Shown here piece after piece: positions 1 through 64,000 of a stretch of 64,000 nucleotides of DNA. How positions within the stretch are numbered: position 1 is the stretch's first letter; each line of letters starts with the position of its first letter. Position numbers and translations under genes: made by a program. Location of the stretch: contig NZ_CP036278.1 of the NCBI RefSeq assembly GCF_007748035.1, positions 434,001 through 498,000 on the forward strand. Reading direction: 5' to 3'. The stretch comes from Aeoliella mucimassa (GTDB taxonomy: Bacteria; Planctomycetota; Planctomycetia; Pirellulales; Lacipirellulaceae). The notes beneath the pieces are model-generated. The model ran no database searches. It was not told the origin of the DNA and saw only the letters and a program-made list of their open reading frames with translations.

Positions 1-10
1 ATATCCGGGT

Positions 11-253
11 GTTCGAAGTTCGACCGCCTACCTTTGTGGGGGGAATGAACGTTCGCTTTGCGAATCGTAGCTCGACTCTCCGAGTCGTTGGTAGTTGGCA
101 AGTGTTTGCCTGGTGGAACACTTCTCGGCTAAGAGAGTCGACTCGTTGGGGTAACGACACGGAGTGTCGTGCTACCGATGGGGGATCGGCCTCGGAGAGG
201 CCTCCTACAGGACGCTAGAAATGCTGGGCCAAGAGACTTACCGCAACGGCGGT
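11..253. other. Dense cluster of short perfect hairpins, no gene
   Basis: I see no credible protein gene here. The stretch is packed with short inverted repeats: TTCGC/GCGAA (52-64), CGACTC/GAGTCG with a TCC loop (73-87), GGCAA/TTGCC (97-110) overlapping AAGTGTT/AACACTT (100-123), the palindrome GAGTCGACTC (135-144), ACGACAC/GTGTCGT with a GGA loop (154-170), GGCCTC/GAGGCC with a GGA loop (188-202) and ACCGC/GCGGT (240-253). It could be a structured RNA or a repeat remnant. I looked for RNase P, tmRNA and tRNA signatures and recognised none. Confidence 0.4.
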
Positions 254-267
254 GCGCCCGGGTATAG

Positions 268-302
268 AAAAAAAGCGAGGGGCCATTTGCATGGCCCCTC
301 GC
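268..302 (-). terminator. Rho-independent terminator of the sulfatase gene
   Basis: Perfect 12-bp stem (275-286 with 291-302) and a TTGC loop. On the minus strand it is followed by seven T residues (the A run at 268-274). It lies eight bases past the sulfatase stop codon. Confidence 0.9.
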
Positions 303-310
303 CTTAAGTG

Positions 311-1912
<1,602 letters not shown>

Positions 1913-2396
1913 GGCAAGTTTCTCCGTGGTCCACGTGTAGTGAGTAGACAACGGGAAGGCTAGCTGCCCCCCCAAATAAGCGTCGGCAATCGCAAGCGAA
2001 ACGCAATTAAACCGACTGAACTATAGATTGCTGAGCCGAGAATGCAATAATCCGCAGTTGTCCTCATTCCAAAAATCGGAAACTACCAATTACCCCTGGA
2101 ACCGGCGGGGCAGTCGTGGGGGGATGCTTGCAGGATAGGAAAAACGAGCGAGTTCATCGACAAACCCTACCCGCCTTCTTTGGTTTACTTATTCCGATGA
2201 TGACGCGTGGCACTCTTGTGCTACTTGGGCCGAGGGAGGGCAGGGGAGCGCCCAGCCGTCATGGAAAATCTCATGCACGCAATCCATAGCAGCTGCAAAA
2301 ACCTGTGAACCGGCCTAGAATGACCCAGGTCGCCGCCGCGAGATGAATGTATGTTCGCGGGCAGATCCTCCATCGCCTCGCCCATTTACTTGCCAT
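1913..2396. other. Intergenic region between divergent genes
   Basis: This gap separates the leftward sulfatase from the rightward exported-protein gene, so it should hold both promoters. I saw no convincing -35/-10 pair, repeat or small gene. AAGGAG at 2397-2402, just past it, serves the next gene. Confidence 0.4.
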
Positions 2397-2408
2397 AAGG
2401 AGTGTCGG

Positions 2409-3008
2409 ATGAAGGTCGCCAAGTTCGGTCTGCTGTTGCCTGCGCTATTGCCGTTGCTGGCTGGAGTGCAATCGTGCACGCTGGGAGTGCCGGGGGGAAC
2501 TTACCAGGTCGATACGTTTGCGTTCGTGCCTACGAAGCCCGCGAAGCCGGCGACCGAACCGCAGCCCAGCGTTTGGATCGACACCAACTTGAAACTCAGC
2601 AGCTTGTCGGGCGGCACCCTCACCAGCAGCTTGCCTTGCTCGGTGAAGGTCGACTACACCGACAATAGCGAGACCATCGAAGCGGCCGTATTCACCAGCG
2701 TGAAGGTCACCTACGATGACGCGGTGGTCGAGCCAGCCGTGAAGACGCTCAAGCTGCCGCTACGGATCAAAGCCCGCGAGTACGAGGCGGTGAACAGCGT
2801 GAGCGGGGGCAAGATCGTCCATGGCACCGTGTGGCACATCTCTGGCGAGATCCCTAAGCTCATCACCCGCGACCAGCCGCTGCGGATTGAAATCAAAGGG
2901 TACTTCGCGAAGAAAGATGGCGAGCAGATTCCGATCGCCATCGACCAGCACTTCGACATCCGCAGAGAGAAAGGCGAAAAGCCCGCGGTTGAAGTACTGC
3001 AGGATTGA
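2409..3008 (+). CDS. Small exported protein of unknown function
   Basis: A 199-residue protein I do not recognise. The start at 2409 is chosen because AAGGAG (2397-2402) lies six bases upstream and because the protein then opens with a signal peptide (Lys2, Lys5, a Leu/Pro/Ala-rich core) reaching SC at 22-23, a possible but atypical lipoprotein cleavage site. The mature part is rich in alternating Val/Thr/Lys stretches, which suggests beta structure, and has no clear motif. It is transcribed alone, divergent from the sulfatase. Confidence 0.75.
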   Translation: MKVAKFGLLLPALLPLLAGVQSCTLGVPGGTYQVDTFAFVPTKPAKPATEPQPSVWIDTNLKLSSLSGGTLTSSLPCSVKVDYTDNSETIEAAVFTSVKVTYDDAVVEPAVKTLKLPLRIKAREYEAVNSVSGGKIVHGTVWHISGEIPKLITRDQPLRIEIKGYFAKKDGEQIPIAIDQHFDIRREKGEKPAVEVLQD

Positions 3009-3068
3009 GGGAGTTGGAAGTCGCTTTGGTGAGAGTGGGGAATCAGCAGGAGCGGGGGGAGTTGCCGT

Positions 3069-3856
3069 TCACTCAACAACGTTGTCTAGTTCTCTCAATG
3101 GCGTTAAGCGGGTGTCTAAATAGCTTCGAAGTTGCTTTGTCCATTCAATAATAGCTGTACCGCTCCGGGTACATATCTCACAGACGCTAGAGTCGATCTT
3201 TGTAGAATCGAGGGCCGCGGGTGTGGCAAAAGTCATCATTCCCGTGTGCCACTGTGGGGAGGGTGAAAACTTCGGTGAATTTGCAGGACTCGCGCAAATG
3301 TGGTGATACCAAAGTAAATAGAAGAATGTGAATCGAGCGCATGCTAAGATCAATGTCGAGTCGGGGATCACTACTTCATTGCTTTTAAAGCGTATGGCAA
3401 ATGCTGTAGGCTGATCCGCCAGCTCTTGAGCGATATTGTGATTGCGCAGATGGCCATTGAAGAGTGACCAAGAACCATTCACATTGTCTAGCCGATTGTC
3501 GCGAACTTTAGTTGGAGTGATTGTAAGAACTGGATCTGCGTAACTGCTGAGTATGTTGTCAATAGAACGTGAGACTAGGTTTGAGAAGTTAGAGGCCCCT
3601 TCTTTGCTGGTAAACTTTAAATGACGAGCATCCATCGGGGTTGCAGAAAGCTCGTTTTGTATTCCTGAGCTGAGAACTGAAAGTGGATGAGTCGGTTCAA
3701 GAGTAGTGGCTGGTTGTGTGGTGTTGTGTGGGGAGGATAGTACGAGAATGCCTGACATGTCTGATTGAAAGTGGGGCGTCTGCTTTAACGTTTGCGTATC
3801 ACACCAATTATTGAGACTGATCTTGGTGTATTCAACCAGACCTTCGAGTGTGACTA
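3069..3856 (-). pseudogene. Caspase-like gene, C-terminal piece
   Basis: Last 262 codons of the split gene, beginning after the IS630 insertion at VTLEGLVEYTK. The piece has no domain I recognise. It is rich in Ser/Thr/Asn and has one hydrophobic stretch (FTFFYLLWY). The frame ends at a normal stop at 3069. An open frame runs into it from the IS630 end, but that entry is accidental. Confidence 0.7.
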
Positions 3857-3873
3857 GTACGTCGTCCCGGAAG

Positions 3874-4973
3874 TCATTTCCTATAGAGTTCAGGGAAGAC
3901 GCGTTTGGCGTCTTTTCGATGGAAGGTCCAATTGATTTTGATTTTCTTCCGATTGCGGTCGCGTGAACAGTGGGAGAGTTCGCTTTGAACCTTGTCGAGC
4001 GAAGCCAACCGACGTCCCAGGCATTGTCGCTGTATGGCCGAGATTTCGATCTCGGCCATGTTGAGCCAACTGGCATGCTTGGGGGTAAAATGCCACACAA
4101 TCCGCTCCAGCATTGGCCGAGCCGCCTCCTCGCCAAAGGTTTCGATCAACGACTTCTCGTTGTGCGTGTTGAGGTTGTCCATCACCAGATGAACCCGCTC
4201 TGCGTCGGGATAGCGCTTCAAGAGGTCGCGGACGAACCGGGCGAAGTCGGCTCGCTTGCGGTGACGCTTGGCCTGAACGAATCGCTTGCCCGCCTTCGGC
4301 TCGACCGCCACGAACACGCTGCAGGTTCCGCAGCGGCGGTACTCGTAGTCCTGCTTCGCGATCTTGCCGGGTGCCGCGGGCTCGGGCGGCCGCGCGTCGT
4401 CGACCCTCTGATAGGGCTGCTCGTCGAGGCAGACGACCGGCTCGTTCGGGTCGAGCGGCTTCTCGTACTGCTCGAGGACGTCCTCCATCCGCTCACAGAA
4501 CTCGTCGTTCAGCTTGGGCACGCACCAAGTTTTTTTCGCCACGGCTTCAGGTCGTGTTCCTTGAGCCACAGCGAGACCTCCGTCACGCTGAGCGAATCGA
4601 CGAAGCCTTCCTTCACCGCGTGCTCGCACAACAATTCCAGCGTCCAGCGAGCCCGTCCCTCGGGCGGCTCGCTGCACGCCAGGGCGATTACCTGTTGCTG
4701 CTGCCGCTTGGTGAACTCTGGGGGGCGGCCCGAGCGAGGCGCATCGTACACCGCCCGCTGGACGCCCTCTTCGCAGAACCGCTTTCGGACGGCTCGGACG
4801 TTGCGCGTCGTGCAGCCCACATGCTCGGCGATCTCTTCGTCGGTGCATCCCGAGTCCGATTTCAATAATATCTGGCAGCGACGCACCACTTGCGCCGCGC
4901 GGGCGCCTGAGCGTGCTAGCTGCTCCAAACCTCCACGGGCCTGGTGGTCCAGGCAAACAATGTGCTTTTTCAT
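3874..4973 (-). CDS. IS630-family transposase, made by -1 frameshift
   Basis: DDE transposase in two overlapping frames. The first frame (4973 to 4509, 154 residues, MKKHIVCLDHQ...) holds the helix-turn-helix DNA-binding part. The second frame runs from the A7 run at 4530-4536 to 3874 and holds the catalytic core: Asp in VVCLDEQP, Asp in LVMDNLNTHNE, Glu in WLNMAEIEIS. A -1 shift on A_AAA_AAA joins KPWRKK to TWCVPKLNDEF, the expected continuous IS630 sequence, giving about 365 residues. The C-terminus ends 17 bp from the element tip, so the gene looks complete and probably functional. Confidence 0.87.
4509..4973 (-). CDS. IS630 transposase first frame (OrfA)
   Basis: Product without frameshifting: 154 residues with a homeodomain-like helix-turn-helix (about 25-60, SGCTDEEIAEHVGCTTRNVR) and the second DNA-binding helix set. 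Without the catalytic core it could act as a repressor or competitor of transposition, as for other two-frame elements. That role is inference. Confidence 0.7.
   Translation of the reverse strand: MKKHIVCLDHQARGGLEQLARSGARAAQVVRRCQILLKSDSGCTDEEIAEHVGCTTRNVRAVRKRFCEEGVQRAVYDAPRSGRPPEFTKRQQQQVIALACSEPPEGRARWTLELLCEHAVKEGFVDSLSVTEVSLWLKEHDLKPWRKKLGACPS
4530..4536 (-). promoter_or_regulatory. Programmed -1 frameshift heptamer A_AAA_AAA (IS630)
   Basis: On the coding strand the first frame reads cgA AAA AAA ctt. Slipping back one base continues as Act tgg, entering the catalytic frame. The heptamer fits X_XXY_YYZ exactly in phase. Confidence 0.8.
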
Positions 4974-5018
4974 TCCGCAGCATATAGCAGCGGAATGGAT
5001 TTCAGGAAAGACGTACTA

Positions 5019-5442
5019 GTCCTTTTGAGTTTGCTGCTCTGCCACAAATGCCTTCGCATAAGTAATAGGAAAATACTCCTTGCTCAAAGTCACCACTTTC
5101 ATACGAGTATTCACCAGTCGAGCAAGAGCTGACGGTTGCCCAACCAGTTGCGGTCGCAAAGAGGGCATGTTCAAAGACTGAACTCATTCGGCCAGCGGGA
5201 GTGCGGGCTATACCAAATGGGGAGCGACAAGCATCAAAGAAACGCACAACACATCTCGCCGATGAAGCCTTTAAGATGTCATTTACTTCGTTGGTGTCAA
5301 TGGCGGTTTCCTTGACTACATTCATGCGAGTGTCTGCCGTGAGTAAGTACGGCACCGATGAAATCTCAACGCCATGAGACGCTATATACAAGAAGAGTTC
5401 ATCTTCTTCCGTTGCTGACTCTGATATGTACTTAAGTGTGTT
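5019..5442 (-). pseudogene. Caspase-like gene, catalytic piece
   Basis: Central piece between the two insertions. It contains both catalytic residues of a C14 peptidase, His in YIASHGVE (about 5375) and Cys in VVRFFDACRS (about 5240), followed by SSCSTGEYSYESGDFEQGVFSYY-type substrate-pocket sequence (split here as SSCSTGEYSYES and FEQGVFSYYL). It lacks a start codon and a fold-completing N-terminus, so it should be inactive as it stands. Confidence 0.8.
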
Positions 5443-5487
5443 TGCGATAGCCCAAGACTTTCGGACAGCGGCGGGGGCTATTTTCTA

Positions 5488-6372
5488 TTACGCCGCTACG
5501 GCCGGGGCGTATTCGGCTTCGAATGCTTCGGGGGTTTTATAACCGAGCGACTGGTGGAGTCGCTGGCGATTATAGAACACGTCAATGTACTTGAACACGC
5601 TCAGGCGTGCTGACTCAAGGTCGGCGTACTCATAGTGCTTCGTCCACTCATGTTTCAGACTCCAGAAGAACCTCTCGGCAACCGCGTTGTCGTAGCAGTT
5701 GCCCCGGCGGCTCATCGAACACTCGATGCCAAGTGTCTGCAAGGTCCGTTGATAGCTCTCACTCGTGTACTGACAACCGCGATCACTGTGATGCAGCAGT
5801 TCGCCAGTACGTGGTTGTCGTGACTCGATGGCTTGACGTAACGCATCGCTCACCAGCGGGGTGGCCAGCGAATGACTCATCGACCAACCTACCACCTTGC
5901 GGCTAAACAGATCAACGACGACCGCCACGTACACCCAACCAGCCAGCGTCGGCAAGTACGTGATGTCGGTCACCCATTTCTGGTTCGGACGCTCCGCATC
6001 GAAGTCCCGATCCAAGACGTTCGGCGCTTGCTGTTTGGACGGATCCGCCTTGGTCGTCGTCGGCGTGAACCGCTTACGGACTCGGCTTTTCAGGCCCATT
6101 TCTTTCATCGCAGAAGCCACCGTGTTACGACAGGCCGTCTCCAACTCCTCGTGTTGCTGGAGTTCGTGAGCGATCTTCTGGGGACCATAGATCGTGTCGC
6201 TTGCCTCGAAGACCTGCCGGACCGAATCGTGAATCTTTGCTGTTCGTTTCGCTCGCTTACTTCGCGGACGGTCGACCGAGTCGTAGTAGCCCGATCGACT
6301 GACCTGAAGGAGCTGGCACATCAGGGCCACCGGAAAGGAGTCGCGATGCTCGCTAATCCAGGCGTACTTCAT
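5488..6372 (-). CDS. IS3-family transposase OrfB (integrase core)
   Basis: A 294-residue DDE recombinase with the HTH_21-like region at the N-terminus (KYAWISEHRDSF, SGYYDS) and an rve core: Asp in WVTDITYLP, Asp in HHSDRGCQYTS, Glu in NAVAERFFWSLKHE. Its ATG overlaps the stop of orfA (ATGA, 6369-6372). In this family the active enzyme is normally the OrfAB fusion made by frameshifting. All catalytic residues are present, so the element may still be active. Confidence 0.93.
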   Translation of the reverse strand: MKYAWISEHRDSFPVALMCQLLQVSRSGYYDSVDRPRSKRAKRTAKIHDSVRQVFEASDTIYGPQKIAHELQQHEELETACRNTVASAMKEMGLKSRVRKRFTPTTTKADPSKQQAPNVLDRDFDAERPNQKWVTDITYLPTLAGWVYVAVVVDLFSRKVVGWSMSHSLATPLVSDALRQAIESRQPRTGELLHHSDRGCQYTSESYQRTLQTLGIECSMSRRGNCYDNAVAERFFWSLKHEWTKHYEYADLESARLSVFKYIDVFYNRQRLHQSLGYKTPEAFEAEYAPAVAA

Positions 6373-6674
6373 GTCGACTCCTTCGCAAAGTACGCCGTGG
6401 CTTTTTTTAGGATTTCTCGTTCCAGTTCGGTCCGCTTGAGTTGTTTGCGGAGCCGAGCGATCTCGGCTCGCATCTCCTCGACCGTGGCGTCGTCACCGCA
6501 CGGCTCCGGCGGGGGAGCCAATTTGGCGTGCCAGGCCCGCAGCGTGGCATCGCATACCCCCACCGCCTCGCAGGCTGCCTTGAACGAATAACCTTCCTCA
6601 ACTACCAGTCGCACCGCGTCTCGCTTGAACTCATCGCTATACGTCGGCCGCTGCCGCTTCGCTTGCTCGTCCAT
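6369..6674 (-). CDS. IS3-family OrfA (DNA-binding subunit)
   Basis: A 101-residue protein with the HTH_Tnp_1 helix-turn-helix (SDEFKRDAVRLV, FKAACEAVGVCDATLRAW) and a C-terminal leucine-zipper-like coiled coil (EEMRAEIARLRKQLKRTELE), the standard OrfA layout. Near its end the codons for Lys-Lys form the slippery run. A -1 shift there extends it into OrfB. Confidence 0.92.
   Translation of the reverse strand: MDEQAKRQRPTYSDEFKRDAVRLVVEEGYSFKAACEAVGVCDATLRAWHAKLAPPPEPCGDDATVEEMRAEIARLRKQLKRTELEREILKKATAYFAKEST
6402..6408 (-). promoter_or_regulatory. Programmed -1 frameshift heptamer A_AAA_AAA (IS3)
   Basis: OrfA reads ctA AAA AAA gcc. A -1 slip continues as Agc cac ggc and stays open through the OrfB start codon, giving the OrfAB transposase. 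Confidence 0.82.
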
Positions 6675-6742
6675 ATTTCGGACCTCCTATGGGAACCATT
6701 ATTCCGGCTCCCGCCACTGTCCGAAAGTCTTGGGTTATCGCA

Positions 6743-6970
6743 GTTGAGTATGTTTGGCTTAGTTGGTGGTTCATAGTTGCCACTAAAGTGTTCTGGACGT
6801 GTGCATGTAAAAAGGTAGAGTTTCTCAGTTGCGATGCCGCATTCATCACGAAGGACCGAATAGACTCTTTCAGCATCCTTCGTTGCAAATGGTATAGGTG
6901 TGATTTGTTCTTGGGGTGCGAACTCCGAAATACCAACGACAATTCCAATGCGTCGAGGTTGTTCTGACAA
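6743..6970 (-). pseudogene. Caspase-like gene, N-terminal piece
   Basis: First 76 codons of the split gene. They carry the first beta strand (IGIVVGISEF) and the helix ATKDAERVYSVLRDE typical of the start of caspase-fold proteins. Reading then runs into the IS3-family element after Asn-AAC, which is the GTT target copy at 6743-6745. Confidence 0.8.
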
Positions 6971-7305
6971 TTCTAAGGTCCTTGGATAGTATTTGGAGGA
7001 TTCAGTAGTGCACGTTGCAGACTGTGTTGCGTGATAATTGCCTCATGCATTCGGAACGTTCCAGGAATTATACTGGATGTCGGAGCCTCCCCAAGGCGCG
7101 AAATAGTACTCCTATCCCACGCTGTCTTGCTCATCCATTAGCGAAGATCAGCGCAAATTAGTGTTCCCCAAAAAGTACAGCGGTAACTCACCACCAGTCG
7201 TGCAATTCTCTGCACATGGCGAGCCTTCGAAGCATGGCAGGGTGGACGGGATGGGAAGTCGTCGGGTAGGTTCAACCTGCACCCCCACCCACGACGGAAG
7301 GCCCT
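6971..7305. other. Intergenic region between divergent caspase and amylase genes
   Basis: No gene is evident. The upstream half is A+T-rich and should hold the caspase promoter. GGAAGG at about 7294-7299 is the ribosome site of the GH13 gene. I saw no tRNA, strong repeat or hairpin. Confidence 0.4.
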
Positions 7306-8619
7306 ATGACTTGTAGCGACATCTGGTACCACCTTTATCCGCTTGGTTTCCTGGCCGCTGAGGAGCGGAATCCAGCGCCGGGAGCGGCCGAGGGGCCCAC
7401 CGAGCACCGCCTGGCGAGGTTGAACGACTGGCTCGACTACTGGACCGATCTCGGCGTGACCGGGCTGTTGCTCGGGCCGGTGTTCGAGTCCGAGACGCAT
7501 GGCTACGACATCGTCGATCCGTTTCGCATCGACCGTCGGCTCGGCGACGAGGGAGATCTGGTGCGGCTGATCGATGCGTGCCACGAGCGGGGTATCAAGG
7601 TCGCGCTCGACATGGTGTTCAATCACGTCGGCCGCGCCCATCCTCACTTTGTCGACGTGCTGACGCATGGTCGCGAGTCGTCGCGGAGCGGTTGGTTTCG
7701 TATCGACTTCGACCAGCCCGGCTACGATGGGTTCAGCTACGCGACCTTCGAGGGGCATGGCGGGCTGGTGGAATTGAATCACGCGAACCCCGAAGTGCTC
7801 GACTGGGCGGTCGACGTCGCGCGGCATTGGCTCGACCGCGGGGTCGATGCGTTTCGACTCGACGCGGCGTATGCGATTCCTGCGGACTTCCTGCGGGCGT
7901 TCGGCGAACGGGTGCGGCAAGCCAAGGCCGACGTGCTATTGGTCGGCGAAATGATTCATGGCGACTACCGCTCGATGATCGACGCGTCGCAACTCAACAG
8001 CCTGACGCAATACGAACTGTGGAAGGCGTTGTGGAGTTCGCTGAACGATCGCAACTTCTTCGAGCTGGCCCACGCCCTCACGCGCCACGCGGAGTTTTGC
8101 CAGAGCTTCCAGCCATGGACGTTCGTCGGCAACCACGACACCACGCGGATTGCAAGCAAGCTGACCGACCGCCGACACCTGCCGCACGCCCTGGCGGTGT
8201 TGATGACCATGCCCGGCATGCCGGCCCTGTACGCAGGCGACGAGCAGGGTGCCGAGGGCGTGAAGTACGACCGCGAAGGGGGCGATGCCGAAATCCGGCG
8301 GCCGCTGCCGCACGCGCCCGGGGATGCGGAGCTCGAGAGCTCGCCGATCTGGCAACTGCACCGTGAGCTGATCGCGATCCGCCGCGCAAGGCCCTGGCTG
8401 GCGACCGCGGAAGTGAACGTGACGAACCTCAGCAACCTGGCGGTCACCATCGAACTGCGCGGCGACGGCCAAATGCTCGTCGTCGTGCTAAACACCGACG
8501 ACCAACCCACCGCCTGCCAAGTACCACCAGGCCTACGCCCCCTAGCCGGCGACCTGGTGCATCAGCCAGAGGCCACGGAGCTGCCGGGGCATGGATGGGG
8601 TGTTTGGGGGACGGAGTGA
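7306..8619 (+). CDS. Alpha-amylase family glycoside hydrolase (GH13)
   Basis: A 437-residue TIM-barrel enzyme acting on alpha-glucans. All four GH13 regions are visible: I, DMVFNH (102-107); II, GVDAFRLD with Arg184 and nucleophile Asp186; III, VGEMI with acid/base Glu215; IV, VGNHDT with Asp278. There is no signal peptide, so a cytoplasmic role on maltodextrins or glycogen-derived oligosaccharides is likelier than secretion. The protein is short for the family, with a reduced B domain and a small C-terminal beta domain. Hydrolase versus transglycosylase activity cannot be told from motifs. GGAAGG precedes the ATG. The gene stands alone. Confidence 0.92.
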   Translation: MTCSDIWYHLYPLGFLAAEERNPAPGAAEGPTEHRLARLNDWLDYWTDLGVTGLLLGPVFESETHGYDIVDPFRIDRRLGDEGDLVRLIDACHERGIKVALDMVFNHVGRAHPHFVDVLTHGRESSRSGWFRIDFDQPGYDGFSYATFEGHGGLVELNHANPEVLDWAVDVARHWLDRGVDAFRLDAAYAIPADFLRAFGERVRQAKADVLLVGEMIHGDYRSMIDASQLNSLTQYELWKALWSSLNDRNFFELAHALTRHAEFCQSFQPWTFVGNHDTTRIASKLTDRRHLPHALAVLMTMPGMPALYAGDEQGAEGVKYDREGGDAEIRRPLPHAPGDAELESSPIWQLHRELIAIRRARPWLATAEVNVTNLSNLAVTIELRGDGQMLVVVLNTDDQPTACQVPPGLRPLAGDLVHQPEATELPGHGWGVWGTE

Positions 8620-8769
8620 GGGGCGATATCTTGAACAGTGGTGCTTGTTGAACAGCAACTGTCTGGCAAGCAGGCGAACCCTCCGCGAAGCCCGCGTGTC
8701 TGTTAACTCTGCAAGCGGAAGATTGACTTCACCGCAGTGCTATTCTCTTCGCGACGAACGTGGTCGGTT

Positions 8770-9276
8770 ATGGGCAAAAAAAGAAAAAAACCGAATTACA
8801 TGCGAGGCAATCCGTACATTTCTCGTAAGAAGGAACGGGAGGCATTAAGTAGTTATTGGCGTTACAGCTACCTGAAGACGGACGTGACCGATATTCTTGA
8901 GGCCGACATCAGCAAGCAGAATCGCAGTTGGGGGGCCAGGGGCTACTACATTGCCACGCTACATGTGTGTCGCCAGTGCGGAAAAGACTTTCGCTTTACT
9001 GCCCAAGAGCAAAAGCTGTGGTTTGAAGAGTACGGGTTTTTCATCGACGCGTATCCCGGCTGCTGCCTGGAATGTCGCCGAGAGAAACGTAAGCAAAAAG
9101 CAATCAAGCATCGCTACGATGCCTATCAAACCGAAGAGGACGGCAAACTGAGCATCGACCAGTGTAAAGAGCTAGCCGACCTGATCATGGAACTCTTCGG
9201 CCCCGATTTGGACGAGAAAAAGCGAAACCGCTACAACCACATGATGAACCGCATCAGCCGGGAAGAGCGGGAGTAG
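8770..9276 (+). CDS. Zinc-ribbon protein
   Basis: A 168-residue protein that starts at the ATG inside a very Lys-rich leader (GKKRKK). A four-Cys treble-clef/ribbon is plain: CRQC-GKDFRFTAQEQ...W.EEYGFF...P..C-LECR, the layout of the probable zinc-ribbon family found in many bacteria. The C-terminus is charged and helical. It is likely a nucleic-acid or protein binder in the cytoplasm; no function is established. A separate gene between GH13 and the convergent DUF4013 gene. Confidence 0.8.
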   Translation: MGKKRKKPNYMRGNPYISRKKEREALSSYWRYSYLKTDVTDILEADISKQNRSWGARGYYIATLHVCRQCGKDFRFTAQEQKLWFEEYGFFIDAYPGCCLECRREKRKQKAIKHRYDAYQTEEDGKLSIDQCKELADLIMELFGPDLDEKKRNRYNHMMNRISREERE

Positions 9277-9298
9277 CGGGATTAGTGAGGGAGCACCT

Positions 9299-9943
9299 TC
9301 AAGCCATTTGCTCCTCCCCCCGCAAATCAAACACCTCGGTAAACTGCGTGGCGAACGAGAACCCTGCGACTTGCCAGAACCAGACGCTTGTCCATAAAAA
9401 CCCAATGCCCAGGCCGAGTAGTCCTAGGAACGATAGCGCGAGTGCGGCTAGTGCGATTGCCCAGGCGTGCCAGTAGCCGGGGCCGGCTTGCCAGACGCGA
9501 CGCATCGCCCGGAGTGGGTTGAAGATCTCTTGCGGGTCGCGGGCGTAGCAGTAGTGCGTCATGTAGCCCGGCACCGCCATCGTGGCGACGATCCACAGCA
9601 CGCTGGCCAGGCACTGCAACGCGACGAGCTGAAAGTACCATCCGGCAAATCCAACCACCACGGCCGGCGCGTGGTACTCGATCATGCCGAGCAGCGTGGG
9701 GCAGCCATCTTTCCACAACTGGCGATAGTTGGTCCAGGCCGGCCAGGCGGGCTGCCCGTGCTGCATGCGATGCGTCATCTCGATGCGATGCCCCATGTTC
9801 AAAATCCAACCGACGATGGGGATCAACAGCAGCAGTCCACCGATCAACACCTCGCGGCGGGCGAGCCGATTCTGCACCGGAAACCAAAACGCTTGTTTCC
9901 AACCAAGCGGGGTCGATAGATCGATGTCTTGCGTGGGGGGCAT
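9299..9943 (-). CDS. DUF4013-type membrane protein
   Basis: About 214 residues from the ATG at 9943; a longer frame begins at 10012. Hydrophobic segments recur (LIGGLLLLIPIVGWILNMG, VVVGFAGWYFQLVALQCLA, VLWIVATMAVPGYMTHYC, AIALAALALSFLGLLGLG, VWFWQVAGFSFATQF), giving four to six membrane helices. The sequence style (GW.LN.G, GY..HYCYARDP..IFNPLRAMR) fits the DUF4013 family, whose function is unknown. It converges on the zinc-ribbon gene with only a 22-bp gap. Confidence 0.72.
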   Translation of the reverse strand: MPPTQDIDLSTPLGWKQAFWFPVQNRLARREVLIGGLLLLIPIVGWILNMGHRIEMTHRMQHGQPAWPAWTNYRQLWKDGCPTLLGMIEYHAPAVVVGFAGWYFQLVALQCLASVLWIVATMAVPGYMTHYCYARDPQEIFNPLRAMRRVWQAGPGYWHAWAIALAALALSFLGLLGLGIGFLWTSVWFWQVAGFSFATQFTEVFDLRGEEQMA

Positions 9944-10152
9944 AGTTAGGATTTGGAGGTGGGAGGGATCGTCTTCAGTGTGCACGGTATCACCAGGTGG
10001 CACGAAGGTCAATTTGTTGAGGGAAGGCTATCGTTGGCCTACACGTGGGTCTTGTGGTATGAAAGGGGGGAGATCGCACTGAATGCTATGACCTGACAGT
10101 GCGTTGGGGTATGCCATCCTGCTAGGCTTGTCGAGAATCGGAGTGGTAAGAA

Positions 10153-12054
10153 ATGGGCGGAACCGAGAAGCGAACGATCCGGGTGTTCATTGCTTCACCA
10201 GGTGATCTAGTTGAGGAGCGTCGGGCATTCAGGGATGCCATTACGCAACTCAATCTCGGGTTCGGCGACGGTGCAAATGTAGAGTTTGTCCCATTGGGTT
10301 GGGAGGATGTGCTAGCCTCCACTGGGCGAAGAAGCCAGGGTGTTATCAATCGCGAGATCGACACGTGCGATGTGTTCATTTTGGCAATGCATCGACGCTG
10401 GGGACAAGAAGCTCCCGACGCAAAGCCTTACTCATCTTACACTGAAGAAGAATTTCACCGCGCACTGGAGCGTTGGAAGAAGTGTGGCACGCCTGAGATA
10501 TTTGTGTTCTTTAAGCGAGTCGATGCTGAATCTGAAGCAGACCCGGGAGTTCAGTTACGCAAGGTAATAGACTTCAGAAAGCACCTGGAGCAAACCAAAC
10601 TAGTCTTGTACCACTCCTTTGATTCAGTAGAGAGTTTTTTAAATGAAGTAGACTGTCATCTTAGAGCCTATGCTAAAGGTGAGCTACCAAAAGCATGTGA
10701 GCAAATGGACACAGTGGTGCTTCCGCTAAAAGCACTTGAAGAAGTGGAAAAGGCTAAACAGGTCGCATTGGAGAAGACAGAGGAAGCAAGAGTGGCACAC
10801 AATGCCGCTGAGGAGGCACGCAGCAAACTGGAAGCTATGCAACTGCAGATTGCTGAAGATGCTGCAAAACTATCCAAGGAGGGAAAGGTCGAACATGCCA
10901 GAGAGAAGTTTGCACAGCTTGTGACGGTGACGGGAAATGCTCGCATTTTAATGCTCGGATTTGAGTTCTTTAGCCGTACGGGTGATCTCGATTCTGCCAG
11001 GTTCGTCATGCAGAGATGGATAGGAATGTACGGATCTGAGAGTAAGAGCAAGGAGACAGCAGCAGCTTATGGCAATCTTGGAATATTGTACCGACAGCGA
11101 GGTGAGCTTGATAAAGCCGAAGAGATGTACCAGCAGTGCCTGGCTATTGAGAAATCGCAAGATAATAAATGGGGAATGGCAATCGTTTTTGGCAATCTCG
11201 GAAAACTCTACCATATGCGCGGCGATTACAAACTCGCGGAACAGATGCATCAGAGTTCAATATCCCTGAGTAAGGAAGTGGGGAATATCGAATGTATGGC
11301 GAGTCAGTTTGCCAATCTAGGAGTCTTGTATCAATTCTTGGGAAACCTTGGTCGTGCCGAAAAAATGTATTGCAAGGCGCTAGAAATTGAACAATTGCTA
11401 GACCGAAAAGAAGGCGTGGCAATTTGCTGCAACCGTCTTGGTTCTCTGAACATTGTCAAAGGGAATCTTGATGCTGCGGAGGAATTGCATTTAAAGGAAC
11501 TTGCAATCAACAAAGCACTAGGCATGAAAAGAAGAATCGCTAGTGCTTATAACAATCTAGGGCTAGTTTACCAGAAACGAAGACTATTCGATCAAGCTGA
11601 GCGCATGTATAAAGAGGCAATTGCAATTTGCGAGAAAGTGAGTGATAAAGAATGTCTCGCAAATGCTTATGGTAATCTCGGAGTTGTATTTCTCAACCTA
11701 AATGAGCTAGATAGGTCAGAGGAAATGCAACGGAAGTCCTTGTCGGTTTGCGAAGAAATGGGGAGTCTCGCAGGCGTTGCAAATGCGTTCGGAAACTTGG
11801 GGATAGTATTTCAGGTACGCGGCAACTGTGAGCAAGCAAGGTTGATGCACCTGAAGGCTTTGTCAATACATGAGTCATTGGGTCATAAGGAAAACATTGC
11901 CAATGACCTCGCAAACCTTGGAAGATTACACATTATCAACGGTGAAACTATTCAAGCGAAAGAAATGTTGCAAAAGGCTCTTGAACTATTTCGAGAATGT
12001 CAATCACCAAACGCAGGACTGGTTGCTAGACAATTGAATGAGCTTGGAGATTAA
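10153..12054 (+). CDS. DUF4062 - coiled coil - TPR protein
   Basis: A 633-residue soluble protein. Residues 8-120 match DUF4062 (IRVFIASPGDLVEERRAF, then CDVFILAMHRRWG and SSYTEEEFHRAL), a domain usually N-terminal in signalling or STAND-type proteins; its activity is not established. Residues about 190-265 form a charged coiled coil rich in E-A-K. From about 290 to the end come eight or nine tetratricopeptide repeats with a 40-residue period (AYGNLGILYRQRGELDKAEEMYQQ and relatives), a kinesin-light-chain-like spacing used for partner binding. No NTPase domain is present. The DNA is visibly A+T-richer than the flanks, suggesting transfer. A sensor or effector role is inference. Confidence 0.85.
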   Translation: MGGTEKRTIRVFIASPGDLVEERRAFRDAITQLNLGFGDGANVEFVPLGWEDVLASTGRRSQGVINREIDTCDVFILAMHRRWGQEAPDAKPYSSYTEEEFHRALERWKKCGTPEIFVFFKRVDAESEADPGVQLRKVIDFRKHLEQTKLVLYHSFDSVESFLNEVDCHLRAYAKGELPKACEQMDTVVLPLKALEEVEKAKQVALEKTEEARVAHNAAEEARSKLEAMQLQIAEDAAKLSKEGKVEHAREKFAQLVTVTGNARILMLGFEFFSRTGDLDSARFVMQRWIGMYGSESKSKETAAAYGNLGILYRQRGELDKAEEMYQQCLAIEKSQDNKWGMAIVFGNLGKLYHMRGDYKLAEQMHQSSISLSKEVGNIECMASQFANLGVLYQFLGNLGRAEKMYCKALEIEQLLDRKEGVAICCNRLGSLNIVKGNLDAAEELHLKELAINKALGMKRRIASAYNNLGLVYQKRRLFDQAERMYKEAIAICEKVSDKECLANAYGNLGVVFLNLNELDRSEEMQRKSLSVCEEMGSLAGVANAFGNLGIVFQVRGNCEQARLMHLKALSIHESLGHKENIANDLANLGRLHIINGETIQAKEMLQKALELFRECQSPNAGLVARQLNELGD

Positions 12055-12140
12055 AAGTGACATAGTCCAAGGCTAAAAACATGGCACTCTACCAACTGCT
12101 CGGCACTGGTTCTCATTCTCGACAGAGGAAGCCCACCCCC

Positions 12141-14864
12141 TCAATCGTCGTCGTCCTCCACATCCTCACCCACGGCCCAGGTCGGGTAGGGATCGCTGGT
12201 GCCGCGCATGGCTCGCCAGAGGATTTGGTTCAGCACGTCTTCCGGGGCGCGGTCGACTTCGCGGAAGTTTAGCGAGGCCGACACCAACGCATCTTCCTTT
12301 AGCACGGGGTCGTTGATCGCTTTGGGGTCGGGGTTCATCTGATCGAGTGGCACCAGCGCCGGCTCGGCGGTGTAAGGCTTGGTGTTGGGCTCGTCGACAA
12401 AGCAATCGAACATCGGCGTCGCGCTGGCGTCGAACTGGTTCATCGGCGGCAGGCCGAGGATCTGCTCGATGGTGCGAATCACGCACGTGGTGTTGTACTG
12501 CGTGCTCACGTGTGCCCCGCGTTTGGCGTAAGGGCTCGCACAGTAGGCGATGGTGCGGTAGCCGCTCACGTGGTCCCAGCCTGCTTGCGGGTCGTCTTCG
12601 ATGGCGAACACCGCCATGTCGTTCCAGAACTTCGAGTGACTCAGCCCCTCGACAATCCGCCCGAACGCTAGATCGTTGTCGGCCATGCACGCGGCCGGCG
12701 TGGGGCACCCGGGCGAGGTCCCGCTCGTGTGATCGTTCGGCAGGCAGATGATCACCAGCTGCGGATACTCTCCCTTCTTCTCGAACTCGGCCAGCTCGCG
12801 AAGCACAAAGTCGGCGCGATACTGGTCGGGCACCGACATCTCCCACCCCACGTAATCGAGCGGCGAAATCGGCCGCAGCGATTCCACGCTTGGCCAGCTA
12901 CGGAACACCACGTTATCGGTGTTGTTCTTCCAGGCCAGGTAACACGCCATGAAGTTGGGGGTGCCGCCGTTCGGTTGGTCGCGGTAGTGGACCGAGGGGC
13001 CCATGAACTCGCCGTAGTTGCGGATGGAAACCTTGCGCGCGATCGCGTTGTCCCACAGAAAGCCGGAGGGAGCGTAGGCCAGCGCGTCGTTTTCGTCGAC
13101 TCCCATGCCATCGGGATAGCTGCGCGGGAAGCCGGCGAAGCTCTTCTCCATGTAGTCGGTCGAGTATGCCGTGGTGCTCCATTGATGCCCGTCGGCACTC
13201 AGGATGCCGCAGCAGTAGGTGTTATCGAGCAGCACAAACTCGTCGGCAAGCTTGTGATGGTTCGGCGTGATCTCGGGCCCAAAGATGCAGAGCGACGGAT
13301 CGCCATTGCCGCGGGCCACGGAGCCCATCACCTGATCGTAGGTGCGATTCTCCTTGATGATGTAGACCACGTGCTTGATGAGGCTCGGCTCGCCGATCCG
13401 CTCGGGAATCGCGCGGGCGGGTTGGTCGGCCCGGGGCGGCAGCAGTGCATTTGCGATCCGCGGTGCCCGCAAGTTGCGTGAGACCCGCTCGCTGAGTGCG
13501 GGAAGCTGCTCGTCGGCCGGGATGTCGAACTGGGTGAGTGAGCCAAAGTAATGGTGGGTGTTGTAACCCTCGGCATCGGGTTCGGCACCCCCGCTGTACG
13601 GCTTGGGTTGCTTCGGCAAGCCTTTGATGTTGGCCGCGACGATCTTGTTGCGGGTGGAGTCGACCACCACCGCGCCGGGATACCAGCCGACGGGAATCAT
13701 CCCGAGCAGCTTGGTCTCCTCTGGTTCGTCGTCTTCGAAGTCGAACACCGCGATCGCGTTCTGCGAACCGTTGGCCACGTACAATCGTTTGCCAGAGGGA
13801 TCGAACGCAGCCGCGTTGGGGGCCGCGCCGAGCAGGTCGGCCGCGTTCGGCTTGGCCCACACGGTCGCGACCTTCGCGTTCGTGCGGGTGTCGATCACAC
13901 TCAGGTGATCGCTCGCAGCGTTGCAGCAGACCAAGTAGGGATGCTTGGGCGAAGTGGCCAGTCCGCTGGCGTGCAACCCAGTCAGCACCTCGGCAACCGC
14001 TTGGCCGCTCTTGAGGTCGATGACACTCACTGAGCCTTCGCTGGCGATGTGCTTGACGGGATCGACACGCACGACGGTCCCGCGACCTGCAGGTCCGGTG
14101 AGATCGCCCTCCGCAGGGCGGCGACCTCCCCAGTTGCTCACGTATGCTTTGTTATTGACCAGCACCACATCGAACGGAGCAACGCCGACCGCAAAGGTGC
14201 GAAGCACGTCGCCGGTTTCGGTATCGAGTTCCAGCAGTTGATTCGAAAGGTTGCCGCACACGTAGAGTCGCTTGCCATCGGCCGAGAGCGCGAGACCGCT
14301 GGGGATTTCGGCACTGCGTCGCGGGGCGTTGGCGGCCGGAAGCTTCCAGGCCATCGCCGGGGCGACTTTGTCGTCGGCATAAATGCTGAATACTTTGATC
14401 GATCCATTCACGTCGCTCATGTAAAGCCGATCGCCGGCCGAGTTGAAGAGTAGCCCCGTGTAGCTGAGCTGCCCGCGGGTGTCGGTCGGCACCACTGCTT
14501 GCTTGGTTTCGGGCTGCGAGCGATTCTCGGGAATCGCGCCTGGCAACGCGACACGGTCGCGAATCGTCAGATCGGTAGGATCGACCACGATCAACTGATT
14601 CGTCTTGCCGGCAGTGACCAGAATGCCACCGTTCGGCGACAGGGCCAACGCTTGCGGGCGCAGTCCGGGCAGGTCGAGTTGCTGGCCAAGGGGAGTGAGC
14701 ACCTGGTTCACCGGGGTGACGGTCCGCCCCTCAGGCTTCGGCCCCACGGTTTCGTCCGCAGGTGGTTCGGCCGCTACAGAAGCCTGGCAAAGCAACCCGG
14801 CACACAACAACGCGAAACTTGTGTGTAGCCAGAAGAGAGTTGATACGCGACGAATCGATGACAT
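12141..14864 (-). CDS. YncE-like beta-propeller / phosphoesterase fusion
   Basis: A 907-residue exported protein with signal peptide 1-32 (SSIRRVSTLFWLHTSFALLC...). About residues 60-440 are YVTN/YncE-type propeller repeats (LALSPNGGILVTAGKTN, LALSADGKRLYVCGNLSNQ, AAFDPSGKRLYVANGSQN). From about 490 on lies an alkaline-phosphatase-superfamily phosphoesterase domain (KHVVYIIKENRTYDQV..G, later ICLPNDHTSG and FAIEDDPQAGWDHVSGYRT), similar to bacterial phospholipase C/acid phosphatases. Planctomycetes commonly carry this fusion. The substrate is unknown; the compartment should be periplasmic. The C-terminus ends in an acidic tail. Convergent with the TPR gene. Confidence 0.88.
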   Translation of the reverse strand: MSSIRRVSTLFWLHTSFALLCAGLLCQASVAAEPPADETVGPKPEGRTVTPVNQVLTPLGQQLDLPGLRPQALALSPNGGILVTAGKTNQLIVVDPTDLTIRDRVALPGAIPENRSQPETKQAVVPTDTRGQLSYTGLLFNSAGDRLYMSDVNGSIKVFSIYADDKVAPAMAWKLPAANAPRRSAEIPSGLALSADGKRLYVCGNLSNQLLELDTETGDVLRTFAVGVAPFDVVLVNNKAYVSNWGGRRPAEGDLTGPAGRGTVVRVDPVKHIASEGSVSVIDLKSGQAVAEVLTGLHASGLATSPKHPYLVCCNAASDHLSVIDTRTNAKVATVWAKPNAADLLGAAPNAAAFDPSGKRLYVANGSQNAIAVFDFEDDEPEETKLLGMIPVGWYPGAVVVDSTRNKIVAANIKGLPKQPKPYSGGAEPDAEGYNTHHYFGSLTQFDIPADEQLPALSERVSRNLRAPRIANALLPPRADQPARAIPERIGEPSLIKHVVYIIKENRTYDQVMGSVARGNGDPSLCIFGPEITPNHHKLADEFVLLDNTYCCGILSADGHQWSTTAYSTDYMEKSFAGFPRSYPDGMGVDENDALAYAPSGFLWDNAIARKVSIRNYGEFMGPSVHYRDQPNGGTPNFMACYLAWKNNTDNVVFRSWPSVESLRPISPLDYVGWEMSVPDQYRADFVLRELAEFEKKGEYPQLVIICLPNDHTSGTSPGCPTPAACMADNDLAFGRIVEGLSHSKFWNDMAVFAIEDDPQAGWDHVSGYRTIAYCASPYAKRGAHVSTQYNTTCVIRTIEQILGLPPMNQFDASATPMFDCFVDEPNTKPYTAEPALVPLDQMNPDPKAINDPVLKEDALVSASLNFREVDRAPEDVLNQILWRAMRGTSDPYPTWAVGEDVEDDDD

Positions 14865-15000
14865 GCTGGTCCCCACGGTTGAATAGCAAGCAGCGCATGC
14901 GGTGGCAAACAACCGCCAAGCATGCCAACCAAAGTTTAATGCACTGCCGCCGGGGACGAAATAAGCTTCACAGGTTATTCACATTTTGCAGCGCAAGTGA

Positions 15001-15774
15001 CTATCGCTTCTGGCCAATAAAGAACGTGTAGCCGTAGTACTCCTTGTACTTGTTGTACAGGCGTCGCTCGTGGCGTTGGTTTTCAATGAAGCCCTTCGCG
15101 GCTGGATTTTCGGGGTGCCTGGCTAGCAGCACCTCGGCGGCCTTGTCGTGCGGGGCATAGAATTCGTCGAGCCAGCACGAGTCGGGCACCGCGAAGCAGG
15201 CGATCGCCTTGTAGCCGGCCGCTTGGAGTTGGGCGAGCTGCACCGGCACCGTGTTGATGCCGGTATACGCTTCCATCCAAAAGTCTTCGATCTCGGCCGG
15301 GCGAGTGTCGGTAAACCACGAAGCTTCCGACACACCGACATAGCCGCCCGGTTTGAGGAACTCGCGCCATTCACGCAGTCCACGTTCGAAGCCAATGTTG
15401 TAAATGGATCCCTCCGACCAAATCAGATCGAGCTGTCCCGGCGAGTAGGGTAGGGCGTCCATCGAGCCGACGCAACCAGAGACGCGATCGTCGAGTCCCA
15501 GCTGTTTGGCCTGGGCGTTGAACAGGTCGATGAACTTGGGAAACAGATCGAATCCGGTTATCTTGCCAGGCACGCGTTGGGCCAAGGTCATGGTCTGCCC
15601 ACCGGTGCCGCAACCAAGGTCGGCCACCTGAGCATCCGGCCCCAACGGCTCGACGAAATCCAACGCCCGATTCGTAATCTCCGTGCTCCCCGGCCCCTGG
15701 CGAGGCATCTCGGCAAAGTACTCACAGATGATACTCAGATCGAACTCATGGATCGACGGAACGTCGGACATCAC
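15001..15774 (-). CDS. Class I SAM-dependent methyltransferase
   Basis: A 257-residue Rossmann-fold methyltransferase. Motif I is VADLGCGTGGQT (about 52-63), motif II acidic FDLF, and the post-motif GSMDALPYSPGQLDLIWSEGS followed by LKPGGYVGVSE completes the SAM site. The YF pattern at the N-terminus and the short C-terminal cap with YYGYTFFIGQK resemble small-molecule methyltransferases of the UbiE type. The substrate is unknown. Two adjacent ATGs (15774, 15771) are both possible starts. Monocistronic between the phosphoesterase and the broken toxin gene. Confidence 0.85.
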   Translation of the reverse strand: MMSDVPSIHEFDLSIICEYFAEMPRQGPGSTEITNRALDFVEPLGPDAQVADLGCGTGGQTMTLAQRVPGKITGFDLFPKFIDLFNAQAKQLGLDDRVSGCVGSMDALPYSPGQLDLIWSEGSIYNIGFERGLREWREFLKPGGYVGVSEASWFTDTRPAEIEDFWMEAYTGINTVPVQLAQLQAAGYKAIACFAVPDSCWLDEFYAPHDKAAEVLLARHPENPAAKGFIENQRHERRLYNKYKEYYGYTFFIGQKR

Positions 15775-16076
15775 ACTCTCCTTCTATGCTACCAAGGGCC
15801 ACCAAGCGATAAGATGCCGACGAGACACCGCCCCGCAATCAAGGGTTCGGGCAAAGCAGCTAGAAACAAAAAGAAAGTGCCGAAGTGTGGGCTATTCGGG
15901 GGAAGAAACGGCAGGAAAGAAAAGAGATTGGACCGTTATCCCCTTTCAGGGCAATTCTTGTAGGGGCAGTTGTCGACCGTGGCGGAAGCCTACTACGGTT
16001 ACAATCTTTTCCTCATCGTCCACGCGGTAGAGCAGCAAGAGTGTTTTTTCTACTACCAGCATTCGCACCGTGTAAT

Positions 16077-17111
16077 GGCCTTGTTGACTAACTCCACTCG
16101 AACTGTGGAAGCCCGAGTTGGGTGAATTGATTGATGATTTTACAGCGCAAGCGGGCTTCCGTTTGTTGGTTTTCGAATACTCGGTTTTTGAGATGGCTCC
16201 CAAAGCTTTGTTTCACTCGGTACATGGTCGTTTCCGCCAAGCTTCTACGATGATAGCCCACTTCCTCTTTCCAACTCCTACGCCCCTTGCGTCGAATCTG
16301 ACGAATTGCCTCGTCCCGGGGCAAAGGCTCCTCCGCAGAGTTGCCATGTTGTTTGATCTTGGCGTTGTGCTGCGGCGGAATCACCGGCTCAATGCCTTCG
16401 GATTCCAGCCCTTCATAAACCTTCCACTTGTCGTAACTACCGTCGCCGTGAAACTTTTTTACGGGCTGCTCCACCTGCTCCAGCATTTCGGGAACCGCAT
16501 CGGCATCGTGGCAACTGTTCTCGGTCAAAATCTCCGCCACAATCTCGCGGGTGTCAGGATTCACCGACAAATGCAGCTTCCGCCATGTCCGCCGCTTCGA
16601 CTTGCCATGCGTCCGCATCTTCCATTCGCCCTCGCCAAACACTTTCATGCCGGTGCTATCCACCACGATATCGATGTCGCCCCTCTTGTTAGCGATATCG
16701 AGCGAAACATTCAGCTTGCTGGCTCGCTTGGCGAGCGAAGAATAATTGGGAATCGCTGCCTCGACGCCCAACATCGCCACCAGCGAGCGGCCGAATCCCT
16801 CAGTCTGCCGATAGGGAAGTTTCAGCAGTTCGCGAATCGTCAGCAAGCACTCGATCGCCGTATCGCTGAAGACAAAAGGGCGACCGACTTTTGTCTGGTC
16901 GTTAGGATGTTCCCAGTTCTCCAACGCCTCGTCGCTAAACCAAATAGTGATGTTTCCACGCTCGATGAGCGACTTGTTATACTCCTTCCAGTTCGTGACT
17001 TTGTAGGTTCGTTTTTCTTTCGTAGCCATGTTCGATCTCCGTAAAAAAGGTACGTGGTTCCATTCCACGTTAGTTTTTACGGAGGTTTGTGACTAATTGT
17101 TCAACAAGGCC
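16077..17111 (-). mobile_element. IS5-family (IS903-like) element, copy 1, 1035 bp
   Basis: The ends begin GGCCTTGTTGA, close to the known IS903 tip. The 9-bp target duplication CCGTGTAAT lies at 16068-16076 and 17112-17120, as for IS903. It carries one transposase and has the same length as copy 2 at 20123-21157, in opposite orientation. It interrupts the toxin gene. Confidence 0.93.
16088..17029 (-). CDS. IS5-family (IS903 group) transposase, copy 1
   Basis: A 313-residue DDE transposase starting at an ATG preceded by GGAG. The N-terminus VTNWKEYNKSLIERGNITIWFS is characteristic of the IS903 group. The catalytic set is Asp in DIVVDSTGMK, Asp in FHGDGSYDK and Glu near the C-terminus in RRSLAETTMYRVKQSFG. 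The protein is identical in sequence to copy 2. It looks intact. Confidence 0.93.
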   Translation of the reverse strand: MATKEKRTYKVTNWKEYNKSLIERGNITIWFSDEALENWEHPNDQTKVGRPFVFSDTAIECLLTIRELLKLPYRQTEGFGRSLVAMLGVEAAIPNYSSLAKRASKLNVSLDIANKRGDIDIVVDSTGMKVFGEGEWKMRTHGKSKRRTWRKLHLSVNPDTREIVAEILTENSCHDADAVPEMLEQVEQPVKKFHGDGSYDKWKVYEGLESEGIEPVIPPQHNAKIKQHGNSAEEPLPRDEAIRQIRRKGRRSWKEEVGYHRRSLAETTMYRVKQSFGSHLKNRVFENQQTEARLRCKIINQFTQLGLPQFEWS

Positions 17112-17303
17112 CCGTGTAATTAACAATCGCGTCTTCGGGGGCTCGTGGACATCGATGAGGCATGATGGCAAGCGAATCAATACCTTTGTCAATGGCTTTC
17201 AGAACTAGACTCGCATTCTGAGGAGAATGTTGCTCGGTGACAATGTGATGGATGAGATCGCGAATGGCACGCCGGGCTGTTGTGGCAACTCGAACGGTGT
17301 ATC

Positions 17304-17573
17304 TCATCGTTTGATATCAAGCCCATACTCTTCGGCAATTTCATGAATCGCCTGACGCATATCTTGCGTACGACCAGCTGCAATGTCGGCTTCGCTTGCT
17401 TGAAGCATGCTCAGACTCTCGGCAAGTTCTTGCTCTGATAGGGGGCCACGCGGATCTCTTGCTGGCTCGTTAGCCAGAGCTTGCAAAAAATGCTGCAAAT
17501 CAATGTGCCCCGCAGCCTTGGCTAGACCGGTAAGGCTTTCGAACTGATCGTCGGACAAGTGGATGGTTTGCAT
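17304..17573 (-). CDS. Antitoxin of a ParE-type toxin-antitoxin pair
   Basis: An 89-residue protein immediately upstream of, and overlapping by ATGA, the broken toxin gene. The N-terminal part (MQTIHLSDDQFESLTGLA..AG..DLQHFLQAL) looks like a small DNA-binding/dimerising domain. The Glu-rich C-terminal part (QASEADIAAGRTQDMRQAI) is the kind that wraps the toxin. It should neutralise ParE and repress the operon. With its toxin inactivated it now stands alone and is dispensable for that role. Confidence 0.8.
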   Translation of the reverse strand: MQTIHLSDDQFESLTGLAKAAGHIDLQHFLQALANEPARDPRGPLSEQELAESLSMLQASEADIAAGRTQDMRQAIHEIAEEYGLDIKR

Positions 17574-17629
17574 AGGACCAATTCTAACGATGTGACATTG
17601 GAAATTGCATCTCGATTATCGCGAGGTGC

Positions 17630-17908
17630 TTAAATCCCCAGGTTCGCCAACCCGTCGGCCAGTTGTCCCAGGGCTTGGGCGAGTTTGGGGTGTTCGGTCT
17701 CGAAGTCGGCCATCATGGCGCGGATCGAGTCGCTCGAGGGGGCGGTCGACGAGTCGTCGCTGCTCGCCTCGCCGGAGAGCACGTTGGTGATGTCCTTCAG
17801 CAGCGTCACGAGCATCTCTTTGGTGGGCTCGTCGACTTGGTGAACCGTGCTGAGTTCTTGATGCAACTGCGTGAGGTGCTCGCGAAGGTGGTCGCTGTTC
17901 ATGGTCAT
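17630..17908 (-). CDS. DUF4404 family protein
   Basis: A 92-residue acidic helical protein: NSDHLREHLTQLHQELSTVHQVDEPTKEMLVTLLKDI, a Ser/Asp-rich linker (SSDDSSTAPSSDS), then a second helix pair ending LGQLADGLANLGI. The pattern matches DUF4404, small proteins of unknown function common in planctomycetes and gammaproteobacteria. No signal peptide or metal site. It lies between the antitoxin and another small gene, same strand; a shared transcript is possible but not shown. Confidence 0.78.
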   Translation of the reverse strand: MTMNSDHLREHLTQLHQELSTVHQVDEPTKEMLVTLLKDITNVLSGEASSDDSSTAPSSDSIRAMMADFETEHPKLAQALGQLADGLANLGI

Positions 17909-17990
17909 TCGTCCGCGAGGAGAAAAGGGTAGGGGGTGTCTACTACTATTGTAGCAACTGCCGAGCGTGGAGGCACCGCTGGCTGCGGGG

Positions 17991-18464
17991 CTAGGCCGAT
18001 TCGGCGGCGGCTACAAAGTCGTCCACCAAACGATAAAGCACCTGCCGGGTTAGGTCAAAGGGCTCTGGCTGGCGGGCGGTGCCGCGACTTTTGCTGAACC
18101 GGCGGAGCGAGATGCCCCCCGCGGTCACCAGCACTTCGTAGTAACTCGTCGCATTCTCCTTGCGGTACGGCGGGGTGCTCCGCATTTGGATCGTGCAGGC
18201 CTGGTCGTCGATTTCGATCGGCGCGATCGCTTCGAGCAGATAGCTGACCCGCCGGGCGAGATTGTCGGCCACTTCGCGGAGCCGCTCGGGCGACCGCCCT
18301 GTGAGTTTGGTCGACTGAAGTTCTAAGCGGTGGATCGAAACACCAAGGCTATCGATGGCCGCCAGCGCGCAGATGAGCGTATCGCCCTGCTGCTGGATGG
18401 CCAGATTGGTAGCGCTGGTGCCGGCGAGCGCAATCTCTTTTTCGAGTTGGGATGTAAGCGACAT
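17991..18464 (-). CDS. Hypothetical protein
   Basis: A 157-residue protein I do not recognise. The first 90 residues are helical, with a possible coiled coil (LEKEIALAGTSATNLAIQ, SPERLREVADNLARRVSYLLE). The second half alternates strands (IEIDDQACTIQMRS, YYEVLVTAGGISLRRF). No signal peptide, membrane segment or metal motif. It is close to spoVR (88 bp) on the same strand, so co-transcription with spoVR is plausible. Confidence 0.65.
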   Translation of the reverse strand: MSLTSQLEKEIALAGTSATNLAIQQQGDTLICALAAIDSLGVSIHRLELQSTKLTGRSPERLREVADNLARRVSYLLEAIAPIEIDDQACTIQMRSTPPYRKENATSYYEVLVTAGGISLRRFSKSRGTARQPEPFDLTRQVLYRLVDDFVAAAESA

Positions 18465-18552
18465 GGTGGGTCATGGCGAGTCGTTTGCAATTGCCCCTAA
18501 GCAGATTGCGCGATCTCGCCGGCTCCTCTTCTCTCCTGTTCTCTCGGGTTGC

Positions 18553-20094
18553 CTAGCTCTGGTCCTGATGTTCGTAAAGTTCGTCGACCTCTGGCGATTC
18601 GTCGCCCCAGTCGATTTCGTGATCGCTGCCGTCGAACGAGAGCACCGCCATCCGCTCTTCGAGCACGGTCTCGATATGCACTGGTCGGTTCCAGAGGCGA
18701 TGCAGGTTCGAAAGCGTATCGTTGGCGTACTTCATGTCGAGCTCGACGCCGGTGTAGGTGTGCTTGAGGTACAGCTCGCCGCGGTTGCGATAATTGCCAT
18801 CCTCCACCACGATCTTCGGCCGCCCCATGTTCGTCAGGCTGTTCAGCAGTTGCTGCTTGACCTTGGGGAACGCGCGGCTTTCGATCTCGTAATACTCGGT
18901 ATCTTGATTGTATCCGAAGCGGAACAATTTGTGCTCGCGAACAAAGTCGAGCGTCAAGAACGAGTCGATAAACGTAAGGTCGTTGTGTACTTTGCGAACC
19001 TCGAAAATCTTCTCGCGGCCCAGCCCTAATTGTTTGTCCCAGTTCTGCCGGGTCTTGTAGTCGTCGCAGTCGTCGAACTCTTTGCCGAACGCGCCGCGGT
19101 TCCAGCGATCCTCGATGTCGCGGAAGAGCTCGATGCCCACCTTGTAGGGATTGAGCTTCGTAGGACTCGAAGCCAGGGTGCCGCTGTGGTGGTCGCAGTA
19201 GTTCACCACGTCGCCCGGCGTGAGGCCCTGGCGGGTCATGATGGTCGAGTGCCAGTAGCTGGCCCAACCTTCGTTCATGATCTTGGTCTGGCCCTGCGGG
19301 GCGAAGTAATAAGCCTCGTCGCGGAGTATCGACAGCACGTCGGCTTGCCATTGATTGAGCGGGGCGTATTCGAGCAAGAACAGCATCACATCCTGCTCGG
19401 GATGCTCGGGGAATCGCCGCTTCGGTGGTTCCTCCTCGGTTTTCTTCTCCGGCTGTGGCGTGCGGGGGTTGATGTACGAGTCCATGTACGACTTGGCTGG
19501 AAACCGCCCGTCGGGTTTGGGCTCGGGCTCGTTGTTCTCGCCGAAACGGTACCGCTCGCGATCGACCCGCCGCTTGATGAACGGCGAGTGGATATCGATC
19601 AGGTCGTCGATCGACGAGCAGGCGTCGATGAACTCTTCGACTGGCTCCACGCCGACTTCATCCATGTATCGCCGGATGCGAGTGCCATGGTTGGCCATCT
19701 CGTCCATCATCTTGCGACTGGTCTTGCTGAACCAGTAGTTGTTCTTGAAGAAGTCGCAGTGTCCATACACGTGGGCCATCACCAGTTTTTGATCGACCAG
19801 CCCGTTCGAACGCATCAAGTAGGCGTAGCACGGGTTGTTGTTGATCACCAACTCGTAAATCTTCGACAGCCCGTAGTTGTAGCTCTTCGAAAGTTGTTCG
19901 TACTCCATGCCGAACCGCCAGTGGGGATAGCGGACGGGGAATCCCCCCCGCGCGGCAATCGCGCTGAGCTGATCGGCGTCGACCAACTCGAAAATGGTCG
20001 GAAAGAAATCGAGCCCGTAGTTGAGCGCATGCTGCTCCATGATCGCCTGCTGTTCGGCAAGCTCGGGCGTCAAGTTGGAGTTAGGAGTGCTCAT
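18553..20094 (-). CDS. spoVR: SpoVR family protein
   Basis: A 513-residue member of the SpoVR/YcgB family: long family-typical runs such as YPHWRFGMEYEQLSKSYNYGLSKIYELVINNNPCYAYLM (split here at 20-residue limits as YPHWRFGMEYEQLSKSY and YELVINNNPCYAYLM), VMAHVYGHCDFFKNN and MNEGWASYWHS. The biochemical role is unknown; in enterobacteria ycgB is co-regulated with yeaGH in stationary phase and stress. Here it is the third gene after prkA and yhbH in the same orientation, but an IS903-like element now separates it from yhbH, so it probably depends on a different promoter. Confidence 0.94.
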   Translation of the reverse strand: MSTPNSNLTPELAEQQAIMEQHALNYGLDFFPTIFELVDADQLSAIAARGGFPVRYPHWRFGMEYEQLSKSYNYGLSKIYELVINNNPCYAYLMRSNGLVDQKLVMAHVYGHCDFFKNNYWFSKTSRKMMDEMANHGTRIRRYMDEVGVEPVEEFIDACSSIDDLIDIHSPFIKRRVDRERYRFGENNEPEPKPDGRFPAKSYMDSYINPRTPQPEKKTEEEPPKRRFPEHPEQDVMLFLLEYAPLNQWQADVLSILRDEAYYFAPQGQTKIMNEGWASYWHSTIMTRQGLTPGDVVNYCDHHSGTLASSPTKLNPYKVGIELFRDIEDRWNRGAFGKEFDDCDDYKTRQNWDKQLGLGREKIFEVRKVHNDLTFIDSFLTLDFVREHKLFRFGYNQDTEYYEIESRAFPKVKQQLLNSLTNMGRPKIVVEDGNYRNRGELYLKHTYTGVELDMKYANDTLSNLHRLWNRPVHIETVLEERMAVLSFDGSDHEIDWGDESPEVDELYEHQDQS

Positions 20095-20122
20095 ATCGAT
20101 CTATGATTTCTGATTGTTGATT
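20095..20122 (-). repeat. Degenerate 7-bp repeats in the spoVR leader, cut by IS903-like element
   Basis: On the plus strand 20103-20122 reads as near-heptads TATGATT, TCTGATT, GTTGATT, and continues beyond the IS (from 21167) as TATGAAT and, further on, CAGAAAT/CATCCTT/CATAAAT/CATAAAT up to about 21212. It is the original yhbH-spoVR spacer. Confidence 0.5.
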
Positions 20123-20149
20123 GGCCTTGTTGAACAATTAGTCACAAAC

Positions 20150-20197
20150 CTCCGTAAAAACTAACGTGGAATGGAACCACGTACCTTTTTTACGGAG
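20150..20197 (+). promoter_or_regulatory. Hairpin hiding the transposase ribosome site
   Basis: CTCCGTAAAAA (20150-20160) pairs perfectly with TTTTTACGGAG (20187-20197), enclosing a second stem ACGTGG/CCACGT (20164-20182). The 3' arm contains GGAG, the Shine-Dalgarno of the ATG at 20205. A transcript entering from outside would fold and hide it. The same structure exists in copy 1. Confidence 0.65.
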
Positions 20198-20204
20198 ATC
20201 GAAC

Positions 20205-21146
20205 ATGGCTACGAAAGAAAAACGAACCTACAAAGTCACGAACTGGAAGGAGTATAACAAGTCGCTCATCGAGCGTGGAAACATCACTATTTGGTTTAGC
20301 GACGAGGCGTTGGAGAACTGGGAACATCCTAACGACCAGACAAAAGTCGGTCGCCCTTTTGTCTTCAGCGATACGGCGATCGAGTGCTTGCTGACGATTC
20401 GCGAACTGCTGAAACTTCCCTATCGGCAGACTGAGGGATTCGGCCGCTCGCTGGTGGCGATGTTGGGCGTCGAGGCAGCGATTCCCAATTATTCTTCGCT
20501 CGCCAAGCGAGCCAGCAAGCTGAATGTTTCGCTCGATATCGCTAACAAGAGGGGCGACATCGATATCGTGGTGGATAGCACCGGCATGAAAGTGTTTGGC
20601 GAGGGCGAATGGAAGATGCGGACGCATGGCAAGTCGAAGCGGCGGACATGGCGGAAGCTGCATTTGTCGGTGAATCCTGACACCCGCGAGATTGTGGCGG
20701 AGATTTTGACCGAGAACAGTTGCCACGATGCCGATGCGGTTCCCGAAATGCTGGAGCAGGTGGAGCAGCCCGTAAAAAAGTTTCACGGCGACGGTAGTTA
20801 CGACAAGTGGAAGGTTTATGAAGGGCTGGAATCCGAAGGCATTGAGCCGGTGATTCCGCCGCAGCACAACGCCAAGATCAAACAACATGGCAACTCTGCG
20901 GAGGAGCCTTTGCCCCGGGACGAGGCAATTCGTCAGATTCGACGCAAGGGGCGTAGGAGTTGGAAAGAGGAAGTGGGCTATCATCGTAGAAGCTTGGCGG
21001 AAACGACCATGTACCGAGTGAAACAAAGCTTTGGGAGCCATCTCAAAAACCGAGTATTCGAAAACCAACAAACGGAAGCCCGCTTGCGCTGTAAAATCAT
21101 CAATCAATTCACCCAACTCGGGCTTCCACAGTTCGAGTGGAGTTAG
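20205..21146 (+). CDS. IS5-family (IS903 group) transposase, copy 2
   Basis: A 313-residue protein identical to the copy 1 transposase (same DDE residues in DIVVDSTGMK, FHGDGSYDK and SLAETTMYRVK). The ATG at 20205 follows GGAG by seven bases. An upstream GTG at 20166 lies inside the leader hairpin and is unlikely to be used. Transcription opposes yhbH and spoVR. Confidence 0.93.
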   Translation: MATKEKRTYKVTNWKEYNKSLIERGNITIWFSDEALENWEHPNDQTKVGRPFVFSDTAIECLLTIRELLKLPYRQTEGFGRSLVAMLGVEAAIPNYSSLAKRASKLNVSLDIANKRGDIDIVVDSTGMKVFGEGEWKMRTHGKSKRRTWRKLHLSVNPDTREIVAEILTENSCHDADAVPEMLEQVEQPVKKFHGDGSYDKWKVYEGLESEGIEPVIPPQHNAKIKQHGNSAEEPLPRDEAIRQIRRKGRRSWKEEVGYHRRSLAETTMYRVKQSFGSHLKNRVFENQQTEARLRCKIINQFTQLGLPQFEWS

Positions 21147-21212
21147 TCAACAAGGCCTTGTTGATTTATGAATGTATCCGATCAGAAATCATCCTTCATA
21201 AATCATAAATGC

Positions 21213-22328
21213 TTACTTTCCTGTTCCCAAGAAGATCTTGATCGCGTCGAGTATGGCATCGCGGTCGGGCATTTCGGCCGTGACGAGCGTGTTGTACTGG
21301 TCGCCGAATCGTCCTTCGAGGTGGCCAAGGTATTCGCCGCTGCCGTAGGGACTTTCGACTTGCCCGTAGCAGTAGAGGTTCACATGCGGCAGGATGCGTT
21401 CCTTGAGTGTCGCAAACGCCCGCTCGTTGTCCTCGCCCCAGTTGTCGCCATCGGAGAACTGGAAGCAGTACAAGTTCCAGTCGGCTGGCGGCAGCTCGGT
21501 TTCGATGATTTCGGCACACACCTTATACGCACTGCTGATGCGTGTGCCGCCGCTCTCGCGGGTGTGGTAGAACGTGTGCTCGTCGACAGCCTTGGCGACC
21601 GCGTCGTGAATGATGTACCGCGTTTCGAGCCCGCCATACTGCTGTGCGAGCCAGGTGTCGATCCAGAATGCGGCAGTGCGGACGATCTGCTTTTGCTCGT
21701 CGGTCATCGAACCGCTGACGTCCATCATGTAAATCACGGCCGCGTTCACCTCGGGCTTGGTGATCGTGGTCCAACTGCGGTACTGCTGATCGCCGCGGAT
21801 GGGGGTTACTTTGGGATCGTCGGGCGTGTAGCTCCCAGTGGAGATCTGCCGCTTGAGGGCCTTCAGGTAGGTTCGCTTCTTGTGACGCAGCGACTCGGGG
21901 CCGGTCGAGCGTACGCTGTTGTACTTGGCCTTCTCCTGCTCGATCGAAGCGGTCCCCTTGGGCTGAATGTTCGGCAGTTCCAGCGCGTCGCCGAGGATGT
22001 CGGCCAGCTCTTCGAGCGTCATGTCGACTTCCATCAGGTGCCCGCCGCCGGGATCGCTGCCAGCCTCGCCCGGCCCACCAGGCTGCGGCTGGCCCCCTTT
22101 GCCAACAGGGGTACCTTCCTGACCATCCCCCTGACCGACGCCGCCGTTGCCGTTATCGCCAAAGCGGAATCGCGGCACATCCAGCTGCGGCAGCGGAATG
22201 CTCACCAGGTCTTTGTTCTTGCGACCAATCATCTCGCCATGCGAAATGTACTTCCGCAGATTCTCGCGGACCTTCCCGCGGACAATCTGACGAAACCGGC
22301 GTTGATCGCGTTCGATTTTAAGGGACAT
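21213..22328 (-). CDS. yhbH: YeaH/YhbH family protein (DUF444, von Willebrand A-like)
   Basis: A 371-residue DUF444 protein, partner of the PrkA/YeaG kinase in stress and starvation responses. The N-terminus [20 protein letters not shown] and HGEMIGRKN are family-typical. A Gly/Gln-rich linker (about 75-115) follows. The MIDAS-like site [10 protein letters not shown] lies near residue 203 and [13 protein letters not shown] near 290. The ATG at 22328 is chosen because the frame upstream is only translated repeat DNA (Gln-Leu-Pro-Thr-Pro-Asn-Ser heptads). No Shine-Dalgarno is visible; the leader is the heptad array. Second gene after prkA. Confidence 0.93.
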
Positions 22329-22340
22329 GCGGTTGGGGGA

Positions 22341-22401
22341 GTTGGGAGTTGGGAGTTGGGAGTTGGGAGTTGGGAGTTGGGAGTTGGGAGTTGGGAGTTG
22401 G
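22341..22401. repeat. Heptanucleotide array, unit GTTGGGA (about 8.7 copies)
   Basis: Near-perfect tandem 7-bp units directly upstream of the yhbH start codon (12 bp gap). Seven is not a multiple of three, so copy number changes shift any upstream frame and alter leader length. Confidence 0.92.
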
Positions 22402-22412
22402 TGCGGCTTCGT

Positions 22413-22448
22413 GTCATCCTGAAGGAGCTTCCAGCGACCGAAGGATCT
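22413..22448 (-). repeat. REP-like repeat, copy A
   Basis: In the minus-strand sense it begins AGATCCTTCGGTCGCTGG and ends AGGATGAC. The pair ATCCT/AGGAT can form an outer stem. It overlaps the stop codon of the GIY-YIG gene. Confidence 0.75.
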
Positions 22449-22738
22449 CACGCTTCGCTGTTCACTTCCGCCAGGTCTCGCCAGGTGGGGTTCATCGCTT
22501 CGATCAACGCGATCTTTTTGCGTCTCACCCACCCTTTAATTTTCTTCTCTGCCTCAATGGCCTCGTTTACGTCGGTAAAGGTTTCAAACCAAACCAAGCG
22601 AGTGGTTTTGTACTTCTGGGAGAAGCCCGGAACGACTCCGCTCTTGTGTTCTTGGACTCTCCGCTCGAGGTCGTTCGTCATGCCGGTATACAGCACGCCA
22701 GAATGGCTCGCCATGATGTAGGTGTAGTATTGGTTCAT
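22448..22738 (-). CDS. GIY-YIG domain nuclease, small single-domain type
   Basis: A 96-residue protein starting MNQYYTYIM. The GIY-YIG core is present: YTYIM (variant of GIY), LYTGMTNDLERRVQEHK with catalytic-type Tyr and Arg, then the conserved KTTRLVWFETF, a helix with Glu (EAIEAEKKIKGWVRRKK), and a C-terminal Asn-Pro-Trp. The family relates to UvrC and homing endonucleases; small versions have unknown substrates. The gene sits in the prkA-yhbH spacer, same strand, with its stop inside a REP-like repeat and the inverted copy just upstream of its start. It is not part of the usual prkA operon. Confidence 0.88.
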   Translation of the reverse strand: MNQYYTYIMASHSGVLYTGMTNDLERRVQEHKSGVVPGFSQKYKTTRLVWFETFTDVNEAIEAEKKIKGWVRRKKIALIEAMNPTWRDLAEVNSEA

Positions 22739-22761
22739 GGTTGTCAGCCGATGGTGAGGCA

Positions 22762-22797
22762 AGATTCTTCAGTCGCCGGAAGCTCCCTCAGAATGAC
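22762..22797 (+). repeat. REP-like repeat, copy B (inverted to copy A)
   Basis: It begins AGATTCTTCAGTCGCCGG and ends AGAATGAC. Compared with copy A the outer stem ATCCT/AGGAT has become ATTCT/AGAAT, a compensated change. Confidence 0.75.
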
Positions 22798-22811
22798 ATG
22801 CATGTTCTCCC

Positions 22812-22905
22812 CACTAACAACGAACCACTAACAACGAACCACTGACCACTAACAACGAACCACTGACTACTGACTACTGACTACTGACTACTGACTACAA
22901 ACCAC
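22812..22905. repeat. Heptanucleotide array between prkA and the GIY-YIG gene
   Basis: About 13 consecutive 7-bp units: alternating CACTAAC and AACGAAC, then CACTGAC, then four TACTGAC units, ending at the prkA stop codon. It is similar in style to the GTTGGGA array on the other side of the GIY-YIG unit. Confidence 0.9.
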
Positions 22906-24963
22906 CTACTCTTGCTTACTATCTCCTCTCGCAAAAATGCTGGCGACGTAGTTCAGCACGTCGGTCGCACTTTCTTGATCGTAGCCGTAGTTGCGGATCA
23001 GGCGTTCTTTCACGATGTCGATCTTCTTTTGCGTGTCGGCGTCGACCACGTTCGAAACCAGGCTTGTTAGCTTGATGGTGTCTTTCTGATCTTCAAACAG
23101 CTTGAGTTCCAGAGCTTTGTAGAGCCGTTCGTTCGATTTGTAATCGAACCGCTTGCCGTCCATCATCAGCGCGGCAATGTAGTTCATGATCTCCCGGCGG
23201 AAGTCGTCTTTGCGGCTTTCGGGAATATCAATCTTCTCTTCGATACTCCGCATCAGTCGCTCGTCGGGCTCTTCGTACTGCCCAGTAAAGGCGTTCTTCA
23301 CTTTCTCCTTCTGCGTGTACGCTTTCACGCTATCGATGTAGTTGCCGCACAGGCGGGCGAGGGCGTCTTCGTCAGCGGCGATGGCACGTTGCACTTCGTT
23401 TTTCACGATGCTTTCGTATTCCTCCTTTACCACCGAGAGGAGCTCTCGATACTCCTGCTTGGTTTCTTCGTTGTTGATCAGACTGTGATGCTTGAGGCCC
23501 CCTTCGAGTTCGTTCAGCACCATGAACGGGTTGATGCTTTTCGCTTCGGGGTGGGCCACCAGAGCGTTCGAGATCTTATCCTGCACGTAACGGGGGCTGA
23601 TGCCGAGCATGCCCTCGTTGACTGCCTGGTCGCGAAGTTCCTTGATGTTCTCTTCGGTGAAGCCAGGCAACGTCTTGCCGTTGTAGAGCTTGAGCTTCTG
23701 CAGCCGAGTCAGCCCGGCGTGCTTTGGTTCTTCGAGCCGAGTGAGGATCGCCCACATCGCGGCCATCTCGATCGTGTGCGGCGCAATGTGTTTGCCTTTC
23801 ACGGTGCGATTGTTGTAGTCCTTCTCGTAAATCTTGATCTCGTTGTCGAGGATCGTCACGTACGGAATGTCAATCTTTACCGTGCGGTCGCGGAGTGCTT
23901 CCATGAACTCGTTGTTCTGCAACCGTTTGTATTCGGGTTCGTTGGTATGCCCGATAATCACTTCGTCGATGTCGGTCTGGGCAAACTTCTTCGGTTTGAT
24001 GCGGTGTTCCTGGCTCGCGCCGAGCAGGTCGTACAGGAACGCGACGTCGAGCTTCAGCACTTCGACGAACTCAATCAGCCCACGATTGGCAATGTTGAAC
24101 TCGCCATCGAAGTTGAACGCCCGGGGGTCGCTGTCGCTGCCGTATTCGGCGATTTTGCGATAGTTGATGTCGCCGGTCAGTTCGGTTGCATCCTGGTTTT
24201 TTTCGTCCTTCGGTTGGAAGGTGCCGATGCCGACACGATCTTTCTCGCTCAGCAGCAGGCGTTTCACGCGAACGTCCTGGATCACGCGGGTCCAATCGCC
24301 ATCGTACTTTTTGAGTCGCTGCTGGTACGTGAAACGGCAGTACGGATCGAGTTCGCCGGTAATCTTCACGCGGAAGTCATGCTCGCCTTTGCCTGCATTC
24401 AGTTCCTGTTCCACGTCGCTGCGGAACCGCTCGGGAATTAGGTGCAGTGGCTCCTCGTTCATCGGGCACCACTCAATGGCGTCCAAATCTTCCGGATCGT
24501 CTTCGCTCACCCAGCCAAGCGTGTATAGCGCCCCGTCGTCAGTGGCCGAGTAGCTTTCGAGACCTTTCTTCAGCAACCGGGCGATGGTGCTCTTGCTGCT
24601 GCCGACCGGGCCGTGGAGCAACAACACGCGGCGCTCGATGCCGTAGCCATTTGCTGCGCTCTCGAGGGCGTTCACCAGGTGCTCGAGCGATCCGCGCAGC
24701 CCGAACACGGCGTCTTTGCCGCCGTTGTCGGGGTCGTCGAAGAAGCGGTAGTACTTCTTTTTCTCGCGTCCTCGCTCGACGATGTCGACTCCGTAGGAGT
24801 TGATCATGTCGTACAAACGCTGATAGGCAGTGCGCGTCACCTTGGGATTAGCCCGCACCAGGTCGAGATACTCTTCGAAGGTGCCGATCCAATTCTTGCG
24901 GCGAAACTGGTCGCGGTCCTGGCGTTGGGAAACGAGGTCGATGATCGTTCGTCCGTCGCTCAT
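22906..24963 (-). CDS. prkA: PrkA/YeaG serine protein kinase
   Basis: A 685-residue PrkA family protein: an AAA+ domain followed by a PrkA C-terminal kinase-like domain. The Walker A motif is GPVGSSKST (118-126), in [18 protein letters not shown]. Family blocks such as [33 protein letters not shown] and [14 protein letters not shown] are intact. It phosphorylates proteins during starvation or sporulation-like stress and acts with YhbH and SpoVR. Normal family length is about 640. First gene of the original prkA-yhbH-spoVR unit, now interrupted after its stop codon by repeats and a GIY-YIG gene. Confidence 0.95.
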
Positions 24964-25722
24964 CTCTGTTCACTCCGGTAGGAATAAAGACTCGTGTGCG
25001 ATTGCGAGTCGTAAGGAATGGAATCGTGTCGCTAGGTATCTACGAACGGATTTTTAGGGAGTTGCCTTTCGGCAACACCAATACAAATCAAACTGTCAAA
25101 ATACCGGTGCTTTGTCAGCGACGCCCTCGTTCCTAAGCAGCCAGTGCATGGCACGTGTGCCATGGGACTGCCATCGGGTGGCATCACGCGCACTCGTTGC
25201 GCGACGATGTGCGGCGTAGGTAGCCGGGCGGGGGATAGACTTTCGACCCCACGAGAAGGTGCTGCTCGCCGCGAACACCCGATAGAACCTCAACCCTGCG
25301 ACTTTGCTCTTGGTGCTCAGCAGCAACAGCCAAAGATTGGATGTTGGTTGCAAAAACACACTGGCAAAATCGCCTGCCGAGGGCGAGTTGGCAAAGATCG
25401 GCGGAAGGTGGGAGGGGCGAAACCGGCTATAGGTTCACTCGCGACTGATACAAAAACTCGCGAAATGAAATCTCCCTGCCGCGGTGTTCGTACCCCAAGT
25501 CTTCAATTCAAGTATTGATTGCCCCTAGATTAAAGGCAACACCGATAATCATCCGGCCCGACGGATTATCATTTTTGTCGAAGAAATTCGGGGGAATCGG
25601 CCCCCCGGAATTGGGGACAGTTGTGCATTACGTGTTGTTTCGCACGCTTGGCGAAACAACACGTTGCGGATGAATTCATTTGCCGCATGCTGGTCGGCAG
25701 TCGCGATTGACCGCCAGCAGCG
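24964..25722. other. Noncoding stretch upstream of prkA
   Basis: Promoter side of prkA and the 3' side of the next leftward gene. I see only weak open frames with no protein-like pattern. A short inverted repeat GGCACGTGTGCC lies at about 25149-25160. A sequence at 25090-25170 looks like repeat DNA rather than a gene. TTATC/GATAA-type short pairs occur around 25547-25570. Confidence 0.35.
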
Positions 25723-26775
25723 CTAGCTTTCCTGCTTCGGCGAACTACTACCGCTGCCGCCACTATTGCTGCTGCCACCACCGCTGGGACGTCGGCGACC
25801 ACGACCACCGCGGCCGCCACGGCCACGCGACGTGCGCTTGCGTTCGCCGCGGGCGGCGATATTAGCATCAACCACCACGCTAATGGCTTCTTGCCAGGCG
25901 GGTATGTTCTTGTGCGAGATGTTGCGGGCGGGGCGATCATCGTCGTCGTCATCGCTCGCGGGGCTGCTCTCGTCGACTTCCGAAATGGCTTCGGCGAGTT
26001 CGTTATCACCTGTATCGGCGGTTTCCTCGGTAGCTTCTTTCTTGCGCCCTTTACCACGTCGACGTCCGCGACGTCTGCGGCCACGACGCTTTTCGCCACC
26101 CTCGGCGGCTTCTTCGCCTTCGGCGGAGCTCTCGTCGGTGGAGTCTTCTGTGGCCTCGGCTTCTTCCGTGGCTGGAGCTTCGGTTGCTTCAGCCGGGGCT
26201 GCTTCTTCCTCAACCGGCTTGGGAGTCTTCTTGCGACCACCAAACGGGAACCAGTCGGGCAGGGTCAGTCCGGTGCCGGCGAATCCCGCAAACGCCGATT
26301 TCTCGGCCTCGGGTTCGGCTTCCGCGGTCTCTTCCACCACGGGGGCTTCGGCGACAGGCTCGACCACTTCTACCGGTTCGCTTGCGGCCACTGCTTCGTC
26401 TACCGCCTCGGCCTCGGCAACTGGTTCGGGGGTCTCTTCGATGGTGGGCTTTTCGGCCTTTGTCTTCGACTTGCCGGCCGACGATCTGCCGCGACCCCGT
26501 TTGGCAGTTGGGGCGGGCTGGGGAGCCGGGGTAGGTTCTGGCTCGGGCTCTGGCTCTGGCTCCGGAGCAGGCTCCAGGCCAAAATCGGTCGCCAGCGAAT
26601 CCCAGGCACTCGCGGGCCGCGAGGGAATGCGGTGTTCTACCTCGGGCTCGGGAGCGGGAGTCGGGGCGGCGGCGGTCGCTTCTTCCTCGGCCGGCGCTTC
26701 GGATTCTTCGCTCCGCTCGATGCCCAGACTATCGGTCAGGGCTGCCCATTTGTCGTCTTGTTCAGCAGGTTCCAT
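25723..26775 (-). CDS. Hypothetical protein, acidic/Pro-rich with basic Arg-Gly-rich tail
   Basis: A 350-residue low-complexity protein. Residues 1-230 are mostly Glu, Ala, Pro and Val (EPEPEPEPEPTPAPQP) with a short ordered-looking island (FAGFAGTGLTLPDWFPFGG). Two very basic blocks follow: RRGRRRRGRRRGKGRKK near 230-247 and a C-terminal RGGRGGRGRRRPSGGG, separated by an acidic stretch and the conserved-looking HKNIPAWQEAISVVVDANI. Such tails bind RNA in other proteins (for example RNase E-like or RGG proteins); function here is unknown. No signal peptide. Confidence 0.7.
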   Translation of the reverse strand: MEPAEQDDKWAALTDSLGIERSEESEAPAEEEATAAAPTPAPEPEVEHRIPSRPASAWDSLATDFGLEPAPEPEPEPEPEPTPAPQPAPTAKRGRGRSSAGKSKTKAEKPTIEETPEPVAEAEAVDEAVAASEPVEVVEPVAEAPVVEETAEAEPEAEKSAFAGFAGTGLTLPDWFPFGGRKKTPKPVEEEAAPAEATEAPATEEAEATEDSTDESSAEGEEAAEGGEKRRGRRRRGRRRGKGRKKEATEETADTGDNELAEAISEVDESSPASDDDDDDRPARNISHKNIPAWQEAISVVVDANIAARGERKRTSRGRGGRGGRGRRRPSGGGSSNSGGSGSSSPKQES

Positions 26776-26956
26776 AGGAATCGCGTTTCCAGTGTGTGGG
26801 AGATCGTTCGGCCGCCGCGGCGGCAGACCTGGTGTCTGCGGCCACCCCTTTTGCGGTTGTTTCGGGTACTCGACCAGCGGCCAAAAGTGTAAACAGTATA
26901 AGTAGTTGCGTCGTACGGAGAAAGCCAGCTATTCCATCCCTCTGCCAGGAAGTGCC

Positions 26957-28207
26957 ATGAATTCGCAGTCGAAACCAGACTTCGTGGAGGAAGTCGAGCT
27001 CCGCGGCCATATCATCGACAGTTTGCTGCTTCCCAAGGTGCTCGACACCATCACCGCTAGCGGCGGAACCTTCGAAATTCGCCATATTACGGTTGGTACC
27101 AACCGCAACGACCCGAGCCACGCCGTGCTGGGGGTGTACGCCGATTCGCAGGCCGAGCTCGACGAGCTGTTGGCCCAAATTTCCGACCACGGCGCGGTGC
27201 CGACTGCCGGACAGGATTGCCGGTTGGTCGAGGCCGACATGGACGGCGCGCTGCCCGAGGGGTTTTATAGTTCGACGAATCAACGGACTGAGGTGCGGCT
27301 CAACGGCAAGTGGATCGAGTTGGAATCGCAGGAAATGGATTGCGGGGTAGTGGTGGATGTCGCCAAAGCAACCGCTCGTTGCTTGCCAATGACCGACATC
27401 CGTCGCGGCATGCAGGTGGTGCTGGGGCACGCGGGCGTGCGGGTGTTTCCGCTCGAGCGCATCGACACCGCGCATTCTTTCTCGTTCATGAACAGTTCGG
27501 TCAGCACCGAAAAGCCCAAGCGAGTGGTCGTGCAGGAGATCGCTCGCAACCTGCTGGCCAATCGCAATGGGCCAGGCAAGTCGTTGTTGGTCGGCGGTCC
27601 GGCCATCATCCACACCGGCAGCGGTCCGCTGGTGAGCGAACTGATCCAACGCGGCTACCTGCACAAGCTGTTTGCAGGCAACGCTCTGGCGACGCACGAC
27701 ATTGAGCAATCGCTGTTCGGCACCAGCCTCGGCGTGAACGTGCAGGACGCGCAAATTGCCGAAGCAGGACACGAGCACCATTTGCGTGCGATCAATCGCA
27801 TTCGCCGCGCTGGCTCCATCGCCGAGGCGGTCGACACCGGGGTGCTCACCTCGGGCATCATGCACGACTGCGTCGCGTACGACGTGGAGTACCTACTCGC
27901 AGGGAGCATTCGCGACGACGGACCACTGCCCGACGTCGAGACCGATGTGCTCGTCGCTCAACGCCGGATGCGCGAAAGTCTCGCTGGCGTGAACTTCTGC
28001 TTGATGGTCGCCACGATGCTTCACTCCGTAGCGGTAGGCAACTTGCTACCAGCTTGGGTGAAGGTGGTTTGTGTCGACATCAATCCATCGACAGTCATCA
28101 AGCTTGCTGATCGCGGAAGTTTTCAAACCGTTGGTCTGGTGACCGACGTCGAACCCTTCTTTCGCTCGCTCTTGATCGAGCTCGACGCACTCGAGGGGGC
28201 GAGCTAG
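26957..28207 (+). CDS. TIGR00300 family protein (ornithine cyclodeaminase/arginine dihydrolase-linked)
   Basis: A 416-residue protein matching the TIGR00300 (LOR/SDH) family. The N-terminal LOR-like domain (VELRGHIIDSLLLPKVLD..., FEIRHITVGTNRNDPSHA) is followed by a nucleotide-binding domain (LLVGGPAIIHTGSGPLVSELI, LFAGNALATHDIEQSLFGTSLG, CVDINPSTVIKLADRG). In cyanobacteria and plants related domains act with arginine dihydrolase or saccharopine/ornithine metabolism, so a cytoplasmic amino-acid role is likely. Start chosen at the ATG 26957 rather than an in-frame start at 26906, as family sequence begins at once. Confidence 0.85.
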   Translation: MNSQSKPDFVEEVELRGHIIDSLLLPKVLDTITASGGTFEIRHITVGTNRNDPSHAVLGVYADSQAELDELLAQISDHGAVPTAGQDCRLVEADMDGALPEGFYSSTNQRTEVRLNGKWIELESQEMDCGVVVDVAKATARCLPMTDIRRGMQVVLGHAGVRVFPLERIDTAHSFSFMNSSVSTEKPKRVVVQEIARNLLANRNGPGKSLLVGGPAIIHTGSGPLVSELIQRGYLHKLFAGNALATHDIEQSLFGTSLGVNVQDAQIAEAGHEHHLRAINRIRRAGSIAEAVDTGVLTSGIMHDCVAYDVEYLLAGSIRDDGPLPDVETDVLVAQRRMRESLAGVNFCLMVATMLHSVAVGNLLPAWVKVVCVDINPSTVIKLADRGSFQTVGLVTDVEPFFRSLLIELDALEGAS

Positions 28208-28250
28208 CCGCCGCAGCGGCCGCTCGCTTCCCCCCCGTGTGTAGACGATG

Positions 28251-29450
28251 TTACTCGGTAGCGGCGGTTTCGGTGCCGAGGGCAGCCGACCACACGCCGA
28301 TTCGCTCGTTGCGATGGAAGCGATCAAGGAATTCGTGCGAAATCTCCGACGCTTCGCCCATCGGATTACGATTGGCACCCAGCAGGCATTCAGCCGCGTG
28401 GACTGCAGCCAGCGGAGTGAAGCGGTCGTGAGTCGAATGGTACGGAGTGTGGTGCCAGACAATGGCTTCGACGATCGAAGCTGGCAGGCCCCACAGACCC
28501 AGCAGGTAAGCACCCAGGTCAGCGTGGCTCGCTTGGAACTCGGCCAGCTCCAGCTCGTGGAGCGGAGTCTCGGTTTCCAAAGCGTGAGCCCGCAGTTCGT
28601 CGTACTGGGCGGTAAAGTTGCTGGCCAACACTACCTGACCCAAGTCGTGCAGCATGCCAGCCATGAAAGCGTCGTCGCAGTCTTCGGTCACCGCGCCTTC
28701 GAGTTGCGAAATGCAGCGGGAGGCCATCGCTACCTCGGCACTATGCTCAATGAGCGTCGGCAGCGAGAACTGCCCCAACGAACCAGGCGAGAACTGTTCG
28801 AACAAGCCCGACGACAGCACCAGCGGCTTCACGACGTTCACGCCGAGCAAAGCGACCGCGTGCGAAATGTCGGACACATGCACCGGCAGGCCGAAGTACG
28901 ACGAGTTCACCAGTTGCAGAATCTTGGCGGTGATCGCGACGTCGTTGCGAACGATATCGCCCACGCGAGCCAGACTCGATTGCGGCGAGTCGAGTTCCTC
29001 GACCAGCTTCAAGTAAGTGTCGGGCAGCGTCGGCAAGTGGTCCACGCGTCCGACCAGATCGCGAATCGCATGGCTATCCATGTGATACCGCAAGGCGAGC
29101 GCGTCGTTGATCGCCATTTCGAGCAGGTCGACGTCGCAGGGCTTCGCCAGGTGTTGATGGGCGACGCTCGTCGACTCGACCGCTTGAGTCCGCTCGCGAC
29201 GATACGAAAGCAAAATGCGAACCGTCTGCGGAGAGTACTTCTGAACTTCCTTCAGCAGCGCGGGGCCCGAGACGTCGGGCATGTCGAGATCAGTAACGAC
29301 CGCGTCGTATCCGCGGGCCTTAATCATCTTCAACGCTTCGGCGCCACCTTGGGCAAATTCCATGTACCAGTCTTGGCGAAACTTGCGAAGAGATTTTTCG
29401 AGATCCGCTAGTTCCTCTGGTTGGTCGTCGACAAACAAGATATCGGTCAT
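28251..29450 (-). CDS. Response regulator with HDOD domain
   Basis: A 399-residue fusion. Residues 3-120 are a receiver domain (TDILFVDDQPEE, phospho-acceptor Asp54 in VVTDLDMP, Lys in HLAKPCD; the usual switch Thr/Ser region is ILLSYRRE). Residues about 140-335 form an HDOD domain (LPTLPDTYLKLVEELDSP, VGDIVRNDVAITAKILQLVNS), ending MLHDLGQVVLA and WGLPASIVEAIVWHH. HDOD proteins lie in signalling pathways but lack HD phosphodiesterase residues. No histidine kinase is next to it, so its input is unknown. Convergent with the TIGR00300 gene. Confidence 0.92.
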   Translation of the reverse strand: MTDILFVDDQPEELADLEKSLRKFRQDWYMEFAQGGAEALKMIKARGYDAVVTDLDMPDVSGPALLKEVQKYSPQTVRILLSYRRERTQAVESTSVAHQHLAKPCDVDLLEMAINDALALRYHMDSHAIRDLVGRVDHLPTLPDTYLKLVEELDSPQSSLARVGDIVRNDVAITAKILQLVNSSYFGLPVHVSDISHAVALLGVNVVKPLVLSSGLFEQFSPGSLGQFSLPTLIEHSAEVAMASRCISQLEGAVTEDCDDAFMAGMLHDLGQVVLASNFTAQYDELRAHALETETPLHELELAEFQASHADLGAYLLGLWGLPASIVEAIVWHHTPYHSTHDRFTPLAAVHAAECLLGANRNPMGEASEISHEFLDRFHRNERIGVWSAALGTETAATE

Positions 29451-29932
29451 CGCTACTGCTCTGCCTTCATGCATGAACGGGGTGCGGCCTCATTGCCAGC
29501 GTGCTGGTCGAGAGGCATACGGAAACGAAGAGCCAGCGTAGGGAGCCAGCCTGACCACCGCGGTGTCCCTAAAGTCTAGGTCACGAATAGCTCCCCAAAG
29601 GTCAGCCAGAAAAGGAAATCAGCGGCCCCCGCAGAAGGGGGGCGACCGTCGAGCACAGGCTCTGCACCCCCTGTGCAGGTCATATCGATTGCCGAGCAGC
29701 GCTACGTTGCAGATGCCGATAACTCTGCGGTTTTTCGTCGATTTGCCCGCTGCGATACCACAGGTGTCGCCTGTGAATACCACCCCAGGCGCTCGGGCGC
29801 CCGCAGGCGGGGCGAAGCGGTCGTAGGGATCGCAAGCGAGTTGTTTTCGTGCGATCCAGTAGATCTACTACCCGATGTTGCCCGAATTCCAACAGCGATG
29901 TTTGCGTCGAGCAGTACCATCAAGGCCGCAAG
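29451..29932. other. Noncoding stretch with small hairpins; possible PIN-domain remnant
   Basis: Inverted repeats GCACAGG/CCTGTGC (29653-29676) and CACAGG/CCTGTG (29759-29775) are visible. On the minus strand, from about 29920, MVLLDANIAVGIR resembles the start of a PIN-domain (VapC) toxin, but the frame gives no further PIN residues and shifts. At most this is a decayed toxin gene; otherwise I see nothing. Confidence 0.3.
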
Positions 29933-31363
29933 CTACTCCGGCAATTTGATGCCTGAGAGCTTCTGATACATGTCGACCGCGTAGCTATCAGTCATGCCGG
30001 AGATGAAGTCGGTCGCAGCCAGAATGCGTTGATAGGTCGACAACGGAGTGAGCGCCTGCTGTGCGGCGTCCGGCGACAACGGTCGGCTCGACACCGACTC
30101 GCGAAGGAACCGTTCGGGGAACAAGCTCAACAGCTTCCACTGGTCGGCCCCGCGATCGTGATCGTTCACCAGCGCTGGCACAAACAAATCGAGCAGCCCG
30201 CCGATCACTTTGTAACCAGCCGCTTCGACCTCGAGCACCCGCCGGTTGCGGTACGCGAAGTTCACCACCAGGTCGTAGGCTTCCTTGTACTGGTCGGCGA
30301 TCGTCGACAGTTCGATCAGGCTCTTCGGCAACGTGCCTGCAGTGAACTCATCGAACCGCGATTCGATGATCGTCATGCAGGCATGCACCAGTCCGCCGAT
30401 GGCGATCGCCCGCACCCAGCCGAGCGGGGTGTTGGCGGGATCGGAGGGGGCAAAGTCGGGCACCACCAGGCGCGCGATTGGTAGCAGCGCGTTTACTGCC
30501 TCGGCATGGCTGATGCATCGCTGGTCGACCGCGTCTTCCAGGTCGATCACCGCGTAACAGATGTCGTCGGCCGCTTCCACCAGATAAGCCAGCGGATGGC
30601 GACGAAAGCCACCTGGCTCGGTCTCTTCCATGCCGATTTCGCGGAGCTCAGGTACGATCGTCTCGGCGTCGTCGCTAAAGTAGCCAAACTTCTTCCGCTC
30701 GGCCGGCGGTTTGCAGCCTGCTTGTTTGGCGGCCGCTTTCGACTCGGCCGAGAGCGACGAGCTGCAAGGGTACTTCATCATCGCCGCCAGCGTGGCGACC
30801 GTCATCCGCAGCCCCCCTTTGCGGCGGTTCGCCTGCAAACGGGCCAGCACCCGCAGGCCTTGCGCGTTGCCTTCGAAGCGATGCAGGTCGAGCAACTCCT
30901 GCTCGGTGGCCACCTCGAACGGGCGGTGGTCGGGATTATTCGCTGCGCAAGCGGTGTTCTTCTTGGCCCACGTTTGAATGGCACTCTCGCCCGAATGCCC
31001 AAACGGCGGATTGCCAATGTCGTGGGCCAGCGACGCGGCCGCGACGATGGTGCCGATGTCCGACTCGGTGTCGGGCAATAGTCCTTTGCGCGTGAGCAAC
31101 TCGGCCAGCTTCCGCCCCAAGGTCCGTCCCACGCAGGAGACCTCGAGACTGTGCGTGAGTCGCGAGCGGGTGAAGTCGTTGCGCGACAACGGAAAGACCT
31201 GGGTTTTGTCTTTCAATCGGCGAAAGTCGCTGCTGTAGACGATGCGATCGTAGTCGATGTGGAACTCGTCGCGAGTCGGGTCGGCCGAGTAGCCATCGGC
31301 GCTGGTGCAGATCCGCCGGGGAGAGAGTAGCCGTGTCCAGTGTAGCTTGTCCGCCTCGCTCAT
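29933..31363 (-). CDS. dgt: Deoxyguanosinetriphosphate triphosphohydrolase-like protein (HD domain)
   Basis: A 476-residue dGTPase family member, hydrolysing dNTPs to nucleoside and triphosphate. The family's N-terminus is clear (YDRIVYSSDFRRLKDKTQVF). The HD metal site follows: SRLTHSLEVS and LAHDIGNPPFGHSGE, then YLVEAADDICYAVIDLEDA with the last Asp ligand. The length is close to the usual 440-505. The start at 31363 (MSEADKLHW) is preferred over 31387, which adds only eight residues. No operon partner. It should act in the cytoplasm in dNTP pool control. Confidence 0.92.
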   Translation of the reverse strand: MSEADKLHWTRLLSPRRICTSADGYSADPTRDEFHIDYDRIVYSSDFRRLKDKTQVFPLSRNDFTRSRLTHSLEVSCVGRTLGRKLAELLTRKGLLPDTESDIGTIVAAASLAHDIGNPPFGHSGESAIQTWAKKNTACAANNPDHRPFEVATEQELLDLHRFEGNAQGLRVLARLQANRRKGGLRMTVATLAAMMKYPCSSSLSAESKAAAKQAGCKPPAERKKFGYFSDDAETIVPELREIGMEETEPGGFRRHPLAYLVEAADDICYAVIDLEDAVDQRCISHAEAVNALLPIARLVVPDFAPSDPANTPLGWVRAIAIGGLVHACMTIIESRFDEFTAGTLPKSLIELSTIADQYKEAYDLVVNFAYRNRRVLEVEAAGYKVIGGLLDLFVPALVNDHDRGADQWKLLSLFPERFLRESVSSRPLSPDAAQQALTPLSTYQRILAATDFISGMTDSYAVDMYQKLSGIKLPE

Positions 31364-31819
31364 GCTCTCGCTGCAGCCTTTCTCCATGCCATGCTTCCGG
31401 CCACGCCACCGGAAAACCCCTTCCGGCCGACCAACAGCCAGCCGCCTACGATACCCGCAACCGTGGGGCGAGTTCTAGGCTCAGCCGCGGGGGACGCCAG
31501 TGTGGCACTGCTCTGGCCTCGGCTTTTTGGGCGCCACTGCTGGCTTGTCGCGGACAGCCTTTACCTGTCGCATGGCAGTAGCAACGGCTCGATCATGATC
31601 CGCCACGTTACCCAATCACCAGCAGTGGGCTGGATGCCTGGCGCGGCGTGCTGCGACACTCGAAGCACCAAGCCTCTCGACCTCTTGGGCTTCGCCCACC
31701 GACAACTAGGCGTGGTTCGTTTCGCGAAGTGGCCATGCGTAGTGCGAACAGCTGTCGGTGCTACCCAGTTGCTCCGCGGGCTCAGTGCCTCTGCGTGAGA
31801 ATTCTTATCGTCGCTCTTG

Positions 31820-31849
31820 TTTTCACCCTCCGCCAGCGGAGGGTGAAAA
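31820..31849. repeat. Perfect 14-bp inverted repeat
   Basis: TTTTCACCCTCCGC (31820-31833) and its exact complement GCGGAGGGTGAAAA (31836-31849) are separated by CA. The A/T-rich outer ends could make it a bidirectional terminator-like hairpin, but no gene ends nearby. Confidence 0.85.
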
Positions 31850-32152
31850 TTGGTGTTTAGATTCTCTCCAGTTTTCGCTGGGAATTGGCCACTTGTGGTG
31901 TTCTAATGGACAGGTTGTCGTTGGCTGTCGGCTTTCAGCTATCGGCTGTTGGCTTTTTTAGTGATTGGAGGTTTGTGAGATGTGATGCTTGTTTTGAACT
32001 CGAACGACTAGCGACGCGCAGGCGAAATGGTTGCTTGCGTGGGCGTTTACTGCTGCGCGCATGGTAATGCAGGTGATGGGTCTGCGTCGCTGGAAGCTCC
32101 TGGACCACATCCTACGGGCGCTCGTTGGTGACACGTTCGAAGTGGCCAGCTG

Positions 32153-32190
32153 AGATCCTTCGGGTCGCTGGAAGCTTCCCGCAGGATGAC
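32153..32190 (+). repeat. REP-like repeat, copy C (solitary)
   Basis: AGATCCTTCGGGTCGCTG begins it and GCAGGATGAC ends it. It matches the repeats bounding the GIY-YIG gene, including the TGAGATCC context. It forms ATCCT/AGGAT plus CGGG/CCCG stems around a short loop. Confidence 0.75.
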
Positions 32191-32260
32191 ATCCGCTTAC
32201 CCGCATCCCCAAAACTTCCCTGACCCCCGAATCCTGATCCCTGACTCCTCCCCAAAATAC

Positions 32261-32500
32261 TTTCCCATGGGTGGGAATCTATTTTGGGCAACTATCGCGG
32301 AGGTGTTGATGCAACTTGTTATCTATCAACGACTTGCGATGCTTTCCCAGCGGGAAAATAGATTCCCACTCGATGCGTTATTGGGAATGGGAATCTATTC
32401 GAGGGTGAAAACCACTGGTTTTATAGAGTGCGTGCAGATTCAATTTACCCATCGGTGGGTAAATTGGGAAACTATTTGCCCAGCAGTGGGAATCTATATC
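32261..32500. repeat. Cluster of hairpins sharing the motif GGGAATCTAT
   Basis: GGGAATCTAT occurs at 32273-32282, 32389-32398 and 32488-32497, with one reversed copy at 32358-32367. Between them are hairpins TTCCCA/TGGGAA (32262-32277), TTTCCC/GGGAAA (32343-32357) and CAATTTACCCA/TGGGTAAATTG (32441-32466, TCGG loop). It lies just past the 3' end of the leftward gene at 32502. Confidence 0.75.
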
Positions 32501-32501
32501 C

Positions 32502-33611
32502 CTACGCGGCTCGGCGCATGGGTGGCATCGCCTCTTCGGCGGCGACAGCGTCTTGCACCAGTGGTTCCAGCCAGCGGTGGCGGCGCGATTCGGCCAGTGG
32601 GGCGAGCGTGTCGATCGGGGGGTGCCAGCCGTTGCGCATCAGGTAATGGTGCAGCCCGGAGAGGGAGATTTCGACGCCGATGCCCATTTCGTCAGCCAGT
32701 CGGCGGAGTCGCGAATTGTAGTCGCTCGCAGTGGCCGAGTTTTTCAGCTTCCGCGAACCTTCGATCGGCAACCGCGACTTGGTGCCGAGCACGTACACCG
32801 CATGGTAGGCGAGGCTATGAAAGTAATCGCGTTTGTTCGGCACCAGGCAGAGATCGCGATGGCGAATCGCTCCCCGCATCGCCTGATCGGCCAGGTGCTC
32901 CGGCAAGCAGGCGTCGTCCTGTTGTTCGCCATGCACCTGACACGGTTTGATGCCAGGCGCGGCGTCGAGCAGGTCGACCAACGTGCCCCAGGCGTCGTCG
33001 GAAGCGAGAATCGCCAGGCCGATTTCCGAATCGATCCTCGGCAGTCGCTCCCAGCCGCGGAGCACCACGTAGTCGAGGTCGCGGCCATTCAGCTCGGCGA
33101 ACATACCGCGGATGCCGAGTCGCTGAGGAATGTAATGCAGCCCGCTAGGACCACGTGCTTTGCGATGCCGAATGTGGGCGACGAAGAACCGCTGGGTTAA
33201 CGCCCCAGGCCGGCGGAGCGTCGCCATGCGAGCCATCGAGTAACGCCCGGTCACCAGGTGCCAGAGCCAGCCGAGCAACCCGAACAAAGTCCAGAGCGAA
33301 ATCTCCGCCCTCCAGGCAACTTGATCCACATGACGCACATTACGATAGTACCAAACCTGCAGCGTGGCTGGTCCGCTGAGCATCAGCACTTCGGCGTTGT
33401 TCCGGCGGACCACCTGATTGTCGTCGGTGTAGGTAAAGTAGTTTTCCAGATCCGAACGCGCAGCATCGAGCGACTCGGCTCGCAGCGGTGTGTTGCAGAT
33501 CCCCAAGTACCGATCGAAACCATTCGCCCGCAAGGCGTCGGCCGTATCGGCGTTCTCCGCACCAATCTCAATGAACACCTGCTCGGGTTTCCAAAGATTG
33601 CGTGGGTTCAT
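32502..33611 (-). CDS. Hypothetical protein beside a glycosyltransferase
   Basis: A 369-residue protein I do not recognise. The first 80 residues (VFIEIGAENADTADALRANGFDRYLGICN) resemble the start of a methyltransferase-like Rossmann fold. One hydrophobic segment (LWTLFGLLGWLWHLVTG, about 105-121) may be a membrane anchor. The C-terminal half (LDYVVLRGWERLPRIDSEIGLAILASDDAWGTLVDLL and RDYFHSLAYHAVYVLG) recalls polysaccharide-associated nucleotidyltransferase-like proteins, but no active site is certain. It follows the glycosyltransferase gene by 85 bp on the same strand, so a shared role in surface glycan synthesis is likely. Confidence 0.7.
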   Translation of the reverse strand: MNPRNLWKPEQVFIEIGAENADTADALRANGFDRYLGICNTPLRAESLDAARSDLENYFTYTDDNQVVRRNNAEVLMLSGPATLQVWYYRNVRHVDQVAWRAEISLWTLFGLLGWLWHLVTGRYSMARMATLRRPGALTQRFFVAHIRHRKARGPSGLHYIPQRLGIRGMFAELNGRDLDYVVLRGWERLPRIDSEIGLAILASDDAWGTLVDLLDAAPGIKPCQVHGEQQDDACLPEHLADQAMRGAIRHRDLCLVPNKRDYFHSLAYHAVYVLGTKSRLPIEGSRKLKNSATASDYNSRLRRLADEMGIGVEISLSGLHHYLMRNGWHPPIDTLAPLAESRRHRWLEPLVQDAVAAEEAMPPMRRAA

Positions 33612-33696
33612 GGGGTGGCTTTCATGAAACGATGGAAGCTAGTGGGGACCGGCAGCGTCGACTTCGGTAGCTCCGTCGACTCGTGCCGACAAAGTG

Positions 33697-34515
33697 CTAA
33701 GCCGCTTGTTGGTTGTGGTTGTCTCGCTCTAGTTCCGGGTCGGGCTGGGGCAGGGCGTAGTGCATCTCCCACAGCTTGGCTTGTTTCTGATACGAGTAGT
33801 AGGCCGAGTGCATGCAGACTTGCAGTCCGGGGATTCCATCGAGGAACCCACCACGCAGCAAGTAGAGCTGCAGGAACCGCACGGGAGCAGCCAGGGCCAG
33901 CTTCAGCAAATTGGGGTGCTTGCCAGCTTGATGGTAGTTTCGCGCGCCCCATTCAGCGTAGCGAACCATCTTGCGGCTGTAGTGATCGGAGTCCCAGGTG
34001 GTGTAGTGCACGAAGCGGCCTTGGAGCCTGCCGACTCGCTCGGCCGGAGCATCGATCTCGGCATGCACCCAGCGATCGGTGTAGCGACAAGCATCGCGCC
34101 GCACCAGTCGCACGACTCCGTCGTTGTTCCAGCCACAACGTTTGATAGGGTGACCCAGGTAATGATTATCGCGACCGATCCAGTAAGCATCCTTCGTTGC
34201 ATCGTCAGCACCATCGACGATACGGCGGATTTCTTTGGCGAGCTTTGGGGTGACTCGCTCGTCGGCATCGACGATCAGCACCCACTCGTGCGCGGCTTGG
34301 GGGATGGCCCAGTTTTTGAAATCGGCCGAGCAAACGTACTCGCGCTCAATCAGTCGGCAGCCGTCGATCGAACGCACGATCGCCAGCGTATCGTCGGTCG
34401 AACCCGAATCGGCCACCAACACTTCGTCGGCTATCGACTGCACCGATTCGATGCACGGGCGAATGTTCATCCGCTCGTTCTTGCAGGGGATCAATACAGT
34501 GAGTTTGCCGGCCAT
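33697..34515 (-). CDS. Glycosyltransferase family 2 (WaaE/KdtX-like)
   Basis: A 272-residue GT-A glycosyltransferase. The N-terminus is TVLIPCKNERMNIRPCIESV. The nucleotide and metal sites are ADSGSTDDT and VLIVDADERV, with Asp-Ala-Asp as the DXD-type motif. GFLDGIPGL near the C-terminus and the W(N/T)xxxGxxRLxRR region (GWNNDGVVRLVRRD) are like LPS core beta-glucosyltransferases of the WaaE group. Cytoplasmic face of the membrane, acting on lipopolysaccharide or another glycan; the acceptor is unknown. It probably forms an operon with the downstream unknown gene. Confidence 0.9.
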   Translation of the reverse strand: MAGKLTVLIPCKNERMNIRPCIESVQSIADEVLVADSGSTDDTLAIVRSIDGCRLIEREYVCSADFKNWAIPQAAHEWVLIVDADERVTPKLAKEIRRIVDGADDATKDAYWIGRDNHYLGHPIKRCGWNNDGVVRLVRRDACRYTDRWVHAEIDAPAERVGRLQGRFVHYTTWDSDHYSRKMVRYAEWGARNYHQAGKHPNLLKLALAAPVRFLQLYLLRGGFLDGIPGLQVCMHSAYYSYQKQAKLWEMHYALPQPDPELERDNHNQQAA

Positions 34516-34640
34516 CGCTTTCGACTCAGTTTATCGCTTCTGATTTGGAAAAGCCGACGAGGGTCCGCTCGTCGGGCGTGCAACCCGGGGACCGTAGCAA
34601 AATGGAAGAGATGCCGAAAGAGAAACCGCGGCCATGCTAG

Positions 34641-34659
34641 CATTCGGCGCAGCCGAATG
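34641..34659. other. Hairpin between the S1-protein and glycosyltransferase genes
   Basis: CATTCGGC and GCCGAATG pair perfectly around GCA. It lies about 100 bp past the stop of the S1 gene, without a T run, so a terminator role is doubtful. Confidence 0.45.
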
Positions 34660-34755
34660 CGCAGAGAGCTCTGTTTTCAGAACGCGACAGGCGCATCGCG
34701 GGCGCAGCAGTGTAGCGGGATTGCAGCTAGCAGCGAGTGGGTTGCCGAGTCGCGA

Positions 34756-36366
34756 CTACCACTTCAGGCCGAATTGCTCGCCACCGCTGGGGCGGCCGAT
34801 GCCGCCTTTGAGCTTGCCGTCGTGCTTGCGGGGAGCCTTCGGGGCGTCTGGCGGGGGAGCGAAATCGGTTTCGGCCGATTCTTCCTCGCCCTTCCGCTTG
34901 GGGGCTTCCATCAACGCCTTGAGGCTCAGGCCGATGCGTTGCTTCTCGCGGTCGAAGCTCAGCACTTTAACCTGCACTGCCTGGCCTTCGGACACCACGT
35001 CGCTGGTGCGGAACACCCGCCCGTGAGCGAGTTCCGAGATGTGGATCAGGCCTTCGACGCCGGGTTCGAGTTTGACGAACGCCCCGAAGTCCATGATCTT
35101 GCTCACCGAGCCTTCGACGGTTGCTCCGGTGTAGTAGGTCGATTCGGCCTTGTCCCAGGGGTTCTCGGCACTCTCGCGGTACGAGAGACCAATCTTACCG
35201 GTCTGGGGGTCGATCTTATCGATCTTCACTTTCACGGTTTGACCTTCGGAGAGCACCTCGCTGGGGTGGTTCACCCGATCCCAGCTCATCTTGCTCACAT
35301 GAATCAAACCATCGACGCCGCCGAGGTCGACAAACGCACCGAAGTCGCGAAGGCTGCGAACAATCCCCTCGCGCATCTGCCCGGGGGCCAGCTCTTTGAG
35401 CAACTGGTCGCGTTTTTCCGACTTCTCGCGTTCCATTACCGCGCGATGACTGAGCACCAGGTTGCGGCGCTCAGGATTCGCTTCGGTGACCACTGCGTTG
35501 AGTTTTTGGCCGACGTACTCTTCGGCGTTCTCAGTGCGGTAGATCGAGATCTGACCCATCGGCATGAAGCCTCGCAGGCCGGAGACCTGGCACTCGAGGC
35601 CACCTTTGTTTACGCCGGTCACGGTGACTTCGATCACCTGACCTTCTTCCACGTCTTCCCAGTTACCAACGTCGACGGCCCCGCCTGGCAGGGTGATTTC
35701 GTAGAGCCCGTCGTCGCCGAGCTTGACGACAGTCACGTCGAGCTCGCTACCTGGTTCCGGCAGGTCGCGACCTTCAAACTGCTTGAAGGCGACCACGCCT
35801 TGGTTGCGGCCGCCGAGGTCGACGAACACGTTGTCCTGGTACACTTTGGCCACGCGACCCATCAGGCGGGTTCCTTCGGGCAGCTCGCCAGGCTCGTTGG
35901 CCTCTTTGGAAGAGATAATGTCGTCGAGCGACTGACCTTCCAGCGCGGCTTCGAGCTCTTGCTCCAAGTCGGCCGACAGACGATCGCGAACATTCGGTGG
36001 GGGATAGATCTTGCCGGTCGGGGCGGGGGCCTCTTCACGCTGCCGGGCGGCGACCTCGGGATCGAGCATCGCCGGGGGAGCGGTGGCCTGGGCCTTGGGC
36101 TTCGACTCGGCGTCTTCAGGACGCTGCGTGCCGATCCGAATCCGGTGGCCAGGGCGATCGTCGCCCTCTTCGCCAGCAGTTTCGCCAGCGGGCTCGCCAG
36201 TCGGGGCCGCTTCGTCGACTGGCTTTTGCTCCGCCGCGGGCGTGGCCTCGGCCGGAGGAGTTGGCTCAGACGGAGTAGCCTCGGCAGCCTCGGTGGCGAC
36301 TTCGGTTACTTGTTCAACGTTCGTTTGTGCCTCGTCGGCAGGGCGCTCGGGAGCGGAGTCAGACAT
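34756..36366 (-). CDS. rpsA: S1 RNA-binding domain protein (30S ribosomal protein S1 homologue)
   Basis: A 536-residue protein with four S1 motifs: about 166-235 ([21 protein letters not shown]), 250-320, 335-405 ([20 protein letters not shown]), 425-495 ([21 protein letters not shown]). E. coli S1 has six. Before them is a 150-residue Glu/Ala/Pro-rich acidic extension. S1 binds mRNA leaders on the 30S subunit. The third and fourth repeats are the most typical. The ATG at 36366 opens the acidic region; a start seven codons upstream is possible. It could be a general S1 or an S1-like regulator. Confidence 0.88.
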
Positions 36367-36624
36367 CGTTTCAGCAAAGCAGAACAAAGAGTTTTAAGGA
36401 GGCTGGGCCCACCACCCAGCAGAGCCTCGCATTCTAACAAGCTGTTTGGCCAATGGGGAGTGTTTAACAATTTTTCATGCGTTTTGCGAAACTCGCGCTG
36501 CTGGCGACCAATCGACCCAGGGGGGCCCGACCATGCGACAGCTCCCCAGAACGTACGCAAAGCCCTGTGAGAGTCCCTACCAGAGGGTGGTCGCTGGGCG
36601 ATCAGCGGTATACCCAGATGCCAT

Positions 36625-37542
36625 TTACCCAGGCGCCAGTATCTTACGCAAATGGTAGTGGAACTTGCCCAGCTTACCTCCGTAGTTGCCGGCCGACAGG
36701 GCGGGAATCTCCGGGCCAGCGGCCGCATGCAGGGCTAGCCGCATGGCGTCGGCCACCGCGGATTCGCTGGTGCCGTTTATCACAACTTCGTACGCACACT
36801 GGGCTTCCGGCACGAGCTGCGTGGCCACTCGCCCGCGAAGCGTGGGGCAAAACGCGTCGTTGGTCGAGGCTACCAGCCCGTCGTAGCGCGAGCCGACTTT
36901 GCTGCCGCTGCGGACTACGCCGCCAGGGAACGGGGTTATCACCTCGGCCAGCGAGGCGACTGCTTCCACGGCTCGCCGGGCCGAGTCGAGGGCCGCGCGC
37001 TGGCTGGTTCCCTGCACGATCAGGTTTCCCCCAGCGACCCCTTTTTGCACGCCGAGGGAGTCTTCCACCAGGAACTCACCATCCATTACGGGGATCCGCC
37101 AAAACCGCCGATCGGCTGGTTTTTTGCTCTTTTGAAATCCGTCGCCGAAGAATCGGATGTGGCTCCCCAGCGGAATGCGATCCTGCTCCACGGAGTCGTC
37201 GGGCGGCAACCCGTCGTACACGGCCGAGGTCGCGCAGGTCATCACGCACTGACCCACCCGCTTCGGCAAGGCCTTGGCCAGCGCGTCGGTCGAGAACCCA
37301 AACGCCAGCACCGCCGCGGCCGGCCGGCCGTCGGGCGATTCGTCAGCCGCCAGGCGGCGTTCCACGGCAATTTCGGCATCGCACTGAATGACGCTCGAAC
37401 CGTAGCCGCACAGCTCGCGAGTCGCAGCGTCGAGCCAGTAGTCGTTGATGGCCGACACGATGAGCCGCGCGTAACGCATGCGAAACGCTTCGGCAAAGGT
37501 ATCGACAACAAACGTAGGACCTATCTGCATGCGGTCCATCAT
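36625..37542 (-). CDS. mch: Methenyltetrahydromethanopterin cyclohydrolase
   Basis: A 305-residue Mch: converts methenyl-H4MPT to formyl-H4MPT in the methanopterin-linked C1 pathway, known from methanogens, methylotrophs and planctomycetes. Family landmarks are CGYGSSVIQCDAEI, VMTCATSAVYDGLP, FPGGVVRSGSKVGSRYDGL, ASTNDAFCPTLRG and SAGNYGGKLGKFHYHL. The start is put at the ATG pair 37542/37539; a TTG at 37566 is in frame but less likely. No other C1 gene is adjacent. It lies 258 bp upstream of the S1 gene. Cytoplasmic. Confidence 0.92.
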   Translation of the reverse strand: MMDRMQIGPTFVVDTFAEAFRMRYARLIVSAINDYWLDAATRELCGYGSSVIQCDAEIAVERRLAADESPDGRPAAAVLAFGFSTDALAKALPKRVGQCVMTCATSAVYDGLPPDDSVEQDRIPLGSHIRFFGDGFQKSKKPADRRFWRIPVMDGEFLVEDSLGVQKGVAGGNLIVQGTSQRAALDSARRAVEAVASLAEVITPFPGGVVRSGSKVGSRYDGLVASTNDAFCPTLRGRVATQLVPEAQCAYEVVINGTSESAVADAMRLALHAAAGPEIPALSAGNYGGKLGKFHYHLRKILAPG

Positions 37543-37602
37543 CGCCGGACAAAGCAACCGCGACAAGCCGAGGCAAGTTGTCGGAAATCGAGATCGCTTG
37601 GT

Positions 37603-38739
37603 TTAGAAGAATCCCCCGCCACCTTGAGGAATGGGGGGCTGAGGAGCCTCCGGGGCATTCGTGCTGTCGTCGCCGGTAGCTTCGCGATGTTCTCGAAGCT
37701 GGCGAAAATATTCTTGCATGGAAGCTTCATAGTGACGTTGAGCAGTCAGTTGTTGTTGGTAGGAAAGGTCGACGTGTGGTATGGAATATTCGTGTTGCTT
37801 CGCCCGCCTTAGGGCATCGAACAAATGGGTGAGCTGCTCGTGCACGTCGGTGGTCTGTGAAATAACCAGTAGCCCTGGCTGTATGGCGCGAATCTCTGCT
37901 TCGGGGCCACCATTCTCTACCCAGGTGTCGCTGGCAACCGTCGAGATAATCAGATCGATCAATGCGCTGATGTCTTCGGATCGGCGTTTCTTGTCCTCTG
38001 CTTCGGAGTTGTTCTCGTAACCAGGCTTTGCTGCCAGAATATCGCCGACCGGATATATAGCCACCTTAGGTCGGGTGAGGGCTTCGTCATCGCTAGTAAC
38101 CAGCAGCACCTCATCGGAGATCATGTAAGTCAAGTCGAATGGACGCAGCAGGTGTTGCAGTGCCGACCCAAGCGACATATGACGCAGGTTGACGGAGACC
38201 ACTTCGTCGGGGGAAATGGCGAGGTCGTCGAGCGCTGGGAGATCCAGCAGTACTTCGATTTCGTATTCGTCGCGAATGAACGCGACGACTTCGCTCAAAG
38301 GGGTATCGGTGAATTGCAGCCCACTCTTATACAGCGGGCGGGCGAGCACCTTCCGAATCCGCTCGTTCACCAACGCGTTCGGTTCGGCATAGAACACAGG
38401 AGTATTGATGCGGCTACTCGATAGAGGCTGTTCGCGCAGAGCACTATTTTCCCTCGCCCGCGATTCGGGGGCAGGCTCTTCGGCCGGTGCGGCGAACAGG
38501 CCGTCGGCGTCCCCCATCTGGTCCGGCTCTGGGGAGCCGAACAAATCGTCATCGCTCGCGTTGCCGTCGGAGGGGGCGAACAGGTCATCTTCCGACGAAC
38601 CGAACAGATCCGTCTCTCGTTCGTCGTTTGCCGGAGATCCGCCGAACAGATCGTCCTGGCTATGCCCAAACTGCGGGGCGAGCAGGCACCCAGCGACCAG
38701 GATGGCCGCCAGTGAAAGAATGGTTCGTTGAACGCTCAT
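37603..38739 (-). CDS. Secreted STN-like domain protein, third of three tandem paralogues
   Basis: A 378-residue exported protein with signal peptide 1-28. A low-complexity region (30-95) follows with repeated DDLFG/DLFG motifs (four or five). From about 125 to 215 a module typical of secretin/TonB short N-terminal (STN) folds reads LQFTDTPLSEVVAFIRDEYEIEVLLD, DLAISPDEVVSVNLRHMSLGSALQHLL and LTYMISDEVLLVTS. A C-terminal part (VYPVGDIL..., STVASDTWVENGG, LLVISQTTDVHEQL) resembles secretin N-domains. No secretin pore domain is present. Function unknown; related to its two upstream neighbours. Confidence 0.8.
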   Translation of the reverse strand: MSVQRTILSLAAILVAGCLLAPQFGHSQDDLFGGSPANDERETDLFGSSEDDLFAPSDGNASDDDLFGSPEPDQMGDADGLFAAPAEEPAPESRARENSALREQPLSSSRINTPVFYAEPNALVNERIRKVLARPLYKSGLQFTDTPLSEVVAFIRDEYEIEVLLDLPALDDLAISPDEVVSVNLRHMSLGSALQHLLRPFDLTYMISDEVLLVTSDDEALTRPKVAIYPVGDILAAKPGYENNSEAEDKKRRSEDISALIDLIISTVASDTWVENGGPEAEIRAIQPGLLVISQTTDVHEQLTHLFDALRRAKQHEYSIPHVDLSYQQQLTAQRHYEASMQEYFRQLREHREATGDDSTNAPEAPQPPIPQGGGGFF

Positions 38740-38781
38740 GATGTTTTATACCCCTGTGGAATTGGTGGACCGAGCCAAAGC

Positions 38782-39690
38782 TTACTGCGGAGGAGCAGAT
38801 GCCTCGTCTCGCAGGTCGCGAGCTGTCGGAGCGATTCGACGCAGGCGCGCCTGGTACGCGGTGTCGTCTTCGTCGAAGCCTTGCGACGGAAGTCGGGCTT
38901 GTGGCCCAATGCGGCTTGGTTGGGCATACTCGTGTTGCTGGGCCTTACGAATAGCCTGCAGCAGGCTCTGCACCTGTTGATGCACCTCGTACGTATTCGA
39001 AACGATGATCAAGTTCGGTTTGGCATAGCGAATCAATCCAGGGTGGCCATTGTACAGCCATCCATCCACATTGCAGTTTGCCACGACGATCTCTTGCAAC
39101 ACCTGGATCGGCAGTTTGGGGTTGCCTTGAGCATCGCTCGCCAGTTGACCATCGTCGACTTGCATCGGCTCGATGATATCGCCTGTTGGGTAGACGATCA
39201 CCTTCAATTGCGACAGGGCTTCGTCCTCGGAAGTCACCACTAACACCCCGCTGTTCTCCACCAGAAAGGTCAGATCCAACTGGCGAAGCAGATGACGCAA
39301 GGCGCTGCGAAGCGTCACCCGCTGCTGGTCGATGGTTACCGGATCGTCGGGCGACAAGCCGAGGTCGTCGAGTGCATCGAGGTCGAGTCGGATTTCGAGC
39401 TTGTATTCCTGGCGAATATATCGCAGCACTTCCGATAGTGATTCGTCTTGAAACTCCAGGCCCTCCTGATGCAGCGGGCGGTCGATGATTTGCTCGACCT
39501 CCTGCCAACGCTTGGGTAGATCGTCGGCCCAAAACACAGGACCCCCCAGGCGCTTGGTGATCTCGGCATCCAGCTCCGGCGAGCGAGTGAGCGGGGCTGG
39601 GGCCTGCGGGGGCTGGCCGAGACCCCTGAGCGTCGGCAGCACCGCCACCATCACCAGCAGGGCAAGTAATGTGGTTTTCACTGAACTCAT
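38782..39690 (-). CDS. Secreted STN-like domain protein, second of three tandem paralogues
   Basis: A 302-residue protein with signal peptide 1-24. It lacks the DPFG/DLFG repeats of its neighbours. The shared module is LEFQDESLSEVLRYIRQEYKLEIRLD, DLGLSPDDPVTIDQQRVTLRSALRHLL and LTFLVENSGVLVVTSEDE, followed by VIVYPTGDII and LIIVSNTYEVHQQVQSLLQAIR. Its ATG overlaps the stop of the upstream paralogue by four bases (39687-39690), so translation is coupled. The sequence is diverged (for example NVDGWLYNGHPG where the others have TWVENGG). Function unknown, envelope location likely. Confidence 0.8.
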   Translation of the reverse strand: MSSVKTTLLALLVMVAVLPTLRGLGQPPQAPAPLTRSPELDAEITKRLGGPVFWADDLPKRWQEVEQIIDRPLHQEGLEFQDESLSEVLRYIRQEYKLEIRLDLDALDDLGLSPDDPVTIDQQRVTLRSALRHLLRQLDLTFLVENSGVLVVTSEDEALSQLKVIVYPTGDIIEPMQVDDGQLASDAQGNPKLPIQVLQEIVVANCNVDGWLYNGHPGLIRYAKPNLIIVSNTYEVHQQVQSLLQAIRKAQQHEYAQPSRIGPQARLPSQGFDEDDTAYQARLRRIAPTARDLRDEASAPPQ

Positions 39691-40739
39691 CGAGATTCCC
39701 TCTCTTGGGGCTCGACCTCACGTGCTCGACCTCCTGCGCCTGTTCTTCCACCAAACTCTCCGCCACGGCCGCCGAACCCTCCGCCCCCGCGGCCGCCGAA
39801 CTCTCCTCCACCGTAGCCGCCATCGCCACCATAACCGCCGCCAAATCCTTCGTTACGCGGTGGTTGGGGGGAGGGCACTGCGTAATCGTCTTGCTTCGCC
39901 AACCGAAGCGCAGCGAGTAACTGCTGCACCTGTTCGTGCACCGCTTGCGTTTGCGAGATGACCAAAAGGCCAGGCTGCAGCGGTCGCATCTCGGCCAGGG
40001 GACCTCCGTTTTCGACCCACGTGTCGGAGGCCACGGTCGAGAGGATGTTGCCAATTAGGCTGTCGAAATCTTGGGGCATCCGGGGATTGTTGGGGTCGGA
40101 GAGAATATCGCCGACCGGGTAGACGGCCACGGTCATCATCGTGGCGGCTTGTTCTTCGGAGGTAATCAGCAGCACCTCGTTGTCGACTACGTAAGTCAGC
40201 TCCCCTGGCTTGAGCATCAGGCGAAGTGCCGAGCCGAGCGTGATGTTGCGCATGTTGACATTGATTGGATCATCGGGCGAGATTGCTAGATCGTCGAGGG
40301 CGGGGATGTCGAGCTGAACTTCGATGTTGTACTCATCGCGAAGAAAATCAACGATCTCCGACAGTGGGGCGTCTTGGAACTCAAGTCCCAGAGGATTCAG
40401 CGGCTGGGCCAGGGCGTAGCGGATGGCTTTGTGCCGTTCCGAATCGCCATCGGCCCAGTAGACGGGCGTTTTCGGTTTGGGCGGGGCGGGGCGAGCATCG
40501 CGCTCCTGTGGACGCGGGGCCGGCGGGGCAGGTGCCTCGGCAGTAGGAGCCGACTCGGATCCACCAAAGCCAAAGGGATTATCACCTTCGCCGAAGGGAT
40601 TATCGCCACCAGGTCCGTCGAAAGGGTTCTCTTCGCCAGGGCCGCCGAAAGGGTCCTGGGCCTGCGTGAGCGTGGGACTCATCGCAAAAGTGCAGGCTGC
40701 CAATAGAAATACGGGTGCCGCCAGACGCGAAATACTCAT
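39687..40739 (-). CDS. Secreted STN-like domain protein, first of three tandem paralogues
   Basis: A 350-residue protein with signal peptide 1-27. A stretch with four phenylalanine repeats (DPFGGPGEENPFDGPG, GDNPFGEGDNPFGFGG) follows. The module LEFQDAPLSEIVDFLRDEYNIEVQLD, DLAISPDDPINVNMRNITLGSALRLML and LTYVVDNEVLLITSEE spans about 115-200. Secretin-like VYPVGDIL and LLVISQTQAVHEQVQQLL come next. The tail is Gly/Tyr/Arg-rich (GGGYGGDGGYGGG). First gene of the three-gene unit; no promoter recognised in the 196-bp gap upstream. Function unknown. Confidence 0.8.
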   Translation of the reverse strand: MSISRLAAPVFLLAACTFAMSPTLTQAQDPFGGPGEENPFDGPGGDNPFGEGDNPFGFGGSESAPTAEAPAPPAPRPQERDARPAPPKPKTPVYWADGDSERHKAIRYALAQPLNPLGLEFQDAPLSEIVDFLRDEYNIEVQLDIPALDDLAISPDDPINVNMRNITLGSALRLMLKPGELTYVVDNEVLLITSEEQAATMMTVAVYPVGDILSDPNNPRMPQDFDSLIGNILSTVASDTWVENGGPLAEMRPLQPGLLVISQTQAVHEQVQQLLAALRLAKQDDYAVPSPQPPRNEGFGGGYGGDGGYGGGEFGGRGGGGFGGRGGEFGGRTGAGGRAREVEPQERESR

Positions 40740-40935
40740 CGTCGATCTCCCCTTGGATTAGCGCTGACCTCGCCGGAAATGGCGAAGCCGGTTGATTGCC
40801 ACGATAACGGGAATCGCAGCGCGCGGGGAGATTTATTCCGCAAAACCTGCAAAGTACCAAGGAGTAGGCAAATCGCTCGAGTGGCTTGCAAGCGTAGAGA
40901 GGACTGCTTTAAGCGAAAGCAGCATCAAGCCTGGC

Positions 40936-41361
40936 TCAGCCGGCCTTGCAAGCGGGCGACAGTCCACTCGTAACCCCAAGCAGGCGACCGCCACTTTCGT
41001 ACCAACCAAAGCTGGTGAACCGGCACCAAAGCAGGTCGACCTCGAGTTGCACGATGCCTTCGTCGGGCAGTTCGATTTCGAGCATCCCGTGGCGGTAGGG
41101 AATCGGTTTCTGGTGGAAGAATCCGATCCCACGGTCGCATACGTCTTTGCCGACCACGGTGAACGACTGCGCAAGCTCCGGCGGCAGTTCGTCGCGCGGT
41201 GAGAGTTCAAAGATATAGGGGATTGCATGTCGCGTGGTGCTGCGACGTTCGCGGCCAACTTTTGGTTGTAGCCGCTTGAGGAGTTCTGCGACTTGCGATC
41301 CAAGCATACGAGGAACTTGGCACGTCAGTCCGCCGGTAGGGGTGTTACCAATCCAAGCCAT
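40936..41361 (-). CDS. Hypothetical protein, possibly PilZ-like
   Basis: About 141 residues from the ATG 41361; an inner start at 41307 is equally possible. The pattern RERRSTTRHAIPYIFELSP near residue 40 (Arg-rich turn before a strand), VVGKDVCDRGIGFFHQKPIPYRHGMLEIELPD and WCRFTSFGWYESGGRLL resembles PilZ domains (RxxxR then D/NxSxxG), here with D-R-G-I-G in place of DxSxxG. Cyclic-di-GMP binding is therefore uncertain. Upstream of the three secreted paralogues on the same strand, separated by about 200 bp. Confidence 0.6.
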   Translation of the reverse strand: MAWIGNTPTGGLTCQVPRMLGSQVAELLKRLQPKVGRERRSTTRHAIPYIFELSPRDELPPELAQSFTVVGKDVCDRGIGFFHQKPIPYRHGMLEIELPDEGIVQLEVDLLWCRFTSFGWYESGGRLLGVTSGLSPACKAG

Positions 41362-41661
41362 GAATGCGAATTCCAGACGGTGCAGCCCGAGCGCAACATC
41401 GGGCAAAAGGAGGAGGGGGCTTCGCGTCGGTCGTGACAGAAGCGGGTGGTGGGACGAGCGGCCCACGGCACGAGTAGATTGGGTCTACCGAGGCGAACCA
41501 GTGAAAAGTAGCTTGCCAAACAGAGCTTTGCCAACGAAGTTTTGGCACTTCGCGCAAGGGGTAGGAAGTATTTTCCGGCAGAATCGGCAAACGCGCAAAC
41601 GCAGGAGCTTGCGGAATAATAGGAGTGTGCGGACCTGGCAGAGGTGTGTCGTTTGGGCTCG

Positions 41662-42075
41662 CTACGGAACCAGATTCGAGACCAAAAGGGCGATGCCGCA
41701 CATCACGGCGACGATGCCAGCGACCACAAACACGTCGCGCCAGCCGGCCATCGCCTGACGCTGCTGTTCGACTGCCAGCGGCATTTGAACCAACGTCCGC
41801 GACTGCCGCCGCGTGGCCGTGGTGCGCAAAGCCGTTTGTTGCAGTTCGGCCATTACCGCGCGTGCGGGCTGCGACTCGCCCCAGTAGCCAGGCAGGTCGC
41901 GGCCTTCCCAGGCGGGAACCGACTCCTCAAACACGTCGTGGGCGGGGCGCAACGCTTCGGCAATGCGCCAGCAAGTGGGGCAATGGTCGAGATGGTTTTC
42001 CACTTCGATGTCCGAACGATCGCCTGTGGGAAAGGGACCACTCGTGAGAATCATGAAAACCTGATCGCAATTCAT
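41662..42075 (-). CDS. Membrane-anchored anti-sigma-like zinc-finger protein
   Basis: A 137-residue protein whose cytoplasmic part has the ZAS/zf-HC2 pattern VENHLDHCPTCWR (His-x3-Cys-x2-Cys). A polar helical linker and one membrane helix at the C-terminus (VFVVAGIVAVMCGIALLVSNL) follow. Anti-sigma factors of this type bind ECF sigma factors, but none is adjacent. The ATG at 42075 (MNCDQVFMIL) fits the usual short N-terminus; an upstream frame to 42138 is open but untypical. Confidence 0.78.
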   Translation of the reverse strand: MNCDQVFMILTSGPFPTGDRSDIEVENHLDHCPTCWRIAEALRPAHDVFEESVPAWEGRDLPGYWGESQPARAVMAELQQTALRTTATRRQSRTLVQMPLAVEQQRQAMAGWRDVFVVAGIVAVMCGIALLVSNLVP

Positions 42076-42342
42076 CGAACAAGCCTCCGAACCAACGACT
42101 TTTTGAAAGAGGTGCAGCGGTATCGCTACGCAATCCAAGTGGGCAAACCGGGCAGCCGGATTGGTTGCGCGAGATATGGAAAAAGTGACGACCGCCTAAG
42201 TCGAAGTTGCAAGTCCAGAAGAGTGTTTCGTAGTTTAGCCGAATTAGCGGGCGTGATGCCAGACGTGTTTTTCAAGAACCAGCGGTCCTCGGCCATCCGC
42301 AGTTGCGGGCCGAGGTCGCTGATTCTGCAAGCCGGCAGGTGG

Positions 42343-42816
42343 TTATTCGAGCGACTTCAGCGCCGCGAGCACTTTCTCGTCGTGCCCATCCACTTGCACC
42401 CGCTTCCATACCTTCGCAACTTTGCCCTGGGCGTCGATGAGAAACGTGCTGCGTTGGATGCCCATCGACTTCTTGCCGTACATGTTCTTCTCGCGCCAGG
42501 CACCGTATTTTTCGGCGACTTTGTGATCCTCATCGACCAGCAGCGGGAAGTTCAGTTCGTATTTGTCGCGGAATTTCACGTGGCTTTCGATCGAGTCGGT
42601 GCTCACGCCGAGCACGACGGCTCCCAGTTTCTTGAGCTCGGCTTTCGCATCGCGAAACGCGCAGGCCTCGCGGGTGCAGCCGGGCGTGTTGTCGCGGGGG
42701 TAGAAATAGAGCACCACCGGCGAGCCCGCCAGTTCCGACAAGCGAACCTTCGACCCGTCGTCGGCGGTCAGTGTAAATGCGGGGGCTTTTTTGCCTTCCT
42801 CCACCCAATCGGCCAT
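42343..42816 (-). CDS. bcp: Peroxiredoxin, Bcp/PrxQ type
   Basis: A 157-residue thiol peroxidase. The AhpC/TSA fold is evident: APAFTLTADDGSKV, VVLYFYPRDNTPGCTREACAFRD with peroxidatic Cys47 and resolving Cys52, GVSTDSIESHVKF, FPLLVDEDHKVAEKYGAW. It reduces H2O2 and organic hydroperoxides using thioredoxin. The ATG at 42816 gives the standard length. Divergent from rsfS, 159 bp apart, so the promoters share that gap. Confidence 0.95.
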   Translation of the reverse strand: MADWVEEGKKAPAFTLTADDGSKVRLSELAGSPVVLYFYPRDNTPGCTREACAFRDAKAELKKLGAVVLGVSTDSIESHVKFRDKYELNFPLLVDEDHKVAEKYGAWREKNMYGKKSMGIQRSTFLIDAQGKVAKVWKRVQVDGHDEKVLAALKSLE

Positions 42817-42975
42817 CGTTCGATCCTTAAAATATTTGTGAGTTGCACAACGCGAAACGCTGTAATTGTAGGCGTCTGCGGGCGAGTGAGGAGCCCCGAC
42901 CGGGCCGCCGCAATTGTTCCGCCGCCGATTGTTCGATAAAATGCAGAGCTTAGGACAACAATTCCCCTTACTCCA

Positions 42976-43404
42976 ATGAACCTTACGAGCCCCTTGTCTG
43001 AACCCACCCCCGCCAGCGACACACGTGCCGAGCGCAGCTTGCAGCTCGCGATAGCCGCTGCCCGCACCGCCGCCGATAACCGTGGCCAGAACATCCGTCT
43101 CCTCGATATGCGAGGGGTCACGCCCGAGTTCGACTACTTCGTGATTGTCACCGGTAATAGTCGCCGGCAGCTGCACGCGATCAGCGAAGAGATCGATCAC
43201 TGCCTGGAAGACGACCTCGGCGACAAGCGGATAGGCATCGAAGGCTACAGCGAAAGCCGCTGGATCTTGCTCGATTATGGTTCGGTGGTCGTGCACCTGT
43301 TCGATCAGGAAACCCGCGACTACTACGCCCTCGAGGATCTCTGGCAGGATTCGAAGCCGGTAGAGCTTCCCTGGCAGGACGACGAGCCGACCGCCGGCGA
43401 GTAA
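42976..43404 (+). CDS. rsfS: Ribosomal silencing factor RsfS
   Basis: A 142-residue RsfS/Iojap protein that binds ribosomal protein uL14 and blocks subunit joining in starvation. Family features: AAARTAADNRGQNIRLLDMRGVTPEFDYFVIVTGNSRRQLHAISEEI (shown in parts: LLDMRGVTPEFDYFVIVTG and NSRRQLHAISEEI), KRIGIEGYSESRWILLDYG, VVVHLFDQETRDYYALEDLW. The N-terminal 20 residues are a flexible extension. Upstream of argS with about 200 bp between. Confidence 0.95.
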   Translation: MNLTSPLSEPTPASDTRAERSLQLAIAAARTAADNRGQNIRLLDMRGVTPEFDYFVIVTGNSRRQLHAISEEIDHCLEDDLGDKRIGIEGYSESRWILLDYGSVVVHLFDQETRDYYALEDLWQDSKPVELPWQDDEPTAGE

Positions 43405-43606
43405 ACCGCAGCGGTTTGTAGTTTCCGTCCACTCCCAGACTTTACTCCTAGGGGGCTGCTGTGTCTGTAGCCCGCCCTGCGCAGCTGCGTATCGCGATCT
43501 GTTGCCTGGCGGCCCGTAGCGCGAGCCCCCTCCATGCTCGCCCGTCGCTAGGGTACAAACTAGGTTTTGCGGTCGCCTAGGCACACTCTCCCACCCCTCG
43601 GAAATC

Positions 43607-45577
43607 ATGAACTTTCTCGCCGAACTACGTGAACGGTTTGCCAACAGCCTGGCCTCGCTCGATGGATTCACCGGCGACGTTGCCCCTGTGTTGGAATTGA
43701 TTCGCTCGAGCAACGATGCCAAGTTTGGCGACTACCAGGCCAATTGCGCGATGCCGCTCGGCAAGCAGCTTGGCAAGCCGCCGCGGGAGATTGCCGCCGC
43801 GCTGGTCGCTGCGCTCGACGTGTCCGACCTGTGCGAACCGCCCGAGATCGCCGGCCCGGGCTTCATTAATCTCAAGCTCACCGACGCTGCCTTGGTGGGA
43901 GCACTGCAGGCCGCGGCCGCCGATACCGAGCACCTCGGTGTGCCGACCGTCGCGAAGCCGCGCACCGTGGTGGTCGACTACTCGTCGCCCAACGTGGCCA
44001 AACCGATGCATGTGGGCCACATTCGATCGACCGTCATCGGGGCGGCCATTGGCAACGTGCTTCGTTTCCTGGGCCATCGGGTGATCACCGACAATCATAT
44101 CGGCGACTGGGGCACCCAGTTCGGCATGATCATCTACGGCTACAAGCACTTCGCCGACGAAGCAGCCATCGCCAAAGATCCCGTGCCCGAACTGAGCCGG
44201 CTCTATCGGCTCGTGAACACGTTGGTGGAGTACCACAACGCGAAGAATAACGGACTGCCGGCCCTCGAAGAGAAGCTCGCCACCCAGCAGCAGCTTGTCG
44301 ACGAGCTCAAGGCCGTCGAGCCGACCGGCGACAAGAAAGCCGACAAGGCGGCCGCCAAAAGGCTACGGCAGGCGGAGAACTCCCTCAACGATCTGCTCGG
44401 CGAGCAAAAGTCGCTCGAAGAGAAGCTCGCCAAGATCGACGACGACCCTCAGCTCGCCCCGCTGGCAACGGAACACACGAACATCGCGCGGGCGGTACTC
44501 GACGAGACTGCCAAGCTTCACTCTGGCGACACGACGAATAAAGAGCTGTGGGAGACGTTCCTGCCAGCGTGCCTGACCGCGATCCAGAAAACATACGATC
44601 GGCTGAACGTTACGTTCGACCATACGCTTGGCGAGAGCTTCTATCACGATCGCTTGCAAGCCGTGGTCGACGACCTGGTCGCCCGCGGGCTGGCGACCGA
44701 GAACGAGGGGGCGATGTGCGTGTTCCTCGAAGGTCATGCGGCTCCGTTTATTGTGCGGAAGCAGGATGGTGCCTTCCTGTACTCCACGACTGACTTGGCG
44801 ACCATCGCTTACCGGCTCGAGAAGTGGCAGCCCGATGCCATCCTGTACGTGGTCGATCATCGGCAAGGTTTGCACTTCGAGCAATTGTTCGCCACGGCCA
44901 AGCAGTGCGGCTGCGAGAACGTTGAACTAATGCACGTGAGCTTCGGCACCGTACTCGGTAAAGATGGCAGGCCGTATAAAACCCGCAGCGGCGACGCGGT
45001 TGGTTTGATGGGTTTGTTGGACGAAGCGGTCGACCGCGCCCGATCGCTGGCCGACGCGAGTCCCATGCTCAAGACCGACGAGGAACGGCAGCAAGTCGCC
45101 GAGCGAATCGGCATCGGTGCAATCAAGTACGCCGACCTGGCCCACAATCGAACCAGCGATTACAAGTTCGACTACGACAAGATGCTGGCCATGAATGGCA
45201 ACACGGCTGCTTACATGCAGTACAGCTACGCCCGCGTGCGGGGGATTTTCGAGAAGGCCGAAGTCACCGAAACCGAGGCCCTGGCCGGCGCCGACCAACT
45301 GGTGCTCGGCTCGCCCGAAGAACGGGCGCTCGGGATGATGCTTTGCCGATTTGCCGAATCGCTCGACAAGGTGTTAGAAGAGTACCGACCAAATCATTTG
45401 ACGAGTTACTTGTTCGATCTGGCAAGCTCGTATGCTGGGTTCTTCCAGAACTGCCCAGTGATTAAGGCCGAGACCGATTCGCTACGAACGAGTCGCCTGG
45501 CCCTCTGCGCGCTGACCGCCCGCACCTTGGGAATAGGCATGGGGCTACTTGGTATTGAGTGCGTGGAGCGGATGTAG
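43607..45577 (+). CDS. argS: Arginyl-tRNA synthetase
   Basis: A 656-residue class I synthetase that charges tRNA-Arg. The HIGH-type site is in SSPNVAKPMHVGHIRST (about 125-141); ITDNHIGDWGTQFGMIIYG, FLYSTTDLATIAYRL and VDHRQGLHFEQLF follow. The anticodon-binding C-terminal domain ends with HLTSYLFDLASSYAGFFQNCPV. A Lys/Glu/Leu-rich coiled insertion (about 215-290, LATQQQLVDELKAVEPTG, EKLAKIDDD) makes it longer than the usual 550-590. There is no close partner downstream, since the following region is noncoding. Confidence 0.96.
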   Translation: MNFLAELRERFANSLASLDGFTGDVAPVLELIRSSNDAKFGDYQANCAMPLGKQLGKPPREIAAALVAALDVSDLCEPPEIAGPGFINLKLTDAALVGALQAAAADTEHLGVPTVAKPRTVVVDYSSPNVAKPMHVGHIRSTVIGAAIGNVLRFLGHRVITDNHIGDWGTQFGMIIYGYKHFADEAAIAKDPVPELSRLYRLVNTLVEYHNAKNNGLPALEEKLATQQQLVDELKAVEPTGDKKADKAAAKRLRQAENSLNDLLGEQKSLEEKLAKIDDDPQLAPLATEHTNIARAVLDETAKLHSGDTTNKELWETFLPACLTAIQKTYDRLNVTFDHTLGESFYHDRLQAVVDDLVARGLATENEGAMCVFLEGHAAPFIVRKQDGAFLYSTTDLATIAYRLEKWQPDAILYVVDHRQGLHFEQLFATAKQCGCENVELMHVSFGTVLGKDGRPYKTRSGDAVGLMGLLDEAVDRARSLADASPMLKTDEERQQVAERIGIGAIKYADLAHNRTSDYKFDYDKMLAMNGNTAAYMQYSYARVRGIFEKAEVTETEALAGADQLVLGSPEERALGMMLCRFAESLDKVLEEYRPNHLTSYLFDLASSYAGFFQNCPVIKAETDSLRTSRLALCALTARTLGIGMGLLGIECVERM

Positions 45578-45925
45578 ACCGCGAGGTCCAGATTGCGCAT
45601 TCCCCACGACTTCTCTAACTGGAGTGTGCGAAGCTGCGCACTCTGCTCTTTGTGGCTCACCAAGTAACCAGTCGCAAGAGTCAGCGGCACTTGAAATACC
45701 GGCGCGCGAGGGTGAGCGGTTCTGGCGACACCCAGTCGGGAGCATCAACCTTGTCGTGTGATGAAGAAGCTGACTTTTCTCTTGTTCCGCCTGCGGTAGG
45801 TACGCTGCGGTGATCTATGTTTGCACAGTTGTCGCTAGCAATATAGGCATATCAAGACGACTAGAATCGCTCGCATGTGTGGGGGCTGAGATCATCCACA
45901 CAAAGTCCGCAGAGGGGACCCGAAG
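45578..45925. other. Noncoding stretch downstream of argS
   Basis: No protein-like frame. I saw no clear terminator after argS. The last 15 bases before the next gene carry AGAGGGGA, a plausible ribosome site for the broken chemoreceptor gene. Confidence 0.4.
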
Positions 45926-47229
45926 ATGAATGGCACGCTTCCTGGTATCGAGTCAGCACTCGTACTCGAACCGCTCCACGTAGCGCTCGAAAACGAACCT
46001 CGGGATCTCACCTTTCGTTTCCAAGATGCTACTACCGAAGCCACGACTGCACTCAACACGGTGCTTGATGGTTGGATGCAGGACGTCGATTGGGTCGACA
46101 CCCGTACGGGGCGTCTTGAGGTGTGCACGGTGGAGCTGGCTTCGAACGCCAATCAGATTGCTTCGGAGACGCAGTTAATCTGTCAGGAAGTCACTTCGGT
46201 CGCTACCGCTAGCGAAGAGCTGAACACCAACATGGCCAGCATCGCAGCCAGCGCCGAACAGATGTCGGTCAACACCAAGACACTTGCTGCCGCGGCGGAA
46301 GAAATGTCGGTTTCCATTATCGAAGTCGCCAAAAACTCCGATCGTTCCGCCCACGACGCCGAGTCGGCATCGACGCGGGCCAAGGAAGCCAATGAAACCA
46401 TGCGTGAGCTAGGCGAAGCCGCGCTCGGCATTGGCAAAGTGGTAGAAGCCATCAAAGACATTGCCGAGTAGACCAAGTTGCTCGCGTTGAACGCAACGAT
46501 CGAAGCCGCTCGCGCTGGCGATGTCGGACGTGGCTTCGGCGTAGTCGCAACCGAAGTCAAGGAACTCGCCCGGCAGTCGGCCGACGCTAGTGAAGACATT
46601 CGCAAGCGGATCGAATATGTGCAGGATCAAGTAAGTCGAGCCGAGCAGGCGGTGGCCAGCATCAGCGAAGATGTATCAGGCATGAGCCTGATCTCGCAGT
46701 CGATTGCGACCGCTTTGGAACAGCAGCGAGCCACCACGCAAGAGATCGCCCGCAACGTTGCCGAGAATTCCTCGGCCGCGCAAAGTGTCGCTCGGCAGGT
46801 TTCCGAGTCGGCCACGGTCTGCGGCATGATCACCAAGAGTGTGGTGGAGATCGACAGCGCGGTAAAGAAAGTAGTAACCGGAGCTGGTGAGTCGCAGCAT
46901 GCAAGTGATGAACTCACAGCGATTTCGGACGAGCTACTGGAGTTCGGTAAGCATCGCAAAGCCAATCACAAGCGGTTCGATTCTATCCCCATCAAGGCCG
47001 CCCACGGCAAATGGCGGGTGAAGCTGGCCGAGATCTTGGGAACCTGCCGAGCTTCGCGAAAATCGAAGCCCAGCACGCAGCCGTACACGCCATGGCGCGG
47101 AAGATCGTCGATCTCTATCACCAAGGCGATTGTCGCGAAGCGGCCGTGGAGCTGAGCGAGTTCCCCAAACTCACCAGCGAGCTATTCAAGACGCTGGATC
47201 AGCTAGAGCTGGAAGCCAACCGCTCGTAG
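45926..47229 (+). pseudogene. Soluble methyl-accepting chemotaxis protein with CZB domain, decayed
   Basis: A cytoplasmic chemoreceptor without membrane segments. The signalling hairpin is visible (MRELGEAALGIGKVVEAIKDIAE, then [20 protein letters not shown], shown in parts). An in-frame TAG at 46469 replaces the conserved Gln codon of [17 protein letters not shown], and the frame then stays open. A second lesion near 47033 shifts from the frame encoding [14 protein letters not shown] to one encoding [18 protein letters not shown], removing the Cys-containing middle of the zinc-binding CZB domain. Two independent lesions mean a pseudogene rather than programmed readthrough. Confidence 0.85.
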
Positions 47230-47548
47230 GTCGAGCAACCATTCTCGTGCAAGCTGGGCGAGCGCGCCGGGGAGCTTTTCGTCGCAAGGCGGAAAGCTCC
47301 CCATTTGCGTTTGGTAGCAGGTGAACCTGTGGAACCAACTTGCCGGCTAGTTCCATCGGTAGTGTGATAGGAACGGGTGTTCAGTGCATGCATCAGGTTG
47401 AAGTAGCCAAGGCTTCGATTCGACACGCTAATAGATTACAATATTACTTGACAATGAAGGTGAGCGGGGCATATTGCCAAGCGTGCTTGCCGCTCAAGTG
47501 TCTTTTCTAAGCGTCTCTTAATTCAGCATCCTTCACCCCCAAGGAACC
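47230..47548. other. Noncoding stretch before the methyltransferase-MFS pair
   Basis: Nothing protein-like. TTGACA (47449-47454 region) with an A+T-rich surrounding could be a -35 element, but no matching -10 was certain. AAGGA precedes the ATG at 47549. Confidence 0.35.
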
Positions 47549-48331
47549 ATGCCTCACCGATACAGGCTGCAATTTCCCGCCGCGCAAGAGCACAATCTCG
47601 ACCAAGACCAAGCTTACTTTAATCTTGTAGAAGACGGCACACAGCGTAAATATCTCTTTCACGATTACGATCGTATCTACACCAAACCAGGCTTATACGA
47701 ACAACTGTTCTACGAGCGGCTCAAATGTAACTCGCCACAGAAAGTGGCCAAGTTGCTGGAGGTAAGCCTGATTGCTGAATGGGCGAACCGCAACGAGTTG
47801 CGCGTGCTCGATCTGGGAGCCGGCAACGGCATGATGGCCGAGCAGCTTCGCAACTTGGGAGTCGCTCGCATCGTGGGAGCCGACATTATTCCCGAGGCTC
47901 GCGAAGCCGCCTATCGCGATCGTCCCTACGTGTACGACGATTACGTGGTGGCCGACTTCACCGATCTGCCGGAAACGGTCACTCAAGATTTGATCGAATG
48001 GCGGTTCGATTGCTTGACTTCGGTCGCCGCGCTAGGGTTTGGCGACATTCCTCCGCTGGCGTTCTTCTCGGCGCTCAAACTCATCGAAACCAACGGCTGG
48101 GTGGCGTTCAACATTAAAGAGACCTTCCTCGATCGTTCCGACCGCACCGGGTTCTCGCGGATGGTTCGCGAGCTGATTTTCTCCGAATATATGGACGTGC
48201 ACATCCTCGAACGGTATACCCATCGGTTGTCGATGGAAGGGGTGCCGCTCAAGTACTACGCCTTGGTCGGCCGCCTTACCGCGGCGATTCCCGATGACTT
48301 TCTCGATCGAGTCGAGGCAAATGGCAATTGA
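47549..48331 (+). CDS. Class I SAM-dependent methyltransferase
   Basis: A 260-residue methyltransferase. Motif I is LRVLDLGAGNGMMAEQL (about 85-101), acidic motif II VGADIIPEA, and FDCLTSVAALGFGDIPPLAFFSALKLIETNGWVAFNI (split: FDCLTSVAALGFGD and LIETNGWVAFNI) is motif IV/post-motif. The N-terminal 60 residues are unusual and rich in Tyr/Gln. The substrate is unknown. It overlaps the MFS gene downstream (TTGA), so the two are translated together and may handle the same small molecule. Confidence 0.85.
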   Translation: MPHRYRLQFPAAQEHNLDQDQAYFNLVEDGTQRKYLFHDYDRIYTKPGLYEQLFYERLKCNSPQKVAKLLEVSLIAEWANRNELRVLDLGAGNGMMAEQLRNLGVARIVGADIIPEAREAAYRDRPYVYDDYVVADFTDLPETVTQDLIEWRFDCLTSVAALGFGDIPPLAFFSALKLIETNGWVAFNIKETFLDRSDRTGFSRMVRELIFSEYMDVHILERYTHRLSMEGVPLKYYALVGRLTAAIPDDFLDRVEANGN

Positions 48332-49644
48332 GTAGTGAGCCCACGCAATCCGGCACACCAGTGCTGTCGCCCGCTCGCCGGGCGGCGGTGCTGACCACGT
48401 TGATCGTGGCCGGCGAGTCGATCTTCTTCTTGCCATTTCTATTGCCCCGTACATTTCGCCCGACGTTGCTCGAAGTGTTCGAGCTTACCAATCTTCAGCT
48501 CGGCACCGCCCAGGCCGCTTATGGCATCGTTGCTGTGGTCGCCTACGCCCTCGGCGGCCCGCTGGCCGATGTCTTCAAGCCGCGTACGCAAATGGCCATT
48601 GCCTTGGCAACCACCGCCCTCGGTGGAGCCATGCTCTGGCAAATTCCCTCGCTCACCAGTTTGAAGGTGCTGTACGCGTACTGGGGATTCACCACCATCG
48701 CCCTGTTTTGGGCGGCGCTGATGAAAGCCACCCGCGAGCTTGGCGGCAAAATGTCGCAAGGCACTGCCTTTGGGGTGCTCGACGGAGGTCGCGGGCTGCT
48801 GGCCGTGGCGATCAGCACCGTGTTGGTTTGGGTGTACGCGTCGCTGTTGCCGAGCGACGTGGCCGCCGCCACACTCGCCGAGCGGACCCTGGCCTTTCAA
48901 TGGGTGATTGGCATTACGGCAACTTGCTGTCTTCTCGCGGGATTGCTGGTGCTGGTGGTGATTCCTAAACAGATGACCGCTGAGAACGATACCGTAAGCG
49001 AGGGCACTCTGGCTGAACGCATGGAGCAGGCAAGGTTGGGGATTGCCCGCGTGCTGGCCATGCCGAGTGTCTGGCTGCAAGCGGCGATCATCGTAGCCGC
49101 TTACGCAGCATTCAAAGCGACCGCCGACTTCTCGCTCTACGCCACGCAAGTGCTGGGCGCCGACGAAGTGCAGGCGGCCAAGTTGTATAATCTGTCGCTG
49201 TGGATGAGGCCGATCGCAGCCATTGGTTTCGGAGTATTGGCCGATCGCTTGAAAGCCTCGTACCTGGTGATCGTCTGCTTCGCGCTGGTGTTGTTCGGCA
49301 GCATCGGCCTCGCTGGTCAGGCCTGGGGAGCTGATACCTACACGCTGTTCATGGTGAATGTGATTAGTGTGAGCATCGGAGCTTACGCGCTGCGAGGGCT
49401 CTATTTCGCCATCATGGAGGAAGCCAAGATTCCGCTGCTGCTCACAGGCCGGGCGGTGGGGCTGGCCTCGGTGGTAGGCTACACGCCGGAGATCTTCATG
49501 GCTCCCTTCATCGGTTACCTGACCGATTCGTGGCCCGGTCGTGTGGGGCATCATTACGTCTACCTTTCGGTCATGGCTTTCGCGCTGCTGGGGATCGTCG
49601 CTGGGGTGCTGTTCCGTCGGGTGGTGGCTCCTCGAGCGGGGTAA
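48328..49644 (+). CDS. MFS transporter
   Basis: A 438-residue major facilitator protein with about 12 membrane helices (for example FELTNLQLGTAQAAYGIVAVVAYALGG, shown in parts TAQAAYGIVAVVAYALGG; ALATTALGGAMLWQI; VWLQAAIIVAAYAAFKATADF). A TTG start at 48328 overlaps the previous stop. A loop signature LADVFKPRTQMA lies after helix 2. Substrate unknown. Translational coupling with the methyltransferase points to a shared substrate such as a modified metabolite. Confidence 0.87.
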   Translation: MSSEPTQSGTPVLSPARRAAVLTTLIVAGESIFFLPFLLPRTFRPTLLEVFELTNLQLGTAQAAYGIVAVVAYALGGPLADVFKPRTQMAIALATTALGGAMLWQIPSLTSLKVLYAYWGFTTIALFWAALMKATRELGGKMSQGTAFGVLDGGRGLLAVAISTVLVWVYASLLPSDVAAATLAERTLAFQWVIGITATCCLLAGLLVLVVIPKQMTAENDTVSEGTLAERMEQARLGIARVLAMPSVWLQAAIIVAAYAAFKATADFSLYATQVLGADEVQAAKLYNLSLWMRPIAAIGFGVLADRLKASYLVIVCFALVLFGSIGLAGQAWGADTYTLFMVNVISVSIGAYALRGLYFAIMEEAKIPLLLTGRAVGLASVVGYTPEIFMAPFIGYLTDSWPGRVGHHYVYLSVMAFALLGIVAGVLFRRVVAPRAG

Positions 49645-49866
49645 ATCGGCCACGAGTGCTATCGCACGCTGTAAATCGATGGGCATATCTTCTTTTCTAA
49701 GTCGTGTCCTCTAAATGGTTTGTGATAGTTGACCGATTCCGCAACTTTCGACTAACCGACATCTCGTGACCTGACGATATATGGAGTAACCGAGTCACGC
49801 TCGCCGCTTCGGATGGCAGCGACTCGTTTTCCATTACGTCTACTACCACCATTTGGAGGGTTAGTC

Positions 49867-50463
49867 ATGGTTCGTACACTACTCGCTACCGCGGCGGTTC
49901 TGGTTGTTTCGTATTCACAAGTTCAAGCGCAAGCTCCTCGCACTCCGGTGTCCGCCAAGCCGGTTTCGGCGCGTCAGGCCGAGCCGCAGCCGCTGTTCCG
50001 CCATGCTTCGGTCAACGAAGCCTGGGCGGCCGTGCAGCAGAGTCGCAAGCCGATGTTCTTGTACGTGACTTCCGACAACTGCTACTTCTGCAAGAAGATG
50101 ATTCAGGAGACCTACACGAATCCTCAGATTCGTTCGGGCGTGTCGGCTTACTCCGAGCCGGTGGCCTTCAATGCTTCCGAGACGCCCGAGCTGGCGAAGA
50201 AACTTGGCGTGCGTGCGTTCCCCACCACGCTGGTGATTTCGCCGGAGAACAAATTGCTGCACAAGATCGAAGGCTTTGTCGAGCCCAAGGACTTTGCCGA
50301 GCAGGTGTGGCCCGTACTGCAACAGGCCGAGCTGGAGCGTCGCGAAGTACTGCAAGCCGCGGCGGCACGGCGACGGCAAGCCGAAATGCAATCGCAACGC
50401 ATCGGTCTGCGAAACATGCACGAAGCACCTGCCGACCAGAACATGGTGACGATTCAGGACTAA
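49867..50463 (+). CDS. Secreted thioredoxin-like protein
   Basis: A 198-residue protein with signal peptide 1-22 (VRTLLATAAVLVVSYSQVQA). The thioredoxin fold carries the redox pair C72-Y-F-C75 in VTSDNCYFCKKM and the cis-Pro in VRAFPTTLVISP. It resembles thioredoxin-like DUF255/disulfide proteins of the envelope. The C-terminal tail is helical and rich in Arg/Gln/Ala. GGAGGG lies just upstream of the ATG at 49867. Alone upstream of an ArsR regulator. Confidence 0.88.
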   Translation: MVRTLLATAAVLVVSYSQVQAQAPRTPVSAKPVSARQAEPQPLFRHASVNEAWAAVQQSRKPMFLYVTSDNCYFCKKMIQETYTNPQIRSGVSAYSEPVAFNASETPELAKKLGVRAFPTTLVISPENKLLHKIEGFVEPKDFAEQVWPVLQQAELERREVLQAAAARRRQAEMQSQRIGLRNMHEAPADQNMVTIQD

Positions 50464-50529
50464 CCGGGTGCGGTAATTCATCTGGATGCAAAAGCTACTT
50501 GCTGATAGAGTGCTAGCGGAGGATTTGTG

Positions 50530-50883
50530 ATGAGTACGACAACCATCGAGCAGTCGCCGAACGATATGGCGGATACCGGTCGGCCGTTGAAGCAAGCCGA
50601 TATGGAAGCGCTCGGCCAGGCGGCCGAGTGCCTGCGGACCCTCGCCCACCCGGTGCGGATTCGCATGGTGCAGCTCTTGTTGCACAACCGCTATACCGTG
50701 GGTGAACTGGCCGAAGACTGTGGAGTGCTCGAAAACGTTGCCTCGGAACATTTGCGATTGATGCAGCGTTGTGGTTTCTTTACCAGCGAGCGCGATGGCC
50801 GCCGAGTGTACTACCGGGTGGCCGAACCGCACTTGGAGCGGATGCTCGATTGCATTGAGGGTCGGTTTCAGCCCGATTGTTAA
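50530..50883 (+). CDS. ArsR-family transcriptional regulator
   Basis: A 117-residue winged-helix protein: LRTLAHPVRIRMVQLLLHNRYTVGELAEDCGVLENVASEHLRLMQRCGFFTSERDGRRVYYRV in parts (helix AHPVRIRMVQLLL, recognition NVASEHLRLMQRCG, wing RDGRRVYYRV). No Cys cluster of classic metal sensors except single Cys residues. It lies 1 bp from the next gene on the same strand, so it likely controls that haem lipoprotein and perhaps itself. Confidence 0.9.
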   Translation: MSTTTIEQSPNDMADTGRPLKQADMEALGQAAECLRTLAHPVRIRMVQLLLHNRYTVGELAEDCGVLENVASEHLRLMQRCGFFTSERDGRRVYYRVAEPHLERMLDCIEGRFQPDC

Positions 50884-50884
50884 C

Positions 50885-51493
50885 ATGCGTTTCTCTTCGT
50901 TTTGGTGGTCGTGTTGCTTGCTAGCGATGCTGGCGAGCATCGGTTGTGGACGCGAGGCTTCGGTGCCGACTTCGTCGACCGAGCGCATCACGCCCGAAGA
51001 GCTTACCGACGCCGAACAGCAAATGCTCGATCGGGCGAACGAAGCTCGGCAGTCTCTGGCGACTAACCTCAAGGCCAAGCTCGTCGAAACGCTCTCCTCC
51101 GAAGGCCCGGCGGCCGCCATTGCGGTCTGCTCCGAAGCCGCCCCCGAGATCGCCGCCACCGCCGGTAGCGACCATCAGGTGCGAATCGGTCGCACCTCGC
51201 ATCTGCTTCGCAATCCATCCAACGCACCCCCCGAGTGGGCTGAGTCGTACGTCGACGCCCAGACGCCCGAGCAGGTGCTGTTGCGACAGGCCTACGGGCT
51301 GCGGGTGTTGCAGCCAATTCGGCTCGAGACCGCGTGTCTACTCTGTCACGGCGATCCGGCGAAAATAGCCCCGGAAGTCACCGCCGCCCTCGCTTCGCGG
51401 TATCCTCAAGACCAGGCTCGCGGCTTCAGCGAAGGCGACTTGCGAGGTTGGTTCTGGGTGGAAGTCGATGCCGACAATTCGGCTGCCAACTGA
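50885..51493 (+). CDS. DUF3365 c-type haem lipoprotein
   Basis: A 202-residue exported protein. Lipoprotein signal: CCLLAMLASIG with Cys at about 22. The DUF3365/Tll0287-like domain has a c-type haem site CLLCHGD near residue 145 (Cys-x2-Cys-His). The ArsR regulator ends one base before, so the two form an operon. DUF3365 domains are thought to bind haem for redox or gas sensing; here no kinase is fused, so it may be a free haem sensor or electron carrier at the outer leaflet. The exact role is unknown. Confidence 0.85.
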   Translation: MRFSSFWWSCCLLAMLASIGCGREASVPTSSTERITPEELTDAEQQMLDRANEARQSLATNLKAKLVETLSSEGPAAAIAVCSEAAPEIAATAGSDHQVRIGRTSHLLRNPSNAPPEWAESYVDAQTPEQVLLRQAYGLRVLQPIRLETACLLCHGDPAKIAPEVTAALASRYPQDQARGFSEGDLRGWFWVEVDADNSAAN

Positions 51494-51608
51494 ATTCATG
51501 GATTCATCACCATGAATTAACTGGCCTCTCTGGGAGCCACCCTTATAATGGTCCCCTGACGGCGAACGTCTCGTTTCCATAAGCCTCGTTTTATTTGGGG
51601 CTGCTATC

Positions 51609-51950
51609 ATGAATGTCATTTTCGCACTTATCGAATCCTCCTTATTCGCTGCAGGTGGCATCGTGATCGGCATGCTGTCGTCCCGTGTGTTGGACGACCG
51701 CTGGCAGTTCGACCAGCATCAGGGGCATTGGTTTTGGGAACCGATGCAGATGGTGCAACTCTCTTTATTCGGGTGGAACGCAGGCGAGCGTGCTTCGCAG
51801 GTCGAAGCACCACTTCAAGGCATGACCGTTTTGGAATCCAGGTACGTAGCGTTGAGTTTCTTTGGGGGTGCATGGTGTTGTTCGCTTCGGAGTAACATGC
51901 TTGAGCGGTGGAACGATCCGCTCGCGAACCTCCTGGCAGTTCAAGAGTAG
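51609..51950 (+). CDS. Small hypothetical membrane protein
   Basis: A 113-residue frame with one N-terminal membrane helix (NVIFALIESSLFAAGGIVIG) and little else recognisable. The second half has no protein-family look and may be noncoding read-through of the frame. The ATG has no strong Shine-Dalgarno. Uncertain. Confidence 0.4.
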   Translation: MNVIFALIESSLFAAGGIVIGMLSSRVLDDRWQFDQHQGHWFWEPMQMVQLSLFGWNAGERASQVEAPLQGMTVLESRYVALSFFGGAWCCSLRSNMLERWNDPLANLLAVQE

Positions 51951-51981
51951 ACCGCGCTCGAACGTCGTGAGAAGGTGCAAT

Positions 51982-52467
51982 ATGGCTCATCGTGGCATGG
52001 GCGAATGCCCCGTCTGCAGGTACGAAGTAAAGCTCTCGCAGCAGCAATGCTTTGCCGAGCAGCATATCGCTGTTTCACATGGTCCCAGTCGCGAGCAGGT
52101 GTTCGCGGGAATCCTTACCGGCGGCAATCCCGATTGGGGATCGTCGCGGCAGTACGTGCATTGGGCGTGCGACACTTGCATCGAGAAGGGCAGGGCGATA
52201 CTCGCTCATCCCAAGCAGCAGGAGTTCTATCGTTGCTGGCCCTACTTCGCTTACTTTTCGGTGCGGTTTACTTGTCCGCGCTGCGAGGTGGAGTTCGAGT
52301 TCGACAAACGCGACCAGTTCAATCGCTTCGAGGTCGAGCATCATTGGGTGCAAGTCTGGCCGCGATTCTGTCGGGCGTGCAGTAGTAGCAAGCCGCTGCG
52401 AACGCCGCTTCGTTACGAGGCGATCCAGGCAATGCAGCCACCGGCGACCAGTTCCGGCGAAGCGTAA
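51982..52467 (+). CDS. Hypothetical protein with several Cys pairs (zinc-binding)
   Basis: A 161-residue protein with CPVC near the start, CDTC, CPRC and CRAC later: at least three CxxC knuckles that could bind zinc. Features are VRFTCPRCEVEFEFDKRDQF and ARFC-like RFCRACSSSKP. The start at 51982 gives MAHRGMGECPVCR. No family identified. It lies before the BlaI gene but in a separate unit, as a promoter follows. Confidence 0.7.
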   Translation: MAHRGMGECPVCRYEVKLSQQQCFAEQHIAVSHGPSREQVFAGILTGGNPDWGSSRQYVHWACDTCIEKGRAILAHPKQQEFYRCWPYFAYFSVRFTCPRCEVEFEFDKRDQFNRFEVEHHWVQVWPRFCRACSSSKPLRTPLRYEAIQAMQPPATSSGEA

Positions 52468-52553
52468 GCGACCAGCACCGCAGGTGTATGAGTCGCTTTG
52501 GTTTGCGCGGCCAAGTCGTGTTTCTCTATGAAAAAATAGTGGTGGAAATTCTG

Positions 52554-52581
52554 TTGACACTCCGCGGGAATCCGCTACGAT
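52554..52581 (+). promoter_or_regulatory. Promoter of the blaI-M56 operon
   Basis: TTGACA (52554-52559) and TACGAT (52576-52581) separated by 16 bp, ahead of the BlaI gene. A direct repeat AAAACCAAAT follows at 52582-52591 and 52596-52605, a possible operator. Confidence 0.65.
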
Positions 52582-52629
52582 AAAACCAAATCTAAAAAAC
52601 CAAATAACTTCCTGCTTGCGAGGAACTCC

Positions 52630-53013
52630 ATGGCCCGGCCGAAGTCGCCTGAGCTCACCCAGCGTGAACTCGAATTGATGCAAGTGTTTTGGGACTCGGG
52701 GGCGATGACCGCCGCCGAGGCTCGCGAGCGGTTTGCCAACGCGGGGAGCGACCTGGCGTATACCACGGTCGCGACGCTGGTAAAGATCCTGGTGGAGAAG
52801 AAGTATCTCAAGCAGCAAGGGGAGCATCGCCCGTTTACCTACGAGCCGATTCGTTCGTTCGAAGATGTCTCGACCCGCCTGGTGGGCGATCTGGTGAAGC
52901 GGGTGTTTGGTGGTTCGCGCGAGCAGCTTCTCGTCCGTTTGTTCGATGGCAAGAAGCTGTCGAACAAAGAGCGTGAACTGCTGGAGCAAGTATTGCGGGA
53001 GGGTAAGCAATGA
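52630..53013 (+). CDS. BlaI/MecI/CopY-family repressor
   Basis: A 127-residue winged-helix repressor: [59 protein letters not shown], and the C-terminal dimerisation segment [22 protein letters not shown]. In the family the paired M56 peptidase cleaves or releases the repressor after a signal. Its TGA overlaps the ATG of that peptidase gene (ATGA, 53010-53013), so the pair is an operon. Likely autoregulated at the direct repeat between promoter and start. Confidence 0.92.
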
Positions 53014-55721
53014 GTCCATCTTTGATTACGATTCTCTGGTGTGTGATTCAGGTCACGTTGTTTTCGCTGGTAACTGGCGTGTTGTACTTCGCTGCTCGTC
53101 GGTACGCGGCAACGCTAGCGAGCGGGGTGCTGGTGGGTAGTTTGGGGTTGGTGCTAGTGCTTACGCTGCTGGCAGCGAGTCCTTGGCCGCGATGGTCGTG
53201 GACTACCGAGTCGGCAACTACTCTCACAGCGCCCGACGCATCCGCGGCCGAGGTCAACTTGCCGGAGGAGGAATCCCCCAGTTTGCCGACCACCGACCAG
53301 CAACTGCCTTCGGCCTATATGGCCGCCTGGCAGGCGTTTGCCGAAACGGTGACCACACCAAGCGAAGCGAGCGCGGCCATCAGTAGCGAGTCGAACTGGA
53401 GTGTTTCGCTACTAGTGCGAGTACTGCTGATGGGTTGTTTGGTCGTGAGTGTCCTCCGTTTGCTACGTGGCATACACTACGTGCAATCGCTGCTAAAAAC
53501 GAGTCAACCGATTACCGACGACGGGCCGAACGCGACGCTTGCGCAGCTTGCCGAGCGTTTGCAGCTGCCCGGCCAAGTGCAGCTTCGCGAGTCGTCCGAT
53601 CTGGCGACCGCGGCGACGTTTGGCTGGCGGACCCAGTACGTGCTGCTGCCGGTTGCTTGGCGCGACTGGAGCGAGCAGCAACTGCGGGCGGTGTTGGCTC
53701 ATGAGCTATCGCACGTGGCCGCTCGCGATTACCGCTCGTGGCTTGTTGCCCGCTTGGCGGTTGCCATTCACTTCTATCACCCGCTGGTGCGTTGGCTGGC
53801 GGGCCGCTTGCAGCTGGAGCAAGAGCTGGCTGCGGATGCCAACGCCGCCCAATTGGTGGGCGATCGCCAGCAGTACCTCGAGTGCCTGGCACACTTGGCG
53901 TTATCGACGCCGATGTATCGAACCGCGGGACCCGCCCGCACGCTGATTCCCAACCGTTCCCTATTAATGAGGAGAGTCGAGATGCTTCGAACATCCCCCC
54001 CATTGCGATCGTTGGGCAGCCATGCCACGTTGCGCCGAGTCGCGATCGGTTTTCTGGCAGTGGTCGCGGTCGCGGTTGCCGGGTTCCGGCAACCGGTGGC
54101 CAGCCAGGAAGAGTCCGCCACCAAGTCCGACAAGACCGCCCCGGTGGAATACGATGTCGTGGAGATGCCGCAGCGGATACCGCTCAAGTACGTTCCTCCT
54201 AAGGCGATGTGTGTTACGTCGATTCGAGTAAGTTCTATCATCAAAAGTCCTGAGTTAGCGGCGGAGATCGATGAGTTGACCACCGACACCTTCATGGGCG
54301 AGGCGGATTTGTCGGTCTCTGATATTTCGGAAATCATGTTCATCGTGCCAAACAAGGCCCCGTACGAGCCGCGGTTTTTGTTTCGATTCAAGTCGGCGGA
54401 TGCCTGTCGTAAGGCCTTTGCAGCTGCCACGCGGAAAGCACAAAATGCGGTTCTCGGAATACGGGATGATCGTAGGTTGGTTGCTCGCGCCGGCGAGACG
54501 CAGTACACACAGCTCGATGCCACTACGTTTGCCATCGACCGTGTGCTAAACGGCATGCCGGATCACAAGGATTTTGAAAACAGTGCTGAGCCGGTTTGGG
54601 CCGAGCAGTGGGCCAGTGCTATGGAGAGCGAGTTGTGCTCGGCGGTCAATGCTGCCGCCTTCCGTGCTGAGTTCCAGGACGAAGTCGACAGCATGGATCG
54701 TGAACCGAACAATTTCCTGCTTCGCTCAGTAGCGCCAGTGGTGCAGCACACCGACTGGGCGGTCGCTTCCATCGATATCGAACAAGGCTTGCACGCTCAG
54801 GTGCACGCGCAGTGCGATTCGGCGGAACACGCCCAGCAGGTTGCCAGCATCGCCCAGGCGTTCGTCACCTTAGGCGGCGGGATGCTCGATCAGCAGGTCG
54901 AAATGCTCAAAAAGCAACTCGAGCAAATGCCTGACGACGAGCAGCAAAATATCAAAACACTAAGCGACAAGTGGTTCAAAGTCGCTCGGCACTTTATTGC
55001 CAACGCCCACCCCACGGCCGAGGGCGACGTTGCCAGCATCGACTACCAGTGCGACCTCATCTCGCGAGGCGAGTCGGAAATGCTGGTGCAAATGCTCATT
55101 CCAGGTGTCGTTGCTGCCCGCGCGGCGGCTCGACGCACCATGAGCATGAACAACATGAAGCAGCTCGCTCTGGCGATGCACAACTATCACGACACGTACG
55201 GGCACTTCCCCGCAGCGCAAAACTACGCCGAGGGTAGCAAGTACCCTCACAGCTGGCGGGTAGCGTTGCTACCGTTCATGGAGCAACAAGCGCTCTACGA
55301 TCGGTATCAGTTCGACCAACCATGGGATAGTCCGGCCAACAAGCAAATCGCCGACACGGTCGTGAAGATTTACCAATCGCCGTTTGATAGCCCGGGCTCG
55401 ACCAACACAAGTTACTTTGCGTTGACGGGACCCGATACTATTTTCTCCGATAACAAAGGAACGAAATTTAGCACCATTACCGATGGAACAAGCAACACGA
55501 TCATGTTTGTGGAAGCCAAGCGTAATATTCCTTGGACCAAGCCCGAAGACTTGCCTTATGCGTCCGACATCCCACTTCCAGAGCTTGGCGGGTGGATGCC
55601 GAACATCTATCTAGTCGCGCTTAGCGATGGCAGTGTGCAGGTCGTCTCTAAAGAGGCCGATGAGGGCAATATTCGAGCCATGATCACCAAGAGCGGGCGC
55701 GAAGTTGTGCAGCGTCCGTAA
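53010..55721 (+). CDS. M56 family (BlaR1-like) metallopeptidase fused to a DUF1559 domain
   Basis: A 903-residue membrane protein. Residues 5-55 contain membrane helices, and [18 protein letters not shown] one more. The M56 zinc site is [12 protein letters not shown] (His231-Glu-x2-His235), followed by [15 protein letters not shown], the third ligand region. The central part (380-690) resembles a sensor-like extracellular region. The last 200 residues are DUF1559-like ([30 protein letters not shown]..., [11 protein letters not shown]), with [12 protein letters not shown] at the end, where the usual H-x9-DG is replaced. It probably senses a signal at the membrane and inactivates the co-encoded BlaI. 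Confidence 0.9.
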
Positions 55722-55758
55722 TCGGTGTCGGTACTTGCTGGTAATTGCTTGGTGCTGA

Positions 55759-57105
55759 CTACTTGATGGGCTTTACCTCCCCGTCGATGGTGAGTTCCAC
55801 CACGCTGGCGATGCTGTTCTCAGCGTCGCCGGTGAGCATGAGTTCCAAGCCCTTCGGCGTGGCGTTCGTTTCGAACGTCCGCTGAGGGGCGGCCAGCAGT
55901 TTGCAGCTGGTTACTTCGGCGGCGAACGGAACCACTAGCTTGCCGTCGGCTGGCCAGTCGAACACGTGCAGGAACACCCGATCCCCTTTGCGGGTCACGC
56001 GACCCCACTCCGGCATCGGGCAAGGGCTGGCGGTGGTGCCGTAGATCGAGTCGCCGTTGTTGTCCATCCAGGCACCCATTTCGGCCAGGCGTTCAATCGA
56101 CTCTTCGGGGAACTCGCCGTTGGCCATCGGGCCGACGTTCAGCAGGTAGTTGCCACCTTTGCTGGCGATATCGATCAGCTTGCGAACCAAATCGGTCGTG
56201 CTCTTGAAGTTCTTGTCGAGCTTGTTGTAACCCCAGTGACCATTCATAGTCATGCACGATTCCCAATCGACGCCGGGGACACCCGTAGCGGGGATCTCTT
56301 GTTCGGGCGTGCCGAAATCTCCTCGCCAGTCGGTGCCCTCGGCGTTTAAGCCAGCCATGCCCCGGCGGCCTTTGTCGACGCGGTTATTCACAATGATATC
56401 GGGCTTCAAGCTACGGCAGTATTCGTCGAGGTCGATGCCGCGCTCGTGGGTCCAGGTGCCTTCCCATTCGCCATCGAACCACAGCACGGCCGGATCGTAG
56501 CGTTCGATCAGCTCTTTCAATTGGGCTTTCATGTACGTGACGTAGCGATCGTAGTCGGCATCGTCGGCCGGGCGATCCTTCTCCCATTCGCGGCGCGGCA
56601 GGTAGTCGGGATGATGCCAGTCCATGATCGAGTGATACATGCAGAACTTCAGGCCATGCTTGTCGCAAGCTTCTTTCAGCTCGCCCATGATATCGCGATC
56701 GAAAGGAGTCGACGACACGTCGAACTCGGTCTGGTCGCTGGGCCACAAGCAGAAGCCATCGTGATGCTTGCTGGTGATCACTAGGTACTTCATGCCTGCC
56801 TGCTTAGCCATCTTTACCCACTCGTCGGCGTCGAACTCGGTGGGGTTAAACTCGTCGGTGTACTGGTTGTACGTCTCCAACGGAATGTGGGCGGTATGGC
56901 GAATCCACTCCGCGTGATTCGTGTTGCCTTGCCACTCGCCGGCCGGAATGGAGTAGAGTCCCCAATGAATGAACAGCCCGAAGCGTGCGTCGCGCCACCA
57001 CTCCATGCGTTGGTCTTGGTCGATCGCGTTAGCGGCCGGCTCGTCGGCCAGCACTGGCATTGCCATAGTAAGGGCCACGAGACCAATCATGAGTTGTTTG
57101 AGCAT
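55759..57105 (-). CDS. Alpha-L-fucosidase, GH29
   Basis: A 448-residue exported glycosidase releasing terminal fucose. Signal peptide 1-20 (LKQLMIGLVALTMAMPVLA). GH29 marks: FGLFIHWGLYSIPAGEW, KYLVITSKHHDGFCLW, FCMYHSIMDWHHPDY, and the nucleophile Asp in AVLWFDGEWEGTW. The C-terminal beta sandwich (VFLHVFDWPADGKLVVPF) is present. The ATG at 57105 with GGAG upstream is preferred over longer in-frame starts. Alone and convergent with the M56 gene. It probably works with the sulfatase at 0.3 kb on fucose-rich sulfated polysaccharides, though they are far apart. Confidence 0.94.
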   Translation of the reverse strand: MLKQLMIGLVALTMAMPVLADEPAANAIDQDQRMEWWRDARFGLFIHWGLYSIPAGEWQGNTNHAEWIRHTAHIPLETYNQYTDEFNPTEFDADEWVKMAKQAGMKYLVITSKHHDGFCLWPSDQTEFDVSSTPFDRDIMGELKEACDKHGLKFCMYHSIMDWHHPDYLPRREWEKDRPADDADYDRYVTYMKAQLKELIERYDPAVLWFDGEWEGTWTHERGIDLDEYCRSLKPDIIVNNRVDKGRRGMAGLNAEGTDWRGDFGTPEQEIPATGVPGVDWESCMTMNGHWGYNKLDKNFKSTTDLVRKLIDIASKGGNYLLNVGPMANGEFPEESIERLAEMGAWMDNNGDSIYGTTASPCPMPEWGRVTRKGDRVFLHVFDWPADGKLVVPFAAEVTSCKLLAAPQRTFETNATPKGLELMLTGDAENSIASVVELTIDGEVKPIK

Positions 57106-57214
57106 CGTATCGCTCCATTGGTGAGATGAGTTGTCCAAGCTACGCCCGCCATTCTGGCCGCGGGACGAACCGGAATGCAACCTGGCGAGACTCCGTTTTT
57201 TCGTACTCATAGGC

Positions 57215-58138
57215 TTAGTTTTGCGGAGCATTCGATAATCCTCCCGCACGACCATCGGCCTTGGTCCGCAGCCGAACAAGCGTAAAGAGCAGGCCACTGC
57301 CGATGGCGAACACCACCAAAGCAAAGTATCCCAACGGACCCATCGACAGCAAAATGGCCGCCAGCGTGAACGCGACCAGCAACTCCCGCAGCCGGAACTG
57401 CAGCTCGTGACGTACCGTGGGCCAGGTGCTCGCCATCGCGGCCAAGGCGATCAGGTACATGATGACTGCGAAGAACATCGCGTCGTTGGAAACGATGCCT
57501 TGCACGCTGAGGTTGTAGTTGGGAGCAACCACCGTGGCCGCGCCGTACGTGAGCGCGGCGAACATCATTAGATTCGCTGCGATCCAGGAGTACCGATGCA
57601 CAAAGCAGGCGATCAGCACCGCGACCACAAAACACGCGATCGCGATCGGGCGGACCGCTTGGCGAATCCGTTCGGCCCGGCTCTTGAGCCGAATCATCCG
57701 CGGTTGGGCGTTCTCTGGCAACGCACCGGGATTCGCTCCGCGAAGCGAGAACCCTCGCAACTCGTCGCCGGAAAAACTTAGCTGCACAGGTAAGTTGTAC
57801 TCAGGATGCACCCAGTTTGCGACTTCGCGACCTTCGCTCTCGTGCACCTCGAATGGCTGGCCGTTGTTTAGTTCTTGTTCCAACGTTGCCCGCGCACCAG
57901 GTTGCTTCCAAAGCGACTCCAGCAACGTGTCGACTCGCTGGACTTCTTGCTGCGCATCTTCCTGCAGTTGAGCCATGCGTTCGTGCCAGGCCTGCTGCTG
58001 GGCGAGGTCGCGACGGTTCTCTTGCGCCTTGTACGCGCTGGCCGAGAGCAACACCGCCAGGAACGCTATCCAGGCGATGGCGAGCCGATACGATTTTGGT
58101 GGAGATGCAGGATTGTTTGCGAGCGGTGCTGGCGTCAT
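57215..58138 (-). CDS. Hypothetical membrane protein
   Basis: A 307-residue protein. One N-terminal membrane helix (YRLAIAWIAFLAVLLSASAY) precedes a periplasmic helical/coiled region (about 40-150, LAQQQAWHERMAQLQEDAQQ...). From 160 on come four or five membrane helices (IAIACFVVAVLIACFVH, NLMMFAALTYGAATVV, MFFAVIMYLIALAAMAST, LLVAFTLAAILLSMGP, FALVVFAIGSGLLF). No family recognised. It lies 110 bp upstream of the fucosidase start on the same strand, so they might share a transcript. Confidence 0.7.
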   Translation of the reverse strand: MTPAPLANNPASPPKSYRLAIAWIAFLAVLLSASAYKAQENRRDLAQQQAWHERMAQLQEDAQQEVQRVDTLLESLWKQPGARATLEQELNNGQPFEVHESEGREVANWVHPEYNLPVQLSFSGDELRGFSLRGANPGALPENAQPRMIRLKSRAERIRQAVRPIAIACFVVAVLIACFVHRYSWIAANLMMFAALTYGAATVVAPNYNLSVQGIVSNDAMFFAVIMYLIALAAMASTWPTVRHELQFRLRELLVAFTLAAILLSMGPLGYFALVVFAIGSGLLFTLVRLRTKADGRAGGLSNAPQN

Positions 58139-58610
58139 GCGAGTAGGTGCTCCCTTCGGTTCGCTGCGAGTGCGAGTTGGTGCGAGCCAGGCGGGCGGAG
58201 GGGGATAAAGCCCCCAGTTGCCGGAAAATCGATTCGTGGGGGCTTTTCGACCCTCAGCGAGCGATCTTGGTGAAGTAGCGAAAATATCTTGTTTTCTAGT
58301 GCTGTTTTCATCCTTTCGGGCCTAAAATCGGACCTCGTCTACGGCTAGTTTTGCCCCACGTGGGCAAAAGTGGGGGCAAAATAATGTCCCCCATCCACGG
58401 TGTCGGCCGCGACGACTGCCGCGCGGCGTTACCCACCGGACCCTCCATTGTGAGGCCTCAAGTGGCCAATTACTACCAAGAAATCACAAGAAACAGCAAC
58501 GAAGAAAATGGGTCGACTTGGTGTAAATCGAAGCGGTACGATGACGCGTAGAGAAGCGACACGTGGATGCTTCGTTGCTGGGTTGAATAGCTGTTTGTCT
58601 GGATGAATGG
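58139..58610. other. Noncoding stretch with a palindrome
   Basis: Divergent promoter region between the membrane-protein gene and the Nudix gene. TTTTGCCC/GGGCAAAA (58349-58369) around CCACGT is a clear inverted repeat. No protein-like frame is present. Confidence 0.45.
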
Positions 58611-59099
58611 ATGACCATGAAAAAACGTAAACGCAAACTTCGTGTGCGGGCGGTCATCGTGCGGGAAGGGCATCTGCTGTTGTGTCGACACGACGATCGC
58701 GACATCGCCTTCCTGCCAGGTGGGCGGGTGGAGCGCGGCGAGCGACTCGACCTGGCGCTCCGGCGGGAGATCATGGAGGAGACCGGCGCACCGATCGAGC
58801 AACTCGACTACTTGGGCGCGGTGGAGCATCGCTGGTACGAAGCCAGCCGTCCGGTGCACGATCTCAACCATTTCTTCGCGGCCGAGTGCCCCGCGCTCAC
58901 CCCCACCTACACGCCAGAGTGCGAGGACGAAGGAGTGCATTTGGTGTGGGTCGAGGTCGCTCAGGTGCCGCAGCAAGCCATCTACCCGCAGACCGCCAAG
59001 CGGTGTCTCGTGGACTGGCTCTCGGGGGAGCGGGCGACCTGGTGGGGCGTGGAAGACGACTGGCCCGTCGAAGCGAGCGACGGAGACAAAGTGGGGTGA
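58611..59099 (+). CDS. Nudix hydrolase
   Basis: A 162-residue pyrophosphohydrolase with the full Nudix box: FLPGGRVERGERLDLALRREIMEETGAP (Gly-x5-Glu-x7-Arg-Glu-x2-Glu-Glu), about residues 35-60. An MTMKKRKRKLRV basic start precedes the first strand. A C-terminal DGVHLVWV-type strand (EGVHLVWVEVAQVP) is typical. The substrate is unknown. ATGs at 58611 and 58617 are both possible. Monocistronic. Confidence 0.92.
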   Translation: MTMKKRKRKLRVRAVIVREGHLLLCRHDDRDIAFLPGGRVERGERLDLALRREIMEETGAPIEQLDYLGAVEHRWYEASRPVHDLNHFFAAECPALTPTYTPECEDEGVHLVWVEVAQVPQQAIYPQTAKRCLVDWLSGERATWWGVEDDWPVEASDGDKVG

Positions 59100-59221
59100 A
59101 AGGATGAGTGTTGCAGCTCGTCCGCTTTATTGCTGATGGCAGGCACGAGGGGTAAAATCGGCCCCGTTCAGATGTCGGTCGCACGATCGCATCGCCGGTT
59201 CGCTTACCCTTGAGGTCCATC

Positions 59222-59806
59222 ATGTCGTGGCACACCAGCATTCTGCTGATCGAAGAGCAGACACCTTCCGACTTTGGCCAGTTGCTGGAAGAGCTAGGCT
59301 TTGCCGATTGTAAGCCCAACGGAATCACCGATTTCGAATCGGCCACCAGTTCGAGTTACAAAGATAAATCGGTAGCCCATGTCGATGGGTGGACCGTGCT
59401 GTGCGATGGCATGTTCTTCTATAAGGTCAACTTTGCCGTGGATACTGAGCCACCGATGACGAATGGCTTGTGGCCGGTGCCGGTCGACAAAGTACTCTGC
59501 GAGAAGACTGCCGGAGGGAGCAAGGCACTTGGCATCCTGCTGGAAGGGGCAAGCTGCAGTTACGGGTTTACCTGGTACAAAGCAGGAGTCCTGAAGCGTG
59601 GATTCTTGAGTCAAGAATCCGAGGTGGTGTTCAGCGAAGGGGAGCCGTTGCCAGCCGAAGCGGAACTCGACGACGACAATTTAGAGTCGGGCATTTTGCA
59701 TATGATGTCGACGCTCTGCGTTCCCTTCGAAAAGCTCGCGAGCACCGACTTTCAGGTCTACGAATATGGAGGTGATTATGGCCTCAAGTCGCTTGGGCTA
59801 ACGTAG
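59222..59806 (+). CDS. Hypothetical protein
   Basis: A 194-residue acidic protein of unknown family. It starts SWHTSILLIEEQTPSDFGQLLEELGF and has DGWTVLCDGMFFYK, TAGGSKALGILLEGASCSYGFTWYK and GEPLPAEAELDDD. The style recalls SMI1/immunity-like or DUF6461-like proteins, but no hallmark is certain. Its last 23 bases overlap the convergent gene at 59784. Confidence 0.65.
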   Translation: MSWHTSILLIEEQTPSDFGQLLEELGFADCKPNGITDFESATSSSYKDKSVAHVDGWTVLCDGMFFYKVNFAVDTEPPMTNGLWPVPVDKVLCEKTAGGSKALGILLEGASCSYGFTWYKAGVLKRGFLSQESEVVFSEGEPLPAEAELDDDNLESGILHMMSTLCVPFEKLASTDFQVYEYGGDYGLKSLGLT

Positions 59807-60512
59807 CCAGTCGTTGGCACCGCCGAGCGAGCACCATGTCGACCAGGCGGATGACGACGAAGAGCGATCCCGCATGCACGAGGAGCCAGCATGCCAGCCA
59901 GGGGTAAGTGGTTGTCTCTGGGAAGGCATGCAGTTGCACCAGGGTGACGAATACCGCGACCCACACGGTGGCGATCAGCAGGTGACGCACCTGGAATTGC
60001 ACCGGGCGCGGCTCGGGGCGCTCGACCAGTCGGTAGTCGCGAATCGTGGCCCCCAGCGCCCCACCAAACTGGCCGAGTACCATCGCGATGCCCGGGACTA
60101 CAACGCCGGCAAAAAAGGGGGTGCTTGTCGGTGAGGAATCGCTAGCGAAATCGATGAATATTGCGACCATCAGAAAGCCGGCCATTCCGCCTGCTATCGC
60201 ATACAGCCACTTGGCCGGCATGCAAAACCCTAGTGTACGAAGTAGGCCCCACACGAACAGCGACATGATTAAGCCGAGCGTCGCATACAGTATGGCCGAC
60301 GCACCCGTGGCGGTCGTCATGAGAAAGAGAAACGCGAGGAACCATTCGTCGCCGGCGAGTGCGCCGCCGAAAGAGAGTAGCAGGTAGATCACGACCGGAA
60401 AGACCAAGCCTGCGATGGCCATGCCAGCAATGGCAGTGGTCGCCGATTGGGGATGCTCGGCCAGCACCAGGGCGTGCGATCGGTTCGATGGAATCGTAGC
60501 GGCTGTCGACAT
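59784..60512 (-). CDS. Hypothetical multi-pass membrane protein
   Basis: A 242-residue protein with six or seven hydrophobic segments (TAIAGMAIAGLVFPVVIYLLL, FLAFLFLMTTATGASAILYAT, LIMSLFVWGLLRTLGF, IAGGMAGFLMVAIFIDFA, VVVPGIAMVLGQFGGALG, LLIATVWVAVFVTLVQL, WLACWLLVHAGSLFVVIRL; longer ones are shortened). The RPVQFQVRHLLIATVWVA segment is common in planctomycete membrane proteins. The start at 60512 follows a Shine-Dalgarno-poor leader. Its 3' end overlaps the convergent hypothetical gene. Function unknown. Confidence 0.75.
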   Translation of the reverse strand: MSTAATIPSNRSHALVLAEHPQSATTAIAGMAIAGLVFPVVIYLLLSFGGALAGDEWFLAFLFLMTTATGASAILYATLGLIMSLFVWGLLRTLGFCMPAKWLYAIAGGMAGFLMVAIFIDFASDSSPTSTPFFAGVVVPGIAMVLGQFGGALGATIRDYRLVERPEPRPVQFQVRHLLIATVWVAVFVTLVQLHAFPETTTYPWLACWLLVHAGSLFVVIRLVDMVLARRCQRLATLAQAT

Positions 60513-60630
60513 GATGGGTCCCTCGGGTTCCATGATAATGGGTAAACACCGTAGGGGGCCAGTTGTTACGGAGCAATGCGACTATAAAAGCAGAGCAAAG
60601 CGACCATAAAAGCCGAGCAAAGCGATCACA

Positions 60631-60667
60631 AAAAAACGCCAGGAGCACCATGCGATGCTCCTGGCGT
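60631..60667 (-). terminator. Rho-independent terminator of the repeat-rich secreted protein gene
   Basis: A 12-bp stem (60636-60647 with 60656-60667), loop of eight, followed on the minus strand by a T run (A run at 60631-60636). It lies 41 bp past the stop. Confidence 0.88.
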
Positions 60668-60707
60668 GAAAGTGCAGCGAAATGTTCGCCGACCATCTCG
60701 GCCGTGG

Positions 60708-62459
60708 CTACTTGCTCTCGTCGTTTTCTTCCGGGAACCGGGCCATCTCCCAGGTCTCGGTATTATCCTCGCCGTAATGCACCAGCGCGGTCGTGCGATC
60801 CTGCGTAAGGTTGTGGATCGTAGTCTCCATGACCACTTGCAGGTTGGTGCCATCGGCAAATCGCCAGGCAGCCCGCTGCGTCTCCTGGTCGACCATGCCT
60901 TCGACCGGGCGGCCTTCGTCCTCCTCGTTCAGGTAGAAGGTGCCAGCGATGATGCCTTCCTTGCTGACCGCGAGTTGCAGGATCATGCCGGTGTCGACTC
61001 CCCCTTGCTTGGCAATCGCGTAGACGCCTAATGGCATCCACTCGACCGCGTCGGGCTGAATCTCTTCGGGCACGCTGGCCGCAATCGTGGCTGCCTGATC
61101 GTAGTACTCCACGGAGGTTGCTACCTGCTGGTCGTCGACGTACACGTAGTTGTCGCGATACACGACCGAGGTGCCATAGTCGTAGACCACCGGTTGGTTC
61201 CAACTGTTCCACACGAACCAGCTACCGACCGCGGGCCAGGCCGCGTGACGCCAGTACCAGCGATTCGGATAGTTGTTCCAGTGGTCGTGCCAGTACCATG
61301 GTGGGCGTGGCGGAGGACCAACGTACGGCGGACGATTCCCTGGACGGTTGCCAGGTCGATCCCCCGGGCGGTTGATATCACCTGGGCGGTCGCCGGGGCG
61401 GTTTCCAGGTCGATTGCCTTCGCCGGGTCGGTCGCCAGGGCGATTGCCACCTTCGCCAGGACGATCTCCACCACCGGGTCGGTCGCCGATGTCAGGTCGG
61501 TCTCCTGGACGGTTACCAGGTCGATTGCCTTCGCCAGGACGGTCGCCCGGCTTGGTCATGTTGCCATCGCCCGGTCGATCGCCGATGCCGGGGCGATCAC
61601 CGACGCCAGGCCGATTGTTGCCCGGTCGGTCGCCGACGTTCGGCCGATCGCCGCCAGGTCGGTCGCCAATCACGGGGCGGTCACCAACGCCGGGGCGCGT
61701 GGTCGGCGGATTGGGTAGTGTCGAAGGACGGTCGCCGCCGGGGCGGTTTCCGATGCTGGGTCGATCGCCAACGTTGGGCCGATCGCCAATGCCAGGCCGA
61801 TCACCCACGCTGGGTCGGTCGCCAATGCTGGGACGGTTGCCGATGTTCCCTGGCAAAGTGCTCGGGCGAGAGTTGTTGCCTGGCAGGTTAATGCTAGGAC
61901 GTTGCGAGTCGCCAGGGCGGGTCGCTGGGCGGGTGCTGCCCCCTTGGATGCCGAGGAAATCGCGGACGTCGTTCGTCGAAGGTCGCCCCGACAGGTTGGG
62001 ACGATTGCCGGAGCCAGTGCTCGGGCGGTTGATCGACGGGCGCGACGTGCCTGGCTGAGTGACACTGGGTCGACTCACGCTGGGCCGTGATCCACCGGAG
62101 TTGGGCAAATTCATCGAAGGGCGACTGCCAGAGCTGGGTCGGCTCGTTGCAGGTCGGCTTACACTGGGTCGACTCGTGTTGGGTCGACTCACGGAGGGGC
62201 GACTCACCGAAGGGGTGCTCGGGCGGCTGATTGAGGGTCGGCTGCTGCCACCGCTGGGGCGGCTAATGTTCGGCGAGGGTCGACTCATCGACGGGGTGCG
62301 CGAGGAGCCACCGCTGGGTCGGCTGATGCCGCCACCCCCGCGGCCTCCGCCGCCACCACCTCCGCCACGGCCAACTCCGCGGGCCCAACCAACGTCGGCC
62401 GACGCCAGGGCGAGGGAAGTAACCACGGCGACAATCGCAAGTAGAGTGCGTCGGTACAT
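60708..62459 (-). CDS. Secreted repeat-rich protein (SRPS and GDRPG repeats)
   Basis: A 583-residue protein. Signal peptide 1-26, then GRGGGGGGGG. Residues 45-200 carry many [S/N/T]RPS repeats. Residues 200-390 carry GDRPG/NRPG repeats with Ile, Val, Asn, Glu, Met variants. A 40-residue spacer with PPYVGPPPRPPWYWHDHWNNYP follows, then a folded-looking 200-residue tail (YVYVDDQQVATSVEYYDQAA, MPLGVYAIAKQGG, MILQLAVSKEGIIAGTFYLN, VMETTIHNLTQDRTTALVHYG). It is likely an outer surface or matrix protein of planctomycetes. The gene ends in its own terminator. Confidence 0.8.
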   Translation of the reverse strand: MYRRTLLAIVAVVTSLALASADVGWARGVGRGGGGGGGGRGGGGISRPSGGSSRTPSMSRPSPNISRPSGGSSRPSISRPSTPSVSRPSVSRPNTSRPSVSRPATSRPSSGSRPSMNLPNSGGSRPSVSRPSVTQPGTSRPSINRPSTGSGNRPNLSGRPSTNDVRDFLGIQGGSTRPATRPGDSQRPSINLPGNNSRPSTLPGNIGNRPSIGDRPSVGDRPGIGDRPNVGDRPSIGNRPGGDRPSTLPNPPTTRPGVGDRPVIGDRPGGDRPNVGDRPGNNRPGVGDRPGIGDRPGDGNMTKPGDRPGEGNRPGNRPGDRPDIGDRPGGGDRPGEGGNRPGDRPGEGNRPGNRPGDRPGDINRPGDRPGNRPGNRPPYVGPPPRPPWYWHDHWNNYPNRWYWRHAAWPAVGSWFVWNSWNQPVVYDYGTSVVYRDNYVYVDDQQVATSVEYYDQAATIAASVPEEIQPDAVEWMPLGVYAIAKQGGVDTGMILQLAVSKEGIIAGTFYLNEEDEGRPVEGMVDQETQRAAWRFADGTNLQVVMETTIHNLTQDRTTALVHYGEDNTETWEMARFPEENDESK

Positions 62460-62525
62460 GAGAATGTTCCGTTATAACGAGTATGATATTGAAAGGTGAA
62501 AAGGTGTCGGGCGCCGCAAGCCGGG

Positions 62526-63485
62526 TTACTGGCGAACCAGTTCGACGGCGTCGATGCTCGGCATCAGCTCACCATCCACCTGACGGGCGGTCGACTCGAA
62601 ACGCACCGTGTTGTCGTCGACCAATTCGTAGATGTTCATCGCGGTTCCTACGCGACCGTCCGGCAAGTGGTGCCGGGTTTGTACGATCCAGCGATTGCCA
62701 TCCTGGCTCCAGAGCCCGACTCCAAAACCACCGTCGGAGTCAAACACCCACGAGCGAATCGTATCGGTGTGTGGGTCCCAGCCGATGACTTGCGTGCCTT
62801 CGAAATCCACCTGGTCGCCGATGACGACCTGAAAACTGCGAATCAGGAAGTTGCGATTCGTGCTCCACCGGCAAGTGCTCAGGAAGGTCGACTCGTCGGA
62901 GTCGTTGCTCCAGGTGCCGACCATCCATTCCAAGCTGGTGAGCTGCTCGTAGTGCGAGGGGGGAAGCTCCAGCGGAGCTCCTTCGCGAACGCTATCCATC
63001 TTCCAGCCGCTTGGGCCTTTGACGTGCACCACTTGGTACTCGGAATCTTCCGGCTCGCTATCGGGCGCGATCACGCGGGCGACGCCCGACTCGATGGCCA
63101 CGCAGGGCGAGACGCTCTCGACCACCATGTCGACGATCTCGATCTTCGCTTCTTTGTTCTCGGCAAAGTAGGCGGCAAAGGCTTTTTCGATGGCATCGTG
63201 ACCTTTGACCACCGCTCCGTCGGAGGTAATCAGCTCGCCCGATTCCGACCAGTGCGCAGCTAGCGCCTTGGCGTCGGCCCCGTTGAACGCGGCGACGTAA
63301 GAGTCGACCACCTTGCGAATGGCGGGGGTGGGGTCGTCGGCCGCAGGAGCGTCGGGAGTGGGTGTTTCTGAGGGAGCAGCTTCGGCCGCTGGCGGGGCGA
63401 CGGAGTCGGATTCGGGCGTCTGGCCAAGCACCGGAGCACCGCTGAACAATAGAGCCACAAGAGACAAGCGAGTAAGGTGCCGCAT
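62526..63485 (-). CDS. Exported SnoaL-like (SgcJ/EcaC family) protein
   Basis: A 319-residue protein with signal peptide 1-21 (RHLTRLSLVALLFSGAPVLG) and a Pro/Ala-rich linker. An NTF2-like domain (about 50-170) follows: IRKVVDSYVAAFNGADAKALAAHWSE, GHDAIEKAFAAYF. The second half (SLEWMVGTWSNDSDESTFLST, LIRSFQVVIGD, VIGWDPHTDTIRSWVFDSDGG) is a DUF1579-like beta barrel. Catalytic residues are not assignable, so enzyme versus binding role is open. It lies 66 bp upstream of the repeat-rich protein on the same strand. Confidence 0.82.
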   Translation of the reverse strand: MRHLTRLSLVALLFSGAPVLGQTPESDSVAPPAAEAAPSETPTPDAPAADDPTPAIRKVVDSYVAAFNGADAKALAAHWSESGELITSDGAVVKGHDAIEKAFAAYFAENKEAKIEIVDMVVESVSPCVAIESGVARVIAPDSEPEDSEYQVVHVKGPSGWKMDSVREGAPLELPPSHYEQLTSLEWMVGTWSNDSDESTFLSTCRWSTNRNFLIRSFQVVIGDQVDFEGTQVIGWDPHTDTIRSWVFDSDGGFGVGLWSQDGNRWIVQTRHHLPDGRVGTAMNIYELVDDNTVRFESTARQVDGELMPSIDAVELVRQ

Positions 63486-63632
63486 GATGGATCCTCCGCT
63501 GGGTGTGTTCGGATTACGCTGTAGGATACCTCACGCTCGCCAAGGCGAACAGCATTGTGGCCGAGATGGGGCACCTAATTATCGCCCGATGCCGTGGAGG
63601 GTCCAGTTTTCTTTCGCGAAACTACCCCAGTT

Positions 63633-64000
63633 TCACGGCGAATGCCGGGCGAGCGATGCGGCAATACTAGCAACTCGGCGACTCGGTACAGGCATTGCAT
63701 GTGGAACAAACGTGGTACACCGGAACCAATGATCGTCCGAGTCGTCTCCCAGCACCGTGAGGCCCGAGATCTGCGAGGCGTCGAAGCCTGCTTGTCGTAG
63801 TTTTGCCACCATTTGCTCCGGCTCGCTGGTGATTAGCGGAAACACCCAGTAAGTATGCGTTGGATTATTGCAACCCGCGGCCATCATCGAAGGCTCCAGG
63901 GCTCCGGCCAGCTGCTGGCCCCGGCGGGTTCGCTCGGCAATCGCCTGCTCGTCGAAGTGTTGCAGCCGGTGAGTCATCATGGCTTCGAGCGCGAGACAAG
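63633..64000 (-). CDS. DegT/DnrJ/EryC1-type aminotransferase, C-terminal part
   Basis: The frame is open to the window edge; only the last ~122 residues are visible and the gene continues beyond. The pattern LEAMMTHRLQHFDEQAIAERTRRGQQLAGAL (in parts LQHFDEQAIAERTRRGQQL), NPTHTYWVFPL and VAKLRQAGFDASQISGL is the C-terminal small domain of DegT-like PLP aminotransferases used in sugar-nucleotide or antibiotic pathways. The Lys and pyridoxal sites lie outside the window. Function inferred only from this end. Confidence 0.6.
   Translation of the reverse strand, partial: CLALEAMMTHRLQHFDEQAIAERTRRGQQLAGALEPSMMAAGCNNPTHTYWVFPLITSEPEQMVAKLRQAGFDASQISGLTVLGDDSDDHWFRCTTFVPHAMPVPSRRVASIAASLARHSP

Follow-up and report, generated by a model that had tools for sequence, protein, structure and literature searches.

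A family of small single-domain GIY-YIG proteins of Neisseria, reportedly named Ssn by Chenal and colleagues in Nature Communications in 2025, is reported to cleave its repeat in single-stranded DNA and to control uptake and transformation by cutting repeat-bearing strands. An association between a gene and dispersed palindromes also characterizes REP-RAYT systems, in which a patchily distributed gene is bracketed by inverted copies of a tagged palindrome. A further group of such palindromes, the CGTC-tagged REP super-family, carries the tag CGTC, or its variant TGTC, and a stem whose first two pairs read AT (Di Nocera et al., 2013; PMC3733652). According to this survey, these REPs are predominantly dimers with the tags outside ('HH' type) and 'apparently lack a dedicated transposase'; the four families have 8-9 bp stems, loops of 4-5 and CCA-like tails, and Neisseria CGTC-1 is equated with dRS3. 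The species listed there include none with tyrosine transposase genes flanked by CGTC repeats. The dRS3 repeat itself is given as ATTCCC(N8)GGGAAT, with almost 700 copies in meningococcus (PMC3898611).

The window analysed here, a stretch of 64,000 nucleotides from the Planctomycetota bacterium Aeoliella mucimassa, contains a small stand-alone GIY-YIG gene between two copies (A and B) of an imperfect palindrome (Table 1). The copies are inverted around the gene and the GTC tags of both face away from it. They are the two pattern matches of the window; in 100 shuffled versions, two matches never occurred (mean 0.00). Copy B lies 23 bases upstream of the ATG of the gene (22738); a TTG further upstream, at 22762, would extend the protein to 104 aa. 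A preliminary description of this DNA had reported that inverted 36-bp palindromes bound the gene, and this is borne out: the cores of A and B are identical at 31 of 36 positions, and the stem change from ATCCT/AGGAT in A to ATTCT/AGAAT in B is compensated on both sides, as claimed. Its statement that the stop of the gene lies inside a copy is marginally right, since the TGA (22448-22450) shares just one base, the last, with the 36-bp core of A, yet lies wholly within the 40-nt model match. The third full copy that it had seen standing alone was recovered about 9 kb from the cassette (copy C). What it had called a partial copy near 32086 is present as a core fragment, and a core like it also occurs upstream of an IS200-like copy at another locus (L220). 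A longer composite repeat of intergenic DNA, with segments that contain GGGAATCTATT, recurs in the genome, in the window at 32151-32460 and elsewhere at L220, L222, L223 and L224.

Table 1. Palindromes, GIY-YIG gene and neighbouring features in the window
Feature	Position	Strand	Basis or remark
Palindrome copy A	22411-22450 (36-bp core 22413-22448)	plus	63.7 bits, model R1; at gene 3' end
Stand-alone GIY-YIG endonuclease gene, 96 aa from ATG	22448-22738	minus	PF01541 match
Palindrome copy B	22760-22799 (36-bp core 22762-22797)	minus	65.8 bits, model R1
Palindrome copy C, isolated in an intergenic region rich in repeats	32151-32192	minus	52.3 bits, model R1
Palindrome core fragment	about 32086-32100	plus	direct reading of sequence
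Array of GGGAGTT heptamers (x 9.3), outer side of copy A	22337-22401	plus	
Tandem arrays, 7-, 14- and 21-nt units, outer side of copy B	22811-22905	plus	
prkA (PrkA kinase), cassette neighbour	22906-24963	minus	PF08298 + PF06798
DUF444 (yeaH-like) gene, other cassette neighbour	21213-22328	minus	PF04285

Judging from domain score, motif residues and predicted fold, the window protein is a member of the GIY-YIG endonuclease superfamily. The 95 aa after the initial Met score 57.7 bits against the Pfam GIY-YIG model (PF01541; curated cut-off 22.6). The conserved motif residues of GIY-YIG enzymes are two Tyr, Gly, Arg, Glu and Asn. In an alignment of 32 sequences, from which 14 of the 45 rows first listed were left out, Y6, Y16, G18, R26, H30 and N82 are invariant and E63 is conserved in at least 90%. 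The AlphaFold2 model based on a 32-row alignment has a mean pLDDT of 90.9 and a pTM of 0.82. Its best fold match in the PDB, and the sole one below E 0.001, is the UPF0213 protein 1zg2 (E 1.6e-5, TM 0.60), which is also the nearest solved chain by sequence; 1ywl (UPF0213) and then Slx1 follow, all with modest scores (TM about 0.5-0.6). The structure of an Ssn-like repeat-associated GIY-YIG protein was not found in the PDB. One other GIY-YIG match (E <= 0.001) is present in the same genome, a single contig of 6.6 Mb; this 477-aa frame is UvrC-like by its length.

The homologue in N. gonorrhoeae, which we take to be the published Ssn, shares 36 identities with the window protein over 84 residues (about 43%). 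It lies in an array of 16 dRS3-type hairpins within 1.5 kb, on a record filed as a 2.17-Mb plasmid that is, from its size, probably a chromosome, and the repeats around the homologous gene of one genome of the window's own family (G036) fit the dRS3 pattern as well. The window repeat differs in that its outer stem is short (5 bp) and its centre interrupted, whereas dRS3 has a long perfect stem. Many genomic copies of the repeat with some of them beside the gene, as in the Ssn system, are found here too (93 copies, two beside the gene), which makes the palindrome a putative cognate target. Part of the pairing has probably been established already for Neisseria and homologues by the 2025 work, so that the window would be a further example and not a new kind of system. 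The preliminary description knew of no established mechanism, which needs correction, since Ssn with its repeat targets was reportedly published in 2025. GTC-tagged REPs, moreover, have been described as a super-family (PMC3733652). The window repeat resembles the latter in its TGTC tag, its AT first stem pairs and its multiple copies, and the HH arrangement is the one found around the gene. Its stem, loop and tail fall outside all four CGTC families as these are characterized in the survey, and we therefore file it in none of them. The survey reports no dedicated transposase for such repeats in its account of the super-family; here, the recurrent neighbour is a GIY-YIG gene. In the CC0, CC BY and CC BY-SA literature we found no paper linking this nuclease to these repeats, which says little about what is in print overall.

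The palindrome belongs to a family with at least 93 copies in the genome, as detected with a covariance model built from 31 copies (E <= 0.1, weakest 0.0042; 150 of 5540 first-look candidates scored). A plain pattern allowing up to 3 mismatches found 61 copies, against 0 for the reversed pattern. The family is mostly located outside genes: among 40 copies checked, the centre of three lies inside an ORF of at least 200 aa, compared with 1232 of the 2200 other positions that were taken from these loci. The hexamer TGTCAT is present in 30 of the 31 aligned copies; the remaining row, that of copy C, is cut just before the T, and the window has TGTCAT there too. The stem consists of the 5-bp outer part plus interrupted inner pairs and, past its end (ATC), is followed by T, then mostly by C or A. 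The gene pair and 534549/534671 are the only close pairs among the 93 copies, and many tags-outward pairs are present among the listed places of two other genomes (G008 and G020). Heptamer-like strings, as judged by eye, accompany many other palindrome copies of the genome (L003-L032).

Among 22 distinct rows of 50 matches, double-sided changes affect two of the five pairs of the outer stem. Cells with such double-sided changes number 15, versus 4.5 in shuffled alignments (none of 500 as high), in an alignment that favours the structure by construction. There is no excess of stem pairs with double-sided changes (2 versus 1.3 shuffled, 194/500 as high) or of further stem pair types (7 versus 6.7, 324/500 as high). 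When the GTC-tagged strand was folded as single-stranded DNA at 37 C, copies A (z -0.15) and B (z 0.84) and the common repeat type (L012, z 0.70) folded no better than shuffles; copy C was the only one tried that did (z -3.08). We thus rejected hairpin stability as evidence for A and B. The evidence for a hairpin is the covariation across copies, and the weak folding of A and B counts against a very stable one.

Protein matches were obtained in 17 of 97 genomes, with close homologues (E 5.3e-24 or better) in six, the own genome included, all belonging to its family. The gene is patchy, being present in 6 of 43 family genomes, and in all six it has palindromes on both sides. The nearest tags face outward in five of them and inward beside the G036 gene (L038). 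The palindromes beside the gene differ in sequence: CCT and TCT stems in the own genome, CCC in G025, TCC in G020, CCC and TCC in G027, and AC-first stems in G024. In G027 the GIY-YIG frame continues through the adjoining palindrome (L037, 1498-1827), so that the predicted protein ends in a C-terminal tail encoded by repeat sequence.

In this family sample, four or more copies of the palindrome pattern are present in 5 of 6 gene-bearing and 8 of 37 other genomes (p 0.007). Eight of the 13 palindrome-rich genomes have no close homologue, two of them being single-contig assemblies (G017 and G034). The only GIY-YIG frames of seven of these eight are at least 292 aa long; the eighth (G038) has, in addition, one frame of 252 aa and one of 69 aa, the latter with a stop. 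The preliminary description had regarded a palindrome common in genomes lacking the gene as an argument against its reading, and this is partly what we observe. A strict rule of 'no gene, no palindrome' is therefore rejected, and the repeat can evidently persist in the absence of a resident gene.

Gene-free palindromes turned up in congeners at two sites (G001 and G028). The site between prkA and yeaH, occupied by the palindrome-gene-palindrome cassette in the own genome, contains a gene-free, tags-outward pair in the congener G001, the tail of the second member being degenerate, and neither palindrome nor gene in the congeners G002 and G003. A gene-free pair is also present in G020, from another genus, in a comparison in which no yeaH start was located for most other genera. 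The second site, among the 20 of 30 loci that were read, lies downstream of a metallo-hydrolase gene. The cassette is present there in G024 and, beside the same hydrolase gene, in G020; G028, a congener of G024, has a gene-free pair of palindromes in direct orientation; neither element is present in G017, another genome of this genus, whose next gene resembles that of G024 by eye. Neither palindrome nor gene is found at this site in G008, a congener of G020. These configurations fit a cassette coming and going at palindromic sites, gain and loss being both compatible with them.

Such sites raise the possibility, which we consider tentatively as a more specific form of our preferred reading, that palindrome, gene and palindrome together form a self-homing mobile unit. 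The nuclease would cut a gene-free palindrome or pair, and copying during repair would place the gene between the copies. Palindromes standing alone or in pairs would then be by-products or targets, and the whole would resemble a REPtron that works by hydrolysis. GIY-YIG enzymes cleave DNA hydrolytically and are not known to join strands, so that homing would need host repair for the joining step. The occupied, gene-free and empty states of both sites and the patchy distribution of the gene point in this direction. They are, however, read from comparisons in which gain and loss look alike, and the hydrolase site of G008 carries no palindrome at all.

The pairing of gene and repeat is general and extends well beyond the window, a conclusion strongly supported by flank enrichment, co-occurrence and clustering of repeat classes on the nuclease tree, all derived from genome sequences. 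We scanned one genome per species (84,980 species) and analysed the best 80 of 564 confirmed relatives, which are the nearest and not a random sample; the named rows of the nuclease tree bear at least 26 phylum labels. A GTC-tagged, AT-first hairpin lies within 400 nt of the gene upstream in 48/77 and downstream in 51/77 of these loci, the 400-nt limit having been set, like those of 60 bits for the gene and 4 copies for the palindrome and the repeat classes, after outputs had been seen. In each of eighteen farther bins, 0-6 loci (of 59-77) have this hairpin. Contrary to what would be expected if GIY-YIG genes usually stood apart from the palindrome, an outcome that the preliminary description had named as fatal to its proposal, 59 of these 80 nearest genes have one within 400 nt, 44 on both sides and 15 on one; the other 21 have none on either side, some flanks being truncated where contigs end. 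Another motif, with a stem of 6 bp, occurs in 24/77 loci in each near bin versus 0-6 elsewhere.

The enrichment is specific to the tag. Among 64 heads compared around the same 80 genes, GTC reaches 2.92 per kb near the gene versus 0.16 far from it, and the runner-up, GGA, 0.40 versus 0.07. The tags of the nearest pair point outward in 29 of the 44 loci with hairpins on both sides, in the same direction in 11 and inward in 4. When GTCAT...ATC candidates were collected with no pairing required, 263 of 364 near the gene were complementary at all three free stem positions, with 16 triplets, versus 51 of 354 far from it; one locus can yield several candidates in these counts. In a further 29 planctomycete loci, analysed with the looser GTCA head, a hairpin is present on the left of 24 genes, on the right of 25 and on both sides of 22. 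Plasmid p1 of Planktothrix agardhii carries a homologue (L261, 1501-1785) that is flanked on either side by GTC hairpins; its neighbours are a type IIL restriction-modification gene and the DISARM gene drmA, one on each side.

Could a gene simply have come to lie in repeat-rich intergenic DNA whose hairpins serve as transcription terminators or RNA stabilisers? Larger genes do surround both the gene and the repeats, as such a coincidence would predict, but we regard it as extremely unlikely: among the best 80 relatives the enrichment is confined to the two 400-nt bins beside the gene and depends above all on the GTC head, the repeat type clusters on the nuclease tree (see below), and control genes are rarely flanked. 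Eleven more distant GIY-YIG genes with full flanks have no GTCAT hairpin within 400 nt and, with the GTCA head, two on the left, one on the right and none on both sides. For 27 prkA loci the corresponding figures are two left, one right and none both with GTCAT, and three left, two right and none both with GTCA.

The repeat class of a locus, defined as that of its nearest hairpin, requires 21 changes on the nuclease tree, versus 47.4 after shuffling (none of 200 as low; 90 of 114 labelled), and 9 versus 19.4 within Planctomycetota (none of 300 as low; 36 of 39 labelled). Two of the five classes show no clear clustering (YYC-GA, with 18/500 shuffles as low, and 'other', with 90/500). Phylum labels cluster on this tree as well (37 changes versus 52.3), which makes shared ancestry a possible confounder. 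As the tree is also poorly resolved, with 64 of 111 inner branches open, and the label shuffles ignore relatedness, we speak of clustering and not of strict co-evolution. In 54 of 69 loci, the nearest hairpins on the left and right belong to one class.

Co-occurrence was examined in 392 planctomycete genomes. At least 41 of them contain the gene (60 bits or more), and some genes may have been missed, at most 13 first-look candidates having been scored per genome. Four or more pattern copies are found in 26 of the 41 gene-bearing genomes but in only 19 of the 351 others (odds ratio 30, Fisher p 2.5e-18, relatedness uncorrected). The expectation that genomes with the gene would have the repeat and others not is thus matched as a tendency, with 19 gene-less genomes as exceptions on one side. 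On the other side, 15 gene-bearing genomes have fewer than four pattern copies; 11 of these were inspected, and GTCA hairpins, mostly of other sequence, stand beside the gene in ten and are absent in one. Many nuclease matches, several of them fragments, are present in G184 (13) and G468 (9), where the gene may have multiplied and decayed.

We also considered whether the palindromes are ordinary REPs moved by tyrosine (Y1/RAYT) transposases, the GIY-YIG gene being a passenger. Y1_Tnp genes are present in 42 of 43 family genomes, with 13 matches in the own genome. Of the six full-length IS200-like copies there, which are nearly identical, two are separated from a palindrome by 164 nt, and another palindrome is found about 290 nt from a partial Y1 match. 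The equal 164-nt spacing, however, results from insertion in a separate composite repeat after GGGAATCTATT, and four of the six copies are inserted directly after this sequence. Moreover, none of the 26 Y1 genes of G008 and G034, two palindrome-rich genomes lacking the nuclease gene, has a GTCAT hairpin within 400 nt or the strict pattern within about 1.5 kb; the looser GTCA head is found on the left of one and on the right of one, never on both sides. The lack of CGTC-flanked tyrosine transposase genes in the species listed by Di Nocera et al. (PMC3733652) argues in the same direction. At our locus, the bracketed gene encodes a GIY-YIG and not a Y1/HUH enzyme, and the tag is GTC and not the GTAG of REP-RAYT systems. 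With the 26 Y1 genes unbracketed and the IS200-like spacing otherwise explained, a Y1/RAYT mover appears very unlikely.

The reading that we prefer is that the gene encodes a small stand-alone GIY-YIG endonuclease, probably of the Ssn type, and that the palindromes are its putative cognate DNA targets. Their signature is a 5'-GTC tag followed by a stem that usually starts with AT and whose bases vary in compensating pairs. Given the recurrent adjacency, the enzyme and the repeat very probably work as a pair. The proposal of a nuclease-repeat system made in the preliminary description thus stands as far as the pairing across relatives is concerned, but has to accommodate genomes that possess the repeat and not the gene. 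Most likely, the enzyme would recognise the tag together with the folded hairpin on single-stranded DNA, such as the lagging strand, an incoming transforming strand or an extruded hairpin, and cut there. The cut might feed recombination or repair, by which repeats and gene cassette could spread or be rearranged; alternatively, it might restrict incoming strands that bear the repeat.

The latter outcome corresponds to a control of uptake or transformation, in which the nuclease would shape genetic exchange near repeats by cutting repeat-bearing incoming single strands. The position of the Neisseria relative within its dRS3-type array and the scattering of the repeat outside genes are consistent with such a role, which is reported for Ssn in Neisseria; we consider this function rather unlikely for the window gene. 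More broadly, if the cassettes home themselves, the GIY-YIG genes with tags-outward palindromes could be the dedicated enzymes so far missing for the GTC/CGTC-tagged REP super-family as a whole. A hydrolytic nuclease, and not a strand-joining transposase, would then spread itself and its hairpin repeats, with repeat sequence and specificity evolving together. We put this forward as a tentative proposal. It would bear on a question that the 2013 survey left undecided, namely which enzyme, if any, belongs to CGTC-tagged palindromes (PMC3733652), as the present data tie such repeats to one small nuclease family across many phyla. Matched pairs of enzyme and repeat with different sequences, together with gene-free sites in congeners, allow direct tests of target recognition, of switches in specificity and of the spread of repeats.

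Concerning the surroundings of the cassette, a search of positions 22000-23200 against Rfam (E up to 0.1) gave no family match, a result that is neutral with regard to a role of the hairpins as terminators or RNA stabilisers. Beyond the DUF444 gene, a DDE transposase gene (PF13737, PF01609) is followed by spoVR (PF04293). This transposase is encoded by one (20123-21157) of two 1035-nt copies, located between spoVR and the DUF444 gene; the other copy (16077-17111) is 100% complementary to it and lies in the opposite orientation.
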